64,000 nt of DNA from Marinobacter sp. MDS2 (lineage in GTDB: Bacteria; Pseudomonadota; Gammaproteobacteria; Pseudomonadales; Oleiphilaceae): assembly GCF_030718085.1 (NCBI RefSeq), contig NZ_JAVAJF010000001.1, forward strand, positions 1,922,001 to 1,986,000. Direction: 5' to 3'. Positions within the stretch are counted from its first letter, which is position 1, and each line of letters opens with the position of its first letter. The notes beneath the pieces are model-generated. The model was given only the letters and a program-made list of their open reading frames with translations, was not told the origin of the DNA and ran no database searches. Both the position numbers and the translations under genes were made by a program. Shown here one piece after another: positions 1 to 64,000 of the stretch.

Positions 1-1
1 C

Positions 2-109
2 GGTGGCACGCTGTTGTCGGCATTCGGTATTGGTGTGGCGGCGCTGGCCTTTGGCTTGGTGTTCGCGTTCTTTGTGCCTCGTCCGGAGGTTTGGCATTCT
101 CGGTCTTGA
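2..109 (+). CDS. C-terminal end of a membrane protein (5' truncated by window)
   Basis: An open frame runs in from the left edge and stops at TGA 107-109. The 35 visible residues are one glycine- and alanine-rich hydrophobic segment followed by a short polar tail (PRPEVWHSRS). This fits the last transmembrane helix and cytoplasmic tail of a polytopic transporter, for example an MFS protein, but too little is visible to name a family. A long hairpin follows 70 bases after the stop. Confidence 0.5.
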   Translation, partial: GGTLLSAFGIGVAALAFGLVFAFFVPRPEVWHSRS

Positions 110-177
110 GTCTGGCGTAGCCAACTCAACCGTTGTTCAACCATGGTAATCTTTAAACATATCTCATCGTTCTGCAG

Positions 178-270
178 GGTGTGGGAGGGGTTTTGAATTT
201 TGGGTCGAACAAAGGTGTCTGAGCGAAGCGAGTTCTTTTTCGGCCCAAAATTCAAAACCCCTCCCGCACC
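178..270. repeat. long intergenic hairpin 1 (32-base arms)
   Basis: Arms 178-209 and 239-270 are complementary over 32 bases with only two non-Watson-Crick positions, around a 29-base loop that contains GAGCGAAGCGAGTTC. There is no T-run, so it is not a standard rho-independent terminator. It lies between the end of the first gene and hrpB. Hairpins of similar size but different stem sequence occur at 16955-17065, 57690-57773 and 57819-57900. Confidence 0.75.
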
Positions 271-306
271 ACCCCCAAACAAAAAGGCTAAACCCAACAA
301 CGCCCC

Positions 307-2781
307 ATGCTCCCAATAGAAACCATACTCCCAGAGCTAACCCAGTCCCTGACCCAAAGCACCACAGCGTTGCTACAAGCCCCCCCAGGAGCCGGTAAAA
401 CCACCCGAGTGCCCTTGGCTCTGTTGGATGCACCATGGCGGGATGACCGGAAAATCCTGATGCTGGAACCCCGGCGGTTGGCGGCCAGATCGGCGGCACG
501 GTATATGGCGAAACAGTTGGGAGAAGCCCCGGGGCAAACGGTCGGCTACCGGACCCGGCTGGATACCAAGGTTTCTGCGAACACCAAGATTGAAGTGGTC
601 ACCGAAGGCATTCTGACGCGCCTGATTCAGAACGACCCCATGCTGGAAGACTACGCCGCTGTGTTGTTTGATGAATTTCATGAGCGTTCCCTGCAAGCCG
701 ATCTGGGCTTGGCATTGGTGCGGGAAACCCAGCAGGCGTTGCGGGAAGATCTGCGGATACTGGTGATGTCGGCGACTCTGGATACCGCGCCAATCGCCAA
801 AGTGCTGGGCGATGTGCCGGTGATCAGCAGCGAAGGCCGGGCGTTTCCGGTGGAGGTGATGTACCGACCTCTGCCTCGCAATGGCCGGGTGGTGGATCAG
901 GTGGTTGAAGTGGTGCAGGAAACCATGGCCGAGCAGACCGGTTCGGTGCTGGTGTTTTTGCCGGGGGCCGGGGAAATTCGGCGGGCTGCACAGCAATTGC
1001 AGGGGCAGTTACCCGCCAATGTTCTGCTTGCTCCGCTCTACGGCAATTTGAAATCCGAGGAACAGGACCGCGCCATATCGCCTGCCCCCGAGGGCTCGCG
1101 CAAGATTGTGTTGGCCACCGCCATTGCCGAAACCAGTCTGACCATTGAAGGCGTGCGGGTGGTGATCGATGCTGGCCAGCAGCGCCGGGCGGTTTTTAAC
1201 CCGAACAGCGGTATGACGCGCTTAGTGACTGGCCGGGTCTCGAAAGCGTCAGCGGAACAACGTAAAGGCCGGGCCGGTCGTATCGAGCCCGGTGTGTGCT
1301 ACCGGCTGTGGAGCGAATCCGAACAGTTCGGGCTGGCGGATTTTACCCCGCCAGAGATTCAAGAAGCCGATCTGGCCCCTTTGGTGTTGGAGTTGGCCCA
1401 ATGGGGTGCCCGTTCGCCCGAGCAGGTGGCGTGGATCGACGCACCACCCGTCGCTCACTGGCAGCAGGCTGTGACTTTGTTGCAGTGGCTGGAATTGCTG
1501 GATGCCGATGGTGCCATTACGGACCACGGCAAGGCCGCGCGAGCGTTGGGTATGCACCCACGGTTGGCGCACATGGTGCTCAGGGGGCGCGATCTCGGGC
1601 TCGGGCAATTGGCGGCTGAATTGGCCGCGCTGCTGGAAGAGCGGGATTTGTTGGGCCCCGGTTCAGGGGCAGACCTGCATGAACGCATTCGGGTATTACA
1701 CGGCGAAAGCGGTCATCGCGGGCTAGATGTGGCGCGGTTAAACGCGATCAAACAAGCCGTAAAACGCCTTTGTCGAGGAGAAAACACAACCGGATTGCCA
1801 TCCGAAACTGATGTTGGCCGGGTGTTGGCTCAGGCCTACCCGGATCGCATTGCCCGCCGCCGGCCGGGCAGCACGCCCCGTTACCAGCTGAGCAACGGCA
1901 AAGGTGCGATATTACGGGAAGACGACGCCTTGGCGCGGCAAGAATGGCTGGTCGCTGCCGATCTGGACGGCAAAGCCCGGGAAGCCACCATATACCTGGC
2001 GGCACCGGTCGATCTTGCTGACCTGGAGCAGGATCTCGCGGCTCACATCGAGGATCGGGAAGAAGCCCTGTGGGATGATAAACGGGGCACCGTCGTGGCG
2101 CGACACGTGCGTAAACTGGGTTCTCTGGTGTTGGCTGAGAAGTCGCTGGCTCAGGTCGCGCCGGAGATGCTTCAGCAAGGGTTGTTGGACGCGGTGCGTC
2201 GTAAAGGCTTGGATAGCCTGCCCTGGACTCCGGCAGCGCGGCAATGGTGTGCGCGAGTGCGGTTGTTGGCAGAGGAGTATCCCGGTGAATGGCCAGAGGT
2301 CAGCGATGCTGCGTTGCTGGACACCGTGGAAATCTGGCTGGCCCCTTATCTATCAGGCATGAAACGCTGGTCCGATTTGTCCGGCCTCAATCTGGTTCAG
2401 GCGCTGAATACCCTGCTGGATTATCCGCAACAGCAGCGGTTGGAAGAACTTGCTCCGCGCGCACTGACCATTCCCACCGGCCAGAACGTGACCCTGGATT
2501 ACAGCGCTGACAACGGTCCCGTGCTGGCGGCCAAACTGCAGGCGTTATTTGGCTGGACGGAAACCCCGAAAGTCGCCGGGGGGCGGGTGCCGGTGGTTAT
2601 TCATCTGCTATCACCCGCCCAGAGGCCCTTGGCCGTTACCGCAGATCTGGCGAGTTTCTGGCGTAACGCCTACCCCGAGGTACGTAAGGATACTCGTGGG
2701 CGATACCCCAAGCATCCCTGGCCGGAAGACCCGCTGACCGCACAAGCGCAGCAAGGCACCAAGAAGCGCCCTGTCAGGTAA
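307..2781 (+). CDS. hrpB: ATP-dependent RNA helicase HrpB
   Basis: This is an 824-residue DEAH-box helicase of the HrpB family, of usual full length. Visible motifs are Walker A GAGKTT (residues 28-33), the DEAH-type box DEFH (122-125), motif III SAT (155-157) and motif VI QRKGRAGR (318-325). The C-terminal half carries the HrpB-specific region. Family members unwind RNA or ribonucleoprotein in the cytoplasm, and the physiological role of HrpB is poorly defined. The start follows hairpin 1 closely and has no obvious Shine-Dalgarno sequence, so a slightly different start is possible. The gene appears to be monocistronic, since a terminator-like hairpin follows it. Confidence 0.95.
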   Translation: MLPIETILPELTQSLTQSTTALLQAPPGAGKTTRVPLALLDAPWRDDRKILMLEPRRLAARSAARYMAKQLGEAPGQTVGYRTRLDTKVSANTKIEVVTEGILTRLIQNDPMLEDYAAVLFDEFHERSLQADLGLALVRETQQALREDLRILVMSATLDTAPIAKVLGDVPVISSEGRAFPVEVMYRPLPRNGRVVDQVVEVVQETMAEQTGSVLVFLPGAGEIRRAAQQLQGQLPANVLLAPLYGNLKSEEQDRAISPAPEGSRKIVLATAIAETSLTIEGVRVVIDAGQQRRAVFNPNSGMTRLVTGRVSKASAEQRKGRAGRIEPGVCYRLWSESEQFGLADFTPPEIQEADLAPLVLELAQWGARSPEQVAWIDAPPVAHWQQAVTLLQWLELLDADGAITDHGKAARALGMHPRLAHMVLRGRDLGLGQLAAELAALLEERDLLGPGSGADLHERIRVLHGESGHRGLDVARLNAIKQAVKRLCRGENTTGLPSETDVGRVLAQAYPDRIARRRPGSTPRYQLSNGKGAILREDDALARQEWLVAADLDGKAREATIYLAAPVDLADLEQDLAAHIEDREEALWDDKRGTVVARHVRKLGSLVLAEKSLAQVAPEMLQQGLLDAVRRKGLDSLPWTPAARQWCARVRLLAEEYPGEWPEVSDAALLDTVEIWLAPYLSGMKRWSDLSGLNLVQALNTLLDYPQQQRLEELAPRALTIPTGQNVTLDYSADNGPVLAAKLQALFGWTETPKVAGGRVPVVIHLLSPAQRPLAVTADLASFWRNAYPEVRKDTRGRYPKHPWPEDPLTAQAQQGTKKRPVR

Positions 2782-2905
2782 AACCTGGCCGCTTGCTTCG
2801 GTCAGGAAGCGCGTGCCGGAGTGTTGCTACGGGCAGGCAGAATGATCGGTATATCTGCGCATTTGTAGTGCTTCAGGAAAAGCCTGATGATCGCGACATC
2901 AAGGG

Positions 2906-2937
2906 GGTGCTGCAGCCGTGCTGCGGTGCCTTTTTTT
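2906..2937 (+). terminator. rho-independent terminator or attenuator between hrpB and the decarboxylase gene
   Basis: A stem of about 11 pairs (three G-U) formed by 2906-2916 and 2920-2930 is followed by seven T (2931-2937). It lies 125 bases after hrpB and 34 bases before the ornithine decarboxylase start. It could end hrpB transcription or act in the leader of the decarboxylase mRNA. Confidence 0.55.
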
Positions 2938-2971
2938 ATGTCTGCTTTCCCTATGGAGGGATGCACCACTG

Positions 2972-4147
2972 ATGATCGACGCAGCCAACGCAACTATTGC
3001 GGATTACTACGACACCGACACCTTTCAGCGTATCAAAGCATTTTCAGACACCAAGGAAACGCCATTTGTGGTGATTGATACTGCCACTATTGATCGTCAG
3101 TACGACGAATTGGTGGAAGGTTTTCCTTATGCAAAGGTCTACTACGCCGTAAAAGCGAACCCGGCCCCGCAGATTTTGACGCTGTTGAAGGACAAGGGTG
3201 CCAACTTCGATATCGCATCGGTGTACGAGTTGGAAAAAGTCATGGCGTTGGGTGTCACCGGCGATCGCATCAGTTTTGGCAACACCATCAAGAAAGCCCG
3301 TGACGTGCGGACCTTCTATGAAAAAGGTGTGCGCATGTTTGCCACGGATTCCGAGGCGGATTTGCGCAACATCGCCAAAGCGGCGCCGGGCTCGAAGGTG
3401 TACGTGCGCATTCTGACGGAAGGCACGCTCACCGCAGACTGGCCGTTATCGCGCAAGTTTGGTTGCCAAACCGACATGGCCATGGATTTGTTGATCCTGG
3501 CTCGTGATCTGGGGTTGGTGCCTTACGGTGTGTCGTTCCATGTGGGCTCGCAACAGCGTGAAATCGGTGCCTGGGATGCCGCGTTGAGCAAAGTGAAAGT
3601 CATCTTTGAGCGCCTGAAGGAAGAAGACGGCATTGAGTTGAAGATGATCAACATGGGCGGTGGGTTTCCGGCCAACTACATCAGCCGGACCAACGAGCTG
3701 AGTGTCTATGCCCGGGAGATTGCCCGCTTCCTTGAGGAAGACTTCGGAGCGGAGCTGCCAGAAATCATCATTGAACCCGGCCGATCCCTGATCTCCAATG
3801 CCGGAGTGTTGGTGAGTGAAGTGGTGCTGATCTCCCGTAAATCACGTACCGCGTTGCACCGCTGGGTGTTTACCGATGTGGGTAAGTTTTCGGGTTTGAT
3901 CGAAACGCTGGATGAAGCCATCAAGTTCCCGATCTGGACAGAGAAAGAGGGTGAGGGAGAAGACTGCGTGATCGCGGGGCCAACCTGTGACAGTGCCGAC
4001 ATCATGTACGAGCACCACAAGTACCCGTTGCCGTTAAACCTGGCCATCGGCGACCGGATGTATTGGTTGTCTACCGGCGCCTATACCACCACCTACAGTG
4101 CGGTAGAGTTCAACGGCTTCCCTCCGTTGAAAGATTACTACATCTAA
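2972..4147 (+). CDS. speC: ornithine decarboxylase, PLP fold type III
   Basis: The protein is a 391-residue decarboxylase of the alanine-racemase-like (group IV) fold. It converts ornithine to putrescine in polyamine synthesis. The PLP lysine is in YYAVKANP (K61), the phosphate/PLP contact is EPGRSL (around 267-272), and the substrate-site cysteine is in GPTCDSADI (C339). The open frame extends upstream to 2918, but the extra residues cross the terminator hairpin. I chose ATG 2972, which has GGAGGG at 2955-2960. Length and motifs match Pseudomonas-type SpeC rather than the large fold-type-I enzyme of enterics. Lysine or arginine decarboxylase of the same fold is the main alternative. Confidence 0.85.
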   Translation: MIDAANATIADYYDTDTFQRIKAFSDTKETPFVVIDTATIDRQYDELVEGFPYAKVYYAVKANPAPQILTLLKDKGANFDIASVYELEKVMALGVTGDRISFGNTIKKARDVRTFYEKGVRMFATDSEADLRNIAKAAPGSKVYVRILTEGTLTADWPLSRKFGCQTDMAMDLLILARDLGLVPYGVSFHVGSQQREIGAWDAALSKVKVIFERLKEEDGIELKMINMGGGFPANYISRTNELSVYAREIARFLEEDFGAELPEIIIEPGRSLISNAGVLVSEVVLISRKSRTALHRWVFTDVGKFSGLIETLDEAIKFPIWTEKEGEGEDCVIAGPTCDSADIMYEHHKYPLPLNLAIGDRMYWLSTGAYTTTYSAVEFNGFPPLKDYYI

Positions 4148-4213
4148 ACGGCGTGGATGTCTGGCCGGGGTTGGCTGTCAGAGCTGCCCCAGTCAAGCCA
4201 GGTTCGCCTGAGG

Positions 4214-5440
4214 TCAGGTGCGGTTCAGTTGTAACCGGAAGGCGATGGGCAATACCAATACGCCGTAGCCGAGAATCACCCACACCGCATGGCGGATATC
4301 GCCGGTCCAGTCTGCCAGTACCCCGCCCAGCATCGGCACGGAAAACGCCAGCGTGTAGCCGACCAGAAACGTGCCGGCAGAGAGCCGCCCGGTTTCTTCC
4401 GAGGACACCAGCAGGGGTGGTAAGGCCACCAGAAGAATCAGCAAGATACCCGCAAAAAAGCTCATGAAAGTGGCGCTGATGATCGACGCCCAGCCGGAAA
4501 GCAGAAGTGCACCGAGGGTGCCGCTGATGCTCAGAATGCCCATGATGATAATCAAGCTACGGAGCCCAACCCATCGTCGCGCCATCTTCAGCATCACCAG
4601 AGAGGCGAACACTTGTGCGAAGTTGTACCAGAACAGGGCATCCGGGAGCAGGTCGAAGTTGCCTTGCTGTTCCAGCAGGTTGCCCATATAAGCGTTCAGC
4701 CCGAAGAAAGACGAGCCGGACAGCCCTAGCAACAAACCCAAACGAAGCGTCAGCGGGTTTTTCCAATCCGGAAGCCAGGCAGTTTTGCGGACCGGTCGCG
4801 CCAGATCCCGCTTGGGAAGAAACAGCGCCGCGGCGACCAATAGCGCGGGTAGCGACCAGGCCAACAGTGTTGCGCGCCAGCTGTTTTCCAGCAAAGGCAT
4901 CAGTACCGGCAGGGTAATACCGGCCCCGATAAACTCGCCCATCAGCATGCCATTCATATAAATAGCGGAACCGATGGCCAGATGATGCGGTTCAAGCCAA
5001 CGGGGCAGCAGTGCCGGTAAGGCGGGCTGCATCATGGCGACGCCCAGTCCCATGATGGCACTGGCGATCATCAGCGTCAGGGTATCGGGCACTAAGCCCC
5101 GGCCCGCCGAGCCAATCACCATGATCAACATGGCCAGCGCCAGAGTGTTGCGCGGGCCTATGCGAGAAATGGCAAGCGACCCGGGCATAGCGCCAATGGC
5201 GAGCATCAGAATAGGTAGAGTCGTCAGTGCGCCGGTGAGCGCTTGAGTCAGGCCCAGTTCGTCACTGATGAACGGTGCCAGTGGCGGTGCCACCAACACA
5301 GGTATTCTTAGATAAACACCGGCTAACCAAAGCAACACCGCCACCGGCAGCAGCTTGGCTGGCGATGGCGATGTGTTCGCGGCGAAATTGCTTGCCACGG
5401 CGTGCGAATCAGTCTTCGCTGGTGTCGGGCAGGTAGGCAC
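4214..5440 (-). CDS. MFS transporter, CynX/NimT-like
   Basis: This is a 408-residue major facilitator with about 12 hydrophobic segments. The N-terminal helices ([18 protein letters not shown]) and the RIGPRN loop between helices 2 and 3 resemble the CynX/NimT (cyanate or nitroimidazole transporter) group. The substrate cannot be read from sequence. The frame overlaps the 3' end of ectC by 32 bases. An internal start would remove the overlap, because the first 25 or so residues are polar and uncharacteristic. Its place directly downstream of ectC suggests co-transcription. A role in osmolyte traffic would be inference only. Confidence 0.8.
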
Positions 5441-5804
5441 CGTCTTCGTCGTGAACTTCCTGACCGGTCACAGGCGGGTTGAAGGCGCAAATCAAGCGCA
5501 TATCTTCAGTGCCGCCGCGCAGGGTGTGCTGGTCGTGCTGGTCGAGTGCGTACAAGGTGCCGTCGGTGATTTCGTGGGTTTCACCGGTGGCCTTGTCAGT
5601 AATGGTGCCATTACCGGCTACGCAGTAAACCGCTTCCAGGTGATGCTTGTACCACAGGTTCAATTCGGCACCGGCCGGAATGATGGTTTCGTGAAAAGAG
5701 AAACCCATGCCGTCTTTTTTCAGAAGCATGCGGCGGCTGGTCCAGCCCGGACCGGTTACTTCGCGCTCGGTACCAATAATGTCTTGCACTCGTACGATTT
5801 TCAT
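5409..5804 (-). CDS. ectC: L-ectoine synthase EctC (separated from ectAB)
   Basis: The 131-residue cupin enzyme closes N-gamma-acetyl-diaminobutyrate to ectoine, the last step of compatible-solute synthesis. The family signature is present: [11 protein letters not shown] (metal-binding glutamate and the preceding tyrosine) and [12 protein letters not shown] (catalytic tyrosine and metal-binding histidine). Length is standard, and an AGGA site precedes the ATG. The gene is not with ectA-ectB-ask, which are at 59.7-63.1 kb on the opposite strand and lack an ectC between ectB and ask. It stands 50 bases after the DUF3482 gene with a possible promoter of its own, and an MFS gene overlaps its end. 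Confidence 0.96.
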
Positions 5805-5838
5805 TCACATTCCTCATTGTGTGATGGAATAGCCTTAC

Positions 5839-5869
5839 AGTATAAACATGCCGGTCAGCCGCGATTCAA
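5839..5869 (-). promoter_or_regulatory. possible sigma-70 promoter of ectC
   Basis: On the minus strand a good -10 TATACT (5839-5844) lies 19 bases from TTGAAT (5864-5869). The spacing is long, so the -35 assignment is weak. It would start transcription about 28 bases before the ectC ATG and make ectC independent of the upstream GTPase gene. Confidence 0.35.
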
Positions 5870-7285
5870 CCGCCAGTTGTCATAGGCGGCCATGGCCTGA
5901 CCAATCGCCTGAGCCAGATTTTGCTGTTGGCTGGGACTTAGCGGCCGCTGTTTTCGGCACCGGTCGAGTGCCCGTTGAATCTCGCGTTGGCTGGCTTTGT
6001 CGAGCTGTTCCAGCCAATGCTGATCGGCCGGCTCCAGTGCCAGCAAATCGCGCCCTGCGTGGTTTCGGTGGCTGATGTGCCACCAGTGATCGACGGCCCG
6101 GCCGAGAATGACGTAACCAAACTGGCTGTCCTGAACCGGGCCGAAGGTGGCGGATTGCAGCCCGTTTTGCAGAGGGCCGATATTAAGTGCCGGCAGCAGC
6201 AAGCGGTCGCCGTAGAAATAACTGCCCGCTGCGCCGATCAGCCCGCCCAAGAGCGCACCCGTGCCCAGTGACGAGCCAAAGGTCACCGCATCTATGCCCG
6301 CACCGCCCATCGCGCCGGCTCCGAATCCGGCCGTGGCCAGATATTTTTTGCTGACTGCCCAGTGTCGGCGGGTATCTTCCGAAAACAGGTCGTGCTGATT
6401 GGCCCATTCCAGTTCCGCTTCCTGACGGGTGATGCGCTGATGCTGATACAAATGCTCTATGTCGATGCGCAGCGACTGCTCGCGCCGGCGTTGGCGTTTG
6501 TACCAGCGCTCTCTCAGGGTGTCTGCGAGCGTGGCTTCGCTGGTGCTGGCCAGCTGGTCCAGCGTCAGAGTGCGTTTCTCCTGATAGCCCATCAAATCTT
6601 CCAGTGCCCGGGCGATCAGGCTCGCGGCCTGTTGCTGGCGTTGGCTGCGTTGCTCGGCCAGTCGCTGGGTGGCTTCCTCCAGAGGTTGTTCCCAGTCGGG
6701 CTCCAGTTGGCCGAAGGTTCGTAAAAGGCTGAGATGTTGCTCGAACGGGGCGCGAACCGCGTCGAACTTGCGTACAACCTGAAAGAATTGTCCAAGCGCT
6801 GCCTGCCATACATCGCTGTAGTCATCGGGGCCAATACTGTTGATCAAAGCCAGGCTCGGGCGACCGGTCCAGCGCAGGATGGTCATTTCAGCTTCGTGTT
6901 CGGCACTGTAAGGCACCGAACCATCAACCACGTAGATAATGCCGGCGCCTTCGATGATGGGGGTCAGCAACTCGCATTCATCCACGTAGCGTTCGTCGCC
7001 TTTATGTTGAAGCACAAAGGCACGTACGGTGTCAGGGTGGTCCGAGGCTGACAAGCTGTGGGCTTGCAGCCATTGCAGAACGCGCCTCGGGCGCTGGAAA
7101 CCGGGGGTGTCGGTCAGGGTATAGAGCTGCCGGCCATCGACGGTGAGCGGGTAGCGCTGGCTGGCCCGGGTAGTGCCGGGTTCGAGTGCGATGGCGATGG
7201 CGTCGTTCTGGGACAGGGTCGCGACGACGCTGGATTTGCCTTTGTTTGGATGGCCAACAACCGCGAAGACGGGAGGGTGGGTCAT
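5855..7285 (-). CDS. Era-like GTPase with DUF3482 domain
   Basis: The 476-residue protein has an N-terminal Era/TrmE-like GTP-binding domain: P-loop GHPNKGKS, switch-region T in GTTRAS, and DTPGF. A DUF3482 C-terminal half with a glycine-rich hydrophobic stretch suggests membrane association. The ATG at 7285 overlaps the stop codon of the DUF2868 gene as ATGA, which fixes the start and implies translational coupling. The two families are often paired, and the function of the pair is unknown. The G4 specificity motif (usually NKxD) is not obvious to me, which is notable for this fold. Confidence 0.85.
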   Translation of the reverse strand: MTHPPVFAVVGHPNKGKSSVVATLSQNDAIAIALEPGTTRASQRYPLTVDGRQLYTLTDTPGFQRPRRVLQWLQAHSLSASDHPDTVRAFVLQHKGDERYVDECELLTPIIEGAGIIYVVDGSVPYSAEHEAEMTILRWTGRPSLALINSIGPDDYSDVWQAALGQFFQVVRKFDAVRAPFEQHLSLLRTFGQLEPDWEQPLEEATQRLAEQRSQRQQQAASLIARALEDLMGYQEKRTLTLDQLASTSEATLADTLRERWYKRQRRREQSLRIDIEHLYQHQRITRQEAELEWANQHDLFSEDTRRHWAVSKKYLATAGFGAGAMGGAGIDAVTFGSSLGTGALLGGLIGAAGSYFYGDRLLLPALNIGPLQNGLQSATFGPVQDSQFGYVILGRAVDHWWHISHRNHAGRDLLALEPADQHWLEQLDKASQREIQRALDRCRKQRPLSPSQQQNLAQAIGQAMAAYDNWRLNRG

Positions 7286-8697
7286 AACGCTGAGGCTCCC
7301 GTGATCTGGTAGGGCGTATCCGGCGAGGGTGGCAACAGGGCAACGCTGGCAAAACTTTCGGGCAGTCTTTCGGTAAAGCGCAACCATGGCTGAATGAGTG
7401 CCTGCTTCGGCGACTGGTTGGCATCATTCGCCAAGGGCAGGATCATAACCCGGGTGCCGGTAGGCCACTGCTCGAACGCCTGCTCCAGAAAATCGTGTAA
7501 CTCCCCGGTTGGCGGCTCCCAGCTGCGGGTAACCAGAATCACCGCCGGTGAGGTTTCTTGGTTGAGGTTCTTGGCCAAAGTTGCCAGTACCTGATCGTCT
7601 TCGGCCAGAGTGGCACGGCCGCCGGCTTTCAGTATCTGGCTGTCCTGCATGGTTAGCTGCTGGGGCAGCTCCGGCTCGCCGGCGCCGGCCCAGCATATCA
7701 GATAACGGGTGTCACACAGTTCGTTGGTGCTGGCTTGAGTGCGGACATCCGGCAGGTCGTCAGCGTCGTTGTGCTGGTTGCCGGTGTCGAGGGTCGGGGT
7801 TTCCATCCGGTACAGCAGCGCCTGCATACCCGGGTGGCTTTGCAGCAGCCGGCTCGCTTTTCGGGCCGTCAGCCAGTGACTGAGCGCCAAAAATACCATT
7901 CTTGGAAGCATTACCCAGGTCACCCAGAGCATGACCACAAACGGCCACCACTGGCCCCATTGCCCGGGTGCAGTGGTCTGGTTCATCGGGGCCGCCCGGA
8001 AGAAACGGGTTGCTTCAACAAGCTCGTGGGACGGTACCGCGGCTGGCCACAACAGCGCCCACGGCGCGGCAATGGACTGAATCAAACGGTGGTAGCCCCC
8101 GGCGGCGGCATTGAGGGTGGTGCTCCAGCCAAACGCCAAATCCTGAATAACGAGCAAAATCAGCAACGTGAGCAAACCAGTGAGTGCAAAAAAAACACCT
8201 CCGGTGTGCCCTGCACGAGCCATCAGCATCGGTTGCAGGGGCGTCAGTGCGCTTCCCGGAGGTGGCAGGTTGAGACGCTTGGACAGCCTGCGCCAGGGCT
8301 GCCAGCCCATGAGTGATTGCGCGGTGGTGGCCAGTGCAAACAATAATTGTAAGAGAACGAATGCCAGCAACACCGTGATATTAATGCGCTGGCCACCGTC
8401 GTAGAACAGCAAACCGGCCATGGTGAGCACGCCGAACAACGCACCGGCGGCGGCAAACCCGCTGTTGATGCGTCGCCACTGTCGCAATACTTTGTGCCCG
8501 GCTTGATCGTCGCTGCCGGGGCCACTGAGCCGCCGCATGTGCTCAAGCCAGCGCGCGGGGGTCGGGCTGACTCCCTGCTGTTCGCAATCGAGCGCAAAGC
8601 GGCGATCCCGGCGATGAAGAAACGCCGGGGATTGGTCCCTGTCCCGCTGGAAGCGGCTATCAACGTCCAGCAACAGACGGAGGGGGTTCTGGCTCAT
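7282..8697 (-). CDS. DUF2868 membrane protein
   Basis: The 471-residue protein contains several hydrophobic segments (around residues 100-150, 180-210 and 275-295) separated by soluble stretches, in the pattern of DUF2868. The start was placed at ATG 8697 (MSQNPLRLLLDV), preceded by AGGA. The longer open frame upstream is poorly coding and runs into the promoter region of the divergent DUF6164 gene. It is the first gene of a tightly coupled pair with the DUF3482 GTPase. No enzymatic motif is visible, and the function is unknown. Confidence 0.8.
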   Translation of the reverse strand: MSQNPLRLLLDVDSRFQRDRDQSPAFLHRRDRRFALDCEQQGVSPTPARWLEHMRRLSGPGSDDQAGHKVLRQWRRINSGFAAAGALFGVLTMAGLLFYDGGQRINITVLLAFVLLQLLFALATTAQSLMGWQPWRRLSKRLNLPPPGSALTPLQPMLMARAGHTGGVFFALTGLLTLLILLVIQDLAFGWSTTLNAAAGGYHRLIQSIAAPWALLWPAAVPSHELVEATRFFRAAPMNQTTAPGQWGQWWPFVVMLWVTWVMLPRMVFLALSHWLTARKASRLLQSHPGMQALLYRMETPTLDTGNQHNDADDLPDVRTQASTNELCDTRYLICWAGAGEPELPQQLTMQDSQILKAGGRATLAEDDQVLATLAKNLNQETSPAVILVTRSWEPPTGELHDFLEQAFEQWPTGTRVMILPLANDANQSPKQALIQPWLRFTERLPESFASVALLPPSPDTPYQITGASAL

Positions 8698-8780
8698 GCA
8701 GCGTCCTGATAAATTCGATCGGATTTGCTTTCCTGCTAGGATATAGCCAACGACGCTAACGAAGCCAGCCGGGAAACTGT

Positions 8781-9137
8781 ATGCCCCACCACTTGATGAA
8801 CCTTCGCAACGTACCGGATGACGAAGCTGACGAAATCCGTGCCTTGTTTGAAGAGCACGAAGTTCGCTACTACGAAACACCCCCGAGCCGATGGGGCATC
8901 AGTATGGGCGGCTTCTGGGTGCACGATGACGACGAAGCCGCTCGGGCAAGAGTTCTTCTGGATGACTACCAGGCCCGGCGCCTTGCCCGGCAGCGACAGG
9001 AATACCATGCCCGGTGTGAACGGGGGGAAACCGGCCTTTGGCATCAGTTCCGCTCCCGACCGGTCACTTTTCTTGCTGCCATCGTCGCGATTGCAGCCAT
9101 CTTGAGTTTGACGTTGCTACCGTACATTCGTCTGTAG
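8781..9137 (+). CDS. DUF6164 family small membrane protein
   Basis: This 118-residue protein has an N-terminal soluble domain of about 70 residues (DDEADEIRALFEEHEVRYYETPPS) that resembles ferredoxin-like signal-transducer folds, a basic linker, and one C-terminal transmembrane helix (around 95-115). I recognise it as the DUF6164 group of gammaproteobacteria, which has no assigned function. It is divergent from the DUF2868 gene and ends 19 bases before the sigma-54 activator gene, so the two may be co-transcribed. Confidence 0.75.
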   Translation: MPHHLMNLRNVPDDEADEIRALFEEHEVRYYETPPSRWGISMGGFWVHDDDEAARARVLLDDYQARRLARQRQEYHARCERGETGLWHQFRSRPVTFLAAIVAIAAILSLTLLPYIRL

Positions 9138-9156
9138 CAACGATGGCGAGCCCACC

Positions 9157-10575
9157 ATGAAGCAGATCTTTCCTGATAAAAATAAAACCGGGTTGACCCG
9201 TGAGCTAATCGACGCAATGGCACCGATGTTCGAGCAGGCCAGCGCCGGTGCTATTGCCATTGACGTGGACAGCCGGATTACCTGGATTAACCAGTGTTAT
9301 TCCGACTTGCTGCAGTTACCGTCCCCCTCCTCGGTCATCGGCAAGGAAATCTGGCGGGTGATTCCGCATACCCGGATGCCGGAAGTGGTTGCCACCGGGA
9401 AGCCGATGCTGCTCGACATCATGGAGCACAATGAACAGCAGCTGGTGGTTTCTCGCTTACCGTTTTATGACGACAACGGCAAAGTGGTTGGGGCGGTAGC
9501 GTTCGTGCTCTACGACGATGTTCAGCCGCTGACCCCGCTGGTTTCCAAGTTTCGGCGCTTGCATCAGGATTTGGCCGCTGCCCGGAAAGCACTGGCGAAA
9601 AAGACCCGGGGCACTCGTTACAGCTTGACCGATTTTGTCGGTGCCAGCCCGCAGGCATTGGAAGTTAAACGCCGCGCCCGACTGGCGTCCGGACGCGATG
9701 TGCCTGTCTTGCTGCTGGGAGAAACCGGCACTGGTAAAGAGGTGCTGGCACAGGCCATCCATGCTGCTTCGGAGCGCGCGGATAAGCCGTTTGTCGGGGT
9801 CAATCTGGCGGCGGTGCCGGAGAATCTGCTGGAGGCGGAATTCTTTGGTGTTGCCCCGGGGGCATACACCGGCGCCGATAAGCGTACGCGGGATGGAAAA
9901 TTCCAGCTGGCCAATGGCGGCACCCTGTTTTTGGATGAAGTCGGTGACATGCCCTTGCCACTGCAAGCCAAGCTGTTACGCGTGTTGCAGGAAGGGGAAA
10001 TCGAGCCGTTGGGGTCGAACAAGCTCAGCCCGGTGGATGTTCGGGTGATTGCGGCCACCAGCCGGAATCTTGACGAGATGATGGCCGAAGGCAGCTTCCG
10101 GTCCGATTTGTACTACCGGTTGAACGTGCTGGAAATCTGGATACCTCCTTTGCGGGAGCGGTTGGTGGATTTAGGCATCCTGTCCGAGGTGCTATTGGGT
10201 GAGATCTGCGAAAGCCAGGGCTTGCGCGGCGAAATCACCGATGCCGGTATCGCGGCGCTGAGCGCCTATCACTGGCCCGGTAACATTCGGGAGCTGCGGA
10301 ATGTGCTTGAGCGGGCTTTGACCATGAGCGAAGAAGGTGAGCTTCTGGATGCAGATGCTATTCTGAAAGTGTTGCCTGGTGGCGACGCCGAGGCGGCACC
10401 CAGAACACCGTTTCGTCCGGTGCGGCCGTTGGCCCGGGTCTTAGCGGTGGCAGAAGCTCAAGCCATCGAAGAGGCGTTGGCGGCTTGCCGGGGTAATCGC
10501 ACCCGGGCGGCCAAGTTGCTGGGCATTTCGCGCTCAGTATTGTACGAGAAAATGGCAAAACTGTCCGGAAACTAG
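9157..10575 (+). CDS. PAS-domain sigma-54-dependent transcriptional activator
   Basis: This 472-residue enhancer-binding protein has a PAS sensor domain (about 25-140), an AAA+ domain with Walker A GETGTGKE (188-195), the sigma-54 loop GAYTGA (235-240, with Y for the usual F) and Walker B GTLFLDEVGD, and a C-terminal Fis helix-turn-helix (NRTRAAKLLGISRSVLYEKM). It lies immediately upstream of, and in the same direction as, a TRAP/3-hydroxybutyrate operon that carries a near-perfect sigma-54 promoter, so it is very likely the activator of that operon. The PAS ligand is unknown; a ketone body or a redox cue are options. TCCGGA elements downstream may be its binding sites. Confidence 0.93.
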   Translation: MKQIFPDKNKTGLTRELIDAMAPMFEQASAGAIAIDVDSRITWINQCYSDLLQLPSPSSVIGKEIWRVIPHTRMPEVVATGKPMLLDIMEHNEQQLVVSRLPFYDDNGKVVGAVAFVLYDDVQPLTPLVSKFRRLHQDLAAARKALAKKTRGTRYSLTDFVGASPQALEVKRRARLASGRDVPVLLLGETGTGKEVLAQAIHAASERADKPFVGVNLAAVPENLLEAEFFGVAPGAYTGADKRTRDGKFQLANGGTLFLDEVGDMPLPLQAKLLRVLQEGEIEPLGSNKLSPVDVRVIAATSRNLDEMMAEGSFRSDLYYRLNVLEIWIPPLRERLVDLGILSEVLLGEICESQGLRGEITDAGIAALSAYHWPGNIRELRNVLERALTMSEEGELLDADAILKVLPGGDAEAAPRTPFRPVRPLARVLAVAEAQAIEEALAACRGNRTRAAKLLGISRSVLYEKMAKLSGN

Positions 10576-10642
10576 GACACTTGTTCGGTTTTCCGGACGC
10601 ATGTTTAAGACCTTTGGTCATTGTTGTCCGGATGTCCGGACA
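10564..10642. promoter_or_regulatory. probable upstream activator sites (four TCCGGA copies)
   Basis: TCCGGA occurs at 10564-10569 (inside the end of the activator gene), 10592-10597, 10627-10632 and 10635-10640. The last lies in a perfect 10-base palindrome TGTCCGGACA (10633-10642). They sit about 65-145 bases upstream of the -24 element, the usual place for sigma-54 enhancer sites. Assignment to the adjacent activator is inference. Confidence 0.55.
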
Positions 10643-10706
10643 TTGTGGGTGAGGGTTTTGTGGTTGATTTATTTATTTTTTCAATAATATCAGTCGGTTA
10701 ATACGT

Positions 10707-10723
10707 TTGGCATAAGCGTTGCT
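10707..10723 (+). promoter_or_regulatory. sigma-54 promoter of the TRAP/3-hydroxybutyrate operon
   Basis: TTGGCATAAGCGTTGCT matches the -24/-12 consensus, with GG at 10709-10710 and GC at 10721-10722 exactly 12 bases apart. Transcription would start near 10734 and leave a leader of about 155 bases before dctP. The AT-rich stretch just upstream (10660-10700) could bind IHF. Confidence 0.88.
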
Positions 10724-10889
10724 GAGCTCTGAATGTAGTACGTCAGAACAACGCTCGAATAAAAACTGACGCAACACTGTTGGACCACATCACCGCGCCA
10801 GTTGGATTTCCAGCGTTGTCTGATTCTATAAAAAGCCTACCGGCGGAACGACCGGATGGCTGACGACAACAACAAGAAGGATCCAATAC

Positions 10890-11975
10890 ATGTCGATCAA
10901 GCAAAAGCTCTCTCGTCTTACCTATGGCATCACTGCCGCGGCAGTGATCAGTGGCGGCCTCGCCAGCAGTGATGTGCTCGCAGCCGAGAAAGTGCGCTGG
11001 CAAGTACCTCTGGCCTTCCCCTCGCATCTGATTGGCCTGACGACGCCGGTGAAGCATTTGAGTGAAAATCTCAAAGCGATTTCCGGAGGCGACATTCAGT
11101 TGCGTTACTACGAACCCGGGGAGCTGGTTCCACCGTTTGAAATCATGGATGCCGTGGGCAGTGGCAAATACCCGGCCGGTTACACCTGGGTCGGATACGA
11201 TCAAGGCACCATTCCCTCTTTGCCGCTTTATTCCGGTGCCCCCTTCAATATGGAGCCACCTGCCTATCTGGCCTGGTATTACGAAGGTGATGGCCGTGAA
11301 TTGCTGGAAGAAATCTACGCCGAGCGCAACATTCACCCCATGCTGTGTTCCATCATCGGCCCTGAGGGTGCGGGTTGGTTCGCGGAACCCATCAAAGGCG
11401 TGGAAGATTACGACGGTCTGAAAATTCGCTTTGCCGGCATCGGCGGCAAGGTACTGGAGAAACTCGGGGCCTCGGTGACCATGGTGCCGGGTGGCGAGAT
11501 TTATCAGGCGCTTGAGCGCAAGACCATTGACGCTACCGAGTTCTCGCAGCCCGCGATCGACAAAATGCTGGGTCTTGATCAGATTATCAAGAACTACATC
11601 ATGCCGGGTTGGCACCAGACATTGACCACGTCGCATTTGTTGGTGAACAAAGACACTTGGGAAGATCTGGAGCCGGAATCGCGCGCGTTGATTGAAATGG
11701 GCTGTGAGGCGGCCACGTTGAAAGGCTTTGCTCAAAGTGAGTGGGCGCAGCCTACCGCCTTGCGTGATTATGAAAACGAAGGCGTAACTGCTCAAACCCT
11801 GCCTGAGCCAGTGCTGCGTGAGCTGCAAAAGGTCACCAACGAAGTGCTGGACGAAATCGCGGCGAAAGACCCGATGTTCAAGCGGGTTCTGACCAGCCAG
11901 CGCAACTTCATGGAACACCACTCCATCTGGCATTCCAAGGGCTACCTGCCCCGGGATTTCTACCAGTACGACTGA
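10890..11975 (+). CDS. dctP: TRAP transporter periplasmic solute-binding subunit (DctP family)
   Basis: The 361-residue protein has a Sec-type signal peptide ending near VLAAEK (about residue 32) and a DctP-type binding fold. It includes the RFAGIGGKVLEKLGASVTMVPGGEIYQAL region with the conserved arginine that clamps a carboxylate, and TSHLLVNKDTW. It delivers substrate to the DctQ and DctM membrane subunits encoded next. AAGGA precedes the ATG. Because the operon also encodes 3-hydroxybutyrate dehydrogenase and acetoacetyl-CoA synthetase, the likely ligand is 3-hydroxybutyrate or a related short carboxylate. That is inferred from context. Confidence 0.92.
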   Translation: MSIKQKLSRLTYGITAAAVISGGLASSDVLAAEKVRWQVPLAFPSHLIGLTTPVKHLSENLKAISGGDIQLRYYEPGELVPPFEIMDAVGSGKYPAGYTWVGYDQGTIPSLPLYSGAPFNMEPPAYLAWYYEGDGRELLEEIYAERNIHPMLCSIIGPEGAGWFAEPIKGVEDYDGLKIRFAGIGGKVLEKLGASVTMVPGGEIYQALERKTIDATEFSQPAIDKMLGLDQIIKNYIMPGWHQTLTTSHLLVNKDTWEDLEPESRALIEMGCEAATLKGFAQSEWAQPTALRDYENEGVTAQTLPEPVLRELQKVTNEVLDEIAAKDPMFKRVLTSQRNFMEHHSIWHSKGYLPRDFYQYD

Positions 11976-12055
11976 TCACTGGATGATGATCATGACAGGC
12001 GGCGGATTCACGCTGCCTGTCGCTCTCTCCTGCATCCGAAAGAATCGAGGTGAAC

Positions 12056-12673
12056 GTGACTGATTCCAAGACACCGGTGGGAAGCCCAACCCTGTCCCAC
12101 GAGAAAGGTGTACTGCCCGATAACGCTCTGTCATCCCGGCTCGACTGCCTGGTTGTCGCTGTGGGCCGCCTGAGTTCCTGGTTATGGATAGGCGTGCTTC
12201 TGGTGGTGCTGACCAATGTGTTCTCGCGCTATGTACTGGAGCAAGGATCCATCGCTCTGGAAGAGCTGTCCTGGCACCTGTTCGGGATCGCCACCATGCT
12301 CACGCTGGGCTACGCAGTGGTCCGGGATGATCATGTCCGGGTCGATGTATTGAAAGAAAAGTTTCCTTTGAAGGCTCAGGCCTGGATTGAACTGGTCGGC
12401 ATCGTGCTTCTGGCCCTGCCGATTATTTATCTGATGATTGATGCGTTGGTGCCCTATGCCTGGAAGGCATGGATCTATCAGGAGCGCTCGCAGGCGCCCA
12501 GTGGTCTGCCGTACCGGTTTATTTTCAAGAGCATGCTGCCGTTTGGGTTGGTTCTGGTCATGCTGGCTTTGTTCTCCCGAGCGACCCGGTGCACCACCTT
12601 ACTGTTTGGTTTTCCGCGAGCCGTAGCACCCACCCACGATGATCGCCGCTCAACCGGCCATCCGAATCCTTGA
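12056..12673 (+). CDS. dctQ: TRAP transporter small permease (DctQ family)
   Basis: This roughly 205-residue membrane protein has four hydrophobic helices, typical of DctQ, including the conserved segment LEELSWHLFGIATMLTLGYA. It forms the membrane complex with DctM and uses the sodium gradient. I placed the start at GTG 12056, with GAGG at 12047-12050. A GTG six bases earlier is in frame but overlaps that ribosome site. The gene is followed after 16 bases by dctM. Confidence 0.88.
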   Translation: MTDSKTPVGSPTLSHEKGVLPDNALSSRLDCLVVAVGRLSSWLWIGVLLVVLTNVFSRYVLEQGSIALEELSWHLFGIATMLTLGYAVVRDDHVRVDVLKEKFPLKAQAWIELVGIVLLALPIIYLMIDALVPYAWKAWIYQERSQAPSGLPYRFIFKSMLPFGLVLVMLALFSRATRCTTLLFGFPRAVAPTHDDRRSTGHPNP

Positions 12674-12689
12674 GAACGAGACAGACGCT

Positions 12690-14060
12690 ATGGGTGTAGA
12701 AGCAATTCTAGTAATCGCCATGTTCGCCAGCTTCATGTTTTTGCTGTTGCTGGGTTTCCCGGTGGCCTGGTCGCTGGCCGGTGTTGGTTTGGTGTTCGGC
12801 ATCGTCGGGCACGTGCTGGTGGAGTATTTTGACTCCCCGATCTGGTTTACCTGGCAAGGCACCATCGGTGTGCTGGACGCCAGAATCTACGGCATTGTCG
12901 CCAATGAGCTGATGGTGGCGCTGCCGATGTTTATCTTCATGGGCATTATGCTGGACCGCTCCGGCATCGCCGAGAAACTGATGCACAGCCTGGTGCGGGT
13001 ATTAGGGCCCTTGCGCGGTGGCTATGCCGTCACGGTGGTTATCGTTGGTGTGTTGCTGGCGGCCTCCACCGGCATCGTCGGTGCATCGGTGGTGCTGCTG
13101 GGCATGTTGTCGCTGGGGCCGATGATGCAGGCCAAGTACAACAAATCGCTGGCCGTGGGCACCGCCTGCTCGGTGGGCACGCTTGGGATTCTGGTACCGC
13201 CCAGCATCATGCTGGTGCTGATGGCCGATCGGCTCGGCACGTCGGATGCGTCTGTCGGCAAGCTGTTCATGGGCGCACTGATTCCCGGCGTGATGCTTGG
13301 TGCCATGTACATTTTGTACATTCTGATTGCCTCCTTCATTAAAAAAGATCTGGCGCCTGCGCCGGAGAATCGTGAGCCGATGGATGCCAGGGCCATTCTT
13401 GGTGTGGTTCAGGCGGTATTGCCACCGATGGTGCTGATCATCGCGGTGCTCGGGTCCATTTTCTTTGGCATCGCGACCACCACCGAAGCCTCCGCCGTGG
13501 GTGCCGGGGGCGCGTTGTTGATGGCTTTTGTCAGCAAGCGCCTGAACATGGAAACCTTGAAAGAGTCGTTGTACCAGACCAGCCGCACGTCGGCGTTCAT
13601 CTTCGGCATCTTCATTGGTGCCACGGTGTTCGCGTCGGTGCTGCGGGGCCTGGGTGGCGATGAGGTCATCGAAGGGGCCATTACCGGCCTGCCGTTTGGC
13701 ACCATGGGTGTGTTGTTGACGGTGCTGCTGATCACCTTCCTGCTGGGCTTCTTCCTGGATTGGGTCGAGATCACCCTGATCGTGCTGCCGCTGGTGGCGC
13801 CGGTGCTGTTCAAGATGGGCGTTGAGCCGGTTTGGTTTGCGATCATGTTCGCCATCTGCCTGCAAACCTCGTTCCTGACCCCACCGGTTGGATTCTCGCT
13901 GTTTTACATCAAAGGCGTGTGTCCGCCCGAAATCACCACCCGAGACATCTATCTGGGCGTCTTGCCGTTTATCGCATTGCAAATACTGGCGTTGGCGCTG
14001 GTGTTCTGGTTTGAGCCGTTGGCGACCTGGTTGCCCAATGAAGTTTACGGCGGCTCTTGA
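12690..14060 (+). CDS. dctM: TRAP transporter large permease (DctM family)
   Basis: The 456-residue integral membrane protein, with about 12 helices, is the sodium-coupled transport subunit of the TRAP system. Family features include LGFPVAWSLAGVGLVFG near the N-terminus, ALPMFIFMGIMLDRSG, and GTLGILVPPSIMLVLMA. The start was taken at ATG 12690 (MGVEAILVIAMF). The longer frame from 12639 would overlap dctQ and add a polar extension atypical for the family. Confidence 0.92.
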   Translation: MGVEAILVIAMFASFMFLLLLGFPVAWSLAGVGLVFGIVGHVLVEYFDSPIWFTWQGTIGVLDARIYGIVANELMVALPMFIFMGIMLDRSGIAEKLMHSLVRVLGPLRGGYAVTVVIVGVLLAASTGIVGASVVLLGMLSLGPMMQAKYNKSLAVGTACSVGTLGILVPPSIMLVLMADRLGTSDASVGKLFMGALIPGVMLGAMYILYILIASFIKKDLAPAPENREPMDARAILGVVQAVLPPMVLIIAVLGSIFFGIATTTEASAVGAGGALLMAFVSKRLNMETLKESLYQTSRTSAFIFGIFIGATVFASVLRGLGGDEVIEGAITGLPFGTMGVLLTVLLITFLLGFFLDWVEITLIVLPLVAPVLFKMGVEPVWFAIMFAICLQTSFLTPPVGFSLFYIKGVCPPEITTRDIYLGVLPFIALQILALALVFWFEPLATWLPNEVYGGS

Positions 14061-14115
14061 GCCCACTTGCAAAGTTAACGACAGATCATAACGAAACAAC
14101 AATAAGGGGACTGTG

Positions 14116-14898
14116 ATGAAACGTCTTCAACAGCAAACAGCATTAGTAACCGGGGCTGGCCGTGGTATAGGCCGGGCCATTGCTGAACATTTCGCCCGAG
14201 AGGGCGCCTTCGTGGCCGTTGCCGATCTCACGCTGGAAAGTGTGGCAGATACCGTTGCCGCGATTGAAAAGGCGGGCGGTACGGCGATGGCCTTGGCCAT
14301 GGACGTGACTGACGAGCAAGCGGTAGACCGGGGCGTCGCAGCGATTGTGGAAAAGTGGGGGCGGCTGGATATCGCCCTCGCCAATGCCGGCATTCAGCAC
14401 ATCGATCCGGTGCATAAACTGGCCTATGCCGATTGGAGTAAGGTGATGCATGTGCATCTGGACGGAGCCTTCCTGGTTACCCGGGCTGCACTCAAGCAGA
14501 TGTATGATCAGAACAGTGGCACTATGCTGTATATGGGGTCGGTGCATTCGTTGGAAGCTTCCCCCTTAAAAGCACCTTACGTTGCGGCGAAGCACGGCAT
14601 GCTCGGTTTATGCCGGGCCGTGGCGAAGGAAGGGGCGGAACACGGGGTACGCAGTAACATCATTTGCCCGGGTTTTGTGCGCACGCCGCTGGTGGATAAA
14701 CAGATTCCCGAACAAGCCAAAGAGCTGGGTATCTCGGAACAAGATGTCATCAGCAAGGTCATGTTGAAGAACACCGTGGATGGCGAGTTCACAACGGTAG
14801 ACGACGTATCGGAACTGGCGGTGCACCTGGCCGCCTTCCCTTCCAATGCTCTGACCGGACAGTCTATGGTGGTCAGCCACGGCTGGCACATGCAGTAA
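14116..14898 (+). CDS. bdhA: D-3-hydroxybutyrate dehydrogenase
   Basis: This 260-residue short-chain dehydrogenase oxidises D-3-hydroxybutyrate to acetoacetate with NAD. The Rossmann motif GAGRGIG (residues 12-18), the NAG motif (ANAGIQ), the catalytic Ser in MGSVHS and YVAAK are present. The C-terminal [20 protein letters not shown] is diagnostic for this enzyme within the SDR superfamily. AAGGGGA lies 5-11 bases before ATG 14116. It is the fourth gene of the TRAP operon and links uptake to acetoacetyl-CoA synthetase. Confidence 0.95.
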
Positions 14899-14914
14899 TT
14901 ATCTGGAGAGAAGG

Positions 14915-16903
14915 ATGAGTACAACAGAACAATCAACGGTGGTATGGGCTCCGACAGAAACCACCCTGGCGCAATCCCGGATGGGCCAGTTTAAAAGCTG
15001 GCTTGAGCTAGACGGATTCGGCCCTTTCGCGGATTACCACGCCTTGCATCAGTGGTCGATCGACGAACTCGAAACCTTCTGGCAGAAGGTCTGGGACTAC
15101 TGCGGGTTGGTCTGTGATACCCCGGCGACTCAAGTGCTGGGTAGCCGTAAGATGCCGGGTGCCGAATGGTTCCCGGGCATGAAACTGAACTTCGCCGCCA
15201 ATTTGCTGCGCTGGGCGGAGAATGATCACGCAGACAAAGAAGCGGTGGTCGCCTACTGTGAAACCCGGCCGGTATTGCGTAAAAGCTACCGTGAACTGAA
15301 AACCGATACGGGTGCACTGGAAGCCTTCCTGCGCAGTAAAGGCATCCAAAAAGGAGATCGGGTTGCCGGAGTTGTGACCAATGGCTACGAAGCCCTGGTA
15401 GGCATGCTGGCAGCCACAAGCATGGGAGCGATCTGGAGTTCTGCATCACCGGATTTCGGCATCGGTGCTATCAACGATCGTTTCGGCCAGATCGAACCGG
15501 CCGCTCTGATCGTGGTCAATGGCTACGGCTATGGCGGCAAAACCTTCGCGCGCCAGCAAGACTTCTCCGACCTCATTGCCGGCTTGCCCTCGTTGAAAAC
15601 GGTGCTCAGTGTTCAGCAGCTGCCTGATGAAGCGCCCGTTGAGGGCGACCGGGTCACTACCTGGGAGCAGGCTCTTGAAGCTGGTGCCGGGCAGGCACCA
15701 TCGTACACCCCGGTGGATCCGGATCATCCTGTGTACATCCTGTATTCCTCCGGCACCACCGGAAAACCCAAGTGCATCGTGCACGGAACCGCTGGCCTGC
15801 TGATCAACCACGCCAAAGAACTGATGCTTCACGGCGACGTTGGTCCGGAAGATCGCTTCCTCTACTTCACCACTTGTGGCTGGATGATGTGGAACTGGCA
15901 GGCCTCGGCCCTCATGACCGGTGCTGCCGTGATCACCGTAGACGGCTCACCCGGCTACCCCAGCCTCGAATTCCTTTGGGAAACCGTGGCCAAAGAAAGC
16001 GTTACCCACTACGGCACCAGCGCGCGCTTCATCGCTGGCTGCCGAAAAGCCGAACTCCAACCCGCCAAAACCCACGATCAAAGCGCGCTCCGAGTGGTCT
16101 TCTCCACCGGCTCGCCTCTGCTTCCGGAAGACTACGACTGGATCTACAGCGACGGTGCGCCCAACGTCTTGCTCGGCTCCATCGCGGGCGGCACCGACAT
16201 CTGCGGCTGCTTCGTCGGTGCAACGCCGCTGCTGCCGGTACGCCGTGGCGAAATCCAGTGCCGCTTCCTCGGTGTAGATGCCGTCGCCTATGACGACGAA
16301 GGCCAGCCGGTCAGCGACGGCCGCGGCGAACTCGTCTGCCGCCAACCACTGCCGTCCATGCCCGTCAGCTTCTGGCAAGACCCGAACAACGAACGCTACC
16401 AGGACGCCTACTTCAACACCTTCCCCGGCGTCTGGGCCCACGGCGACTTCATCGAATTCACCGAACACGGTGGCGCCATCATCTACGGCCGCTCCGATGC
16501 CACCCTCAACCCAGGCGGCGTACGAATCGGCACCGCCGAAATTTACCGCCAGGTTGAAACCGTTGCAGAAGTCAAAGACAGCCTGGTGGTTGGCCGCCAG
16601 ATCGAAGGCGACGTAGAAGTCGTCCTGTTCGTCGTCCCGGCCGACGGACAGAGCGTCACCACCGACCTGATGAAAACCCTGAAAACCAAAATTCGCGAAG
16701 GCGCCAGCCCAAGACACGTGCCCAAACACATCGTGGAAGTACCCGACATCCCTTACACCCGTAGCGGAAAAAAAGTAGAACTTGCAGTGGCCCGTTTGAT
16801 CAACGGTTCAAAGAAAGCCGATAACCGGGATGCTTTGGGTAACCCCGAGGCGTTGGATCAAATGCGTGAACGCCTGCTGGAAGTCGGCTTGCTGCCTGAA
16901 TAA
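14915..16903 (+). CDS. aacS: acetoacetyl-CoA synthetase
   Basis: The 662-residue adenylate-forming enzyme activates acetoacetate to acetoacetyl-CoA and completes use of 3-hydroxybutyrate. The ACS-type N-terminal domain begins near residue 30. The P-loop [15 protein letters not shown] (around 275-289), the [13 protein letters not shown] region and the C-terminal catalytic YTRSGKKVE are clear. Its length and the presence of the dehydrogenase gene 16 bases upstream point to acetoacetate rather than acetate as substrate. Codon use is unusual within the gene: from about 15850 to 16770 third positions are nearly all C or A, unlike the parts before and after. Hairpin 2 follows the gene. Confidence 0.92.
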
Positions 16904-16954
16904 ACGAAAATAAAGGTCGGTTATTTGAGCGGAAAACAGCTCGGAGTTTGATCA

Positions 16955-17065
16955 GCGGTGTGGGGTAAGGCTGCCCAAAACTGTGCGGAGCCAAGGATGG
17001 CGGAGCCCAAGCGTCACATGGACGTGCCGAAGGAGCGTGTTTTGGGCAGCCTTACCCCACACTGC
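16955..17065. repeat. long intergenic hairpin 2 (27-base arms)
   Basis: Arms 16955-16981 and 17039-17065 pair over 27 bases with one mismatch, around a 57-base loop. The inner ends read CAAAAC and GTTTTG, as in hairpins 3 and 4. The outer GGTGTGGG resembles hairpin 1. There is no T-run. It separates the acetoacetyl-CoA synthetase gene from the idh promoter region. Confidence 0.8.
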
Positions 17066-17311
17066 GACCACTCCAATTCCAAGAAATGTTAGAAAGTTTC
17101 GTAAATTCCCGCCGTTTCATCATGTTGTAGTGAAAGATCAGGCATTGTTCGTACGTTCTTATACTAAGATCGTAATCCATCAGCCGCAAAAAATGCTATC
17201 TTAGTAGGTCTATCAAAAGTTCCGAATCAGTCATTGCCCCGGCCAGACGTTCACAAGACGACCGGCCTCGCCATGACCGTCCTGAACCCACCCTTTAGCC
17301 AGAGGACGAAA

Positions 17312-19555
17312 ATGACCACATCCAAGTCCAAGATCATCTACACCCTGACCGACGAAGCCCCCGCGCTAGCCACCCGGTCACTGCTCCCCATACTGGAATC
17401 CTTCGCCAAGCCGGCGGGTATCGAATTTGAAACCAGCGACATTTCCCTGGCGGCGCGTATCCTGGCAGGCTTCCCAGACTACCTCGAAGAAAACCAGCGC
17501 GTCACCGATGACCTGGCCGAATTGGGCGAATACACCAAAGACCCCGACGCCAACATCATCAAGCTGCCGAACATCTCTGCCTCGATCCCGCAGTTGCGTG
17601 CAGCCATCAAAGAGCTGAACGAAAAAGGCTACAACGTCCCTGAGTACAAAGAGCACCCAGAGACCGACGAAGAAAAAGACATCCACGCCCGTTACTCCAA
17701 AGTACTGGGCAGCGCCGTAAACCCGGTTCTGCGTGAAGGTAACTCCGACCGTCGCGCCCCGGCCGCGGTTAAAGCCTTCGCACGTAAATACCCGCACACC
17801 ATGGGCGAGTGGAGCCCGGCTTCGCGCACTCACGTAGCGCACATGCGTGGCGGCGATTTCTACTCCAGCGAGCAGTCCGTCACGCTGGATAAGGCGACCA
17901 ACGCCCGCATCGTGTTCGAAAACAAAAAAGGCGAACAAACCGTACTGAAAGCTGACCTGCCGCTGCAGGAAGGCGAAGTTGTTGACGGCATGTTCATGAG
18001 CAAGAAAGCGCTCTGCCAATTTTTCGAAGATGCGATTGCCGATTGCGAAAAGACCGGCGTGATGTTCTCCCTGCACGTCAAAGCAACCATGATGAAAATC
18101 TCTCACCCGATCGTATTCGGTCACGCGGTGAAGATTTACTACAAAGAGTTGTTTGACCAGTACGGCGACCTGTTTAAAGAAATCGGTGTGAACCCGAACA
18201 ACGGTCTGTCTTCCGTACTCGACAAGATCAAGCAGCTGCCAGAGTCCAAGCAGGAAGAAATCCAGGAAGCCCTGCACAAGACCTACGAGCACCGCCCGGA
18301 AATCGCCATGGTCGATTCGGTGAAAGGCATCACCAACCTGCACGTGCCCAGTGACGTGATCGTTGATGCTTCCATGCCGGCCATGATCCGTAACTCCGGT
18401 AAAATGTGGGCTCGTGACGGCAAGCTCAAGGACACCAAGGCAGTTATGCCGGAGTCCACGTACGCGACGATTTATCAGGAAACCATTAACTTCTGTAAAA
18501 CTCACGGTGCCTTCGATCCCACCACCATGGGTACAGTACCGAACGTTGGCCTGATGGCGCAGAAAGCCGAAGAATACGGCTCGCACGACAAAACGTTTGA
18601 AATTGAAGAAGAGGGTATCGTTCGCATCGTTGCCGAAGACGGCACCGTACTGACCGAACACAACGTGGAAGAAGGCGATATCTGGCGTGCTTGCCAGACC
18701 AAAGACCTGCCGATTCGCGATTGGGTCAAGCTGGCCGTTAACCGTGCCCGCGCCACCGGTATGCCGGCGGTATTCTGGCTGGACGATGAACGTGCCCACG
18801 ACGCCGAACTGATCAAGAAGGTCAACACCTACCTGAAAGATCACGACACCGAAGGTCTGCACATCCGTATCGAATCGCCTGTGCGCGCCATTCGCTGGAC
18901 CATGGAGCGTCTGATTCGTGGTCTGGACACCATTTCTGTCACCGGTAACGTTCTGCGTGACTATCTGACCGACCTGTTCCCGATCCTGGAGCTGGGCACC
19001 AGTGCCAAGATGCTGTCCATCGTACCTCTGCTGAACGGTGGTGGTCTGTACGAAACCGGTGCGGGCGGTTCTGCGCCCAAGCACGTACAGCAGCTGGTAC
19101 AGGAAAACCACCTGCGCTGGGACTCACTGGGTGAATTCCTGGCCACAGCCGTGTCTCTGGACGAGCTGGGCGAGAAGCACGACAACGCCCGCGCCCGACT
19201 GTTGGGTCAGACCATGGACAAAGCAACCGAACGCCTGCTGGAGAACAACCAGTCTCCGTCCCGCGTGACCGGCGAGCTGGACAACCGTGGTTCCCACTTC
19301 CATCTGGCCCGTTACTGGGCCGAGGAATTGTCCAAGCAGGACGACGACAAGGAGCTGAAAGAGTTCTTTGCCAAGTTGTCTGAGCAGCTGGAAGCCAACA
19401 AGGACAAGATTCTGGAAGAAATGACAGTCGTACAGGGTCATCCGGCCGACATCGGCGGATACTACTACGCACCGGCTGAAAAAGTGTCTGAAGTGATGCG
19501 CCCAAGCGCGACCTTCAACAAGATCCTGGAGGAAGCCGCTGCTTCCGTGAACTAA
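17312..19555 (+). CDS. idh: isocitrate dehydrogenase, monomeric NADP-dependent type
   Basis: The 747-residue enzyme oxidatively decarboxylates isocitrate to 2-oxoglutarate in the TCA cycle. Length and sequence match the monomeric IDH family known from Azotobacter and Corynebacterium, not the dimeric 45-kDa icd type. Recognisable stretches are [30 protein letters not shown] and [18 protein letters not shown]. The start was placed at ATG 17312 with AGAGGA at 17301-17306. The in-frame upstream extension to 17234 has no ribosome site and does not look like this family. A strong terminator follows. The gene is rich in Glu, Asp and Lys codons, as is usual for this protein. Confidence 0.96.
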
Positions 19556-19564
19556 GGCTCGAAC

Positions 19565-19598
19565 ACAGGCCGGGGATAAAACCCCGGCCTGTTTTTTT
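19565..19598 (+). terminator. rho-independent terminator of idh
   Basis: An 11-pair perfect GC-rich stem (19565-19575 with 19582-19592) and six-base loop is followed by T (19592-19598). The T-run overlaps the stop codon of the convergent ybaK gene. Confidence 0.92.
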
Positions 19599-20067
19599 AG
19601 TCTTGCTGCAAATCTGCGAAATCCGCACCGGTCAGCTTAGCCAAATCGGCCGGAGCCAACTCAATTTCCAAGCCCCGTTTACCCGCACTGACGAAGATGG
19701 TGTCGAACTGCTCGGCAGTGGCATCAATGAACGTCTTCAAACGTTTTTTCTGCCCTAGTGGGCTCACTCCACCCAGTACATAGCCTGTACTTCGTTGCAC
19801 GAGCTGTTTATCCGCCATACCGGCTTTTTTCGCCTTCGCGGCTTTAGCGATCAGCTTTAGGCTAAGCATGCTGGTGACCGGCACTAAGCCAACCGCTAAC
19901 TCTTTGCTGTCCAGCGCCACCACCAGTGTTTTAAAAACGCGGCTTGGGTCTACGCCCATTTTGTCCGCGGCTTCGTTGCCGTAGCTTTCGGCCGACGGAT
20001 CGTGTGCATATTCGTGTACGGTGTAGCTGATTTTCGCTTTTTTAGCGGCGAGAATTCCGGGAGTCAT
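19597..20067 (-). CDS. ybaK: Cys-tRNA(Pro) deacylase YbaK
   Basis: The 156-residue single-domain editing protein hydrolyses Cys-tRNA(Pro) mischarged by prolyl-tRNA synthetase. Typical YbaK sequences are VFKTLVVAL, GLVPVTSMLSLK and the conserved lysine/glycine region GYVLGGVSPLGQKK. Length fits YbaK/EbsC. The gene converges on idh and its stop codon lies inside the idh terminator T-run. The DSD1-type gene ends 57 bases upstream on the same strand, so read-through from that operon is possible. Confidence 0.92.
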   Translation of the reverse strand: MTPGILAAKKAKISYTVHEYAHDPSAESYGNEAADKMGVDPSRVFKTLVVALDSKELAVGLVPVTSMLSLKLIAKAAKAKKAGMADKQLVQRSTGYVLGGVSPLGQKKRLKTFIDATAEQFDTIFVSAGKRGLEIELAPADLAKLTGADFADLQQD

Positions 20068-20124
20068 GAGCAGTCCTGTTGCCTGAACGGTTTGCCGGAA
20101 TTAAAGCACGGACCGTTGCCGAGT

Positions 20125-21429
20125 TCACCCCCGCTCAAACACCGGCCAGCTCTCGGTGATCTCGCCTTTGACCGGGTCGAAAATCGCCAGATTGCCGAAT
20201 TCCAGCAACACAGCCTCGCTTTGGTGTGGCCGAAGGAATACCCGGTCACCCACCTCGAGCGGAACGCCTTCGGCTAGGTTCAGCATTTCCTGATTGGTCG
20301 AGCGGCCATAGAGACGGTTATTCACCAATCCCGGTGGAGATACCGGACTTGCCTTCCAGTAGCCGCCATAGATAAACGCGGTGCGGGCTTTGTTAGGGTT
20401 CCAGAGCGCTTGCAGCCGTGCCAGTCCCGGGGCTCCGGGGATGCGAGTGCGCTCCAAAAGCTTCAGTACCGGGGTCGCAATGAATGCGGCGCCTTGGTGG
20501 TCGGCCAGTGTTGGCACATCAAAATCGGTGGGCATTACCAGCGCCGAACCGGCTGCCAACTCATTGGCGGGGACCTGCCCGGCCCTGCCTTGATACAACG
20601 GATAGGTTGTGGAGCCACCGGTGTTCAGGGTCAGGTCTGAAACGCTGCGGCCCAGGGTGTGCTCGGCGGTGTCGACAAACTGCTGATAACGGGCCATGGC
20701 CTGGTCGAGCAGCCAGTCGGTTGGGCCCGGCGCTTTGACAATGTGGGGCTCGTACCCCATAAAACCGCTGAAGCTGAGCGAAGGGGACTGTTCGATGGTG
20801 GTGAGTGCCCGAGCCAGTGATTCCTGAGTGGTAAAACCGCCCCGGTGCAGACCGATATCGATTTCAAGATTCACCCGCATCGGCTGTTTCAGCTGTATCG
20901 CCAGTTGTTGGTACTCAGCCAGCCGCGCCTCTGAATCCACCAACCACTGCAGTTGCTGATCGGGCTTGAACCCGCTTTGGGTCGTTTCGAACTGTTTAAA
21001 GAAGCGCTCAGCACAGGCCACCGGAAGCGGTTTGCCCAACAGGACATCAGAATCGGGCAGAGTGCGCGCAACCTGATTGAGGCTTGGTTGATGAAACAAC
21101 ATCAGCTTACGGGTGCCGGCTGCCGCCATGATGTGCTGGAGCAAAGGTACGGATGGCAGGGACTTGGCGACGATCCGATAACTGAAATCCTCGCCAATGC
21201 GACGGTTCAAAACGGCGATGTTGTGATTCAAACGCTGGCGGTCGATCACCAGCGTCGGCGTTGCCAGGCCTTTTTCGCGCAGGGCCTTTTGCAGGGTTAG
21301 AAAGTAACGGGAGTGCCCGGTGGTTTGCGCTTCAGGCTTCAGTAAGCCGGCAACGCCCACCCCCGCCACCGCAACACCGGCCAGCAGCAGTTTGCGGCGT
21401 TGTTTGCGAAACGCTTCGCTGTGAGCCAT
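20125..21429 (-). CDS. DSD1-family PLP enzyme with Tat-like export signal
   Basis: The 434-residue protein has an alanine-racemase-like N-terminal barrel, with the PLP lysine probably in SYRIVAKSLPS, and a DSD1-type C-terminal domain (VEVGDRVFLRPHQSEAVLLEFG). Relatives include D-serine dehydratase, D-threonine aldolase and amino acid deaminases. The N-terminus KQRRKLLLAGVAVAGVGVAG looks like a Tat signal, unusual for a PLP enzyme. In D-serine dehydratase zinc is held by a His and a Cys in a PxHxC-like motif; here I read PHQS, so the Cys ligand appears absent. It is third in an operon with a Tat lactone oxidase (6-base gap) and a cytochrome c. The substrate is unknown. Confidence 0.82.
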   Translation of the reverse strand: MAHSEAFRKQRRKLLLAGVAVAGVGVAGLLKPEAQTTGHSRYFLTLQKALREKGLATPTLVIDRQRLNHNIAVLNRRIGEDFSYRIVAKSLPSVPLLQHIMAAAGTRKLMLFHQPSLNQVARTLPDSDVLLGKPLPVACAERFFKQFETTQSGFKPDQQLQWLVDSEARLAEYQQLAIQLKQPMRVNLEIDIGLHRGGFTTQESLARALTTIEQSPSLSFSGFMGYEPHIVKAPGPTDWLLDQAMARYQQFVDTAEHTLGRSVSDLTLNTGGSTTYPLYQGRAGQVPANELAAGSALVMPTDFDVPTLADHQGAAFIATPVLKLLERTRIPGAPGLARLQALWNPNKARTAFIYGGYWKASPVSPPGLVNNRLYGRSTNQEMLNLAEGVPLEVGDRVFLRPHQSEAVLLEFGNLAIFDPVKGEITESWPVFERG

Positions 21430-21435
21430 GTTTGC

Positions 21436-22848
21436 CTACCCCGTACTCGTTGGTTGGTTGAACAGCCGAGCCAGGTAAGGGTTCAGGAAACGGCCGTTCG
21501 GGTCGAGTGCTTCCCTCACTTCGCTAAACGCCTGCCATTTCGGATAAAGGGCTTCGAAATCGGCCCCGGTGAGCGTGTTCAGCTTGCCCCAGTGGGGCCG
21601 GCCACCGTACCGCTTCAGAATCGGTTCCACGGCTTCAAACAACGGTGTGTGGCCTTCTTCGAAGAAACGATGAACTGCGATGGAAACCGAATCCCTCTGA
21701 TAGAAAGGGCTGAGCCAGACATCGTCTGCTTTTACGAACCTTACCTCAATTGGGAAAAACACCTCGGGGAACAGGGTTTCGATGGTATCGATCACCTCAC
21801 GCAGCGCCGCCTTCCAATTGTCTCTCGACAGGTGGTATTCCATTTCATTGAAACGCACATTGCGGGGGCTGGTGTAGTTCTGCCAGGACGGGGCCACCTT
21901 CACCTCGGTGCTGAGAGTGCGCATGTAACCGCCCAGAATCAGCCGGCGCAGACGGGGCGACCAAGACAGATAATCGCGGGCTTGTTGGAGGTCCCGGGCA
22001 CCGTCGTTCTGATCGATGGCGTCGGTTTCAGAGACTGGCTCATCGGTGATGTCGTGGGTGCTGGTGAAGCCCATGCCCGAGAAAGGTATATAGAAAAATT
22101 CGTAGTTGCGGTGCGCTTTGACGCGAGCGTCGGCGTTATTGAGTATGTCTTCGAGCGGTAGCCATTCGGTGGTTTTCTTCAGTCGGTAGGGGCGCCGGTT
22201 TTGCAGCGTGACATCGGTTACGAAGCCCAAACTGCCCAGCCCGACACGCGCCGCCTGGAAAATGTCGGGGTTCTGGTCCCGGCTGCACTCCAGCACATCA
22301 CCCTGCGCGGTGACCAGCGTCAGGCCTTCGATATAGCCCGACAAGCTCATCAGTTCGGCCCCGGTGCCATGGGTGGCTGTTGCCAGTAAGCCGCCGAGGG
22401 ATTGCTGGTCAATGTCCGGCATGTTGAACAGCGCTTGGTTGATGGCTTCCAGCGGCTGGCCAAGTTGACCGAGCAGCGTGCCGGTGGCAATGCGGGCACG
22501 GCACTGCTCATCGTCGTGATCGAGGACTCCGTTCAATCGCGCCAGCGAGACCAACACATCGTTGGTCGGCACCAGCGGCGAGAACGAATGACCGGAGCCG
22601 ACGGGGCGAATACTGGCATGTTGGTGTGCAGGGTCGGTCAGGATGTCCAGCAGTTCGTTAACGGAACGCGGGGCCAACCGGTACCTGGGGTTCGAACTTT
22701 GCGAGCCAGACCAGTTACGCCACGTCATTGGGCCTGCGGTGGTGGCCTGTTGCCCGGAAGACGTTTGGGCATGGCCGATCCCGGGCCATCCCGCCTGGCT
22801 GGCAATGGCGCTGCCTACCAGCAAAGTTAAAAAGTGCCGTCGCTGCAT
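21436..22848 (-). CDS. Tat-exported FAD-dependent oxidoreductase, D-arabinono-1,4-lactone oxidase family
   Basis: This 470-residue flavoprotein carries an RRHFLTLL Tat motif at residues 3-10. The PCMH-type FAD domain has RPVGSGHSFSP, and the Gly/Ser-rich QSLGGLLATATHGTG is the FAD-binding stretch. The ALO C-terminal domain includes RPHWGKLN. Relatives oxidise aldonolactones or polyols. Cofactor loading before Tat export is consistent with a flavoprotein. A cytochrome c lipoprotein gene ends 9 bases upstream, so electrons may pass to that cytochrome rather than to oxygen (inference). The real substrate is unknown. Confidence 0.88.
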   Translation of the reverse strand: MQRRHFLTLLVGSAIASQAGWPGIGHAQTSSGQQATTAGPMTWRNWSGSQSSNPRYRLAPRSVNELLDILTDPAHQHASIRPVGSGHSFSPLVPTNDVLVSLARLNGVLDHDDEQCRARIATGTLLGQLGQPLEAINQALFNMPDIDQQSLGGLLATATHGTGAELMSLSGYIEGLTLVTAQGDVLECSRDQNPDIFQAARVGLGSLGFVTDVTLQNRRPYRLKKTTEWLPLEDILNNADARVKAHRNYEFFYIPFSGMGFTSTHDITDEPVSETDAIDQNDGARDLQQARDYLSWSPRLRRLILGGYMRTLSTEVKVAPSWQNYTSPRNVRFNEMEYHLSRDNWKAALREVIDTIETLFPEVFFPIEVRFVKADDVWLSPFYQRDSVSIAVHRFFEEGHTPLFEAVEPILKRYGGRPHWGKLNTLTGADFEALYPKWQAFSEVREALDPNGRFLNPYLARLFNQPTSTG

Positions 22849-22857
22849 TGGGTACTC

Positions 22858-23241
22858 CTAGAGCTTTGCTGGTGTTGCCATGAAGGTGATCAACGCCTGA
22901 AATTCGGCGGCGTTGCAATCCATGCACAAGCCATAAGGAGGCATGCCGCCCATGCCGGAGACGACGTTATTCAGCAGTGTGTCCATGCCTTTTTCCATGC
23001 GGGTCTGCCAAGCGGTGTGGTCCCCGGTCAGTGGTGCATCGGAAGTACCGCTGCTATGACACGCCATGCAGGAACGCTGGTAGATCTCGGCGGTTTCGGG
23101 GTTGTTGGGGGTCGCTGAGCGGGCGTACTCGATGACCTCTTCCGAGGGGCCGGAAGCATTGGTGCATGCGGATGACAGGGTGATCGCCAGCAGTGCAAAT
23201 AGGGCGTAGGGAACGGATTTCAGAGAAAAGTTAAAGTGCAT
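22858..23241 (-). CDS. monohaem cytochrome c lipoprotein (c5-like)
   Basis: The 127-residue protein has a signal peptide with a lipobox-like LSSAC (around residues 22-26), one haem motif CMACH (around 58-62), and a later Cys pair (CMDC) together with MGGMPP, as in cytochrome c5-type domains. It is probably anchored to a membrane and faces the periplasm. It is the first gene of a three-gene operon and probably accepts electrons from the lactone-oxidase-like flavoprotein encoded next. Confidence 0.88.
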   Translation of the reverse strand: MHFNFSLKSVPYALFALLAITLSSACTNASGPSEEVIEYARSATPNNPETAEIYQRSCMACHSSGTSDAPLTGDHTAWQTRMEKGMDTLLNNVVSGMGGMPPYGLCMDCNAAEFQALITFMATPAKL

Positions 23242-23376
23242 GATGTTGGCTAAACGTAATTGAGTGTCACGTTTATTTTTGACTAAGTCGACTTTAAAAG
23301 CAAGCCACGCTCGACTCAGCCGTGCTCAGTGTCTATTTTTGAAGAAAAGGATATGAGTGTCAGACAAGGTGCTTCC

Positions 23377-24600
23377 ATGAACCAGGGTACACCAAAGGGC
23401 GGCATTTTAAAGCTGCTGCAGGCAGACCGCGGCCCGCTGCGTCGTGCCCTATGGGCTGCCGGTGTGTATCTGGTGGTCGGCTTGGTCTGGATCGAATTCT
23501 CGGACCAGTTGGCGGAGGCTTGGTTTCGGGATGCCCGTGCTCTGTCCGAGGCCCAAACCTGGAAAGGGTTTCTATTCGTTGGTGTGACCGGCCTTACCTT
23601 GTTCATCGTGATGTTCCGTCAACTCCGCAAAGACCGGCTGCTGCTCTTGCTGCAGATGCGCCAGCGCAAGGTTATGCGCCAGCACGAGCGGCAGTTAACG
23701 GTGTTATTGAACAACCTGCCCGGTATGGCCTTTCGCTTCAGAAACGATTATCCCGGCAGTTTTATCTTTATCTCCGATGGCTGCGAAGAGTTGACCGGTT
23801 ACAGTGCGGAAGAGCTGATGAAGAAAGGCTCCCTAAGCGAATCAGGCCTGATGGACGAAGGTCGTCGCCTGGCTGTCGCGCAAGAGGCCGAAGCTTCGAT
23901 TCGGCAGCAAGGATTCTTTTCAGTCGAATTTCCGATCACCTGTAAAGATGGCCGGGAGATCTGGGTGTGGGCCAGAGGGTCGGGACTGACAGAAGATGAC
24001 GGTTCTGAATTGTTTGAAGGGATTGTGCTGGACGTTTCCAAGCGGAAGGCGTTGGAGCAAGAGCTAGAGGAACTGGCTACGAAGGACTCGCTCACGGGGT
24101 TGCTGAATCGGCGGCAATTAAGCCGCGTTCTGGCTGAGGAGTTAGAGCGTGCGCAGCGTTACCATCGGTCTTTGGCGGTATTGTGGATCGATTTCGATCA
24201 TTTCAAAAAGGTGAATGACAGTTATGGCCATGCCGCCGGTGATCTGGTGTTATCCACAGCCGGTTGGGTGCTGGGTAGCAGTGTTCGTGCGGTAGATTCC
24301 GTAGGGCGCTTCGGCGGCGAGGAGTTTGTGGTGGTGTTGCCGGAAATGGGGCAACCCGAAGCCTTGGAAACGGCTGAGCGATTACGGCAAGCAGTGCGCC
24401 ACAAGCCGGTTATCCTGGCGACTGGTGAAAGCGTGTCTGTAACGGTGAGCATTGGCGTTGCGGTCTATCCGGTGCACGGTACCAGTGTCGATAAATTGTC
24501 CGCAGAGGCCGATAAGGCGATGTATCGGGCCAAAATGCAGGGTCGTGACTGTGTGGCCATAGCGCAGCCGGCGCAGCCTGTACATAATGAAGCGACATAA
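23377..24600 (+). CDS. membrane-bound PAS-GGDEF diguanylate cyclase
   Basis: This protein of about 407 residues has two N-terminal transmembrane helices, a PAS domain with a PAC segment (about 110-225), and a C-terminal GGDEF domain with the active GGEEF motif (in RFGGEEFVVVLPE). It makes cyclic di-GMP from GTP. The residues around DFDHFKKVNDSYGH (metal and substrate binding) are intact. No RxxD inhibitory site is evident just upstream of GGEEF. Start choice is uncertain: ATG 23377 has AAGG at good spacing, while ATG 23353 and GTG 23329 are in frame upstream. It stands alone, divergent from the cytochrome operon. Confidence 0.92.
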   Translation: MNQGTPKGGILKLLQADRGPLRRALWAAGVYLVVGLVWIEFSDQLAEAWFRDARALSEAQTWKGFLFVGVTGLTLFIVMFRQLRKDRLLLLLQMRQRKVMRQHERQLTVLLNNLPGMAFRFRNDYPGSFIFISDGCEELTGYSAEELMKKGSLSESGLMDEGRRLAVAQEAEASIRQQGFFSVEFPITCKDGREIWVWARGSGLTEDDGSELFEGIVLDVSKRKALEQELEELATKDSLTGLLNRRQLSRVLAEELERAQRYHRSLAVLWIDFDHFKKVNDSYGHAAGDLVLSTAGWVLGSSVRAVDSVGRFGGEEFVVVLPEMGQPEALETAERLRQAVRHKPVILATGESVSVTVSIGVAVYPVHGTSVDKLSAEADKAMYRAKMQGRDCVAIAQPAQPVHNEAT

Positions 24601-24672
24601 GATCGTACTTCAGGGGTAACCAGCTCCCGGAGGAAGCGAAAACCCGACACTCTGATAATTAAGGCGCTTGTT

Positions 24673-25959
24673 ATGCATTCACTCGCTCGCCGTGCCCTGC
24701 ACACCTGTGAGGTTCCCCAAGACCTCTCCCCGATTACCTTTCGCGACAGTGCGGGTGAGCACCCAGAGCGTGTGAATTTATCTCAAGGTGCGGTGGAGTC
24801 GATTTGGCAGAGTGTCGAGTCACTGTACCGTACCGGGGTGCATCCGGGTGTGCAGCTGTCATTGAGGTACCGTGGCGAGCAGGTGCTGCATCGATCGATC
24901 GGTCATGTTCACGGCAACGGGCCGAGTGATCACTCGAGCACGCCGAAAATTCCGATGACGACGGAAACTCCGATTTGCTATTTTTCAGCGTCCAAAGCCG
25001 TGACGGCGTTGTTAATCCACATGCTGGCCGAGCAAGGTCTGGTCAATCTTATGGACCCGGTGTCGTACTATTGCCCGGAGTTTGCCAAGAACGGAAAGCG
25101 CACGATCACCGTGCATCAGATCTTGTCTCACCGTGGCGGCATTCCTGCGATCGCCAAAGAGACCCCCATCGACGTGCTCTGGGATCGCGATGAGGTGTGG
25201 CGCTTGCTGTGTGAGGCTAAGCCGGTCGAGGTGGATGGCGCGAAAGTGGCTTATCATGCGATTACCGGTGGCTTTGTGCTGCAGCGTGTGCTGGAGAAGG
25301 TGACCGGCGACACCATCGAAAATTATCTGGACAAGTATCTGCGCAAGCCCATGGGGATGAAATGGTTCACCTATGGTGTCGCACCGGAGCATCTGCATGA
25401 GCTGGCGTCGAACTATGCCACGGGACCAACGCCTCGATTCCCTGTGTCGTGGGTGGTGAATCGGGCCCTTGGCGGTGATATTAAAACCGTCGAAGGGGTC
25501 ACCAATGATCCGCGTTTCCAGGAGGCGGTTATCCCGGCGGGTAACCTGTGCGGTACTGCCGAGGAAATGAACCGGTTTTTCCAGATGATGCTGGATGGCG
25601 GGATCTGGCAAGGCAAGCGTATTTGTAGCGAGCAGACCGTTCGCCGAGCTATCCAGCAGTTCGGTTCCCTTCAGCTGGACCGGACCATGTTGGTACCGAT
25701 GCGATTCAGCGCGGGCATGATGTTGGGGGGCAACCCGGTTGGCCTTTGGGGGCCGCAAAGCCGCCATGCATTTGGTCATATCGGGCTGATCAACAAAATG
25801 TGCTGGGCGGATTCGGCACGAGACATTTCGGTCAGCCTTCTCAACACCGGGTTCCCTATCGTGGGCCATCACATCCCGGCACTCGTCCGGTTTGTGTATA
25901 CGGTAACCCAGCAATTCCCGATACTGCCGGAGAAGGAAAGAAGACTGACACCCGCATAA
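24673..25959 (+). CDS. serine hydrolase of the beta-lactamase/EstB family
   Basis: The 428-residue protein has the penicillin-binding fold with the nucleophile motif SASK (S105-K108). YHA follows in the second-motif position (YHAITGGFVLQRVLEKVTG), and HIG (GHIGLINKMCW) near the C-terminus acts as the third motif. This is typical of EstB-like esterases and class C-like hydrolases rather than true beta-lactamases. No signal peptide is apparent, so it is likely cytoplasmic. The family acts on short-chain esters or peptides, and the specific substrate is unknown. It follows the diguanylate cyclase by 72 bases. Confidence 0.85.
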   Translation: MHSLARRALHTCEVPQDLSPITFRDSAGEHPERVNLSQGAVESIWQSVESLYRTGVHPGVQLSLRYRGEQVLHRSIGHVHGNGPSDHSSTPKIPMTTETPICYFSASKAVTALLIHMLAEQGLVNLMDPVSYYCPEFAKNGKRTITVHQILSHRGGIPAIAKETPIDVLWDRDEVWRLLCEAKPVEVDGAKVAYHAITGGFVLQRVLEKVTGDTIENYLDKYLRKPMGMKWFTYGVAPEHLHELASNYATGPTPRFPVSWVVNRALGGDIKTVEGVTNDPRFQEAVIPAGNLCGTAEEMNRFFQMMLDGGIWQGKRICSEQTVRRAIQQFGSLQLDRTMLVPMRFSAGMMLGGNPVGLWGPQSRHAFGHIGLINKMCWADSARDISVSLLNTGFPIVGHHIPALVRFVYTVTQQFPILPEKERRLTPA

Positions 25960-26060
25960 AGTGAAGCGTTTATCATTTTATTGTGCTTTGTCCGACAGTT
26001 TGGCAAAATGGCAATCAAGTTTAGGATCGCCAATAATCTCAATGGATGAGGTGCCGCTGT

Positions 26061-26288
26061 ATGAACCGATCAAACATACCTGTTCCCGATGCCTCTCGCG
26101 TTGAGTTGGGGCATTACGACAGTGTCCGTTCGCATGTGCGTCAGCAAGTGTGCGATGAGGTCCGCAAGCTGGAACGCCGGATCCAAGCTCTGAGGCTGAC
26201 GCAAGCCCCGCACGCCGAGATTATGATTTCAGCCTATGAACGAATGATCGAGCGCAAGCGAGGCTTTTTGCAGAACTGGGACATGTAA
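26061..26288 (+). CDS. hypothetical small alpha-helical protein
   Basis: This 75-residue protein starts at ATG 26061 after GATGAGG. After a short N-terminus it is one long charged helix (DEVRKLERRIQALRLTQ and YERMIERKRGFLQN) with a heptad-like pattern. There is no membrane segment or known motif. Its stop lies 3 bases from the end of the convergent lipoprotein gene. The function is unknown. Confidence 0.6.
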   Translation: MNRSNIPVPDASRVELGHYDSVRSHVRQQVCDEVRKLERRIQALRLTQAPHAEIMISAYERMIERKRGFLQNWDM

Positions 26289-26291
26289 TGT

Positions 26292-27392
26292 CTACTGCCG
26301 GTTAGCGGTAGGCACCGTATTCCAAACGACTTTTGCCCGATCTTCACTCTGGTTAACGCAGTAGTCCGGGTTGGCAACGGTTGGCACATCCTCTGAATGT
26401 TCATAGTCATCCGGATTCGCTTCCGGGTCTTTTATTCTGGCGGGCTCGTCATTCGAGGTGTAAATCTGCACCTGGCTTCTGGCGTAATTCAACTCGACTC
26501 GCTGGCAATCCGGGTTGTCGTTGTCCAGCATGACCCCGTGGCCGCTGTAATCGATGACTGGCTGCGGACTGTTTTTAATGAACAGCGTGTCTTTCTCTTC
26601 TTCTCCGATGAATTCCTGACGTAACTCGATACCACCGTGATTGCGACTGACGAAATCGGCGGTGGCCAGTTCCGGCTGGTTGTAACCGGTGGCCCTGAAC
26701 TCCGGTGCGCCAAAGCGCGCTCCGGCAAGCAGGCTAAGCAATTCCGGCTGTTGATCTTGCTGAGCAGCATCGACGCTGCGAGCGATGTATTGGATGGTGC
26801 GGTAGACCTTTTCATCCAGGCTGCTTTCAGTTTCCGTTTTCGGCACATAGCGCCAGTCCAGCGTTTGGTAGCGCCACTCGCGGTGGTTGAGCGCGCGCTG
26901 GGCTTTGGTGGCCGCCTGGTCAGTGAAACGGATGCTGGCACCGGCGCTGCGTGAGTTGTAAGTGCCTGCGGTGCTTTGACCGATGCGCTCGCTGATGTAC
27001 TGGCGCCCGTCGTCGAAGTTGCGCACGTTGCCCACACTGATGATCTGGTTCATCAAATCCAGGGGATTGCGTACCTTGGTGTAACTTGCACCATCCTCGG
27101 CGGGCGTGGCGCCAATGAAGATATCGATGTGGCGCCGGATGTTGTTGGCCGTTTCGCGATTTTGCTCGGTGCCGTCGGCTCCGGTGGGCTCTATACCCGG
27201 ATAGTAATCGCTGAACAGCGTGTGCTTGAGGGTATCCGGTGCCAGAGGTGTGCCGGCCAGATCAAACGTTGAAAAGGTGAGATCGACATTGCTGGCGGGG
27301 TTCAGCGCCGACGAGCCTGAGTTGCCTGACTCGCAGCCCGAAAGCGTGGTGACCGCTATGGATAGCGTGGCATAGAGAAAAGCAGATCTCAT
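26292..27392 (-). CDS. hypothetical lipoprotein
   Basis: This protein of about 366 residues starts at ATG 27392 with GAGG upstream. The longer frame to 27614 would overlap the divergent kinase gene. The N-terminus is a lipoprotein signal with lipobox LSGC (around residues 15-18). The mature part is acidic and rich in Asn, Asp and Gln, with no family I recognise. Segments such as YRTIQYIARSVDAAQQD suggest a folded helical domain. It is divergent from the hybrid kinase, with about 100 bases between the two starts, so a link to that signalling system is possible but unproven. Confidence 0.75.
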   Translation of the reverse strand: MRSAFLYATLSIAVTTLSGCESGNSGSSALNPASNVDLTFSTFDLAGTPLAPDTLKHTLFSDYYPGIEPTGADGTEQNRETANNIRRHIDIFIGATPAEDGASYTKVRNPLDLMNQIISVGNVRNFDDGRQYISERIGQSTAGTYNSRSAGASIRFTDQAATKAQRALNHREWRYQTLDWRYVPKTETESSLDEKVYRTIQYIARSVDAAQQDQQPELLSLLAGARFGAPEFRATGYNQPELATADFVSRNHGGIELRQEFIGEEEKDTLFIKNSPQPVIDYSGHGVMLDNDNPDCQRVELNYARSQVQIYTSNDEPARIKDPEANPDDYEHSEDVPTVANPDYCVNQSEDRAKVVWNTVPTANRQ

Positions 27393-27493
27393 TTCAGGTG
27401 ACCTCAGGGTGCGAAAACCAATGCGAACAGCTAAAGTGATGACTGCTGACAATAAACCATAAAGCAGACAGCTGCCCGCTCGGAGATCACATT

Positions 27494-30400
27494 TTGCAGC
27501 AACGGTTTGGCGATACCCGGGTTCGGGTCTTCCTGATGTTTCTGTTTTTGGCTGTTTTTGCCTTTCCTTCCCTGTCTTTTGCGCAGGCAGGCTGCCGTAA
27601 TGGCGTTCTGTCACTGGGTGATGGCACGGAAGCTATCCGCGATCTTAATGGCTGCCTGGCTTACCTTGAGGACCCGGAGCAAAGCCTGACATTTGATCAG
27701 GTGCTTGCTTTGCCCCCCGGACAATTCAACCGTCATGACGAAGGTGTATTGAATTTCGGCTACACCGAGTCCGCGTATTGGTTGAAGATGGAGATAAACA
27801 CGCGGGATCTGTCAGGCCCCGTGGACTGGATTCTGGAATTGGCTTTGCCGCTGGTCGATGACGTACGCCTGTATTTTGTGCAGAAGGGGCGCGTTGTGCA
27901 GACCCGGCGTGCGGGCTATTACGATAACTGGGAAGAGCGGGATCTGGCGGTTCCGAACCCAACGTTCCGCCTGGTGTTTCAGCCTGACATTCCCACCACC
28001 CTTTTTTTGCGAGTAACCAATACCAATACCTTCCGGTTGCCGATCACGCTTTCACCTCGTGACAGTTATATCGCCAAGCTGTCGGTGGATGAAGCTGTTC
28101 GCGGAATCCTGTTGGGCGGCATTCTCGCGATCCTTGCATACAACCTGTTTGTTGCGGTCTCCGTGCGCGAACGCAGCAACATCTACTACCTGTTCTATCT
28201 GGTCTCGGCGGTGCTCTTTTCCACCACGGAGCAGGTTCACGGAATGCAGATATTTGACCGCAGACCGGCGCTGCTGAGTAAAGAGTATCTTCCTTTTCAT
28301 GTGATACTCACCTGGTTTTTCGGGCTGTTGTTTGCCCGGTCGTTGCTGGAAACCCGGGAAAGGTCGCCCGGTCTGGACAGAGTGTTGGTGGTCGCTCTTT
28401 ACGGCGTTGTGGCGACGTTTGTCATGGCGATGTTCATGCCCTATTCCGTGACCATGGAATGGATCGTAGTGGGCACCATTCTGGTGATCTGCACAGTGGT
28501 TGGGGTGAGTTTTCTGTCGTGGCGTTACTTTAACCCGGCTGCGCGAGCGCATTTTTTTGCTTGGGCGGCGGCTTCGGCAGGGTTTGGGCTTTATGGTCTG
28601 ACGTTGATTGGTTTCTTCCCGCTGAACACGTTTACCAGCTTTTCACCTCAGATCGGACTGACCGCACAGGTTATCTTGTTATCGTTTGCGTTGGCTGATC
28701 GCATAAAACTGGTGCAAGGCGAAGCGTTGTCCTGGAGTCAGAAAGCGCTGGCCAATCTCCGGCGGTATCAATCTTTATTCGATAACGTCAATGAAGGCGT
28801 GTTCCAGATGTCCCCGAACCGCCGTTTCATTACCGCCAATCCTGCTATGGCGGAGCTATTGGGTTACCGCAGTAACCAAGAGCTGCTGCAGGCCAATCCG
28901 GACGTGCTGGAGGCGTGTATCGGCGATGAACAGCTGCGTCACCTGGTTGTGCAGCAACTGGAAAGCAAGGGCACCATCAAAGGCGTGGGCGCACGTTACG
29001 TGACTCGGACGGGCGAGGAACGGTGGGCAACCATCTCGTTGCACACTGTCTACGACGATGAAGGTGTACCGATGCATCTGGAGGGCACCTGTATTGACGC
29101 AACAGAGAGTCAGCAGCGGCTTCAGATCGAGCGAGAGAGAGAGCATGAGCGGCTCGAGAAAGAGTTGGCCCGTAATTCTGCACAGGCGAAAAGCCAGTTC
29201 CTGGCCAATATGAGCCATGAAATCCGAACGCCGCTCGCCGCTATTATCGGGTACGGGGAGACGCTGCTGGATGCCGATTTGAGTGACCGGCAAAAACGCA
29301 GCAGTGCTGAAACCGTGGTGCGAAGTGGCCGACATTTGCTCGAGTTGGTGAATGACATTCTGGACCACTCGAAAATTGATGCCAATAAGCTCGATGTTGA
29401 TGTGGTACCGGTTAACCTACCCGAAATGCTTGAGGAAATACGGGCCTTTTTCGACTCGAAAGCGGTCGAGAAGGGCCTGGATTTCAATATCGTTTGCGAA
29501 TACCCACTACCAGAAATCATCCATACCGACCCCACTCGCTTTCGACAAATAATTATAAATTTGTGCGGAAATGCCCTCAAATTCACCGAAAAAGGTTCGA
29601 TTTCCCTGAGTGTCCGATGTGATCCCGGGCGCGAGATCCTGCTGGCCCGGGTGCTCGACACCGGTATCGGTATGAAGCCGGAGCAAATTGACCGGTTGTT
29701 CGATCCGTTCGCACAGGGCAGCAGCGCCATTTCTCGGCAGTATGGTGGTACCGGGCTGGGCCTGAGCATTTCACGCCGTTTGGCCGAGTTGCTGGGCGGC
29801 AGTATTCGGGCAACGAGTCGTTACGGAGAAGGCAGTGAGTTTGAGGTGACAATCAGTACCGGGTCGCTCGACAATGTGCGGTTTTTGGGAGATGCGTCGG
29901 AATTTATCGAGCGACGCAGATCCATGCCGATGGTGGAGGCGCCATCGCTGACCGGTCGTATCTTGTGTGCGGAAGACAACGAACTGAACCGGGGGTTGGT
30001 GTCTTTGCTGGTGGGCCGAACCGGGGCTGATCTGGTGCATGTAACGAATGGTGCCGAAGCGCTCGAGAAAGTCACCAAAGAAACGTTCGACCTGATACTG
30101 ATGGACATTCAGATGCCAGTGATGAATGGCCGTGATGCGACTCTTGCGCTGCGTGAGGCGGGTATCAACACCCCCGTTATCGCGTTGACAGCGAATGTGA
30201 TGACCGAGGATCTAGCCGAGTATCGCGCGGCCGGCTGCAACGGCCATTTGGCCAAACCGATCGACAAACAGCAATTTTACCAAACCCTTGCGCATTATCT
30301 GCAGCGCGGCCCGGCCTCGAACGACACTGCGGTAACCGAGTACCGGGGACGCGTGCTGGTCGCGGAAGAAAATGATAATAACCGCCGTATGGTCGAGAGA

Positions 30401-31030
30401 GCGCTGCGGCGCAGCGGTGTGGAGCCCGTGCTGGTTGACACCGCCGAGGAAGCCGTGCGCACCGCGCTTGCGGATTCCGTACACTTGGTGCTGATGGACG
30501 AGCACGTGGCGGGCATGGGCGGTATTGAGGCTACCCGGCTCCTGCGCCAAACCGGTTTCCGGCGACCGATCATTGCTTTTACCGATGGCACGCAATCGGA
30601 AAACGATGCGCTGGTGCACGCAGGTTGTGATGGGGTTCTGAACAAGCCCGTTGACGATATGCACCTGCAGACGTTGCTGGATCGGTACTTGGCCTTGGAA
30701 TCGCCGGCTTCGGAGGATGAAGGCCTAGAGCATTTAGCGTCGCGCTTTCTGGCAGGTCTCGCAGAGCGGCGGCAGAGCATGAACGAGGCGCTGGTTGATA
30801 AGGACCTTGATCGCCTGCAATCCGAAAGCCACCAACTGAAAGGCACTGCGGGCGCCATGGGCTATCCGTTGTTGACAGAACAGGCCGCGGTATTGGAACA
30901 GCTCGCCAAAAGCGATGCGCCCGATTGGCAGCGCATTCGCGCGGGTCTCGAAAAACTTAATGACATGATAGCCCGGGCTTTGTCAGGCTCCACTCACGGC
31001 AACCGTAATGACACAGGAATGAACTCATGA
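27494..31030 (+). CDS. hybrid sensor histidine kinase (7TMR-DISM, PAS, HisKA, HATPase, two REC, Hpt)
   Basis: The 1178-residue phosphorelay kinase has, in order, a signal peptide (1-30), a 7TMR-DISMED2 extracellular domain (about 45-170), seven transmembrane helices (about 195-405), PAS (about 420-545), HisKA with the phospho-acceptor H575 in NMSHEIRTPLA, HATPase (GNALKF, DTGIGM, GGTGLGLSIS), receiver 1 (D871 in LMDIQMPVMNG), receiver 2 (D1002 in LMDEHVAGMGG) and Hpt (H1113 in HQLKGTAG). A TTG start at 27494 is preferred: GGAG lies 8 bases upstream and it supplies the basic n-region the signal peptide needs, while the next ATG (27536) would lack it. The sensed signal is probably a periplasmic carbohydrate-like ligand, from family knowledge only. 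Confidence 0.93.
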   Translation: MQQRFGDTRVRVFLMFLFLAVFAFPSLSFAQAGCRNGVLSLGDGTEAIRDLNGCLAYLEDPEQSLTFDQVLALPPGQFNRHDEGVLNFGYTESAYWLKMEINTRDLSGPVDWILELALPLVDDVRLYFVQKGRVVQTRRAGYYDNWEERDLAVPNPTFRLVFQPDIPTTLFLRVTNTNTFRLPITLSPRDSYIAKLSVDEAVRGILLGGILAILAYNLFVAVSVRERSNIYYLFYLVSAVLFSTTEQVHGMQIFDRRPALLSKEYLPFHVILTWFFGLLFARSLLETRERSPGLDRVLVVALYGVVATFVMAMFMPYSVTMEWIVVGTILVICTVVGVSFLSWRYFNPAARAHFFAWAAASAGFGLYGLTLIGFFPLNTFTSFSPQIGLTAQVILLSFALADRIKLVQGEALSWSQKALANLRRYQSLFDNVNEGVFQMSPNRRFITANPAMAELLGYRSNQELLQANPDVLEACIGDEQLRHLVVQQLESKGTIKGVGARYVTRTGEERWATISLHTVYDDEGVPMHLEGTCIDATESQQRLQIEREREHERLEKELARNSAQAKSQFLANMSHEIRTPLAAIIGYGETLLDADLSDRQKRSSAETVVRSGRHLLELVNDILDHSKIDANKLDVDVVPVNLPEMLEEIRAFFDSKAVEKGLDFNIVCEYPLPEIIHTDPTRFRQIIINLCGNALKFTEKGSISLSVRCDPGREILLARVLDTGIGMKPEQIDRLFDPFAQGSSAISRQYGGTGLGLSISRRLAELLGGSIRATSRYGEGSEFEVTISTGSLDNVRFLGDASEFIERRRSMPMVEAPSLTGRILCAEDNELNRGLVSLLVGRTGADLVHVTNGAEALEKVTKETFDLILMDIQMPVMNGRDATLALREAGINTPVIALTANVMTEDLAEYRAAGCNGHLAKPIDKQQFYQTLAHYLQRGPASNDTAVTEYRGRVLVAEENDNNRRMVERALRRSGVEPVLVDTAEEAVRTALADSVHLVLMDEHVAGMGGIEATRLLRQTGFRRPIIAFTDGTQSENDALVHAGCDGVLNKPVDDMHLQTLLDRYLALESPASEDEGLEHLASRFLAGLAERRQSMNEALVDKDLDRLQSESHQLKGTAGAMGYPLLTEQAAVLEQLAKSDAPDWQRIRAGLEKLNDMIARALSGSTHGNRNDTGMNS

Positions 31031-31584
31031 CCGATAACCGACACCGTCAGGAACAGCATTCGTTAAGTATGATGTATGGCACCTACGCCGATATTCTGTT
31101 CGTTCTGTTTCCGTTTCTGGTGATCGCCATGCAACGGCTTTGGGACGGAAATCTCTACGAAACCCTGATGCAGCCTGACCTGAGCATCGCCGCCGCTATT
31201 CTGGCCGGGCTGGCAATTGGGAAATTTGTCCTCGGGCTTGTCACGAATCAGGACCTGGGACGCTATAAAGAGCGTATAGTGTTCTTTATCGCTTTGACTT
31301 TGTTTTCGGTTATGGGGCCAGCGATCATATTATTGCTGAGCATGACAGCCAGTGCAGATGTACCGCGCTTTGTCGCTTTTGTGCAGCCGGTTCTCCTGAT
31401 AGTAGCGATATCGCTCTACTCTACTGCCGTTAGCATCGCGAATGTCCTGGTTCATATGGGGCAGGCTGAGCCAATAGCAGACGATGCAGAGCGTCGTTAT
31501 GCGGATGCCAATACTCAGCAGCGGGAAAGCTCGAGACAGCCGCCGCTGGACTTGCCGCGACGAACCGAGAGCGATGGCTATTGA
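31027..31584 (+). CDS. four-helix membrane protein coupled to the hybrid kinase
   Basis: The 185-residue protein has four predicted transmembrane helices (around 24-36, 50-68, 82-104 and 114-140) and a polar C-terminal tail of about 40 residues. Its ATG overlaps the TGA of the kinase gene (ATGA), so the two are translationally coupled. I do not recognise a family. Context suggests an accessory to the kinase or to the single-domain receiver encoded 27 bases downstream. Confidence 0.75.
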   Translation: MTDNRHRQEQHSLSMMYGTYADILFVLFPFLVIAMQRLWDGNLYETLMQPDLSIAAAILAGLAIGKFVLGLVTNQDLGRYKERIVFFIALTLFSVMGPAIILLLSMTASADVPRFVAFVQPVLLIVAISLYSTAVSIANVLVHMGQAEPIADDAERRYADANTQQRESSRQPPLDLPRRTESDGY

Positions 31585-31611
31585 GTGCGGAATAATGCAG
31601 GAGATGTTTGA

Positions 31612-32025
31612 ATGAACGATCTTAGGGTTTTGGTGGTTGAAGACGACTCGCTAATGCGGGAGCGACTGGTCACCATGCTGCATAAAGCGGGTGCTACCGA
31701 GGTGATAGAGTGTGCCAATGCGGCCTCGGCCCGAGCAGCGTTTGATGCCAGCCAGTTTCACATTGTGTTGTTGGATCTGGGCTTACCGGATGGCAACGGC
31801 CATGAATTGATGACGGCGTTCAAAGCGGAGAGAAAGGAGCAGCACATTGTGTTGGTGACTGCAGACGACTCAATTGAGAGTATTCAGCGGGCCATCAGTG
31901 CGGGCGCAAACGGTTACGTTGTCAAACCGTACTCGCAGGAAAAGATACACGATGTGGTCAACAATTTTGCCATGGTGCATGGTGGCGATATGGCCGTTAT
32001 TGAAGGGCTGAACCGGCGCCATTGA
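31612..32025 (+). CDS. single-domain response regulator (CheY-like)
   Basis: This 137-residue receiver domain has no output domain. The acidic pair is in VVEDDS, the phospho-acceptor Asp is in LLDLGLPDGNG (around residue 54), the Thr is in LVTADD and the Lys is in VVKPYS. It is the third gene of the kinase cluster and could be a phosphate sink or an intermediate between the Hpt domain and a distant target. Confidence 0.9.
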   Translation: MNDLRVLVVEDDSLMRERLVTMLHKAGATEVIECANAASARAAFDASQFHIVLLDLGLPDGNGHELMTAFKAERKEQHIVLVTADDSIESIQRAISAGANGYVVKPYSQEKIHDVVNNFAMVHGGDMAVIEGLNRRH

Positions 32026-32053
32026 CCGGTTCAGCCAATTGTTTGGCTTTGAA

Positions 32054-32326
32054 TTACGCCACCTGGCGGGCAATCCACGAATTGTAGCGGGTTGCCAGTG
32101 CTCTGACGTAACGAGCCTCGGCGCCGTCGAGGTTGCTCAACACTCCGTTAAAAATCCAGCCTCGTTCGTACACACCCAGCACGCGCTGTTCATCGTCGAG
32201 ATTGACGCGCTGATTCAGCTTTTTACAAATGGCATCGAGTAGCGGCAGCTTCTCTGGTCTTTTGACCGGGGCATTGCGGTTGCTGATTGGCTGGTTAGCG
32301 GCCCACCTCACTGATTGTCTTTTCAT
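32054..32326 (-). CDS. hypothetical basic protein with a long structured leader
   Basis: The 90-residue protein starts at ATG 32326 with AAGGAG six bases upstream. The N-terminal 30 residues are basic and Pro/Asn-rich. The rest contains KKLNQRVNLDDEQRVLGVYERGWIFNGV and a C-terminal helical part ending WIARQVA. I see no known domain. A likely minus-strand promoter sits about 235 bases upstream, and the intervening leader contains alternative hairpins, which suggests control by attenuation. Confidence 0.65.
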   Translation of the reverse strand: MKRQSVRWAANQPISNRNAPVKRPEKLPLLDAICKKLNQRVNLDDEQRVLGVYERGWIFNGVLSNLDGAEARYVRALATRYNSWIARQVA

Positions 32327-32361
32327 TGTCTTCTCCTTGCCTTTTGCTGCTGCAACAACAG

Positions 32362-32560
32362 AAAACCCCGGAGCCTGAAGCAACCGGGGTCTGGCAGAGA
32401 AGCTGCCCCGGTCGCTGCATTGGCTCCCGGGACTTGACCGAAAGCCGTTAGATGTCTTTCACCATGACACGCTGAGCCTGCCCTACCGGGCAACCTGCGA
32501 CTGTGGAAATACTGTGTTGGAAACGCATGATGGTCATATCAGCTCTTTAAATTCGGTTCG
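32362..32560 (-). promoter_or_regulatory. structured 5' leader with mutually exclusive hairpins
   Basis: Read on the minus strand, the GC-rich segment 32406-32411 can pair with 32384-32389, with an inner stem 32393-32397/32403-32407. The same 32384-32390 segment can instead pair with 32365-32371 to form a 7-pair stem followed by four T. Two alternative hairpins sharing one arm, the second terminator-like, is the layout of a transcription attenuator or riboswitch. Further stems can be drawn at 32410-32490. The sequence does not match any riboswitch class I can recognise. Confidence 0.4.
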
Positions 32561-32566
32561 GTTCTC

Positions 32567-32594
32567 AGTGTATAGCCAATTACAGCGTTTGCAA
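32567..32594 (-). promoter_or_regulatory. possible sigma-70 promoter for the small-protein gene
   Basis: On the minus strand TTGCAA (32589-32594) and TACACT (32567-32572) are 16 bases apart, and transcription would start near 32560. The match is fair. It is supported by the structured leader that would result. Confidence 0.4.
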
Positions 32595-32639
32595 TAGGCT
32601 GTGCTATTCGGCAAACGCGTACAGACAGGTATAGGTCAC

Positions 32640-32753
32640 AGCCTTATTATTCGCAGCGTCACGTGTTTTTACGTTGTGTAATCCGCGACACCTGCCCAGG
32701 TGTCGATTGGATCTCTCCTTTCTGGCGCAGTCTTTATGGCTGCGCTTTTTTTT
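32640..32753 (+). ncRNA. candidate small regulatory RNA
   Basis: This gene-free stretch holds a stem-loop (32686-32694 with 32697-32705), then a CU-rich unpaired segment ATCTCTCCTTTCTGG (32711-32725) complementary to Shine-Dalgarno-like sequences, then a strong terminator. No upstream gene reads into it on this strand within 600 bases. This is the usual build of a trans-acting small RNA. The 5' end is not determined; an AT-rich TTATTAT near 32644 could be a -10 element, which would put the start near 32655. It matches no RNA family I recognise. Confidence 0.4.
32725..32753 (+). terminator. rho-independent terminator
   Basis: Stem GCGCAG (32725-32730) pairs with CTGCGC (32740-32745) across a 9-base loop and is followed by eight T (32746-32753). 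It lies in a region with no protein gene ending before it on the plus strand, so it probably ends a small non-coding transcript. Confidence 0.82.
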
Positions 32754-32882
32754 GCCTGAAAAACGTCATCTCGGTTAGTTCGTAGCCACTAGTTCGTACA
32801 GCTTAAATGTTCCAAATTGGCGATAATTTGCACACTAAAGATCGTCTAACTGTAACGAACGAAGAGGTTGAAACCTAAAAAA

Positions 32883-33119
32883 ATGCCCGAAGACCGCGCA
32901 CGCGCCGTTAAGAAATTTGTGTCTGATTTTATCGTGGAAATTGCATTGGTTGTTGCTGTTGCCGTTTACTTATTGATGGCTCAGGGGCAATCGGTTGGCG
33001 AAAACCTGACCTTTACCATGGTTGGCGCAGGCTTGATGGCCATCGCGACATTCTGGACTCTGCACACTGCGCGCAAAGGTCTGGAAGTTATCGCGCTTCG
33101 ACTTCACTTGAGCAAATAA
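32883..33119 (+). CDS. hypothetical two-helix membrane protein
   Basis: This protein of about 78 residues has a basic N-terminus (DRARAVKKF) and two hydrophobic helices (FIVEIALVVAVAVYLLMA and TFTMVGAGLMAIATFWTL), followed by a basic tail. The start is uncertain: ATG 32883 is 15 bases after GAAGAGG, and TTG 32868 is in frame immediately after it. The last 32 bases overlap the convergent exonuclease gene. The function is unknown. Confidence 0.6.
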   Translation: MPEDRARAVKKFVSDFIVEIALVVAVAVYLLMAQGQSVGENLTFTMVGAGLMAIATFWTLHTARKGLEVIALRLHLSK

Positions 33120-33630
33120 TTCGCTGCCAAGTCCGGTGAAGGATCAAGGCATCGTTGGAAGCCCGGTGAACCGGTAAGCCCAGCTCCTCGATTACTTGCT
33201 GGCGCATGGCCGGCCATTGCTGGACTTGTTCGGGGTTAAGCAGCATGGAAACGGATTCCAGCTGGAAGGCGGGCGAAATGCCCGCCGCCCGAAATAGCCG
33301 ATGCAGCCAGAAACTGTCGAAAGTCCAGGCATCGCAGAAAACCTGCTCCGGCAGTATCGCGTTGAGCCGTTCCGCGATGTGCAAGACGGGCTCGCCATGT
33401 TGTTCCAGCTCCTGTCGGCTGATGCCGTGAATCGCCTCGGCCCGGGACGACCAGTCGTGCCAGGATTTATGCGGATCTATCAGCCAGCTGTGCTGCGAGC
33501 CATCCGCCAGGCACACACCCACCTCGATTGGATAACCCGCGATCAGGTCCAGACTGGAGGCTTCGAAATCGATAAATGCCGGTTTCGTGGTAACGGTCAT
33601 GAATAGGCGCTGATTGTTGTCGATTTTCAT
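33088..33630 (-). CDS. DEDD-family 3'-5' exonuclease
   Basis: The 180-residue protein has an RNase T/DnaQ-like fold. Exo I is FIDFEASSLD (D21 and E23), Exo II is in VFCDAWTFDSFWL, and Exo III is HRASNDALIL with the general-base His and last Asp, the DEDDh order. The ATG at 33630 has AGGAG nine bases upstream; a second ATG ten codons in lacks one. It probably trims RNA or DNA 3' ends, but substrate choice cannot be told from sequence. It is divergent from queC and overlaps the small membrane gene tail to tail. Confidence 0.82.
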   Translation of the reverse strand: MKIDNNQRLFMTVTTKPAFIDFEASSLDLIAGYPIEVGVCLADGSQHSWLIDPHKSWHDWSSRAEAIHGISRQELEQHGEPVLHIAERLNAILPEQVFCDAWTFDSFWLHRLFRAAGISPAFQLESVSMLLNPEQVQQWPAMRQQVIEELGLPVHRASNDALILHRTWQRIICSSEVEAR

Positions 33631-33748
33631 CTCAGTTTACTCCTGATCTTTCTCCCGTGCGAACCCAAGAGGCGCCAGCGCTGTTACAATGTATCCGCGC
33701 TATGTATAACCTCGATGACAATTCCTCATTTATCCCGGTGATCGCTCC

Positions 33749-34414
33749 ATGACTGACACAGTTGTTGTTATTTATTCCGGAGGCATGGACTCCTTTACCC
33801 TGCTTCATCTTGCGCGCGCTCAAGGGCACAAGGTGCACGCCGTGTCGTTCAATTATGGTCAACGCCATGTGCGTGAGTTGGACGCTGCGCGGGCCGTGTG
33901 CGAAGCCGAGGGCATTTCCCATAAGGTGATCGACATTCGGGCCATGAGCGAGGTGATGTCAGGTTCGGCCTTGACCTCGGATGCAGAGGTGCCGGAAGGT
34001 CATTACGAAGAAGACAACATGAAAGCCACCGTCGTCCCCAATCGAAATATGATTCTGCTGTCGCTGGCGACCGGTTATGCGGTGACGGTGAATGCGCAAG
34101 CAGTTTGGTATGGCGCTCACGGAGGCGATCATGCCATCTATCCCGATTGCCGTCCCGAGTTTGTCGAGAAAATGGACGCCGTATGCCGGGTAGCCAACTA
34201 CGAACCGGTTTCGGTAAAAGCGCCGTTTATGACGCTGGACAAAGGCGAGATTCTGGCCGAAGGCCTGAAACTGGGGCTTGACTACAGCCAGACCTGGACC
34301 TGTTATAACGGCCGCGAGAAGGCCTGCGGCCGCTGCGGTTCCTGTGTTGAACGGCTCGAAGCGTTCGCCGCCCACGGCATCGAAGATCCTATAGCTTATG
34401 AAGGTAGGACTTGA
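33749..34414 (+). CDS. queC: 7-cyano-7-deazaguanine synthase QueC
   Basis: The 221-residue ATP-dependent enzyme makes preQ0 from 7-carboxy-7-deazaguanine, a step to queuosine in tRNA. The PP-loop YSGGMDS (residues 9-15) and the zinc site in [15 protein letters not shown] (three closely spaced Cys plus an upstream one) are intact. It overlaps queE by one base (TGATG), giving a clear two-gene operon. Length is standard. Confidence 0.96.
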
Positions 34415-35073
34415 TGTACCGGGTTAAAGAAGCGTTCTACACCTTGCAGGGCGAGGGGGCTCAGGCGGGGCGTGCCGCGGTGTTTTGCCGGTTCAGCAAG
34501 TGCAACTTGTGGAATGGCCGTGAGCGCGATCGTGCCAATGCGGTGTGTAATTTTTGCGATACGGATTTTGTCGGGACCGACGGCCAGAACGGTGGCGTGT
34601 TTAAAACGGCAGAAGCGCTGGCGGGCCATATTCAGTCTCTTTGGCCCGAAGGGTTGGGCAGACCTTACGTGGTGTGCACCGGCGGGGAGCCGTTATTGCA
34701 ACTGGATGCCGCGTTGATTGCGGCCTTCCATGCCGCAGGGTTTGAAGTGGGCGTCGAAACCAACGGCACCCTTCCTGCCCCCGCAGGCATTGACTGGTTG
34801 TGTGTTAGCCCCAAGGCCGATGCCGAGGTGGTGATTACCGAGTGCAATGAACTGAAGCTGGTGTACCCACAACCGCTGGCCATGCCAGAGCGGTTTGTGG
34901 AGGCTATCCGGGCGGACCATTACTTTTTGTCGCCAATGGCTTCGCCTTCGATTCCCGAGCAGGCCGAGGATGCGGTCAAACAGAGCAATACCCGTAAAGC
35001 CACGGATTATTGCCTGGCCAATCCCCAGTGGCGTTTGACCTTGCAGATGCACAAGATCATCGGCATCGATTGA
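34414..35073 (+). CDS. queE: 7-carboxy-7-deazaguanine synthase QueE
   Basis: The 219-residue radical SAM enzyme converts carboxytetrahydropterin to 7-carboxy-7-deazaguanine. It has the QueE-specific cluster motif C30-x14-C45-x2-C48 rather than the common CX3CX2C, which is typical of the proteobacterial subgroup. TLQGEGAQAG near the N-terminus and CTGGEPLLQ are also diagnostic. The start ATG overlaps the queC stop codon, with AGGA just upstream. It converges on the AraC regulator gene with a 10-base gap. Confidence 0.95.
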   Translation: MYRVKEAFYTLQGEGAQAGRAAVFCRFSKCNLWNGRERDRANAVCNFCDTDFVGTDGQNGGVFKTAEALAGHIQSLWPEGLGRPYVVCTGGEPLLQLDAALIAAFHAAGFEVGVETNGTLPAPAGIDWLCVSPKADAEVVITECNELKLVYPQPLAMPERFVEAIRADHYFLSPMASPSIPEQAEDAVKQSNTRKATDYCLANPQWRLTLQMHKIIGID

Positions 35074-35083
35074 TTGGCGTGGA

Positions 35084-36127
35084 TCAGGCCTGCTTCGCCA
35101 GATTCGAGTTTGCGATTCGGTATTGGCTCGGGCTGTTACCGGTCCAACGTTTGAAGGCGCGGGTAAAATTCGCCGCATCAGCATAACCCAGAGCATCGGC
35201 AATCTGGGTCAGGTTCATGGTGGTGTTCTCCAGCAAGTCCTGCGCGCGTTCCAGGCGAACTTCATCCACCAGGTTCTGAAAGCTCGCCCCTTCTTCTTGA
35301 AGGCGCCGTTTCAGTGTGCGTTCCGAGACGAAAAGCGTGCTGGCGGCACGTGCCAGTTTAGGCGGGAACGGGTGGCTGGCTTCGATAACCCGGCGCACTT
35401 TGCTGGCCACTCCGGCAACTTCTTCGAGTTCCTGCAGAGCTTGCTCGCATTCCTCTCGTGACGTCTCAGCCAGATGCTGATTGCTGAACCGGGTTGGGTG
35501 GCCGAGATGGCTGGCGGGCACCACCAGCGCGTCTTCGGTCGCACCGAATTCAACGGGCACGCCGATCATGCGCCGAAACCTGTGGAAATGACTCGGTTCA
35601 GGGCCTCGTCGCACAATTCGCAGGCCCGGTAATGTGGTACCCAGAAGCTGTGCTCCCATTGAGACGCAACCGAACAAAACGGCATCCAGAATAAAACCGA
35701 GAATTGAGCCGAGCTGGGTTTCGCAATTGACCGCATACCAGACGCTGGACCCAGTCGTGTGCTTTTTAACTTTCAGGTGGGGTACCCGAAGCGTCAGATA
35801 ACGCGTCATTAACTCAAGGGCTTCTTCAAGGGTGCGGCTGCTCATGATCGCGGTACCTAACGCGCCATGCAACGGCAACTCAAGCTCTCGCGCTAGCAAT
35901 ATGCCCAACCCTGGCTCGCCACTTTCAACGATGGCTCGAGTGACGAATTCTGCAGCCTGAGACTCGCTGACTCTGAGGTCGGTGGATTTCAGTCGCGTTG
36001 GGTCCAGCCCGACGCGCTGAATCAAGTCCCTTTCATCCACTCCAATAGTGTGGAGCAGCTCGGCCAGAGTGTGGAGATAGATGGCCGGCATGCCCAGATC
36101 CTGTGTGTTAGAAACTGAGACGCCCAT
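35084..36127 (-). CDS. AraC-family transcriptional regulator (OruR/ArgR-like)
   Basis: The 347-residue regulator has an arabinose_bd-type N-terminal ligand domain (about 20-205) and a C-terminal AraC double helix-turn-helix (about 240-340), with SERTLKRRLQEEGASFQNLVDEVR and IADALGYADAANFTRAFKRWTGNSPSQYR. Relatives in pseudomonads control amino acid or lipid-related catabolic genes. An alpha/beta hydrolase gene on the same strand ends 128 bases upstream and could be a target. GAGGAA precedes the ATG. The effector is unknown. Confidence 0.9.
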   Translation of the reverse strand: MGVSVSNTQDLGMPAIYLHTLAELLHTIGVDERDLIQRVGLDPTRLKSTDLRVSESQAAEFVTRAIVESGEPGLGILLARELELPLHGALGTAIMSSRTLEEALELMTRYLTLRVPHLKVKKHTTGSSVWYAVNCETQLGSILGFILDAVLFGCVSMGAQLLGTTLPGLRIVRRGPEPSHFHRFRRMIGVPVEFGATEDALVVPASHLGHPTRFSNQHLAETSREECEQALQELEEVAGVASKVRRVIEASHPFPPKLARAASTLFVSERTLKRRLQEEGASFQNLVDEVRLERAQDLLENTTMNLTQIADALGYADAANFTRAFKRWTGNSPSQYRIANSNLAKQA

Positions 36128-36255
36128 GAGTTTCCTCGATAGTGGCAGTTATTGTTATGTGAGTGGCTGGGATTATGGCGCTTTAGTTGCCTTAGTCACA
36201 TGACTTGGATGACGGGTCAATTAGCTGAAGAGGCCAATTCGGGACAATAACGGAA

Positions 36256-37152
36256 CTAGTCGACCTGATTGTGGTGGCGTTCTACGAAGCCGGTCAGCAC
36301 CGCTGCGGAGCGCTTCGGATTCTCGATCATGGGCAGATGTCCGACACCGCGAAACACGTGTATGTCGGCGTCAGGAGTAGTTTTTTTGAACCAGTCAACG
36401 CAGCGGGTCGGGGTGATCGTATCTCTATCGCCCCACTGTACCTGCAGAGGTAAGGCCTGCTTGCCAAGATATCGGGTGGGTGCCATCGGATCTGCAACCA
36501 TGTCGTTAAAAATATGCTGCAATGAATGTCGCCGCTTCATCAGGTCGGGGCCTAACAAGCCGGTCATGGCGAGGCCGGGGATGCTGGGTTTGCCATTACC
36601 TACGCTGTTGAACATTCGATACACGCCGGTCCAGTCGCTCGGGATCAGCACTGAATCTGTGGTGGGGCGTACCGGCGCAAGGTGCTCCATTCCGGGAGAC
36701 TCCGGAATGCCCGCGCTGTTGAGCAGAGTGACCGTTCGGGGCGGTGCTGCCAGTTGATGTGCCAGCAGTGCGGCAATCGCGCCACCCATGGAGCTCCCTG
36801 CAATGTGCAAATTGTTGCTGCTGTAGTCGGCCAGCCACTGACCAAGACGCTCGGCCTGGCTCTCGTAGCCGTAATTGGCCTCGGGGCGGTATTCGCTTTC
36901 GCCGAGGCCCGGTAGATCCGGGACCAACAAATGCCAGTGCGCAGGCAAAAGCTGCATCCAGAAGGCCCAGTTTTCTTTCATAGAGGCAAAGCCATGAAGC
37001 AGCACCAGTGTCGGTGTGCCCGGCCCGGCCTTGCCGCGCTCCAGATACACCATCCGATGACCGTCCACCGAGGTTTCCCGGCGTTTCGCTCGCAGCAGCC
37101 AACGCTGGCCGGTGCGTGCCAAAGGCCAAATGTCGGGAGTTGGAAGTTTCAT
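36256..37152 (-). CDS. alpha/beta hydrolase
   Basis: The 298-residue hydrolase has an oxyanion motif LLHGFASMKENW, the nucleophile elbow GSSMGG (Ser121), the acid in WGDRDTITP, and the catalytic His in GVGHLPMIENP. No signal peptide is evident, although the first 25 residues are basic. Closest in feel are lipase- or meta-cleavage-like esterases. The substrate is not assignable. It is transcribed toward the AraC regulator gene. Confidence 0.88.
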   Translation of the reverse strand: MKLPTPDIWPLARTGQRWLLRAKRRETSVDGHRMVYLERGKAGPGTPTLVLLHGFASMKENWAFWMQLLPAHWHLLVPDLPGLGESEYRPEANYGYESQAERLGQWLADYSSNNLHIAGSSMGGAIAALLAHQLAAPPRTVTLLNSAGIPESPGMEHLAPVRPTTDSVLIPSDWTGVYRMFNSVGNGKPSIPGLAMTGLLGPDLMKRRHSLQHIFNDMVADPMAPTRYLGKQALPLQVQWGDRDTITPTRCVDWFKKTTPDADIHVFRGVGHLPMIENPKRSAAVLTGFVERHHNQVD

Positions 37153-37265
37153 GGCAAGCTCACCTGATCAAGATGTATTGAACGTCAGTTTAACGATTGG
37201 AGTGGTGGGGGCTATTGCTGCGACGCCTGGCGATGCGGGCGTCACAGCCACCCGGTAAACGAGCA

Positions 37266-39017
37266 TCAGAGCCGAAAATCGGTGATCACCGGGTTGTGGT
37301 CGGAAGCCCGCCACGGGCCTTCACGGTCGGGCGCGCTCTGGTAGTCCAGCGCTCGGGGTTCATCTGCATTGATGTTCCAGATGTAGGCAGACACGACGTG
37401 GGCCATCAGGGCTTGATTGGCTAATGCATAGTCGAGCGAGCCCTTCTCGCCCCGATAGCGATAGCTGTGGTACCGGCAGTCGCCGGGCCGGCAAGGGTGT
37501 GCGTGATGCACCAGGCTGGTGAAGCCCGCTCTGCGAAAAGTATCGACCGGCGTTTCCTGGGCATAGCTGTTGAGATCGCCGGTGATGAGGGTTCCAGCCA
37601 GATTTTCGGTAGTGGATAAGTCGGCAAGCCAACGGGTGATGGCCTGTGCCTCATGGGTGCGGTAGGCGCTGAAGCAGCCTTGGCCGTCGCGCTGATCGGA
37701 ATCCGGTCCGTGTGCGTTGCGGCAGGACTTGGATTTCAGGTGAGGCACCACCACCCGGAAGGATTTACCGCCCGCCATGGGGGTGAAGGTTTGTGCCAGC
37801 GGGGGGCGGCCACGATGTTGGTAAATGTCTTTGTTCAGGCGCAGCGCCCGACCTTCAGGCCGGACCCGATCGTTGCGGAACAGCAAAGCGGTGCGAATGG
37901 CATCGGTGCCGTCCCGGTCGGGCGTTTTGATGAAGCGCCAGGCCGGACCGAGCGCACGAGTGAGCTGGACCAAAGAGCTTTGTGGGCCATAGCCGTCGTT
38001 TTCCAGTTCCGTGACGGCCACAATATCGGGGGTGGCCAGTGAGATAGCTGTGGTCAGGCGGCGCAGTTGGTGGTTATGGGCGTTCGGGTTTTTGGCGCCT
38101 CTGGGGGTTGGAAAACCGCCATTCTCACCGTCGCCATTGAAGTAGTTTTGCAGATTCAGAGCCATGATCCGTACAACATCTACAGCCGTTTTCTGCGGAG
38201 CGTCGGGCCGAGGTGCAGGCCTGGAAAGTCCCGGCTTGCGGTCGGGTTGAACGCGCCACTGGCCAAAGCGGTAATCCAAGATGCCTATGAGCCCTGCGAC
38301 CTGATCGCCGGCCCGTACGGTGTTGTTCTCGCCCAGCTCAAGCCATGGCACCGGAGTTGGGTTGAGGGTGCTCTTTCCGTCGTCCAGAAGAACGCGATGC
38401 TCAAGGTTCCGGAGCTTTTGCTGCACGGCATGAACGCCGGGTGTCAGATATTCGGTCGGCATGATCTGGTCTTCGCTGGCCAGCGTCAGTTCCCCATACC
38501 GTGCCAGATTGTGATGCTCGATGACGGTTAACGGAGTACCGAACGACACGCGCATGTTCTCGAGGCTTTCCGGAGGTTGTGGCCACGGCAGTGTAATATC
38601 AATGGGCTTGGGAACTGGCTCTCGGCCGCAAACCGTGAGCTGGCTGACGTTGACCAGTTCGGTCAGGTCATGGAATTCCTTGACGACGCCGGTCAGTCGA
38701 AGGCGCTGGCCGGGGCTGGTTTTGCGGCGGGTATAAACGAACAACGCTTCCGATGTGGTCGGATCGTTATCGGTTTCGGTATCCGCTTGCTGAAGGTAGA
38801 AACCGTTAAAACCGTCTCGGTGGCCCGAGGTGTAGGTTACGATACCTTCGATCGAGACGGTTTGACCGGCGAGCGGGGAATGGGAGCCGGACCCCTGGAT
38901 CTGATGGATAGCCGTGGCGGGCGATCCGCACTTTTGTGCTGCGGGCGCTGTCGGGCTGGCCGTCCAAAAAAACAGCCCGACGACAGCGATGAAAACCGCG
39001 AGAAAAGGTCTGATCAC
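37266..39017 (-). CDS. secreted ExeM/NucH-type endonuclease-exonuclease-phosphatase protein
   Basis: The 583-residue protein starts at GTG 39017 with a Sec signal peptide (FLAVFIAVVGLFFWTAS, cleaved near APAAQK). An OB-fold-like domain follows (HQIQGSGSHSPLAGQTVSIEGIVT), as in ExeM extracellular nucleases. A DNase I-like EEP domain comes next, with LQNYFNGDGENGGFPT, the metal-binding Glu in TELENDG, GDLNSY and the catalytic SDHNPVI. It should degrade extracellular DNA for nutrition or biofilm remodelling. Unlike Shewanella ExeM I see no C-terminal rhombosortase tag or lamin-tail domain. It lies 12 bases after the WYL regulator gene and is probably co-transcribed with it. Confidence 0.88.
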   Translation of the reverse strand: MIRPFLAVFIAVVGLFFWTASPTAPAAQKCGSPATAIHQIQGSGSHSPLAGQTVSIEGIVTYTSGHRDGFNGFYLQQADTETDNDPTTSEALFVYTRRKTSPGQRLRLTGVVKEFHDLTELVNVSQLTVCGREPVPKPIDITLPWPQPPESLENMRVSFGTPLTVIEHHNLARYGELTLASEDQIMPTEYLTPGVHAVQQKLRNLEHRVLLDDGKSTLNPTPVPWLELGENNTVRAGDQVAGLIGILDYRFGQWRVQPDRKPGLSRPAPRPDAPQKTAVDVVRIMALNLQNYFNGDGENGGFPTPRGAKNPNAHNHQLRRLTTAISLATPDIVAVTELENDGYGPQSSLVQLTRALGPAWRFIKTPDRDGTDAIRTALLFRNDRVRPEGRALRLNKDIYQHRGRPPLAQTFTPMAGGKSFRVVVPHLKSKSCRNAHGPDSDQRDGQGCFSAYRTHEAQAITRWLADLSTTENLAGTLITGDLNSYAQETPVDTFRRAGFTSLVHHAHPCRPGDCRYHSYRYRGEKGSLDYALANQALMAHVVSAYIWNINADEPRALDYQSAPDREGPWRASDHNPVITDFRL

Positions 39018-39029
39018 AAGGCCCGACGG

Positions 39030-39929
39030 TTAAAGACCGGCCACCGCTTTAAGAGCCTGTTCCCGTTTGCTTCCAAAGCCGAGCTGGTCAGGGTTGATCA
39101 GCTCCAGTTGTTGCACCAGAGGATCCGGGTGGTCGCGGTCGAAGGTAATGCCGAGCTGAGACAGCACGTAGGGCGCCAGTGCGGCGCGGGTCTCGACCTT
39201 CAAGCTGCCATTTTTCATGCCGTAGTCTCGCGCTACGATTTGTTGCTGAGCGTCGGTCAGACGTTGATCGGGTGCGATATCGAGGGTGACCTGGCGCTGC
39301 CAGTCTTCATCCTGCAGGGCGGTAAAGCGGGCTTTCTGACGCAGTGCTTCCGGGGTGTCCTGAAAGCGGCTTAGTGCGAAGTCGCGGAACTCCCGATTGG
39401 AACTGCACCAGGCGCGAACATGCCAGTTGCTGCCCGCGCACACCAACGAGTGGGGCTCGAGTATGCTTTCAACGGCTTCGGGGCGGCTGAGAGAAACGTA
39501 GCTGGCCTTTAACTGGCGTTTGTAGCGGGTGGCGGCGACCACTGCGCGCATGGTTTTCGGCGCAACGTAACGGCCCGGCCCGGCAATCACCGTATTGCCC
39601 GGCATACCCAGTTCAAGTTCGGCCAGCGAATCATTGAGGTTTTGCTGCTGGCCAAGCAGATCCTGATATTCTGAGACTTTGCCATGGGTGACCACGGGTT
39701 TGAATTTGTCGGATGGCACGTAGCCTTTGAGATGACGATCGTAAACCAGGTTGCCCGGTGCCACCTCTCTCAGGTAGGTATTGATGTCCTTCGAAGCCTG
39801 TTGGCGACCAATGCCGAAACTGTGGCAGATATGGTTGGTGGTCAGGCGTCCTTCCCACAGTGCAACGGTTTCGATGAGTCGATAGCGAAGCAAGAGATCC
39901 CAACGAATGGGCCAATCCGTTTTCTTCAT
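39030..39929 (-). CDS. WYL-domain transcriptional regulator (BrxR/CapW-like)
   Basis: The 299-residue protein has a winged helix-turn-helix (about 12-75, LTTNHICHSFGIGRQQASKD), a WYL domain (about 120-200) with PHSLVCAGSNWHVRAWC and REFRDFALSRF, and a C-terminal extension (about 205-299). The WHVRAWC...FRDFALSR signature is the one found in BrxR/CapW repressors, which control phage-defence systems in many bacteria. Here no defence genes are next to it. The partner on the same strand is a secreted nuclease gene, and an MFS gene is divergent. The ligand is unknown. Confidence 0.85.
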   Translation of the reverse strand: MKKTDWPIRWDLLLRYRLIETVALWEGRLTTNHICHSFGIGRQQASKDINTYLREVAPGNLVYDRHLKGYVPSDKFKPVVTHGKVSEYQDLLGQQQNLNDSLAELELGMPGNTVIAGPGRYVAPKTMRAVVAATRYKRQLKASYVSLSRPEAVESILEPHSLVCAGSNWHVRAWCSSNREFRDFALSRFQDTPEALRQKARFTALQDEDWQRQVTLDIAPDQRLTDAQQQIVARDYGMKNGSLKVETRAALAPYVLSQLGITFDRDHPDPLVQQLELINPDQLGFGSKREQALKAVAGL

Positions 39930-40171
39930 AACCAGGCGCTCACAATTTCAGTAAATAGCTTCTTATTTATCTTACCCGTTAAGGGTTTAGGGGTCTGTTA
40001 CGGCCCATTAATGTAAAACAATGTCAAATCAGGCCCAGTGTAATACAAGTCTCGGCTTCTCCCTAGTTTCTGCCATCCCATAGCCTGATTAAATGCCGCT
40101 CAATCGCCCCGGAATAATACTGCTATTCTACTCCTGAGCATGCCCACCTTTTCGATGATGCGGAGTCTGTC

Positions 40172-41455
40172 ATGACCCGAATGGTAGCTTCTCTGTCCGC
40201 ATTGCTGTTGAGCATTGTGTTTCTGATCAGTGGCAACGCGTTTTTAATGACGCTGTTGGGTATACGTCTGAGTATCGAAGAGGTTTCGCCGGATGTCATC
40301 GGCTGGGTGCTGGTGTGCTATTCCGTGGGCTTTGTCGTGGGCACCCTGTACGTGCACAAGATTATTGGCCGTGTGGGTCATATCCGGGCCTTTGCGGTGT
40401 TCGCTGCCTTGGCGGCGGTTGCGGCATTGATGTATCCCATGGTGGTGTCTGCATTTTTCTGGGCGGCACTGCGTGTGCTTTCGGGCTTCAGTGTTGCCGG
40501 TGTGCTGGTGGTCATTGAAAGCTGGTTTTCCAGCCGGGCCACCAATACCAATCGCGGTTCGTTGTTTGCGGTATATCAGATCATTTTCTATCTGTCCGCC
40601 GCCGGCGGCCAGTTGGTGGTGAACGTGGGCAATCCGACCGATTTTCTGCCATTTACGCTGGCTGCAATTCTGCTCACCCTGGCGGTCATTCCATTGTCGA
40701 TGACCCGAATGGAAGCGCCCACCATAGAGCACACCAACCGGATGTCGGTGTTCAAGCTAGCCCGGGAGTCGTTTTCGGGTGTCGCGGGGGCCTTGGTGAG
40801 CGGGGTGCTGATCGGCGGCTTTTACGCGTTGGGGCCGGTGTACGCGACATTGGTGGGGCTGGATGTCGGAAAGACCTCCACGTTTATGGCCTCGGCGATC
40901 GTCGCGGCCATGTTGTTGGCCTGGCCCATGGGGCGCATCTGCGATTTGTTCGATCGCCGGCGGGTTATGTTTTGGGTTTCGTTGCTGGCCGGTTCCGCAG
41001 CGATTGCTGTTGCGGTCACCGGCGCAGAGCGCTTATGGCTGCTGACCGTTCTGGTGGGCCTGTTTACCGGCTTGTCGGCCACTCTGTACCCCATTGCCGT
41101 AGCGATTACCAACGACCGGATGGACAGCAACCGTATCGTCGCGGCCAGCGCAACTCTCTTGCTCAGCTATGGTATTGGCAGCGTGGTGGGGCCGATTGTC
41201 ATGGCCGAACTGGTTCACCTGTTGGGCCCTTCCGGGTTGTTTTACGGTAACGCGGGATTTTTACTCGTTCTGGCGGTAATCACCCGTTACCGGATCACGC
41301 AGACCGATGACGTTCCGGTGGCGGAGCAGGAGCACTTTGTACCCGCCATGCCGGAAGCTTCCGCGGTACTTTCGGAAATCGACCCGCGCAACGAGGAGTT
41401 CTGCGAGTCTCCGGAAGCCGAGGCGATGCAGGAAGAGATGCGCCGGGCCCATTAG
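40172..41455 (+). CDS. MFS transporter, YcaD-like
   Basis: The 427-residue transporter has about 12 helices and a polar, acidic C-terminal tail of about 50 residues. The overall pattern (VIGWVLVCYSVGFVVGTLY, RVLSGFSVAGVLVVIESW, NRGSLFAVYQIIFYLSAAGGQ) fits the YcaD group of putative exporters. GGAG lies 7 bases before the ATG. The gene is divergent from the WYL regulator gene with 242 bases between, so control by that regulator is possible. The substrate is unknown. Confidence 0.85.
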   Translation: MTRMVASLSALLLSIVFLISGNAFLMTLLGIRLSIEEVSPDVIGWVLVCYSVGFVVGTLYVHKIIGRVGHIRAFAVFAALAAVAALMYPMVVSAFFWAALRVLSGFSVAGVLVVIESWFSSRATNTNRGSLFAVYQIIFYLSAAGGQLVVNVGNPTDFLPFTLAAILLTLAVIPLSMTRMEAPTIEHTNRMSVFKLARESFSGVAGALVSGVLIGGFYALGPVYATLVGLDVGKTSTFMASAIVAAMLLAWPMGRICDLFDRRRVMFWVSLLAGSAAIAVAVTGAERLWLLTVLVGLFTGLSATLYPIAVAITNDRMDSNRIVAASATLLLSYGIGSVVGPIVMAELVHLLGPSGLFYGNAGFLLVLAVITRYRITQTDDVPVAEQEHFVPAMPEASAVLSEIDPRNEEFCESPEAEAMQEEMRRAH

Positions 41456-41596
41456 GGTTTTGGTGCATTTTGGGTTTGATTTCGCATTTCAATCTTTCCT
41501 CGTCTCAACCAGTAGCTTACTATTGGTAGAATTAATGTACCGTTAGCGTCTTGTCCTATCTGTTGGCAGGCGCAAAGTCACTGAGGAGTTAACGTT

Positions 41597-42022
41597 GTGA
41601 GAGATCAATTCCCGTTTGCGGTTGCCCGTGTTACTCGCCGCTGGCGCAAAATGCTGGACGAACGACTGAAAGATCTGGGCGTGACACAGGCCCGCTGGAG
41701 CACCATGGTGTACCTTCAGCAAGGCGGCGAAGGCCTGACCCAGCGCGAATTAGCCAGTCTGATGGCGATTGAAAACCCGACTCTGGTTCGGCTGCTGGAC
41801 AGTTTGGAACAGCAGGGCCTGATCGAGCGCCGTGCCTGCCCGAAAGATCGTCGCGCCCGCAGGTTGCACCTCACGGAAGACGGTTTGAACTTCATGGACG
41901 AGTTGTCCGGACGGGCAACAGAACTGCGTGAAGAAATGCTCGAAGGAATTTCCGATAAGGAAATCGAGAGCGCACTGGCCGTTTTCCATAAAATTATGGA
42001 AAACGCTGAAAAGCAGAAATAA
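41597..42022 (+). CDS. MarR-family transcriptional regulator
   Basis: The 141-residue winged-helix regulator is SlyA-like in length. It has a recognition region QRELASLMAIENPTLVRLLDSLEQQGLIER and wing ACPKDRRARRLHLTEDG. GTG start 41597 has GAGGAG at 41583-41588. It lies 3 bases upstream of a DHA2 drug-efflux gene, the classic MarR-efflux arrangement, so it probably represses this operon and is released by a phenolic or drug-like ligand. Confidence 0.9.
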   Translation: MRDQFPFAVARVTRRWRKMLDERLKDLGVTQARWSTMVYLQQGGEGLTQRELASLMAIENPTLVRLLDSLEQQGLIERRACPKDRRARRLHLTEDGLNFMDELSGRATELREEMLEGISDKEIESALAVFHKIMENAEKQK

Positions 42023-42025
42023 GAC

Positions 42026-43417
42026 TTGGCTGATAATACGGTTGCGGGGCTGGAAGCCCGCTACGGTGAGCGTTGGCGTTGGTTGGCTGTTGCCACCGTT
42101 GTGCTTGGCACGATGGCGACCGTGCTCAGCGCGACTGTTGTCAACGTCGCGCTGCACGACATTATGCTGGAGTTTGGGCTGCGCCAAGGCACCGTCCACT
42201 GGCTAGCGACCGGTTTCATTGCGGCAATGACCACCACCATGCTGGCGTCTGCCTGGTTGCTTGACCGTTTCGGCGTTCGTAAAACCCTTGCCACTGCCAT
42301 GGCCCTGTTTGCGGTGATTTCCATTGCCGGTGGCTTTGCCCAAACGCCGGCCCAGTTGATTTCTGCGCGGGTGGGTCAGGGTGCCATGGCTGGGCTGATG
42401 CAGCCAATGGGCATGTACCTTGTCTTCAGAATATTTCCTGTTGATCGGCGTGGCCAGGCCATGGGGGTCTACGGCATGGGCGTCATTCTGGCGCCTGCCC
42501 TGGGGCCGGTACTTGGCGGTTTTCTTGTGGATCAGTTCAACTGGCGTTATGTCATGTACGCCCCTGCCCCGGTTACCTTGATTGGTGTCTTGATGGCCTG
42601 GCGGTTTCTGCCGGTTCCGGTGTCACGCCCTGCCCGCTACACCTTTGATTGGCCGGGTTTGGTGATGCTGGGTGCGATCGTCGGTTTGAGCCTGGATACC
42701 CTGACACGGTTGCAGGCGCTCGACGGCCATGAACTCCAGCTGATTTTGCAGGCTCTGCTGATCTCGCTGCTGCTGACAACCTTCATCAGGCGAGAGCGAA
42801 CGATCAAACACCCGTTGGTGAATCTTGCGCTGTTACGCCAACCGGTGTTCCTGTACGCCACTATTGGCGCTATGGCCCTGGGGCTCGCGCTCTTTGGCTC
42901 TACTTACCTGATTCCCCTTTTTGTGCAGACCACGCTCGGGTTTTCGGCCACTGAAGCGGGGTTGCTGATGCTGCCGGCCGGTGTCGTTCTCGGCCTGATC
43001 TTCCCGCTCTCCGGCCGGCTGGCGGATAAGCAGAGTGCACGCAGTCTGGTGCTGTTTGGCATTGGAATGTTTGCGCTTTCGGCGGTGTTGTTTGCCTCGA
43101 CAGGGCAGTTTGCCGGCTTTGGCTGGTTGGCGTTTTGGGCGGTACTTGGCCGAGTCGGAATAGGCTTTATGTTGCCGGCGCTCTCCATGGGTGCCTTGAA
43201 TCCGTTGCCGCCGGAGCTTATGGGGGCAGGTTCCAGTAGCATCAACTTCGCCCGTCAGCTTGGCGGCGCGTTGGGGGTTAACGTGGTGGCCCTGACCATC
43301 GAGTTTGGTGATCACCAGAACGGCGTGCCTACGCTGCAGGCATTCGAATCTGCCTGGTGGCTGGTCGCGGTATTCGTCGCTCTGGCGGCCATACCGATAT
43401 GGAAAATGCGCGTTTAG
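42026..43417 (+). CDS. DHA2-family (EmrB/QacA) multidrug efflux MFS transporter
   Basis: The 463-residue protein has about 14 helices. The DHA2 pattern includes VLSATVVNVALHDIMLEFGL in helix 1, RFGVRKTLATAMALFAV, and motif C-like GMGVILAPALGPVLGGFLVD in helix 5. It starts at TTG 42026, three bases after the marR stop codon. No EmrA-type membrane-fusion partner is next to it, so it probably works as an inner-membrane pump. Substrates are not predictable. Confidence 0.87.
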   Translation: MADNTVAGLEARYGERWRWLAVATVVLGTMATVLSATVVNVALHDIMLEFGLRQGTVHWLATGFIAAMTTTMLASAWLLDRFGVRKTLATAMALFAVISIAGGFAQTPAQLISARVGQGAMAGLMQPMGMYLVFRIFPVDRRGQAMGVYGMGVILAPALGPVLGGFLVDQFNWRYVMYAPAPVTLIGVLMAWRFLPVPVSRPARYTFDWPGLVMLGAIVGLSLDTLTRLQALDGHELQLILQALLISLLLTTFIRRERTIKHPLVNLALLRQPVFLYATIGAMALGLALFGSTYLIPLFVQTTLGFSATEAGLLMLPAGVVLGLIFPLSGRLADKQSARSLVLFGIGMFALSAVLFASTGQFAGFGWLAFWAVLGRVGIGFMLPALSMGALNPLPPELMGAGSSSINFARQLGGALGVNVVALTIEFGDHQNGVPTLQAFESAWWLVAVFVALAAIPIWKMRV

Positions 43418-43607
43418 TCCGCGTTTCAGCGTTACGAAAAGGCAAGATACCCGCGATTGTTCACGGCCCCTTGGTGTTGGCGGCCAGCGATGCCGATATA
43501 ATGGGTTGCTCTTGGAACACGAGAACGCGGCCCGGCGATCCAGAATGAACTCTGAAGCCGAGTGCCGGTCAGTCTTACCAACCGGCTTTGAACCGATGTG
43601 GAGTGTT

Positions 43608-44666
43608 ATGCAGTTGAAATTTCTTTTTTCCCTGTTGCTGAGCCTGGCTCTGTGGGCACCCGCAGCGTATGCGGCTGAAGCGGGCGCGGCATCGCCTGCG
43701 GGCGCCAACAAAGTCGCCAGTGATGCCAAGCCCGATCGTTCACCCCGAGTACCGACCTTTTCCGTGAATGGCGATCTGGCCGGTGACCTTCAGGTGTTCA
43801 CCACGGCTTACGAAGACACTTTTGCCGGTATCGGCAATGAGCTGGCTCTGGGGTATCTTGAGCTGGTGAAAGCGAATCCGGGCGTCGATCCATGGTTACC
43901 GGGTGAAGGTACCCAGATCACTTTGCCGAGAATGTATGTGCTGCCGGATTCCAATCGTAAGGGCATCGTAATCAATCTGGCGGAATACCGTCTCTACTAC
44001 TTCACCGAGAACGGTGTGCAGGTGTATCCGGTGGGTGTGGGTACGGAGGATAATCCGTCTCCACTGACCAACGCCAAGGTTACCATGCCGCTGGAGTCGC
44101 CAGCCTGGTATCCCCCGGCAAGTATCCGGGCGGAGTATGAGGCGTCGGGAGATTACCTGCCGCGGATGATTCCACCGGGACCGGACAATCCCTTGGGCAC
44201 ACATGCCCTGATGCTCAGCGAAAAAGGTTACCTGATTCACGGCACCAACAAGCAGTTTGGTGTTGGAATGGCGGTCAGCCACGGCTGTTTCCGCATGTAC
44301 AACGAAGACATTTCACGTTTCGCCTATCAGGTATCCAAGGGCACGCCCGTGCAGGTGATTCGTGAACCGGTGAAGGTTGGCGTCTCGGCGGGGGAAGTCT
44401 GGCTGGAAGTGCATCGTCCTCGTGAAGATTACACGGCGGAGGATCGTGAAGCGCTATGGCGGGAAACCATGGCCAAAGTTGAGGCATTCCAGAAACAGCA
44501 TCCGGATACTCAGGTCAAACGAATGGCTATCGAGGTTGCGGTTGATCAGGCGGATGGCATTCCTCGAATGATCGGTGAGAAGCTGACGCAAGTGGCTGCC
44601 GATGAGAACTCGGAGAAAACGAAGCCCGAAGAGAAATCGGCATCCGGGCAAACCCTGTATTTCTGA
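43608..44666 (+). CDS. L,D-transpeptidase (YbiS/ErfK family) with LysM-like N-terminal region
   Basis: This protein of about 352 residues starts at ATG 43608 with TGGAG upstream and a signal peptide cleaved near YAAEA. A LysM-like segment follows (YEDTFAGIGNELALGYLELVKANPGVDPWLPGEGT), then a YkuD domain with the motif SHGCFRM (nucleophile C227) and HGTNKQFGVG. The C-terminal tail is charged. Family members attach Braun-type lipoprotein to peptidoglycan or make 3-3 cross-links. It is convergent with an OprI/Lpp-type gene, its natural substrate class, across a shared bidirectional terminator. Confidence 0.92.
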   Translation: MQLKFLFSLLLSLALWAPAAYAAEAGAASPAGANKVASDAKPDRSPRVPTFSVNGDLAGDLQVFTTAYEDTFAGIGNELALGYLELVKANPGVDPWLPGEGTQITLPRMYVLPDSNRKGIVINLAEYRLYYFTENGVQVYPVGVGTEDNPSPLTNAKVTMPLESPAWYPPASIRAEYEASGDYLPRMIPPGPDNPLGTHALMLSEKGYLIHGTNKQFGVGMAVSHGCFRMYNEDISRFAYQVSKGTPVQVIREPVKVGVSAGEVWLEVHRPREDYTAEDREALWRETMAKVEAFQKQHPDTQVKRMAIEVAVDQADGIPRMIGEKLTQVAADENSEKTKPEEKSASGQTLYF

Positions 44667-44670
44667 CACA

Positions 44671-44698
44671 AAAAAAGGCCGGTTTAACCGGCCTTTTT
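44671..44698. terminator. bidirectional rho-independent terminator
   Basis: Stem GGCCGG/CCGGCC (44677-44682 with 44688-44693) is flanked by a run of A on the left and T on the right. It can end both the L,D-transpeptidase transcript and the convergent lipoprotein transcript. Confidence 0.88.
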
Positions 44699-44715
44699 CA
44701 TGCTAAACGTTAGCC

Positions 44716-44997
44716 TTACTTCTGGCTAGCACGCTGCAGCATGCGCTTGGCGCGCTCGTTCGCTTCGTTAGCGGACTTCTGAGCAGCACGGGCAGCAGCC
44801 AGAGCTTCTTCAGCAGTCTGCTGAGCGGTGCGAGCAGACTTGGAAGCGCTGTTCGCGGTGTTCAGAGCGTTGTTAGCAGTTTGCTCGGCGGAGCTTGCAG
44901 TTGCATTGGCTTCGTCGATAGCAGCTTGATCAGTTGTGGCACAACCTGCAGTCAGAGCAGTGGCCATTGCAAACCCAGCGATCGTCAGTTTACGCAT
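44716..44997 (-). CDS. oprI: OprI/Lpp-type alanine-zipper outer-membrane lipoprotein
   Basis: The 93-residue lipoprotein has lipobox LTAGC (Cys19). The mature part is one long coiled coil in which Ala recurs every third to fourth residue, and it ends RAKRMLQRASQK, closely resembling Pseudomonas OprI (which also ends in Lys). It tethers the outer membrane to peptidoglycan, or is free when the terminal Lys is not linked. AAGGGGA precedes the ATG, and a good sigma-70 promoter lies about 100 bases upstream. Heavy use of GCA and GCT codons fits high expression. Confidence 0.92.
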   Translation of the reverse strand: MRKLTIAGFAMATALTAGCATTDQAAIDEANATASSAEQTANNALNTANSASKSARTAQQTAEEALAAARAAQKSANEANERAKRMLQRASQK

Positions 44998-45102
44998 GGT
45001 AAATCCCCTTATTGGTCGTTTTATTTCCTGAGACCCGGAAGTCAGTCGGACGACTTCCTGTCAGTCAAGCCAGTAGGCAATGACTACCGGAGTCGTTAAA
45101 CA

Positions 45103-45131
45103 GTGTAAAACACTCTGGAAGAAAATGTTAA
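45103..45131 (-). promoter_or_regulatory. sigma-70 promoter of the OprI/Lpp gene
   Basis: On the minus strand TTAACA (45126-45131) and TTACAC (45103-45108) are separated by 17 bases. The predicted leader of about 100 bases contains a perfect 7-pair hairpin (GGAAGTC/GACTTCC). Confidence 0.5.
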
Positions 45132-45211
45132 CTGCGTATAGGGAAATTTCCATAGCTCATGACAACAACGTAATGCACTGATGTCATGGCGTTAATCATC
45201 GATTGCGGTGT

Positions 45212-45760
45212 TTAAGGCAAAATCCGGATCGGGGTGCCGTCGTCAACCAGCTCCCAGATTTCGTCAATTTCTTCATTGGTGACGGCAATGCAGCCGTTGG
45301 TCCAGTCCAGGCCGGTAAAGGCGAATGCCAGGTCGCCAGCGTCGTTGGGTAAGCCATGAATCATGATGCTCCCTCCAGGCTTCAGGCCCCAGGCTTCAGC
45401 CGCTTCCCGATCTTCCGGACTGGGATATGAGATGTGAATCGATTTGTAGAAATCGCTGTTGGCGTTGCGCCAATCAAGGAGATAGCTGCCTTCGGGGGTG
45501 CGTTCGTCGCCTTCGTAAAGCTTGTGGCCAACGGGGTTGTCACCCAGGGAGATCCGGTAACTCTTAACCTTTTCGGAACCGCTCAGCAGGAACAGGCGGC
45601 GCTCGCTTTTCTTGACCAGCACCTCGGTAATGTCGAACGAATGGGTGGCTTGGGGTTCCGGCATGATCATTCGTTCATCGGCCCGGGCCAGTAACTCGGT
45701 GGCTGCTACCAAGCCTGGCAGGAAAAGGAACAGAGCTGTCAGGAGGAATCGAAAAATCAT
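45212..45760 (-). CDS. second L,D-transpeptidase (YkuD domain)
   Basis: This 182-residue protein has a signal peptide (FLLTALFLFLPGLVAA, residues 4-19) and a YkuD domain. It has IMIHGLPN (His135) and WTNGCIAVTN, with nucleophile Cys157 followed by the TN found in the short ErfK-type proteins. It has no LysM. It lies 214 bases upstream of the OprI-type gene on the same strand. Together with the gene at 43608 this places the lipoprotein between two L,D-transpeptidases. Its own job could be 3-3 cross-linking or detaching or attaching the lipoprotein. Confidence 0.9.
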   Translation of the reverse strand: MIFRFLLTALFLFLPGLVAATELLARADERMIMPEPQATHSFDITEVLVKKSERRLFLLSGSEKVKSYRISLGDNPVGHKLYEGDERTPEGSYLLDWRNANSDFYKSIHISYPSPEDREAAEAWGLKPGGSIMIHGLPNDAGDLAFAFTGLDWTNGCIAVTNEEIDEIWELVDDGTPIRILP

Positions 45761-45883
45761 AAAGCCGCACTATCGCCAGAACGTTAAATTTTGTACATGG
45801 AGTTTATAGCATAGGGTGCGGGGGTAGCGGTAAGAGGGTTTTGTTACATTTGTTGGCTTTACGTACCCCGGCACAGTTTCCGG

Positions 45884-47596
45884 TCAGGATTCCATTTTCA
45901 GGCCGACTTTGGTCACGCGATCGGCTTCAATCGCCCGCGCAACCAGCGACACCGGGCCAATGGTCACAATATCCCCGACCACAGGGTGCCCTTTGGTGCG
46001 AAGGGCAAAGCATTTGGCCAGCGTAAGCTCGGACGGCATTTCTTTGAGCTCGATACCATACACTTGTTCCACGTCGCCGAGTAAGGCGTCCCCGTTAAGC
46101 ACGAAGTCTCCGAAGAAGGTTCGTTCTGCCAGGTGTTTGGGTGCTTCCCGGGTGCTTAACACTTTGCTGAGTTCGGTCACGCCAATGGGCGTGGCAAACA
46201 GAGCGAGCACATCACCGGCGCTGACTTCCAGGTCCGGACGAGGCTGCAGGCATTCCCTATCCCTGAAAATGCCGGCAACCGCGGTGTGTTCTGGTAGCCT
46301 CAAGAGGCTGATCTTCTTAGGTTTTTCCCAGCTTTTCCCGCGCAAAGGAAAGAGCATCAGTTCATGATCGCCGGTGGCGGGAACATCCAGCGGAAAACGA
46401 CGGAATGGCGCTTCACTGGCCGGAACCTCAAGCTTCAATTTTCGGGCCAGCGGCGCCATGGTAGTGCCTTGTACCAACAGTGACACCAGCACAATGAAGA
46501 ACGCGGCATGGAACACCAATTTGGCATCGGGCAAGTCGGCCAAGACCGGAAACAAGGCCAATACGATGGGCACCGCGCCGCGCAAACCGACCCAACTGAT
46601 AAACCCGATCTCTCTGCGGTTGAAGCCAAACGGCCAAAGGGTGGCGACGACGGTAACCGGCCGGATCACGAAGATCAGAGCGAAGGCCAGAATCAAGCCG
46701 CTGCCCACCAGCGGCACCAGTTCGGAAGGTGTGACCAGCAGGCCGAGAATCAGGAACAGGCACAGTTGCGCAAGCCAGGCCAAGCCGTCATGAACCTGCA
46801 GGATCAATGGCATCATCTTGACCTGCTGGTTACCGAGCACGACGCCACAGAGGTAAATCGCCAAGAAGCCACTGCCACCCACAGCATTGGTGGCTGCGAA
46901 CACTGCGAGCCCCGCCGCCGCCACCAGCAACGGATAAAGGGCCGGGGTCAGGTGAATCCGGTTTACCAAAGCGACGATGAGATACCCGCCCAGCAAGCCT
47001 GCCGGCGCGCCGATGCCGAATTGTTGCAGCAGCATCAGCAGCCCGGAAGCAAGGGCGCCGTCTTGATGTTCGCTGATCAGGGTGACCAGCATCAGGGTCA
47101 GGAAAATCGCCATCGGGTCGTTGCTGCCGGATTCGATCTCCAGAGTTGCACTGACCCGCTCGTTCAGGTGAAGGCCACGGCCTTGCAACAACGAAAAGAC
47201 CGCGGCGGCGTCGGTTGAGGAGATGATCGCGCCAATCAGTAACGCCATCAACCAATGCAGGTCGAACACCCACCAGGCAACCACGGCTGCGCCCACTGCG
47301 GTCATGGCGACGCCCACCGTGGCCAGCAACAGCGCGGGTTTCAGTCCGACCCGGAAGGTTTCGGCCCGGGTGCGCATGCCGCCATCGAGCAGTATGACCG
47401 CCAGAGCCAGGCTGGCGATAATCACCGCAAGCTCCACATCGTCGAACTCAATACCGCCGGGGCCGTCCTCGCCCATCAGCATGCCGACACCCAGGAATAC
47501 CAGCAGAACCGGCATGCCGACCCGGCTGGAAAGAGGGCTGAGAACGATGCTGAAAACCAGCATCAGGGCGCCGATGAGCGTGAACGTGGGATCCAT
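45884..47596 (-). CDS. nhaP2: potassium/proton antiporter (CPA1, NhaP2/CvrA type)
   Basis: The 570-residue antiporter has about 13 helices (residues 1-395). The conserved ion-path acidic residues are in SSTDAAAVFSLL and EIESGSNDPMAIFLT. A cytoplasmic RCK_C/TrkA_C domain follows (about 400-480), and a C-terminal CorC_HlyC-like domain (about 490-570) is typical of NhaP2/CvrA. It exports K+ in exchange for H+, for volume and pH control, which fits a halophile with ectoine genes. GGAG precedes ATG 47596. Confidence 0.9.
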   Translation of the reverse strand: MDPTFTLIGALMLVFSIVLSPLSSRVGMPVLLVFLGVGMLMGEDGPGGIEFDDVELAVIIASLALAVILLDGGMRTRAETFRVGLKPALLLATVGVAMTAVGAAVVAWWVFDLHWLMALLIGAIISSTDAAAVFSLLQGRGLHLNERVSATLEIESGSNDPMAIFLTLMLVTLISEHQDGALASGLLMLLQQFGIGAPAGLLGGYLIVALVNRIHLTPALYPLLVAAAGLAVFAATNAVGGSGFLAIYLCGVVLGNQQVKMMPLILQVHDGLAWLAQLCLFLILGLLVTPSELVPLVGSGLILAFALIFVIRPVTVVATLWPFGFNRREIGFISWVGLRGAVPIVLALFPVLADLPDAKLVFHAAFFIVLVSLLVQGTTMAPLARKLKLEVPASEAPFRRFPLDVPATGDHELMLFPLRGKSWEKPKKISLLRLPEHTAVAGIFRDRECLQPRPDLEVSAGDVLALFATPIGVTELSKVLSTREAPKHLAERTFFGDFVLNGDALLGDVEQVYGIELKEMPSELTLAKCFALRTKGHPVVGDIVTIGPVSLVARAIEADRVTKVGLKMES

Positions 47597-47702
47597 GAGA
47601 CTCCAGATCAGAAGATGTGCTCGAGCCTAGGCCCAAACAACGGATTGCTTAGACTCACATTATGCAGGCGGACTCAGCGCAATGGTAGCGCCCCCTCTGC
47701 AC

Positions 47703-49013
47703 TCAGTGGAGCTTCAGCCTCGGGTGCATAGCGCGGCTGATTTTATCCATCAGCCAGATTACGCCGGTGCGCAGAAATCCGTGCAAAGCGACTTGATGCA
47801 TCCGGTACAGGGAGACGTAGAACAGCCGTGCCACTTTGCCCTCGATGTACATGCTGCGACCAGACAGATTGCCCATCAGGTTGCCTACGGTGGTGTAGTG
47901 GCTGAAATTGATTAGTGAGCCATGATCTTTATAGACAAAAGGTACCGGGGCTTTGCCTTCCAGGCGGTTACATAAGGTTTTTGCGAGCGTATCGGCTTGT
48001 TGGTGAGCCGCCTGGGCTCTCGGGGGCACCGGCCGCTCAGAGTCGGGCTGGGGGCAGGCGGCACAGTCGCCGAACGCATAGATGTGGTCATCGTTGGTGG
48101 TTCTCAGGGTTTGCTCCACCACCAGCTGGTTGCCCCGGTTGGTTTCCAGGCCTCCCAGCTCGGCAAGAAACGCCGGGGCTTTGATGCCGGCAGCCCAGAT
48201 GGTCATGTCGGACGGGATTTCCGAGCCGTCTTTCATCACCAGACTGTCGCTTCGTACTTCACTCACCGGTTGGCCGGTTAAAACCGTCACTTCCTGGCGC
48301 TCCAGCTCCTGCGTGGCCGCAGCGGACAAGCGGCCGGGCAAGGCTGGCAAAATCCGGTCGGCGGCTTCAATGACGCTAACCGAGACATCCGAGGCCTTGA
48401 GGTGGTTCATGCCGTACACCGGTAGCTCGCGGGATGCCAAGCGCAGTTCGGCGGCCAGCTCCACTCCGGTGGCACCGGCACCGATTATGCTAATGTTCAG
48501 GGCGTGAGGATTGCCCTGCAGCGCTTCGTGGTTCTTGCGAAGAAACGCATTCAATAGCAGGTTGTGGAAGCGTTGAGCCTGATGGAGACTGTCCAGGAAC
48601 AAGCAGTGGTCTTGCGCGCCGGGTGTGCCGAAATCATTGGCGGTGCTGCCGACTGCGATCACCAGTGTGTCGTACTTGAGGCGCCGTTCAGGCACCACTT
48701 CGTTGCCTTCACCATCGTGAAAGGCAGCAATAACGATTTCTTTGTTGATGCGGTCAAGGCCGTTCATCCGGCCGAGTTGGAATTCGTAGTGGTGTTTGCG
48801 AGCGTGTGCCCGGTAATTGACTTCGTTAGTGCTGGCGTCCAGCGAACCAGAGGCGACTTCGTGCAGCAGGGGTTTCCAGACGTGTGTCAGGCCGTCATCA
48901 ACCAGAGAAATGCGCGCTTTTTGCTTTTTACCGAGTTTGTTGCCCAGGCTGGTGACAAGTTCCAGACCCCCGGCGCCGCCGCCAACGACGACAATATGGT
49001 GCAGACTTTCCAT
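47703..49013 (-). CDS. ndh: type II NADH dehydrogenase (NDH-2)
   Basis: The 436-residue membrane-associated flavoprotein oxidises NADH and reduces quinone without pumping protons. It has the FAD dinucleotide motif VVVGGGAGGLEL (around 8-19), the second nucleotide motif IGAGATGVELAAEL, and the quinone-site AQAAHQQADTLAKTL. The C-terminal hydrophobic and amphipathic helices (residues about 385-430, FYVSLYRMHQVALHGFLRTGVIWLM is one stretch) anchor it. Length and motifs match E. coli Ndh. It is divergent from the PEBP gene. Confidence 0.93.
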   Translation of the reverse strand: MESLHHIVVVGGGAGGLELVTSLGNKLGKKQKARISLVDDGLTHVWKPLLHEVASGSLDASTNEVNYRAHARKHHYEFQLGRMNGLDRINKEIVIAAFHDGEGNEVVPERRLKYDTLVIAVGSTANDFGTPGAQDHCLFLDSLHQAQRFHNLLLNAFLRKNHEALQGNPHALNISIIGAGATGVELAAELRLASRELPVYGMNHLKASDVSVSVIEAADRILPALPGRLSAAATQELERQEVTVLTGQPVSEVRSDSLVMKDGSEIPSDMTIWAAGIKAPAFLAELGGLETNRGNQLVVEQTLRTTNDDHIYAFGDCAACPQPDSERPVPPRAQAAHQQADTLAKTLCNRLEGKAPVPFVYKDHGSLINFSHYTTVGNLMGNLSGRSMYIEGKVARLFYVSLYRMHQVALHGFLRTGVIWLMDKISRAMHPRLKLH

Positions 49014-49334
49014 AACAGTGAAACCTTAGAGAAGTGAAAGCCAAACACTCTTGGGCAGATCAAAAACGCTTGGCTATCGCCTCTGGTCCCGACCGGGCGG
49101 GCGTGTGTGCGGGCATCAATAGTAGCCGCAAAGTCACACCAAGGCAATTGGCTGTCCGTTCGCATTACATCTAAAGTATATATTTATCAGTGAGTTGTAT
49201 TTGCCGGATTTAGTGACGATGTTTGTTAACCTGAGACGGCACACTGGGTACACAGGGAACAGCTGTGAACCCGTCCAGCTTGGGTATAAGCTAATCTAAG
49301 ACAATGAAAGGAACGACTGACAGGAGATAAGACC
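49014..49334. other. 320-base divergent intergenic region between ndh and the PEBP gene
   Basis: No gene fits here. The AT-rich centre (49165-49200) includes TATATATTT and could hold the ndh promoter; TATAAG at 49286-49291 could be a -10 for the PEBP gene, but no convincing -35 accompanies either. An imperfect palindrome centred on CAGCTG lies at 49256-49273. Confidence 0.4.
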
Positions 49335-49958
49335 GTGAAATTAGAGGTTGGTGGTGTTGAAGAAGGGCGCCCGGTACCAGAGAAGTTCGCGTTTGGTGTG
49401 TTCAATCCCGATAACCACATGAGTTTCGGGCCCAACCGCAATCCGGAAATGAGTTGGGAAGACGTGCCTGAAGGTACCCGAAGTTTTGTGGTGATGATGT
49501 TTGATCCCGACGTGCCCAGCGTTGCCGATGACGTGAATCAGGAAGGCAAGACCATACCCGCAGATCTGCCTCGCGTGGATTTCTTTCATTGGTTGCTGGT
49601 GGATGTACCGGCGACGACTCGTCGGATTCCGGAAGGAGAAGACAGCGACGGCGTCAGTCCGAAAGGTAAGCCGTTTGGTCCCGGCCCGGTCGGCGTGCGG
49701 GGTATCAACAACTATACCCAGTTTTTGGCAGGCAACCCTGACATGGCTGGCACCTACGCCGGATACGATGGCCCCTGCCCGCCCTGGAACGATGAAATCC
49801 TCCACCATTACCACTTTGAAGTGCATGCGCTCGATGTTGAAAGCCTGAATCTGTCCGGCGAATTTGACGGCACCGCGGTGCGTGAAGCCATGGCCGGTCA
49901 TGTTTTGGCCAGCGCCCGGGTAACCGGCACCTACACCCTCAACCCCGAGCTGCGTTAA
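49335..49958 (+). CDS. YbhB/YbcL-type phosphatidylethanolamine-binding-like protein (PEBP)
   Basis: The 207-residue protein starts at GTG 49335 with AGGAG eight bases upstream. The PEBP fold signature is clear: MMFDPDVPS, FFHWLLVDVP, and YDGPCPPWNDEILHHYHFEVHAL with the ligand-pocket His. There is no signal peptide, so it is cytoplasmic. The bacterial family is of uncertain function, with proposed roles as phosphate- or kinase-modulating proteins. It is followed by a 9-base inverted repeat that overlaps the -35 element of the next gene. Confidence 0.9.
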   Translation: MKLEVGGVEEGRPVPEKFAFGVFNPDNHMSFGPNRNPEMSWEDVPEGTRSFVVMMFDPDVPSVADDVNQEGKTIPADLPRVDFFHWLLVDVPATTRRIPEGEDSDGVSPKGKPFGPGPVGVRGINNYTQFLAGNPDMAGTYAGYDGPCPPWNDEILHHYHFEVHALDVESLNLSGEFDGTAVREAMAGHVLASARVTGTYTLNPELR

Positions 49959-49999
49959 GCTCCGCCGCACCCTCTGTCGGGCGGAATGTCGGCAGAGGG

Positions 50000-50027
50000 T
50001 GTAACAATCTGGCCGGGTGCGCGTCTG
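50000..50027 (+). promoter_or_regulatory. putative ECF promoter A (DUF547 gene)
   Basis: TGTAACA begins at 50000 and CGTCTG is at 50022-50027, with 17 bases between TGTAAC and GTC. The AAC-type -35 and GTC-type -10 are hallmarks of ECF promoters. The element is shared with three other genes nearby (51782, 54401 and 56637). The start codon is 30 bases downstream. A 9-base inverted repeat (49968-49976 and 49993-50001) overlaps the -35. Confidence 0.65.
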
Positions 50028-50057
50028 ATATCTGTGGCTACTATCCGGAGATGCTTT

Positions 50058-50909
50058 ATGCCCGCAAAGAGTCCGTGTTCATCGTGGTTTGTCGCATTGC
50101 TGCTGTTCGCGGTGATGCCGGTGCAGGCCGCTGTGTCTGAAACCGTGTATGCCCCCTTCCAGGCCTTGCTCAACCAATACCTTATCGAACAAACGTTGCC
50201 CGGCAACGGCCTGGTGTCGGCTTTCGATTATTCCAGTGCGGCGGGGGATGCTCGCACTGATGATTTGCTGCGCAAACAGCGGCAGGCGTTGGCCGGCTTT
50301 GATCCGGCCCAGCTCAAAGACCGAGAGGAGTCCGTTGCCTTTTGGATCAACGCCTATAACTTTTTCATGATCGATAAACTCTTGTCTGACCGGCCTGCTG
50401 GTCAATTGGTGTCGTCGGTGTGGGATTACGGAGGGCGAATTAATCCTTTTGTCGATTCGGTGTTCGAGCGCGAAATGTTTAACGTGGGTGGCCGAAGCTT
50501 GAGTCTGGATGGTATCGAGAAAGGGATTTTGCTCAGTGATGATTACAAAGCCAAAGGCTGGAAGGACGCCCGGGTTCACTTCGCGGTGAATTGCGCATCC
50601 ACCGGTTGCCCGCCGCTGCGCAAACAGGTTTACACGGCGCCCAACCTGGACTCTCTGTTGGCCGACAATACCCGCAGAGCGTTGAATACCCCGCGCCATC
50701 TGACGGTGAACTCCGGTGAGCTGTTCGTAACCGAGTTGTTCAACTGGTACGAAGACGATTTTGTGGAAGCGGAGGGCTCTATTCGAGCTTTTATTCTCAA
50801 ATGGGCAGCACCTGCGCGAGCGCAAACAATCAGAGACGCTCGCGGCCTCAGGTTCAGCGACTATGAATGGCTACTCAACCGGCCGAAAAATTTTCCCGAA
50901 CTACAATAA
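50058..50909 (+). CDS. exported DUF547 protein
   Basis: The 283-residue protein starts at ATG 50058, with GGAG seven bases upstream, and has a signal peptide (FVALLLFAVMPVQA). DUF547 is recognisable by SVAFWINAYNFFMIDKLL, the LDGIEKGIL region, and VHFAVNCASTGCPPLR with its conserved His and Cys pair. This suggests a thiol-type hydrolase or transferase, but the family has no firm function. It is preceded by putative ECF promoter A, which links it to the sigma factor gene at 53.7-54.3 kb. It overlaps the convergent YebB-like gene by 9 bases. Confidence 0.88.
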   Translation: MPAKSPCSSWFVALLLFAVMPVQAAVSETVYAPFQALLNQYLIEQTLPGNGLVSAFDYSSAAGDARTDDLLRKQRQALAGFDPAQLKDREESVAFWINAYNFFMIDKLLSDRPAGQLVSSVWDYGGRINPFVDSVFEREMFNVGGRSLSLDGIEKGILLSDDYKAKGWKDARVHFAVNCASTGCPPLRKQVYTAPNLDSLLADNTRRALNTPRHLTVNSGELFVTELFNWYEDDFVEAEGSIRAFILKWAAPARAQTIRDARGLRFSDYEWLLNRPKNFPELQ

Positions 50910-51680
50910 ACCCGGCTCTGATTCGTCTTCGTCCCAGTCCAGAGTCCGGTAATCAAAGTCGGCCATCTCGATCGAGGGTTTGACGATGCGAAAGTACGGC
51001 GAGGCATCAAAGTCTCTCGGTGTGAACAGTGAGTGATGCTTGATCCGATAGCGTTCCCGGATGCAGGTGATGCAATCGGGGTCATCGGCGGGCAGTAATT
51101 CCACGATGGGCAGGATCGGGTATTTCAGGCGTTGGAACGCTTCCGCCAGAAATGTCGAGCAGATCGCCCGTGTCGGGTCGCCGCTGCCAAACGCCAGTAG
51201 TTTGTGCCGGTGGCGGCTGGGTACCGGAGGCGTAGGAAGCAGGTAACGGGCCAGATCGAACACGTTTCTCATGTCGTACTGATGGCCTATGCGGCTTCGG
51301 GCGTAGTCTGTCAGAGTGTGAATGTCGCTGTCAGAGAGCCCCACCGGGCGGCAAATGCGGGTGTGAGCGTGACGGTAGAACGACAGTGGCAACGGTCGGA
51401 TGCCTTGTTCCAGATCGGCCTCGATCAGCGTGTTGGCCTGCCCGTCCTCAGAAGTGCCGAGCCCGGCATGGGGCCCGAGATACAGCGCCGCGTGGGACCA
51501 AGTGGATTGTGTCAGGTACTTGATGGCGACACTGATCCGGGTGTTGCCTTCCACCAACAACACGTCACCGGGCTGCAAAGTGCTTTTCAGGGCTTCCCAG
51601 GTTGAGGTCCGCACCGAGTGCTGAGAAACCGCTTTGGATAAATACGCTGCCAGGCGCCGCGTTAACCACGTCAGTAGCAT
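50901..51680 (-). CDS. YiiX/YebB-like NlpC/P60-superfamily cysteine hydrolase
   Basis: The 259-residue protein has a permuted papain-like fold. LQPGDVLLVEGNTRIS is followed by WSHAALYLG (catalytic His), an EADLEQGIRPLP stretch, and ICSTFLAEAFQRL (nucleophile Cys). Members of this group are proposed amidases or peptidases acting on cell-envelope lipids or peptides. There is no clear signal peptide, although the N-terminus (LLTWLTRRLAAYL) is amphipathic and may sit on the membrane. It lies between two putative ECF-controlled genes but points the other way and lacks the element. Confidence 0.8.
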   Translation of the reverse strand: MLLTWLTRRLAAYLSKAVSQHSVRTSTWEALKSTLQPGDVLLVEGNTRISVAIKYLTQSTWSHAALYLGPHAGLGTSEDGQANTLIEADLEQGIRPLPLSFYRHAHTRICRPVGLSDSDIHTLTDYARSRIGHQYDMRNVFDLARYLLPTPPVPSRHRHKLLAFGSGDPTRAICSTFLAEAFQRLKYPILPIVELLPADDPDCITCIRERYRIKHHSLFTPRDFDASPYFRIVKPSIEMADFDYRTLDWDEDESEPGLL

Positions 51681-51781
51681 AGAACCTCCCGATCACCGTA
51701 CTTTGTTTATTAGTAGCACAGACATCGATGTAAAGCCTGTGTCACGGCCTTCAGCTCCATAGCGAGGTTAATCAAAACGTT

Positions 51782-51809
51782 TGTAACAACCGGGTGGTGT
51801 GGGTGTCTA
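51782..51809 (+). promoter_or_regulatory. putative ECF promoter B (Cys-rich cytochrome gene)
   Basis: TGTAACA begins at 51782 and TGTCTA is at 51804-51809. Spacing from TGTAAC to GTC is 17 bases, as in elements A, C and D. The predicted leader is about 70 bases. Confidence 0.65.
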
Positions 51810-51883
51810 AGCGTTGACCGCTTCTGTGAGCGGTGGCGGACTTTGAGGGTCCGCAAGATAACTCCTGAACGGAGATAAACGTC

Positions 51884-52648
51884 ATGACAACAACACACGT
51901 TCCAACACACGCCATTCGCCACACCAGCCTGAATCGACGCACTGCCTGGTGGTCTGCAGCTTTAATGACGGCCATGCTGAGCTCCGGTGGCGGGCTCGCA
52001 TTTGCGGCTTGCGGTCCTTGCTCCCCATGCAAAGGCAAATGCAAGGCAGGGCAGCATTGCAAGGCAGGCTGCAAAGCGGGGTGTAAACCCTGTGAAGCAA
52101 AGAACCCCTGCGCGGGTAAAAACCCGTGCGCCATGAAGCATCCTTGCGGCACGAAAAAGGGCATGAACGATCCCTGTGCCGGCAAAAACCCCTGCGCGAT
52201 GAAAAACCCTTGTTCGATGAAGAAGAACTGCGCACCGAAAGGCTGCAACCCGTGCGCAGCCGCCGGAAAGTGCGGTGCCAAGCCGAACCCCTGTGCGGCC
52301 AAAAAGGTGACCCGGCCGGAAAACTATCAAGCCTACGAGGGTAATCCCAGTACCTTGGTGGCCTTGGGTGAGAAGTTGTTCAAGGATGCCTCGCTCAGCA
52401 GCAATGGACTGGCCTGCGCCAGCTGTCACAATGATGGTGCCGGCTACAACGCCACCTTCAGCGACGAATACCCGCATCCGGTTGCCATGGCGAAAAACAT
52501 CTTCGGCATGGATCGGGTGCATTTGGACGAAATGGTACAGATCTGCATGGTGCAGCCAATGGCCGCAGAACCTTTGCCCTGGGATAGCCAGGAGCTGGCA
52601 GCGCTGACGGCTTATATGAGCAAGGTCCAGGCCGATCGGGCTAAATAG
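51884..52648 (+). CDS. exported protein with a 19-cysteine repeat region fused to a monohaem cytochrome c domain
   Basis: The 254-residue protein has an N-terminal RR-containing signal peptide cleaved near FAACG (about residue 42). Residues about 43-145 form a low-complexity, lysine- and cysteine-rich region, opening with CGPCSPCKGKC, then HCKAGCKAGCKPC, then repeats of K-N-P-C-A-x-K. I count 19 Cys here. A class I cytochrome c domain follows (about 150-250) with CASCH (178-182) and probable axial Met in a QPMAAEPL-type loop. The repeat could bind soft metal ions or act as a thiol buffer; the domain fusion suggests redox coupling. It is preceded by ECF promoter B and followed by a DUF6969 gene. 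Confidence 0.85.
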   Translation: MTTTHVPTHAIRHTSLNRRTAWWSAALMTAMLSSGGGLAFAACGPCSPCKGKCKAGQHCKAGCKAGCKPCEAKNPCAGKNPCAMKHPCGTKKGMNDPCAGKNPCAMKNPCSMKKNCAPKGCNPCAAAGKCGAKPNPCAAKKVTRPENYQAYEGNPSTLVALGEKLFKDASLSSNGLACASCHNDGAGYNATFSDEYPHPVAMAKNIFGMDRVHLDEMVQICMVQPMAAEPLPWDSQELAALTAYMSKVQADRAK

Positions 52649-52715
52649 TTCACGAGGAAACGAGCGCTGTTGTCACTTGACTAAGGATGGGGGCAGCGCC
52701 TCGAGGAGGCAGCGG

Positions 52716-53468
52716 ATGACCGAAGGTATCCGGATTCCTGAGCTGAGAACCCTGAGCGGCGGCCAGTTGCGCTCGAGTCTTGCTGCAGTCGATGAAATTC
52801 GCGAATGCTACCGCGTACTGAAAAAAGGCGGTTTGAACATTGTGGGTGAGGTGCTCCGCGATCAAGGCCCGTTCTATGAAATGGATCACTACCCGAAAGA
52901 CGATGTATATGACCGAGAAACGGCCTCCCAGTACTACTACCATGCCCATCGGGAAGAGCATTCAGAGCATGGTCATTTCCACCTGTTTCTGCGTAACGGG
53001 GCACTACCGGACAGTGTGGAGCCTGTGTGCGGGCCTACGGGGGAGAACCGGGTAGCGCACCTGGTCGCTATTTCGATGGATGCCTGGGGTTACCCGACCG
53101 ATGTGTTCGCGGTAAACCGCTGGGTTACCGATGAAAGCTGGCTGCCGGCAGAAGCGGTGATCGCCGCTCTGGATCAGTTCGCTATGGATCACGCTCACCC
53201 CAGCTGGCCAGTAAACCGGTGGCTCACAGCGATGGTGCGCTGTTTCAGACCGCAGATCGCGGCCTTGCTGAATCATCGTGATGCACTGGTTGCGGATAGG
53301 CCGGGGCAGTCACTGGAGCAGGTGCTGGAGGATCGTACTTTGGAAATTACGGGCAGTATCGCCATCGATGTCGAGAGTTGGGCCGCCCGACTGAAAGAAG
53401 AGCAATCAAGAAGGTCGGGAAACGATCAGCCTTTTTTGCGAGCTTTAAGTGCTTTAGCGACTCGTTGA
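52716..53468 (+). CDS. DUF6969-type protein
   Basis: The 250-residue soluble protein starts at ATG 52716 with a strong GAGGAGG six bases upstream; the longer frame from 52677 begins with TTG and is less likely. It is rich in His, Tyr and Trp around YYYHAHREEHSEHGHFHLFLR, which may form a metal site, followed by HLVAISMDAWGYPTDVFAVNRWVT. I recognise the DUF6969 pattern, without known function. It is 67 bases after the Cys-rich cytochrome gene, probably in the same transcript. Its last 43 bases overlap the convergent anti-sigma gene. Confidence 0.75.
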   Translation: MTEGIRIPELRTLSGGQLRSSLAAVDEIRECYRVLKKGGLNIVGEVLRDQGPFYEMDHYPKDDVYDRETASQYYYHAHREEHSEHGHFHLFLRNGALPDSVEPVCGPTGENRVAHLVAISMDAWGYPTDVFAVNRWVTDESWLPAEAVIAALDQFAMDHAHPSWPVNRWLTAMVRCFRPQIAALLNHRDALVADRPGQSLEQVLEDRTLEITGSIAIDVESWAARLKEEQSRRSGNDQPFLRALSALATR

Positions 53469-53671
53469 TCGATTTTGCGCATCAGGGCCTCATCCGGTAC
53501 GGATGAAGAGTGGGCTTGCATGAGATCTGTGCTGACACGCAGGTTGCCGATAAAGGATCGGCAATGCCGACACATCATCAGGTGCATTTTTATGGCCAGG
53601 TTCTGCGGCGTGGCCAGCTCACCATCAATGTAATCGCTGGCGATTTCCGCCAGATCTTTGCACATCAGCAT
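53426..53671 (-). CDS. zinc-binding anti-sigma factor (ZAS, zf-HC2)
   Basis: The 81-residue soluble protein has the ZAS signature H30-x3-C34-x2-C37 (in MHLMMCRHC) and an upstream Cys4, the four zinc ligands of redox-sensitive anti-sigma factors. The C-terminus is basic. It has no transmembrane helix, so it senses in the cytoplasm. ATG 53671 has AGGAG eight bases upstream and overlaps the end of the sigma factor gene, so the two are translationally coupled. It probably holds the sigma factor inactive until thiol oxidation or zinc loss (family knowledge). Confidence 0.9.
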   Translation of the reverse strand: MLMCKDLAEIASDYIDGELATPQNLAIKMHLMMCRHCRSFIGNLRVSTDLMQAHSSSVPDEALMRKIDQRVAKALKARKKG

Positions 53672-54285
53672 TCGCCGGACTCCTGAAAGGTTTCCACCAT
53701 CAGAAAGATTTTCTGTCTTGCTCGGTGTAACAGTACTCGCAGGTTAGATGCACTGACGTCCAGAATGTTACAGACATCCTCAGACTTATGCTGGTGGGCT
53801 TCGTACAGCATCAAGGCCGAACGCTGGGTTTCCGGCAAGGCCGACAGGTGCTTGTCGAGGCAATCGCTCAGCGCACCGTTTTCCAGCAAGGTATCCGCGG
53901 ATTCATCAAAACGCAGGCGAGGCGGTTGTTCCCATCGGCGTGAAGCATTGAATCGGTCGGCCAGTTCCGGGTCCAGCGCCTCCGTGAAGTCCGTGGTCAC
54001 TTCCCGCTTGTTGGAGCGGAGCTTGTTTTTGCAGCGATTAGCCACGATTCGGTGCAGCCAGGTTTTTAAGCCGGACCGCCCTTCAAATTTGTGGATAGCG
54101 TCGATCACCGTGACCCAGCAGTCCTGAACAACTTCTTCTGCGCTTGAGGGGTCCAGATAGAAACGGGCAACGGCGAGCATGCCTGAAGAATAGTCGCGCA
54201 CAGCTTTCTCATAGGCGGTGCAGTCGCCTTGTTGGAGGGCTTCAATTAAGGCGTGTTCGGAGTCTTTGTGCACCGCTGTGTCCAT
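53665..54285 (-). CDS. ECF RNA polymerase sigma factor
   Basis: The 206-residue ECF sigma factor has sigma-2 (about 25-95, YLDPSSAEEVVQDCWVTVIDAIHKFEGRS in part) and sigma-4 (about 140-200, LPETQRSALMLYEAHQHKSEDVCNILDVSASNLRVLLHRAR in part). The linker of about 45 residues is longer than usual. It is followed by its ZAS anti-sigma gene. The TGTAACA elements before four neighbouring genes are its likely targets. I do not see that element before the sigma gene itself, so autoregulation is not supported by this window. Confidence 0.92.
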   Translation of the reverse strand: MDTAVHKDSEHALIEALQQGDCTAYEKAVRDYSSGMLAVARFYLDPSSAEEVVQDCWVTVIDAIHKFEGRSGLKTWLHRIVANRCKNKLRSNKREVTTDFTEALDPELADRFNASRRWEQPPRLRFDESADTLLENGALSDCLDKHLSALPETQRSALMLYEAHQHKSEDVCNILDVSASNLRVLLHRARQKIFLMVETFQESGEC

Positions 54286-54400
54286 GAGATTGCGTCCCGG
54301 GGGATGTTCGGCCAGTTTACGGGTCTACTTAATAGTGTTTCGGAACGCAAAAAAGTTCCTGTAATGTGGAACGGCCGAAAAAAGAATAGGGTAGAAAGGG

Positions 54401-54428
54401 TGTAACATCCAGCGGTTGCGCGTGTCAG
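54401..54428 (+). promoter_or_regulatory. putative ECF promoter C (TVP38-reductase gene)
   Basis: TGTAACA begins at 54401 and TGTCAG is at 54423-54428, with 17 bases between TGTAAC and GTC. It lies in the divergent region between the sigma factor gene and the TVP38-reductase gene, 45 bases before the latter's ATG. An inverted repeat GGAAC/GTTCC (54338-54342 and 54351-54355) is nearby. Confidence 0.68.
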
Positions 54429-54472
54429 GTTGGGTAAAGCGCCATCCCCATACACCGTAAACAGGCATACTT

Positions 54473-56629
54473 ATGAATCGACGTAAGCTTTTCCTCCTTT
54501 TGGTCATCGCCGCCATTGTGATGATTTTTATCAGCTTTGACCTGCACCGCTTGCTGACCCTGGAAAACCTGCAACAACACCGGGAGGCGATAGCCGGCTG
54601 GATTGACCAAAACCTGGTTGTGGCGGTCGTGGGCTATGCCGGTGTTTATGTGTTGGTGACGGCTTTGTCCTTACCCGGGGCGGCAATCATGACCCTCGCC
54701 GGCGGTGCGTTTTTTGGCAACCTCTACGGGTTGGCGGCCGTGTCGGTTGCATCAACGGTGGGTGCATCACTGGCGTTTTTGATCGCTCGCTTCCTGCTCC
54801 GGGATACTTTGCGCGGTCGCTATCGGCAGACTGTCGAGAAAATCGATCGAGGCATCGAAAAAGACGGAGCCTTTTATCTGGCCACTTTGCGTCTGGTGCC
54901 GGTGTTCCCGTTCTTTTTGATCAATCTGGCGATGGGTTTAACCGCCATGAAGCTGCGAACCTATGCGTGGGTGAGCTGGCTGGCGATGCTGCCGGGTACC
55001 TTTGTGTATGTGAATGCGGGAACCCAGGTCGGGCAGATCCAATCCACCAGCGATATCCTATCCGGCGAGCTGTTGCTGTCGTTTGCCCTGCTCGCCCTCT
55101 TCCCTTTGTTAGCCAAGTGCCTGGTAGCGTTCCTGCGCAGCCGTAAGGTCTATGCCGGGTGGCAAAAACCGGCACATTTCGACTACAACCTGCTGGTGAT
55201 TGGCGGCGGCGCCGGAGGGCTGGTTTCGGCCTACATCGGTGCGGCGGTCAAGGCCAAAGTCGCGCTGATCGAAAAGCACAAGATGGGGGGCGATTGCCTG
55301 AATACCGGCTGCGTTCCCTCCAAAGCGTTGATTCGCAGCGCCAAAGCGGCCGATACGCTGCGCCATGCTGACCGTTATGGCTTGGAATCGGTGCCGGTAC
55401 AGGCATCGTTTAAACGCATCATGAGCCGGGTTAAAAACATCATTGCGCAAGTTGAACCGCACGATTCGCCAGAGCGCTACCAGCAGCTCGGCGTGGACTG
55501 CATTGCCGGCGAAGCGAGTTTCGTGTCGCCGTGGGAGCTGGAAGTACGCCACAACGATGGTCGTACCGAGCGCCTGACCGCCCGCAGCATTATCGTCGCC
55601 ACTGGCGGTAAACCTGCCTTGCCGCCAATCCCAGGGCTGGATGCCATGGCCCCGCTGACCTCGGACAACCTTTGGGACTTGCAGGAACAACCGCAACGAT
55701 TGTTGGTGCTGGGCGGTGGCCCGATCGGTTCGGAGCTGGCCCATGCCTTTGCCCGGCTGGGCAGCCAAGTTGTGCAAGTCGAGCGCGGGGATCGTTTGCT
55801 GGCGCGAGAAGACGGCGATGTCTCTGCGGTGGTCAAGGCCCAGTTTGAAGCCGACGGCATCGATGTGCGCCTGCAACACGCGGCCGCCGAGTTTTGCGTC
55901 GAAGACGGAGAAAAGGTCGCCTACTGTGATCACAATGGCGAACGGGTGCGTATACCGTTCGATCAAGTGTTGGTGGCGCTGGGCCGCGCAGCCAACACGA
56001 GCGGCCTGAATCTGGAACGGATCGGAGTGGAAACCCTGCCCAATGGCACGGTACCGGTAGACGACGACATGAGCGTGCGCTTCCCCAATATCTATGCCTG
56101 CGGTGATGTGGCCGGCCCCTACCAGTTTACTCATGCCGCCGCCCACCAAGCGTGGTATGCCGCGGTGAACGGATTGTTCGGCCAGTTCAAGCGCTTCCGG
56201 GTGGATTATCGGGTGATGCCGTGGGTCACTTTTACTTCGCCGGAAGTGGCAAGAGTGGGGCTGAGCGAAGCCGAGGCCAAGGCCCAAGGTATCGATTATG
56301 AGGTCACTCGCTATGGCTTGGACGATCTGGACCGGGCTATTGCTGAAAGTGAAGCCCAAGGCTTTATCAAAGTGCTGACGGTGCCCGGAAAAGACAAGAT
56401 TCTGGGGACGGTCGTGGTTGGCTCCCACGGCGCAGAGATTCTGGCGGAGTTCACGCTTGCCATGAAACACGGGTTGGGGCTGAACAAAATTCTGGGCACC
56501 ATTCACCCCTACCCGACCTGGAACGAATCCGCCAAATACGCAGCCGGTGAGTGGAAGCGGGCCCATGCGCCAGACAGGGTTTTGGCGATGTTGTCTAGAC
56601 TGCATGCATGGCGTTTGGGAAAACGTTGA
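54473..56629 (+). CDS. TVP38/DedA-like membrane domain fused to a MerA-like FAD disulfide oxidoreductase
   Basis: This 718-residue fusion has residues about 1-225 as a TVP38/TMEM64 (SNARE-associated) membrane domain, with LPGAAIMTLAGGAFFG and the VPVFPFFLINLAMG stretch. Residues about 235-718 form a class I pyridine nucleotide-disulfide oxidoreductase with FAD motif GGGAGGL (from 244), redox disulfide C275-x4-C280 (GGDCLNTGCVPSK), NAD motif GGGPIGSELAHAFARLG, and the C-terminal HPYPTWNES. It lacks the N-terminal HMA domain and C-terminal vicinal Cys pair of mercuric reductase, so Hg(II) is probably not the substrate. The membrane domain may pass lipid-linked or periplasmic thiols to the reductase (inference). 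It has ECF promoter C. Confidence 0.9.
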   Translation: MNRRKLFLLLVIAAIVMIFISFDLHRLLTLENLQQHREAIAGWIDQNLVVAVVGYAGVYVLVTALSLPGAAIMTLAGGAFFGNLYGLAAVSVASTVGASLAFLIARFLLRDTLRGRYRQTVEKIDRGIEKDGAFYLATLRLVPVFPFFLINLAMGLTAMKLRTYAWVSWLAMLPGTFVYVNAGTQVGQIQSTSDILSGELLLSFALLALFPLLAKCLVAFLRSRKVYAGWQKPAHFDYNLLVIGGGAGGLVSAYIGAAVKAKVALIEKHKMGGDCLNTGCVPSKALIRSAKAADTLRHADRYGLESVPVQASFKRIMSRVKNIIAQVEPHDSPERYQQLGVDCIAGEASFVSPWELEVRHNDGRTERLTARSIIVATGGKPALPPIPGLDAMAPLTSDNLWDLQEQPQRLLVLGGGPIGSELAHAFARLGSQVVQVERGDRLLAREDGDVSAVVKAQFEADGIDVRLQHAAAEFCVEDGEKVAYCDHNGERVRIPFDQVLVALGRAANTSGLNLERIGVETLPNGTVPVDDDMSVRFPNIYACGDVAGPYQFTHAAAHQAWYAAVNGLFGQFKRFRVDYRVMPWVTFTSPEVARVGLSEAEAKAQGIDYEVTRYGLDDLDRAIAESEAQGFIKVLTVPGKDKILGTVVVGSHGAEILAEFTLAMKHGLGLNKILGTIHPYPTWNESAKYAAGEWKRAHAPDRVLAMLSRLHAWRLGKR

Positions 56630-56636
56630 TGGTGCG

Positions 56637-56664
56637 TGTAACAAATCACGGCCGGCTGGGTCTG
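56637..56664 (+). promoter_or_regulatory. putative ECF promoter D (radical SAM gene)
   Basis: TGTAACA begins at 56637 and GGTCTG is at 56659-56664, with 17 bases between TGTAAC and GTC. It lies in the 69-base gap after the TVP38-reductase gene and 35 bases before the radical SAM ATG. Confidence 0.62.
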
Positions 56665-56698
56665 TGTTCAAGATAATTTATAAAAACGAGGAGCAACC

Positions 56699-57670
56699 AT
56701 GCCCCTGACGGAACCTCAGGCACCTAAAGGTGAACGCATTCCTGCGGTGGAGGTGCTGGCGCCCAGAGCCAGAGACAGCTGGACCCATACCCGCAACGGC
56801 GACCCCCGCGGCTACATCGATGCCGACCGGCTGAAGGAGCTGTGGATTCATACCGGCACCGCGTGCAACCTGGCTTGCCCGTTCTGTCTGGAAGGTTCCC
56901 ACCCGGGTGACGGGCGTATTCCGGGCATGAAGCTCAGTGATGTAAAACCGTTCATTCACGAGGCCATCGAGATGGGTGTGGAGCAGTTTTCGTTCACCGG
57001 CGGTGAGCCCTTCGTGATTCGGGACTTCGTCAACACCCTGAACTACGCCAGCCAGCATCGCCCCTGCTTCGTCCTGACCAACGCCACGGAGCCGCTGTTG
57101 AAGCGCAGGCATCAAGTGCTGCCTTTGCTAGATAACCCCTATCCGATTCATTTCCGCGTCAGTCTGGATTTCCCCGACCGCGCTCGGCACGACAAAGACC
57201 GCGGCGACGGCAGTTTCGAGCTGGCGTTGGAAGGCATTCGCTGGCTCATCGAGCAGGGTTTTAAAGTGTCCGTTGCTCGCCAGACCGATCCGGGCGAAGT
57301 GTCGGCAGAGGTGGAGTCGGCGTTCCGTGCCATCTTCCGAGAGCACGATATTCCGGAAGATCTCGCGTTTACCGCTTTTCCCGATTTAGGTGCCCCGGGC
57401 TCGGAAGACGGCAGCCCGGAAATCACCGAAGGTTGCATGGAGAAGTACCCGACGCAGGAATCCCGCGCCCACTTCATGTGCACCTACACTCGGATGCTAG
57501 TGAAAAAAGGCGATCAGGTGCGGGTGTATGCCTGCACTTTGGTGGATGACGATCCGCAATACGATCTGGGTGGCACGCTGGCAGAGAGCATGGACGAGCG
57601 CATCATGTTGCGGCACCACCGGTGTTTTTCCTGTTATCGGTTTGGGGCTAGTTGTTCGGCGCCTGTTTGA
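56699..57670 (+). CDS. radical SAM enzyme with C-terminal auxiliary-cluster cysteines
   Basis: The 323-residue enzyme binds the SAM cluster through C56-x3-C60-x2-C63 (ACNLACPFC). FSFTGGEPF is the GGEP SAM-binding motif. The C-terminus, YACTLVDDDP and then CFSCYRFGASC, has a SPASM/twitch-like set of Cys for a second Fe-S cluster, as in enzymes that modify peptides or small metabolites. A strong GAGGAG precedes the ATG. It has its own putative ECF promoter D, 35 bases upstream. The substrate is unknown; the cysteine-rich exported protein in the same putative regulon is one candidate, but nothing in the sequence proves it. Confidence 0.85.
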   Translation: MPLTEPQAPKGERIPAVEVLAPRARDSWTHTRNGDPRGYIDADRLKELWIHTGTACNLACPFCLEGSHPGDGRIPGMKLSDVKPFIHEAIEMGVEQFSFTGGEPFVIRDFVNTLNYASQHRPCFVLTNATEPLLKRRHQVLPLLDNPYPIHFRVSLDFPDRARHDKDRGDGSFELALEGIRWLIEQGFKVSVARQTDPGEVSAEVESAFRAIFREHDIPEDLAFTAFPDLGAPGSEDGSPEITEGCMEKYPTQESRAHFMCTYTRMLVKKGDQVRVYACTLVDDDPQYDLGGTLAESMDERIMLRHHRCFSCYRFGASCSAPV

Positions 57671-57689
57671 GTTTAGTTTGGGAGTGGTC

Positions 57690-57773
57690 GGCCTTTCGGG
57701 CTGGGGTGGCCCTCCAAAACGAAAATCGTGGATTTTCTAATAGTTTTTGAGGGCCACCCCAGCCCGAAAGGCC
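57690..57773. repeat. long intergenic hairpin 3 (31-base arms)
   Basis: Arms 57690-57720 and 57743-57773 pair with one mismatch, around a loop that contains a smaller palindrome (GAAAATC-GTG-GATTTTC). The 23 bases at 57716-57738 recur exactly, inverted, in hairpin 4 (57853-57875), while the two stems are different. It starts 20 bases after the radical SAM stop codon. Confidence 0.85.
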
Positions 57774-57818
57774 TATTGGACTTCCATATAGGTTCCTTGC
57801 AGACCGTGCCGAAGTACG

Positions 57819-57900
57819 GGGCATCAGTCGGGGGTAGGAGGTCAAAACCATCAGAAAATCCACGATTTTCGTTTTGCCCTCCTACCCCCGACTGATGCCC
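57819..57900. repeat. long intergenic hairpin 4 (30-base arms)
   Basis: Arms 57819-57848 and 57871-57900 pair with one mismatch. The loop core is the reverse complement of that of hairpin 3. Hairpins 3 and 4 thus form an inverted pair 45 bases apart, between the radical SAM gene and the symporter gene. Confidence 0.85.
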
Positions 57901-57939
57901 TTCTCCAAAACCAACAAGCCAAAAAGGGCGAACCAAACA

Positions 57940-59358
57940 ATGAACGCGACTGAAGGCACCCTGTTCTGGGGATTTCTCGTGGTTTACGGCGTGGTGATGT
58001 ATGCGCTGTCGCCAAAAAGCAAAAACGCCAATTCGTTCTACAAAGGCGCAGATGATCAGGGCAATCCCGTTGGTCAGTGGTCACTAACCGCCAGTATCTT
58101 CATCAGTTGGATCTTTGCAAAATCGGTAACCAACGCAGCCAATCTCGGTGCAAGTTATGGCGTGGTCGGTGGTCTGGCCTATGCCAGCTATTGGCTGTCG
58201 ATCCCGGTGGCCGGTTATGTGATCTACCTGATTCGCACCCAAACCGGCGCACGCAGCCTGCAAGAGTTCCTGACCTCACGATTTGGCCGCTTGGCGAGTC
58301 TCGCCTTTGCTGCCGCCATTCTGATTCGGCTTTATAACGAAATCTGGAGTAATACCGCGGTTGTCGGAGGTTATTTCGGCTTGCCGGGTGACTGGGAGTA
58401 TTACGCCGCAGCGATGCTTTTCACGTTCTTTACTCTGGCCTACAGCCTCAAAGGCGGGCTGCGCTCTTCGATTTTCACCGATGTGATTCAAACCTTTGTT
58501 TTTGTGTTTTTCGTCGGTGCTGTGTTGTTTTTGGTGCTACCAGAAAACAACACTCGGTCGTTGCTGACCAATGGCGAATTTCGGTTAGAAGCCGGTGTGG
58601 ATTTATTGCTGGTGGCGTTGCTGCAAATGTTCAGCTACCCGTTCCACGATCCGGTGCTGACCGATAGAGGCTTCGTCAACAAAGAGAAAACGATGCTTAA
58701 AAGCTTTGTGGTGGCGGGCCTGCTCGGCTTCGTGGCGGTGTTTATCTTCAGCCTGGTGGGGGTTCATGCCCGGTTGCACGGAATTGATTCCATGGGCAAC
58801 GCGCCTGCCGCGGTTGGTCAGTCTTTGGGGCTGGCGGCATTGTTCTTCATGAGTGTGATCATGATGACTTCGGCCGGTTCGACGTTGGATTCTACCTTCA
58901 CATCCCTGGCGAAATCCCTTGCGGTTGATTTACCCCGCTTGATCAAACGGGCCGGTAACAAGCTGCCCAGCATCCGCGTTGGCGCTGTGGTAATGGTGGT
59001 CTTTGCGTTGCTGGGTAACGTGCCCATGTTTGCAGGCACGGACATTCTGAAAGCCACCACCATCTCCGGAACCATGGTGATGGGGCTGGCGCCTGTCTTT
59101 CTATTCTATGGCTTTACCCGCTGGTCGCCGTGGAGTTTCCATTTGAGTTTCTGGACCGGGCTTGGTTTGGGCGTGCTGTTGACCCTCGGCTTGATTCCCC
59201 AGAGTTGGGCGATTGGTGAAGGTAAATACGCTCTGTTGTTGGGCGTCAATGCGTGGGGCATTTTGATTTGCAGCGCAGGGTTCTTTTTGCCGCTTGTCGT
59301 GCGCCGGCTGGCCGGTTTTTGGCTGGCTGGGCGCAAGGACGGTTCTGGTGCCTGGTAG
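57940..59358 (+). CDS. sodium:solute symporter family transporter
   Basis: This protein of about 472 residues has 13 or so helices and the SSS-family fold. Conserved stretches include the helix 1 SWIFAKSVTNAANLG break, a long RTQTGARSLQEFLTSRFG loop, TLAYSLKGGLRSSIFTDVIQ (the SSS signature region), and SAGSTLDSTFTSLAKSLAVD. The start was taken at ATG 57940; the upstream in-frame extension overlaps hairpin 4. The substrate is unknown, with options in the family including organic acids, amino acids and osmolytes. No ECF-type element is seen upstream. Confidence 0.87.
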   Translation: MNATEGTLFWGFLVVYGVVMYALSPKSKNANSFYKGADDQGNPVGQWSLTASIFISWIFAKSVTNAANLGASYGVVGGLAYASYWLSIPVAGYVIYLIRTQTGARSLQEFLTSRFGRLASLAFAAAILIRLYNEIWSNTAVVGGYFGLPGDWEYYAAAMLFTFFTLAYSLKGGLRSSIFTDVIQTFVFVFFVGAVLFLVLPENNTRSLLTNGEFRLEAGVDLLLVALLQMFSYPFHDPVLTDRGFVNKEKTMLKSFVVAGLLGFVAVFIFSLVGVHARLHGIDSMGNAPAAVGQSLGLAALFFMSVIMMTSAGSTLDSTFTSLAKSLAVDLPRLIKRAGNKLPSIRVGAVVMVVFALLGNVPMFAGTDILKATTISGTMVMGLAPVFLFYGFTRWSPWSFHLSFWTGLGLGVLLTLGLIPQSWAIGEGKYALLLGVNAWGILICSAGFFLPLVVRRLAGFWLAGRKDGSGAW

Positions 59359-59577
59359 TAACAAGGGGGCCCATCAGAAGGCGTTCTGGCAATGATGTTT
59401 GGAGCCCTAAAGGTTTTGTTGGTGATTATTTTTTATTGGCGCGATTTTAGTGCTTGGTCTATGTTTGGTGTTAGAGGGGCGAAATTCGGCTGATTGCCTG
59501 CGCTGCAGTGCTTTTGGCGGTGTTTGGTTCGGGTTTTGACCCTTGTGATCGCACGGTAGGGCGCGATTAAAAACAGG
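59359..59577. other. gene-free region upstream of the ectoine operon
   Basis: This stretch has no coding signal. It is T-rich (59414-59460 includes TTATTTTTTATTG) and could be a binding region for nucleoid or osmotic regulators. The recognised operator-like repeat and promoter of ectA follow immediately downstream (59578-59644). Confidence 0.4.
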
Positions 59578-59623
59578 ATTTCAAGAGACAGCCTGTGGGT
59601 AAATTGGGGCTTTCTCTTGAAAT
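59578..59623. promoter_or_regulatory. operator-like inverted repeat at the ectA promoter
   Basis: An exact 11-base inverted repeat, ATTTCAAGAGA (59578-59588) and TCTCTTGAAAT (59613-59623), has its right arm overlapping the -35 hexamer of the ectA promoter. The arms are 35 bases apart, about 3.3 helical turns. It may bind a dimeric regulator of osmotic induction. No ectR-like gene is in the window. Confidence 0.55.
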
Positions 59624-59644
59624 ATATTTCGTGCTCTATATAAT
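59617..59644 (+). promoter_or_regulatory. sigma-70 promoter of the ectA-ectB-ask operon
   Basis: TTGAAA (59617-59622) and a perfect -10 TATAAT (59639-59644) are 16 bases apart. Transcription would begin near 59651, leaving a leader of about 27 bases to ATG 59678. Confidence 0.72.
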
Positions 59645-59677
59645 TTATGCCTAAATTTTGACGTGAAACGACAAAAC

Positions 59678-60193
59678 ATGACCTCAGAAGGATCGAATAC
59701 CACCGCCATTACCTTGCGTACACCGACCAAGGATGATGGCTTCAGGCTCCACCAGTTGGTGGCGGAATGTCCTCCGCTGGACCCCAACTCGATTTACTGC
59801 AACCTCCTGCAGTGCAGCCATTTTGCCGAAACCGGCGTGGCCGCGGAGAAAGACGGCGATTTGGTCGGCTTTATCTCCGGATACATCCCTCCCCAACAGC
59901 CCGAAACAGTATTTGTCTGGCAGGTGGCCGTGCACGAGAAAGGTCGTGGACAAGGCTTGGCCAAGCGGATGCTGAAAGAAATCGTGGGCCGTGACGCGTG
60001 TAAGGGCGTTACTCATATGGAAACCACGATTACGGAAGACAACGACGCTTCCTGGGCTTTGTTCCGCTCGTTCGCCCGTGACCTAGGTGCAGAGCTCACC
60101 TACCACGAGCACTTCGAGAAAGGCACCCATTTTGGTGGCAAGCACGATTCTGAGTTCTTGCTGCGCATCGGACCCTTTACGAAGCCTGTCTGA
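59678..60193 (+). CDS. ectA: L-2,4-diaminobutyrate acetyltransferase EctA
   Basis: The 171-residue GNAT acetyltransferase forms N-gamma-acetyl-diaminobutyrate, the second step of ectoine synthesis. Family landmarks are CPPLDPNSIYCNLLQCSHFAET in part, the acetyl-CoA loop HEKGRGQGLAKRML, and FEKGTHFGGKHDSEFLLR near the end. ATG 59678 is preferred given the predicted transcription start near 59651; GTG 59663 is in frame upstream, and neither has a strong ribosome site. It is the first gene of the ect operon, with ectB 175 bases downstream. Confidence 0.95.
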   Translation: MTSEGSNTTAITLRTPTKDDGFRLHQLVAECPPLDPNSIYCNLLQCSHFAETGVAAEKDGDLVGFISGYIPPQQPETVFVWQVAVHEKGRGQGLAKRMLKEIVGRDACKGVTHMETTITEDNDASWALFRSFARDLGAELTYHEHFEKGTHFGGKHDSEFLLRIGPFTKPV

Positions 60194-60368
60194 GAGCTCT
60201 GATTCACAGCTAGTGAATTATTGACCGCGATTTTATACAGCCCGGGCCGCCCGAGGTGGGCCTGTTATGTGGCTGAAATAAACGCCCGGTAGGTTTGTTG
60301 CGACCGACACGTTTTACCAGCAAACCGCCGAGCACAACCTCGAACCTACTATGCTAAGAGGCAAGACA

Positions 60369-61637
60369 ATGGAAATTTTTAAGTCTACTGAATCCGAAGT
60401 ACGTGTTTATTCCCGCGCCTTTCCGGTGGTTTTTAACCGCGCCAAGAACGCGCATTTGTACACCGAAGACGGCAAGCAGTACTTGGACTTTCTGGCCGGT
60501 GCCGGTTCACTGAACTATGGCCACAACAACGATACCCTCAAGAAAGCGCTGCTCGAGTACATCGAAGCAGACGGCGTGAGCCAGGGCCTGGACCTGTTCA
60601 CCACTGCCAAGCAGGACTTCATGGAGTCCTACAAGAAGAACATCCTTCAGCCCCGTGGCTTGAACTACAAAATGCAGTTTACTGGCCCGACCGGTACCAA
60701 CTGTGTAGAAGCTGCCATGAAGCTGGCGCGTAAGGTGAAAGGTCGTACCAACATTATCTCTTTCACCAACGGTTTCCACGGTGTGACCACCGGCGCTGTA
60801 GCGGCTACCGGTAACAAGCATCACCGTGGTGGTGTGGGCATGCCGCTGGGCAATGTTGATTTCATGTTCTATGACGGCTATCTGGGTGAAAATGTGGATT
60901 CCCTGGCTATCATGGACAAGGTGCTGTCAGACAGCTCTTCGGGCATCGAAACTCCGGCTGCGGTAATCGTGGAAGCGGTTCAGGGTGAAGGTGGTTTGAA
61001 CGCCGCCCGTGCTGAGTGGTTGAAAGGTTTGTCAGAGCTGTGCGAGAAGCACGACATTCTGTTGATTCTGGACGATATCCAGGCAGGTAATGGCCGTACT
61101 GGCGAGTTCTTCAGCTTTGAATTTGCCGGCATCAAGCCGGACATCGTCACCGTTTCCAAGTCCCTGAGTGGCTACGGCCTGCCGATGGCGTTGGTACTGT
61201 TCAAGCCAGAGTTGGATATCTGGGAATCCGGTGAGCACAACGGTACCTTCCGTGGTAACAACATGGCCTTCGTTACCGCCCGCGCCGCCATTGATACTTA
61301 CTGGAAAGACGATGCCTTTGCCGACTCGGTGAAAGCCAAGGCGAAAGTGCTGGGTGATGAGCTTCAGGCTATCTGTGACCGTTATCCCGGTGAGTTCAAG
61401 GTGAAAGGTCGCGGTCTGATGCGTGGTATTGAAGCTGCGAATGCCGATGTCACTGGCCCGATCACCCAGCTGGCGTTCGAGAAAGGTCTGATCATCGAAA
61501 CCAGTGGTCCGAACGACGAAGTGATCAAGTGCCTGATGCCGCTGACCACCAGTGAAGACGATCTGCGCCGTGGTGCCCAGCTGCTGGGTGAAAGTGTCGA
61601 TGAAATCATGCAGAAGGGAATCAGCGAGGCGTCTTAA
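60369..61637 (+). CDS. ectB: diaminobutyrate--2-oxoglutarate aminotransferase EctB
   Basis: The 422-residue class III PLP aminotransferase converts aspartate semialdehyde to diaminobutyrate. EctB landmarks include [33 protein letters not shown], the D-x-x-Q PLP contact ([14 protein letters not shown]) and the Schiff-base lysine in [10 protein letters not shown] (K264). ATG 60369 has AGAGG eight bases upstream. In most ectoine clusters ectC comes next; here the aspartokinase follows after 49 bases. The 175-base gap before it shows no clear second promoter. Confidence 0.96.
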
Positions 61638-61686
61638 GGCGCCCGCATCGAATTTCTCCTATTCTGTAGATGGCAGAGGCAAAATT

Positions 61687-63141
61687 ATGACTACGGCACA
61701 GCATACCGTCGAGAAAATCGGCGGTACCTCCATGAGCAATTACGAGGCCGTGCGCGACAATATCATTATTGGTAATCGCGATGAGGCGGACCTCTACCAG
61801 CGGATCTTCGTGGTTTCAGCCTACGGTGGCGTCACTAACGAACTGCTGGAACACAAGAAAACCGGCGAGCCGGGCGTTTACGCCCTGTTTGCCGATGCAG
61901 AATCCGATTGGGCGTGGGGCGACGACCTGACCACCCTGATCAAGCTGCTGACCGACATCAACGGCGACCTGTTTGCCGACCCGATGCTGAAACAGCAGGC
62001 CGACCAGTTTATTACCGACCGCATTGAGGGGGTTCGGGGTTGCCTGATCGATCTTCAGCGGCTGTGTTCCTACGGTCAATTCCAACTGGAAGAACACCTG
62101 CTGACGGTACGGGAAATGCTGGCGGGTATCGGCGAGGCCCACAGTGCCTTCAACACCGCGTTGAAACTTCAACAAGAAGGCATCAACGCCCGCTTTGTGG
62201 ATCTGACCGGCTGGCGTGACAGCGAGCTGCTTCCGCTCGATGAAAAGCTGCAACAGGCGTTCGATAATGTAGACCTGAGCCGCGAACTGCCGATCGTGAC
62301 CGGTTACGCCCAGTGCAAAGAAGGCCTGATGCGTACCTTCGATCGTGGCTACAGCGAGATGACGTTCAGCCGCATTGCCGTCATGACCAACGCGTGCGAA
62401 GCGATCATCCACAAGGAGTACCACCTGAGCTCTGCGGACCCGAATATCGTCGGCGAAGACAAAGTGGTTCCGCTGGGTCGCACCAACTACGACGTAGCCG
62501 ACCAGCTGGCGAACCTGGGTATGGAAGCGATCCACCCTCGTGCCGGTAAGGGCTTGCGCCAAAACGAGATCCCGCTGCGGGTGATGAACACGTTTGAGCC
62601 AGAGCACACCGGTACGCTGATCACCGGCGATTACGTCAGTGAAAAGCCGCAGGTTGAAATCATTGCCGGTGCCAAGGGTGTTTTTGCCATCGAAGTGTTC
62701 GATCAGGACATGCAAGGTGAGCCGGGCTCTGACCGTGCTTTGCTGGATATCCTGTCCCGCTACAAGGTGCGCTTTATCTCCAAAGACACCAACGCCAATA
62801 CCATTACCCACTACGTGGATACCACGCTTAAGCATGTGAAGCGGGTGGTGAAAGCGATGGAAGAAGCCTTCCCGAATGCTGAGCTGAGCACCCGAAAGGT
62901 GGCTTTGGTTTCCGCCATTGGCAGTGATATGAAAGTGCCGGGAATTCTGGCGCGTTCAGTCAAGTCGCTGGCAGATAAAGGCATCAGCGTACTGGCGATT
63001 CACCAGTGCATGCGTCAGGTGGACATCCAGTTCGTGATCGACGAAGACCACTATGACTCTGCAATCTCGGCGTTGCACGGTGCGCTTATCGAGCCCCACA
63101 ACCACGAGTACGCGATTGTTGCGGCGTCTGAGACGCCCTGA
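61687..63141 (+). CDS. ask: ectoine-specific aspartate kinase Ask_Ect
   Basis: The 484-residue aspartokinase is of the ectoine-linked subgroup. It begins VEKIGGTSMSNYEAVRDNI (the kinase K-x-GGTS motif), has FDRGYSEMTFSRIAVM for ATP and aspartate binding, and two C-terminal ACT domains (about 320-484). It phosphorylates aspartate to feed the pathway; Ask_Ect forms are usually less feedback-inhibited. The start was set at ATG 61687 with AGAGG at 61675-61679; the open frame reaches back into ectB but is not coding there. The gene ends the operon; two hairpins follow. Confidence 0.94.
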   Translation: MTTAQHTVEKIGGTSMSNYEAVRDNIIIGNRDEADLYQRIFVVSAYGGVTNELLEHKKTGEPGVYALFADAESDWAWGDDLTTLIKLLTDINGDLFADPMLKQQADQFITDRIEGVRGCLIDLQRLCSYGQFQLEEHLLTVREMLAGIGEAHSAFNTALKLQQEGINARFVDLTGWRDSELLPLDEKLQQAFDNVDLSRELPIVTGYAQCKEGLMRTFDRGYSEMTFSRIAVMTNACEAIIHKEYHLSSADPNIVGEDKVVPLGRTNYDVADQLANLGMEAIHPRAGKGLRQNEIPLRVMNTFEPEHTGTLITGDYVSEKPQVEIIAGAKGVFAIEVFDQDMQGEPGSDRALLDILSRYKVRFISKDTNANTITHYVDTTLKHVKRVVKAMEEAFPNAELSTRKVALVSAIGSDMKVPGILARSVKSLADKGISVLAIHQCMRQVDIQFVIDEDHYDSAISALHGALIEPHNHEYAIVAASETP

Positions 63142-63143
63142 AA

Positions 63144-63184
63144 ATTACCCGCAGACGAACACGGTCGCTTCGTCTGCGGGTAAT
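63144..63184. terminator. hairpin after ask (16 perfect pairs)
   Basis: Arms 63144-63159 and 63169-63184 pair perfectly over 16 bases with a 9-base loop, three bases after the ask stop codon. No T-run follows on the plus strand, but on the minus strand it follows the tag gene. It may stabilise or end the ect transcript. Confidence 0.6.
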
Positions 63185-63203
63185 GGAGGTTGTCTTGCCT
63201 CCC

Positions 63204-63252
63204 GATCGGACACCCGGTCGGCCGTTTAATAGATGGCCGGGTGTGTCCGATC
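63204..63252. terminator. second hairpin between ask and tag
   Basis: Arms 63204-63213 and 63243-63252 pair perfectly over 10 bases and continue inward with a bulge (GGCC/GGCC). It stands between convergent genes. There is no clear T-run on either strand until TTCTCTGTTTTTCTC at about 63270. Confidence 0.5.
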
Positions 63253-63293
63253 ACCTCTTCCCGAGGTTCCTTCTCTGTTTTTCTCTCCGAAAC

Positions 63294-63878
63294 TTAAAGC
63301 CATAAGGCTTTGCATTCTTGATGCGCTTTGCAGCTAACCAGATGGTCATTGACCATGCCGGTGGCCTGCATGAAGGCGTAGACGATGGTCGGGCCTACAA
63401 AATTGAAACCGGCTTTTTTCAAGGCTTTTGACATAGCTTCCGATTCGGGCGTGGTAACCGGGACTTCTTCAATCGAGCGCCAGTGGTTTTGTATCGGGCG
63501 ATGATTCACGAATTTCCAAAGGAATTTTGAAAACTCTACGCCCTGCTCTTGCAGTGCCAGGTAGGCGCGTGCGTTTCGAATGATGGATTGCACCTTCAGG
63601 CGGTTGCGGACGATACCAGGGTCATTCAGCAGTCGGGCTTGATCCTGTTCGGTGAACTGGGCGATCGTTTCCGGATCAAAGTTGGCGTAAGCCGCCCGGT
63701 AGGAGTCGTGTTTTCGTAAAATGGTTAACCAGCTGAGCCCGGCTTGCTGGCCGTCCAAGCATAACTTCTCAAACAAGGCCTGATCGTCATGCTCGGGTCT
63801 GCCCCAGACCGTATCGTGGTAATGCACGTAGAGCGGGTCTGTGCCGCACCATGGGCATCGCTGCTGAGTGTCCGGCAT
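63294..63878 (-). CDS. tag: DNA-3-methyladenine glycosylase I
   Basis: The 194-residue base-excision enzyme removes 3-methyladenine. The N-terminal zinc-site Cys in CPWCG, YHDTVWGRPEHDD, and FEKLCLDGQQAGLSW (catalytic Glu region) are typical of Tag. The zinc-binding HxxxC near the C-terminus (DHLVSCKAHQECK) is present. The start was set at ATG 63878 with AGGAG just upstream. The upstream gene on the same strand ends 8 bases before it, so the two are probably co-transcribed. Confidence 0.95.
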   Translation of the reverse strand: MPDTQQRCPWCGTDPLYVHYHDTVWGRPEHDDQALFEKLCLDGQQAGLSWLTILRKHDSYRAAYANFDPETIAQFTEQDQARLLNDPGIVRNRLKVQSIIRNARAYLALQEQGVEFSKFLWKFVNHRPIQNHWRSIEEVPVTTPESEAMSKALKKAGFNFVGPTIVYAFMQATGMVNDHLVSCKAHQECKALWL

Positions 63879-63886
63879 GGTTGCTC

Positions 63887-64000
63887 CTAGCGTTTGGCTC
63901 GAATCGTCCGATGGTAGAGTGGGTCCCAAATGGTGTCCAGAGGCTCTGCCGGTGCCAGGTTATAATCCTCCGGTGGTGGCTCCAGCAAGGTAACGGCCGG
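63887..64000 (-). CDS. C-terminal end of a gene upstream of tag (truncated by window)
   Basis: An open frame on the minus strand enters from the right edge and stops at TAG (63887-63889). The 37 visible residues include PPPEDYNLAPAEP and end DTIWDPLYHRTIRAKR. No family is recognisable. The stop overlaps the tag ribosome site region, implying an operon. Confidence 0.5.
   Translation of the reverse strand, partial: PAVTLLEPPPEDYNLAPAEPLDTIWDPLYHRTIRAKR

Follow-up and report, generated by a model that had tools for sequence, protein, structure and literature searches.

The ECF16 sigma factors, namely Caulobacter SigF, Bradyrhizobium EcfF and Brucella BcrS, are described as recognizing a -35 element TGTAAC or GTAAC at a spacing of N14-17, and their targets in Caulobacter include DUF692, DUF2282, DUF2063, DoxX and YedY(MsrP)-type genes (PMC3511200, PMC3420878, PMC8315932). 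In two further systems, RpoE2-HrsE of Haemophilus and SigE-MseR of Neisseria, an ECF sigma factor is paired with a small ZAS anti-sigma factor and controls msr genes and a DoxX-type operon, RpoE2 responding to HOCl and oxidants (PMC7907618, PMC3240639). In the SigH-RshA system of Corynebacterium glutamicum, a SigH-controlled promoter within the sigma coding region is reported to drive the anti-sigma gene alone (PMC3489674).

The locus considered here belongs to a 64,000-nucleotide stretch of the Marinobacter sp. MDS2 genome, the whole of which is called the window, and resembles each of these systems in part. It has the -35 of ECF16, whose kinds of target are also found before relatives of the window's sigma/anti-sigma pair. 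However, the -10 described for ECF16 is CGAA, whereas that of the window is GTC followed by TG, TA, AG or TG, and the anti-sigma factor described for Caulobacter and Bradyrhizobium is a DUF1109 membrane protein, whereas that of the window is an 81-aa zf-HC2 ZAS protein; neither of these two ECF16 features is thus present. Judged by published description, RpoE2-HrsE and SigE-MseR share the combination of an ECF factor with a small ZAS, but unlike in those systems no msr gene was found among ten scanned window genes. SigH-RshA is likewise comparable by description: in the window a promoter-like element, one mismatch away from the consensus, lies inside the sigma coding region, although it coincides with region 4 codons and is apparently maintained by codon choice. 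Finally, distant ECF-ZAS pairs flank ArsS in ArsM-ArsS clusters, some of which hold a TVP38-reductase or DUF547 gene, whereas the window's genome has neither ArsS nor an ArsM-like enzyme. Among the literature matches listed (titles and abstract openings), none concerned this ECF-ZAS family or DUF547-TVP38-radical SAM clusters with an ECF factor, and C. glutamicum sigH was the only ECF sigma gene for which they mentioned a conserved internal promoter. The explanation that best accounts for the locus, and a very probable one, is that one dedicated promoter, TGTAACA-N16-GTC, placed before putative envelope-protection genes, is recognized by an ECF sigma factor under ZAS control.

The locus and its predicted promoters

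Domain searches agreed with the gene identities of a preliminary description of this DNA (DUF547, cytochrome, DUF6969, TVP38-reductase, radical SAM, ECF sigma and zf-HC2 anti-sigma; Table 1). The sigma factor matched PF04542 and PF08281, passed TIGR02937 (74.2 bits, cut-off 42.9) and contains sigma2 and sigma4 domains only, the domain content of an ECF factor. The anti-sigma gene follows, overlapping the sigma gene at 53665-53671, and the residues C4-X25-H30-X3-C34-X2-C37, read from the sequence, agree with the published ZAS motif C/H-X23-26-H-X3-C-X2-C (PMC7907618); no membrane segment was seen in the 81 residues. The reductase part of the TVP38 fusion reached 374 bits against mercuric reductase MerA (TIGR02053), under the cut-off of 454.45, and MerA identity was rejected. 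Membership of the Rv1681 family (NF049973) was also rejected for the radical SAM enzyme (100.7 bits, cut-off 380), which nevertheless scored higher with this family than with ArsS and whose Cys set is invariant across 23 sequences. The Cys-rich cytochrome has 681 homologues, its gene probably forms one unit with the DUF6969 gene, and neither DUF6969 nor DUF547 had matches in PHROGs.

Table 1. Coordinates of genes and predicted promoter elements, in window positions
Feature	Position	Strand	Evidence
Promoter 1, TGTAACA-N16-GTC, before DUF547 gene	50000..50025	+	exact match; predicted
Secreted DUF547 protein	50058..50909	+	PF04784 1.5e-25
C92 permuted papain-like amidase (YaeF/YiiX type)	50901..51680	-	PF05708
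Degenerate promoter, CGTGACA-N16-GTC, before C92	51721..51746	-	two mismatches, 40 nt upstream; predicted
Promoter 2, before Cys-rich cytochrome	51782..51807	+	exact match; predicted
Secreted Cys-rich protein with SoxA/TsdA-type cytochrome c domain, Cys-rich N-terminus	51884..52648	+	PF21342 1.4e-9
DUF6969 protein	52716..53468	+	PF22308 1.5e-82
ZAS anti-sigma factor, 81 aa	53426..53671	-	zf-HC2 3.6e-9; NF052368 above cut-off
ECF sigma factor, 206 aa	53665..54285	-	Sigma70_r2 and r4_2
Promoter-like element in sigma CDS (region 4 codons), before anti-sigma gene	53747..53772	-	one mismatch
Promoter 3, before TVP38-reductase	54401..54426	+	exact match; predicted
VTT (TVP38) membrane domain fused to pyridine-nucleotide disulphide reductase (CLNTGC)	54473..56629	+	PF09335, PF07992, PF02852
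Promoter 4, before radical SAM gene	56637..56662	+	exact match; predicted
Radical SAM enzyme (CNLACPFC, conserved C-terminal Cys set)	56699..57670	+	PF04055

A scan of both strands of the window found TGTAACA-N16-GTC without mismatch at 50000, 51782, 54401 and 56637, all on the plus strand within 50000-56662, and no further exact match anywhere on either strand. These are exactly the four sites of the preliminary description, which had placed GTC 17 bases after TGTAAC, followed by T or A and then A or G, as the dinucleotides TG, TA, AG and TG bear out, and had seen no other plus-strand site with such spacing. The consensus can be written in two ways, TGTAACA-N16-GTC being identical to TGTAAC-N17-GTC, and T often comes next after GTC. 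The gaps from GTC to ATG are 32, 76, 46 and 36 nt (starts 50058, 51884, 54473 and 56699); of the good ribosome sites proposed in the preliminary description, three were recognized by eye, that before 54473 being weak.

The proposed whole-genome scan gave a divided answer. The bare motif is unenriched, because only six exact sites occur against eight for the reversed pattern; core sites (TGTAAC-N17-GTC) with at most one mismatch fall below their control (384 against 999), sites with one or two mismatches likewise show no enrichment, and genome-wide enrichment was rejected. Such counts are what four chance matches might look like, but four of the six exact sites are clustered within 6.7 kb (crude chance ~6e-7), all of them before genes and kept at orthologous positions, and coincidence is thus extremely improbable. 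The two short blocks could instead form the operator of an activator or repressor accompanied by a housekeeping promoter, but TGTAAC and GTC make no palindrome, the fixed N16 and the 32-76 nt to start codons fit a -35/-10 pair, and TGTAAC is the -35 deduced at mapped ECF16 start sites, as these are described (PMC8315932, PMC3420878), which leaves the operator a very slight chance.

The fifth exact site, on another contig before a gene for a 50-aa secreted peptide, is a probable fifth promoter. Therefore, the regulon, pictured earlier as local, is concentrated in the four sites of the locus but is probably not confined to it. The sixth (C3:55336) was rejected as a promoter, since it runs antisense inside an ORF that by eye is DnaA/Hda-like. 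Four more core sites exist in the genome (L009-L012), and that of L009 sits between long frames. The other-contig site, the degenerate C92 site (51746-51721 in its reading direction) and the one-mismatch site inside the sigma gene were absent from the first reading.

Conservation of the element and its link to the sigma factor

Across the loci of 80 relatives, the N16 spacing gave 136 matches (with L078 counted although it lacks the TVP38 start) and other spacings 0-5, except N8 with 42, a peak accounted for by sigma-gene codons; the highest spacing peak of eight control word pairs was 35. Two exact 'PEBP' sites in this survey seem to stem from genes truncated where the locus ends. Altogether 145 of 164 distinct sites precede one of 12 recurring gene families, the families being picked by script and 20 of the 100 underlying stretches being chosen partly for their sites. 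The expectation that the element would be conserved upstream of orthologues is thus borne out, most clearly at the TVP38-reductase, the steadiest target, where 51 of 55 sigma-bearing genomes have a core site upstream, as against 11 of 22 sigma-less ones (Fisher 7e-5, kinship ignored). For C92 the corresponding counts are 17/27 and 0/8 loci, and for DUF547 a core site was found in 7 of the 10 sigma-bearing relatives having the gene. The sites before the radical SAM gene (14/57 with and 4/23 without sigma) and the cytochrome (3/14 with sigma) are poorly conserved. The negative controls PEBP (0/36), SSF (0/74) and DUF6969 (0/13) had no core site upstream. Hits starting after residue 40 or with <120 nt upstream were omitted, and the per-gene totals are therefore smaller (cytochrome 14 instead of 28, DUF547 10 instead of 12). 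Exact sites at all four genes occur only in L067 and L068 among the 80 loci, and further species add other targets, among them C92, a TTL/PqqD protein, DUF3179 and glutaredoxin; the proposal that the four genes form one system accordingly survives as a regulon under the neighbouring ECF-ZAS pair, but not as a constant set.

Of the 36 further genomes compared within the genus, 27 contain a match to the sigma factor at E<=1e-20. The pair is also carried by M. algicola DG893 (locus L126). In total, 113 sites were counted in 21 genomes with it and 6 in 5 genomes without it (Mann-Whitney 9e-4; genomes hand-picked), the reversed pattern giving 252 and 53 in the same sets. When sigma loss and motif loss were compared in ten independent pairs, a mean of 3.0 agreed, 0.1 disagreed and 6.9 showed no difference, which is the expected direction but is not significant. 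The trees cover 77 of the 80 loci, and L104, which holds a sigma fragment, was scored as sigma-less. Both this result and the intact core site that 11 of 22 sigma-less genomes retain before the TVP38-reductase would suit promoters of another sigma factor common to Marinobacter, with the neighbouring ECF gene merely a frequent companion. On the tree, however, sigma presence changes 14 times, 10 of them forced by supported branches, so that many losses look recent, and some absences may be gaps, because 5 of these 22 genomes are metagenome-assembled. Given also the scarcity of sites where the sigma gene is missing and the presence of the element in the sigma factor's own neighbourhood in other families (all ten ArsS-type loci), a different sigma factor is improbable.

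The sigma gene itself is preceded by a core site in none of 50 loci, and autoregulation by that route was rejected; TATAAC-N17-GTC stands before it in six loci.

Relatives of the pair in other families

Outside the family, 21 distant sigma loci were compared, and in ten of them the ECF-ZAS pair flanks ArsS, next to an 'arsenosugar' cluster that is divergently oriented. All ten sigma-ArsS intergenic regions, which had been inspected before the match test was run, contain the element at N17 within one mismatch (shuffles 2.6% per region), while at any other spacing between 12 and 22 no more than one region matches; only two matches are exact, and most read ATC or CTC instead of GTC. Glycosyltransferases like TIGR04283 and TIGR04282 are both present in eight of these loci, one of them in another, and one locus is cut by a contig end; two loci carry the TVP38-reductase fusion and two DUF547 (L228 confirmed). 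The window's fusion is 59% identical to that of an ArsS cluster, and its DUF547 protein 31% identical to a DUF547 of such a cluster. Elsewhere, the element precedes bufferin/MNIO and MsrPQ operons, and it lies 62-87 nt before Cys-bearing precursor genes in L264, L266, L273 and L274 and also precedes that of L270. Among the 21 distant loci, no recognised target was found in L227, L229, L230, L260 and L265, and in L259 targets are present but the element was not found.

Within the genus, ArsS (TIGR04167) is absent from all 37 genomes, the window's included; an ArsM-like enzyme was found in 2/37 at E<=1e-40 and not in the window's genome, and a TIGR04283-like match occurs in one of 100 stretches from relatives (L106). 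The chemistry, earlier called undescribed, is thus not wholly so, because TVP38-reductase and DUF547 occur in some arsenosugar-type ArsS clusters, although the lack of ArsS and an ArsM-like enzyme here sets the window apart.

As sequence patterns, the element with its constant spacing, its position upstream of targets and its recurrence with the sigma family in other gammaproteobacterial families are plain, and a regulon governed by the neighbouring ECF-ZAS pair is supported by the fixed spacing, the link to sigma presence and the same element at the same sigma family elsewhere. Zinc-thiol chemistry in the anti-sigma factor (C-X25-H-X3-C-X2-C) would release the sigma factor under metal/metalloid, disulphide or hypochlorite-type stress, and the holoenzyme would then transcribe the envelope-protection genes: the TVP38 fusion (a putative membrane disulphide reductase), DUF547, the Cys-rich cytochrome with DUF6969 and the radical SAM enzyme, as well as, weakly, the C92 amidase and, elsewhere in the genome, the 50-aa secreted peptide. 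Metal or thiol/oxidant stress as the signal, and a corresponding role in the envelope, would fit, since bufferin-type and MsrPQ operons are preceded by relatives of the pair.

The element inside the sigma gene

The close copy within the sigma gene lies ~75 nt before the anti-sigma gene, and in Marinobacter its codons are among the most synonymously constrained. Such a copy, in constrained codons, appears to be new. Specifically, the frozen codons include those writing TGTAACA and TC-T at promoter spacing, with the Cys codon TGT, a minority codon (38%), in 50/50 genes and the Ser codon TCT (7% codon usage) in 44/49. In other families, 19/19 Cys codons are TGT. Against this, other Marinobacter codons are equally frozen, both beside the anti-sigma start (E205, Q201, E202) and far from it (E152, 49/50). 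Sigma genes of other families favour neither Asn codon (AAC 7, AAT 5) and in eight cases have TGTAAG, an exact core match occurs in only 4/21 of them, the uniformity of T75 comes close to that of S180 (p 1.0e-3 and 9.5e-4), and L249, a more distant sigma factor with the same peptide, uses TGC; the uniformity test omits L265 (no C-N motif) and L266 (no open frame, the match having one stop codon). Synonymous constraint on the element is strong in Marinobacter and mixed elsewhere. TGT-AAC-ATT...TCT may have been fixed with no promoter involved, through biased codon usage, the structure of the mRNA, constraint on the protein or the anti-sigma overlap, a reading with an appreciable chance, somewhat below even, to which the promoter spelling of the Marinobacter codons, the rarity of TGT and TCT and the uniform TGT elsewhere are opposed.

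If the copy is a promoter, it would make extra anti-sigma factor and damp the response. The fuller proposal, tentative but with a nearly even chance, is that the DNA for the region with which the sigma factor reads the -35 is itself a promoter for that factor, its codons held by selection (clearly in Marinobacter, partly across gammaproteobacterial families), from which the sigma factor would transcribe the anti-sigma gene alone and so shut itself off; the same family, with one promoter code, would command both ArsS organoarsenical clusters, of which the Marinobacter loci would be an offshoot lacking ArsS, and copper/hypochlorite defence by bufferin/MNIO or MsrPQ.

The comparison supplies a testable promoter code for an ECF-ZAS family and names uncharacterized proteins that would be regulated together (DUF547, DUF6969, C92, TTL/PqqD, DUF3179 and the 50-aa peptide). 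Arsenosugar-type clusters would be linked to regulators commanding copper-binding bufferins and periplasmic methionine repair, two chemistries (ArsS-type organoarsenical, and bufferin/MNIO or MsrPQ copper/hypochlorite defence) that are treated apart in the cited literature as far as its descriptions go. If the internal element works, the DNA-reading segment of the protein and its own target DNA would share the same bases, as a feedback design.

The motif in its own genome and across Marinobacter

An exact search of both strands for TGTAACA-N16-GTC (the core TGTAAC-N17-GTC has the same spacing) confirms the motif shared by the four units and finds, as the preliminary description did for the plus strand, four sites and no others in the window. 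The complete genome (3.45 Mb, 10 contigs) contains six exact sites and eight of the reversed pattern, and the motif alone is therefore common noise; the genome-wide scan that had been proposed as a check thus finds the bare motif no commoner than its control, but four of the six sites are packed into 6.7 kb (crude chance 6e-7). One of the two extra sites was rejected as a promoter, being antisense within a DnaA/Hda-like reading frame. The second, on contig 5, lies upstream of a 50-codon reading frame with the look of a signal peptide and is probably a fifth promoter. The secreted peptide has the core MDGHADRVNEAKTFPNKT; a matching site and peptide exist in Marinobacter litoralis CARE-V18 (L217), and relatives of the peptide, found in 6 of 100 examined stretches with L217 counted in, include some from around the locus in other species.

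Coordinates of the sites and features discussed (window positions unless a locus or contig is named)
Feature	Position	Strand	Remark
Exact motif sites	50000, 51782, 54401, 56637	+	
Fifth site	G000:C5:64015-64040 (L231:9016)		exact motif before 50-aa peptide; own genome, contig 5
Relative of 50-aa peptide	L217:3483-3334		Marinobacter litoralis CARE-V18
Element in sigma coding sequence	53772-53747	-	reads TGTAACATTCTGGACGTCAGTGCATC, one mismatch from motif
Cys-rich part of cytochrome	51989-52310		
Long inverted repeats	57680-57890		
SSF-type symporter and following frames	57940-61637		
TTL/PqqD protein	L129:141-2621		
ArsM-like frame	L207:13508-13804		M. iranensis

A scan with the radical SAM protein of the window provided 80 loci (the best 80 of 95), nearly all from Marinobacter. 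Over these loci (1.60 Mb) TGTAACA and GTC are separated by N16 136 times and by each other distance from N9 to N25 0-5 times; the 42 occurrences at N8 trace to a valine codon within the sigma gene, and eight control word pairs reach a peak of 35 at most. The core is intact before the TVP38-reductase gene in 51/55 loci from genomes with a sigma orthologue vs 11/22 from those without (Fisher 7e-5, kinship ignored), with corresponding figures of 17/27 vs 0/8 for the C92 amidase and 14/57 vs 4/23 for the radical SAM gene. In loci with sigma it precedes DUF547 in 7/10 and the Cys-rich cytochrome gene in 3/14, and no core site lies upstream of the control genes PEBP (0/36), SSF (0/74) and DUF6969 (0/13). 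Comparison with relatives therefore bears out the fixed spacing and a well-kept TVP38-reductase site, but not a general retention at the radical SAM and cytochrome genes.

Absence of sigma was tested genome-wide at the protein level for 31 loci without sigma nearby, and 8 of those genomes carry it elsewhere; 5 of the 22 sigma-less genomes are metagenome-assembled. On the tree, sigma presence requires 14 changes (10 forced by supported branches), and an independent-pairs test of sigma against site has the expected direction and is not significant. In 26 genomes hand-picked by the analyst, there are 113 sites in 21 with sigma and 6 in five without, the reversed pattern giving 252 and 53.

Membership of the probable regulon

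The 100 stretches, of which 20 were selected in part for their sites, contain 164 distinct exact sites, and 145 of these precede one of 12 recurring, script-assigned gene families: TVP38-reductase (55), C92 (17), radical SAM (16), an ~800-aa TTL ATP-grasp/PqqD protein (14), DUF547 (13), Cys-rich cytochrome (6), DUF3179 (6), GGDEF-EAL (5), anti-sigma (5, each inside the sigma gene), secreted glutaredoxin (4), NrtS-like (2) and YHS (2). Exact sites at all four window genes together occur in 2 of the 80 loci (L067 and L068). Membership is fluid between species: the reading of the units as an ECF sigma regulon is strongly supported at the sequence level, but the four genes of the window are no more than its local form, and the regulon as a whole is wider and changes its members.

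The ~800-aa protein, with perfect sites upstream in 11 stretches (L129, L108, L115, L124 and others), combines an ATP-grasp of TTL type with a PqqD match that is weak and does not reach the cut-off and with an extended C-terminal part, and is possibly a peptide-ligase or RiPP-like system. In M. iranensis an ArsM-like methyltransferase frame follows a perfect site and is prematurely terminated after 99 codons; some of its relatives are longer. DUF547 (28-29% identity) lies between the TVP38-reductase and radical SAM genes in L131 and L134 and precedes the radical SAM gene in L143, where no TVP38-reductase fusion was found, and may therefore have entered the locus more than once. In the window, the Cys-rich part of the cytochrome has NPCA(M/G)K-type repeats that by eye resemble bufferin-like metal-binding repeats, and no MNIO gene was found among ten neighbouring genes scanned. 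Long inverted repeats (by eye) separate the radical SAM gene from the SSF-type symporter gene, which is followed by frames resembling ectoine synthesis genes by eye (acetyltransferase, aminotransferase).

A promoter-like element inside the sigma gene

The most interesting further feature is an element resembling the promoter within the sigma coding sequence itself, 75 nt upstream of the anti-sigma start. It spans codons C172-N173-I174...S180, within the Pfam region 4 match (residues 141-193), the part of sigma that reads the -35. Codon choice was compared over 118 codons with a conserved residue in 50 distinct sigma genes, the window's own and those of 49 loci. C172 is TGT in 50/50, N173 AAC in 49/50, I174 ATT in 47/49, V177 GTC in 42/46 and S180 TCT in 44/49, whereas neighbouring genes use TGT, GTC and TCT for these residues at 38%, 17% and 7%; E205, Q201, E202 and E152 are equally frozen.

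A four-sequence sigma alignment searched against 369 class genomes matched 28 at E<=1e-30 and 18, own included, at E<=1e-53; the 17 others, with four loci from an earlier search with the sigma, make up 21 distant loci. Here the Cys codon at the element is TGT in 19/19, and the mean mismatch is 1.14 vs 3.02 for synonymous draws. Codon uniformity over 64 conserved columns, uncorrected, ranks C172 first (p<=5e-5, the simulation floor), followed by S180 (9.5e-4) and then by T75 (1.0e-3), which lies outside the element. The -10 end falls 73-81 nt before the anti-sigma start in 14/21 loci, those a script could place. The exact core lies inside only 4/21 genes; the Asn codon is AAC in seven and AAT in five, eight have TGTAAG, L230 has serine at the element, L265 is without the segment, and L249, a more distant sigma, has TGC, not TGT. 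The codon evidence for this candidate promoter is accordingly strong in Marinobacter, with a mixed picture outside. The joint reading, that region-4 DNA would serve as sigma's own promoter for the anti-sigma gene and that one code would govern two chemistries, was lowered by the codon recount and is now a tentative proposal, somewhat short of an even chance. The internal-promoter logic has a precedent in SigH-RshA of C. glutamicum (PMC3489674).

The sigma family outside Marinobacter and its proposed function

In 10/21 distant loci an ArsS cluster adjoins the sigma-anti-sigma pair in divergent orientation, and eight of the ten have both TIGR04283- and TIGR04282-like glycosyltransferases; cluster names exceed NCBIfam cut-offs for L228 and rest on 55-63% ArsS identity to L228 elsewhere. 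DUF547 is the first divergent gene in L262, followed by ArsS, and L228 (59% identical to the window copy) and L269 also have the TVP38-reductase. In L259 the genes for TVP38-reductase, a radical SAM enzyme of the window type (60%) and an ArsM-like methyltransferase are consecutive, with no promoter site. In all ten sigma-ArsS divergent regions, which were inspected before testing and with the L228 ArsS start taken at an inner Met, the best cluster-facing match departs from TGTAAC-N17-GTC at no more than one base (two are exact, the others mostly have ATC or CTC for GTC); shuffled regions reach this at 2.6% per region, and each other spacing from 12 to 22 in at most one of ten. In L264, L266 and L270 exact core sites stand upstream of small precursors that contain Cys, and MNIO genes (PF05114) come next; further downstream, Pfam identifies DUF2063 and DoxX in L264, and inspection by eye suggests DoxX in L266 and DUF2063 in L266 and L270. 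In L273 and L274 such sites precede EGKCG-repeat proteins, accompanied by MsrPQ, which exceeds NCBIfam cut-offs in L274, and by a protein that by eye is DoxX-like. L227, L229, L230, L260 and L265 showed no recognised target.

The radical SAM enzyme of the window has 5593 homologues and reaches the cut-off of none of the 25 families listed of 35 matched; across 23 sequences its CX3CX2C is invariant and a set of C-terminal Cys residues is conserved. In arsenosugar synthesis, arsenic is adenosylated by a radical SAM enzyme, named ArsS in the cited title (PMC12159101); neither ArsS nor an ArsM-like enzyme was found in the own genome, and such synthesis is therefore not claimed for it. Bufferins bind surplus metal by chelation when cells are under copper stress (PMC12452194). 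ECF16 factors also target bufferin-type and MsrPQ kinds of gene and share the -35 seen here, but have CGAA as -10 (PMC3511200, PMC3420878, PMC8315932). Because the anti-sigma carries the ZAS motif (as defined in PMC7907618), and relatives of the pair precede bufferin-type operons and MsrPQ or neighbour ArsS, we infer that the regulon may respond to metal/metalloid or thiol-oxidant stress.
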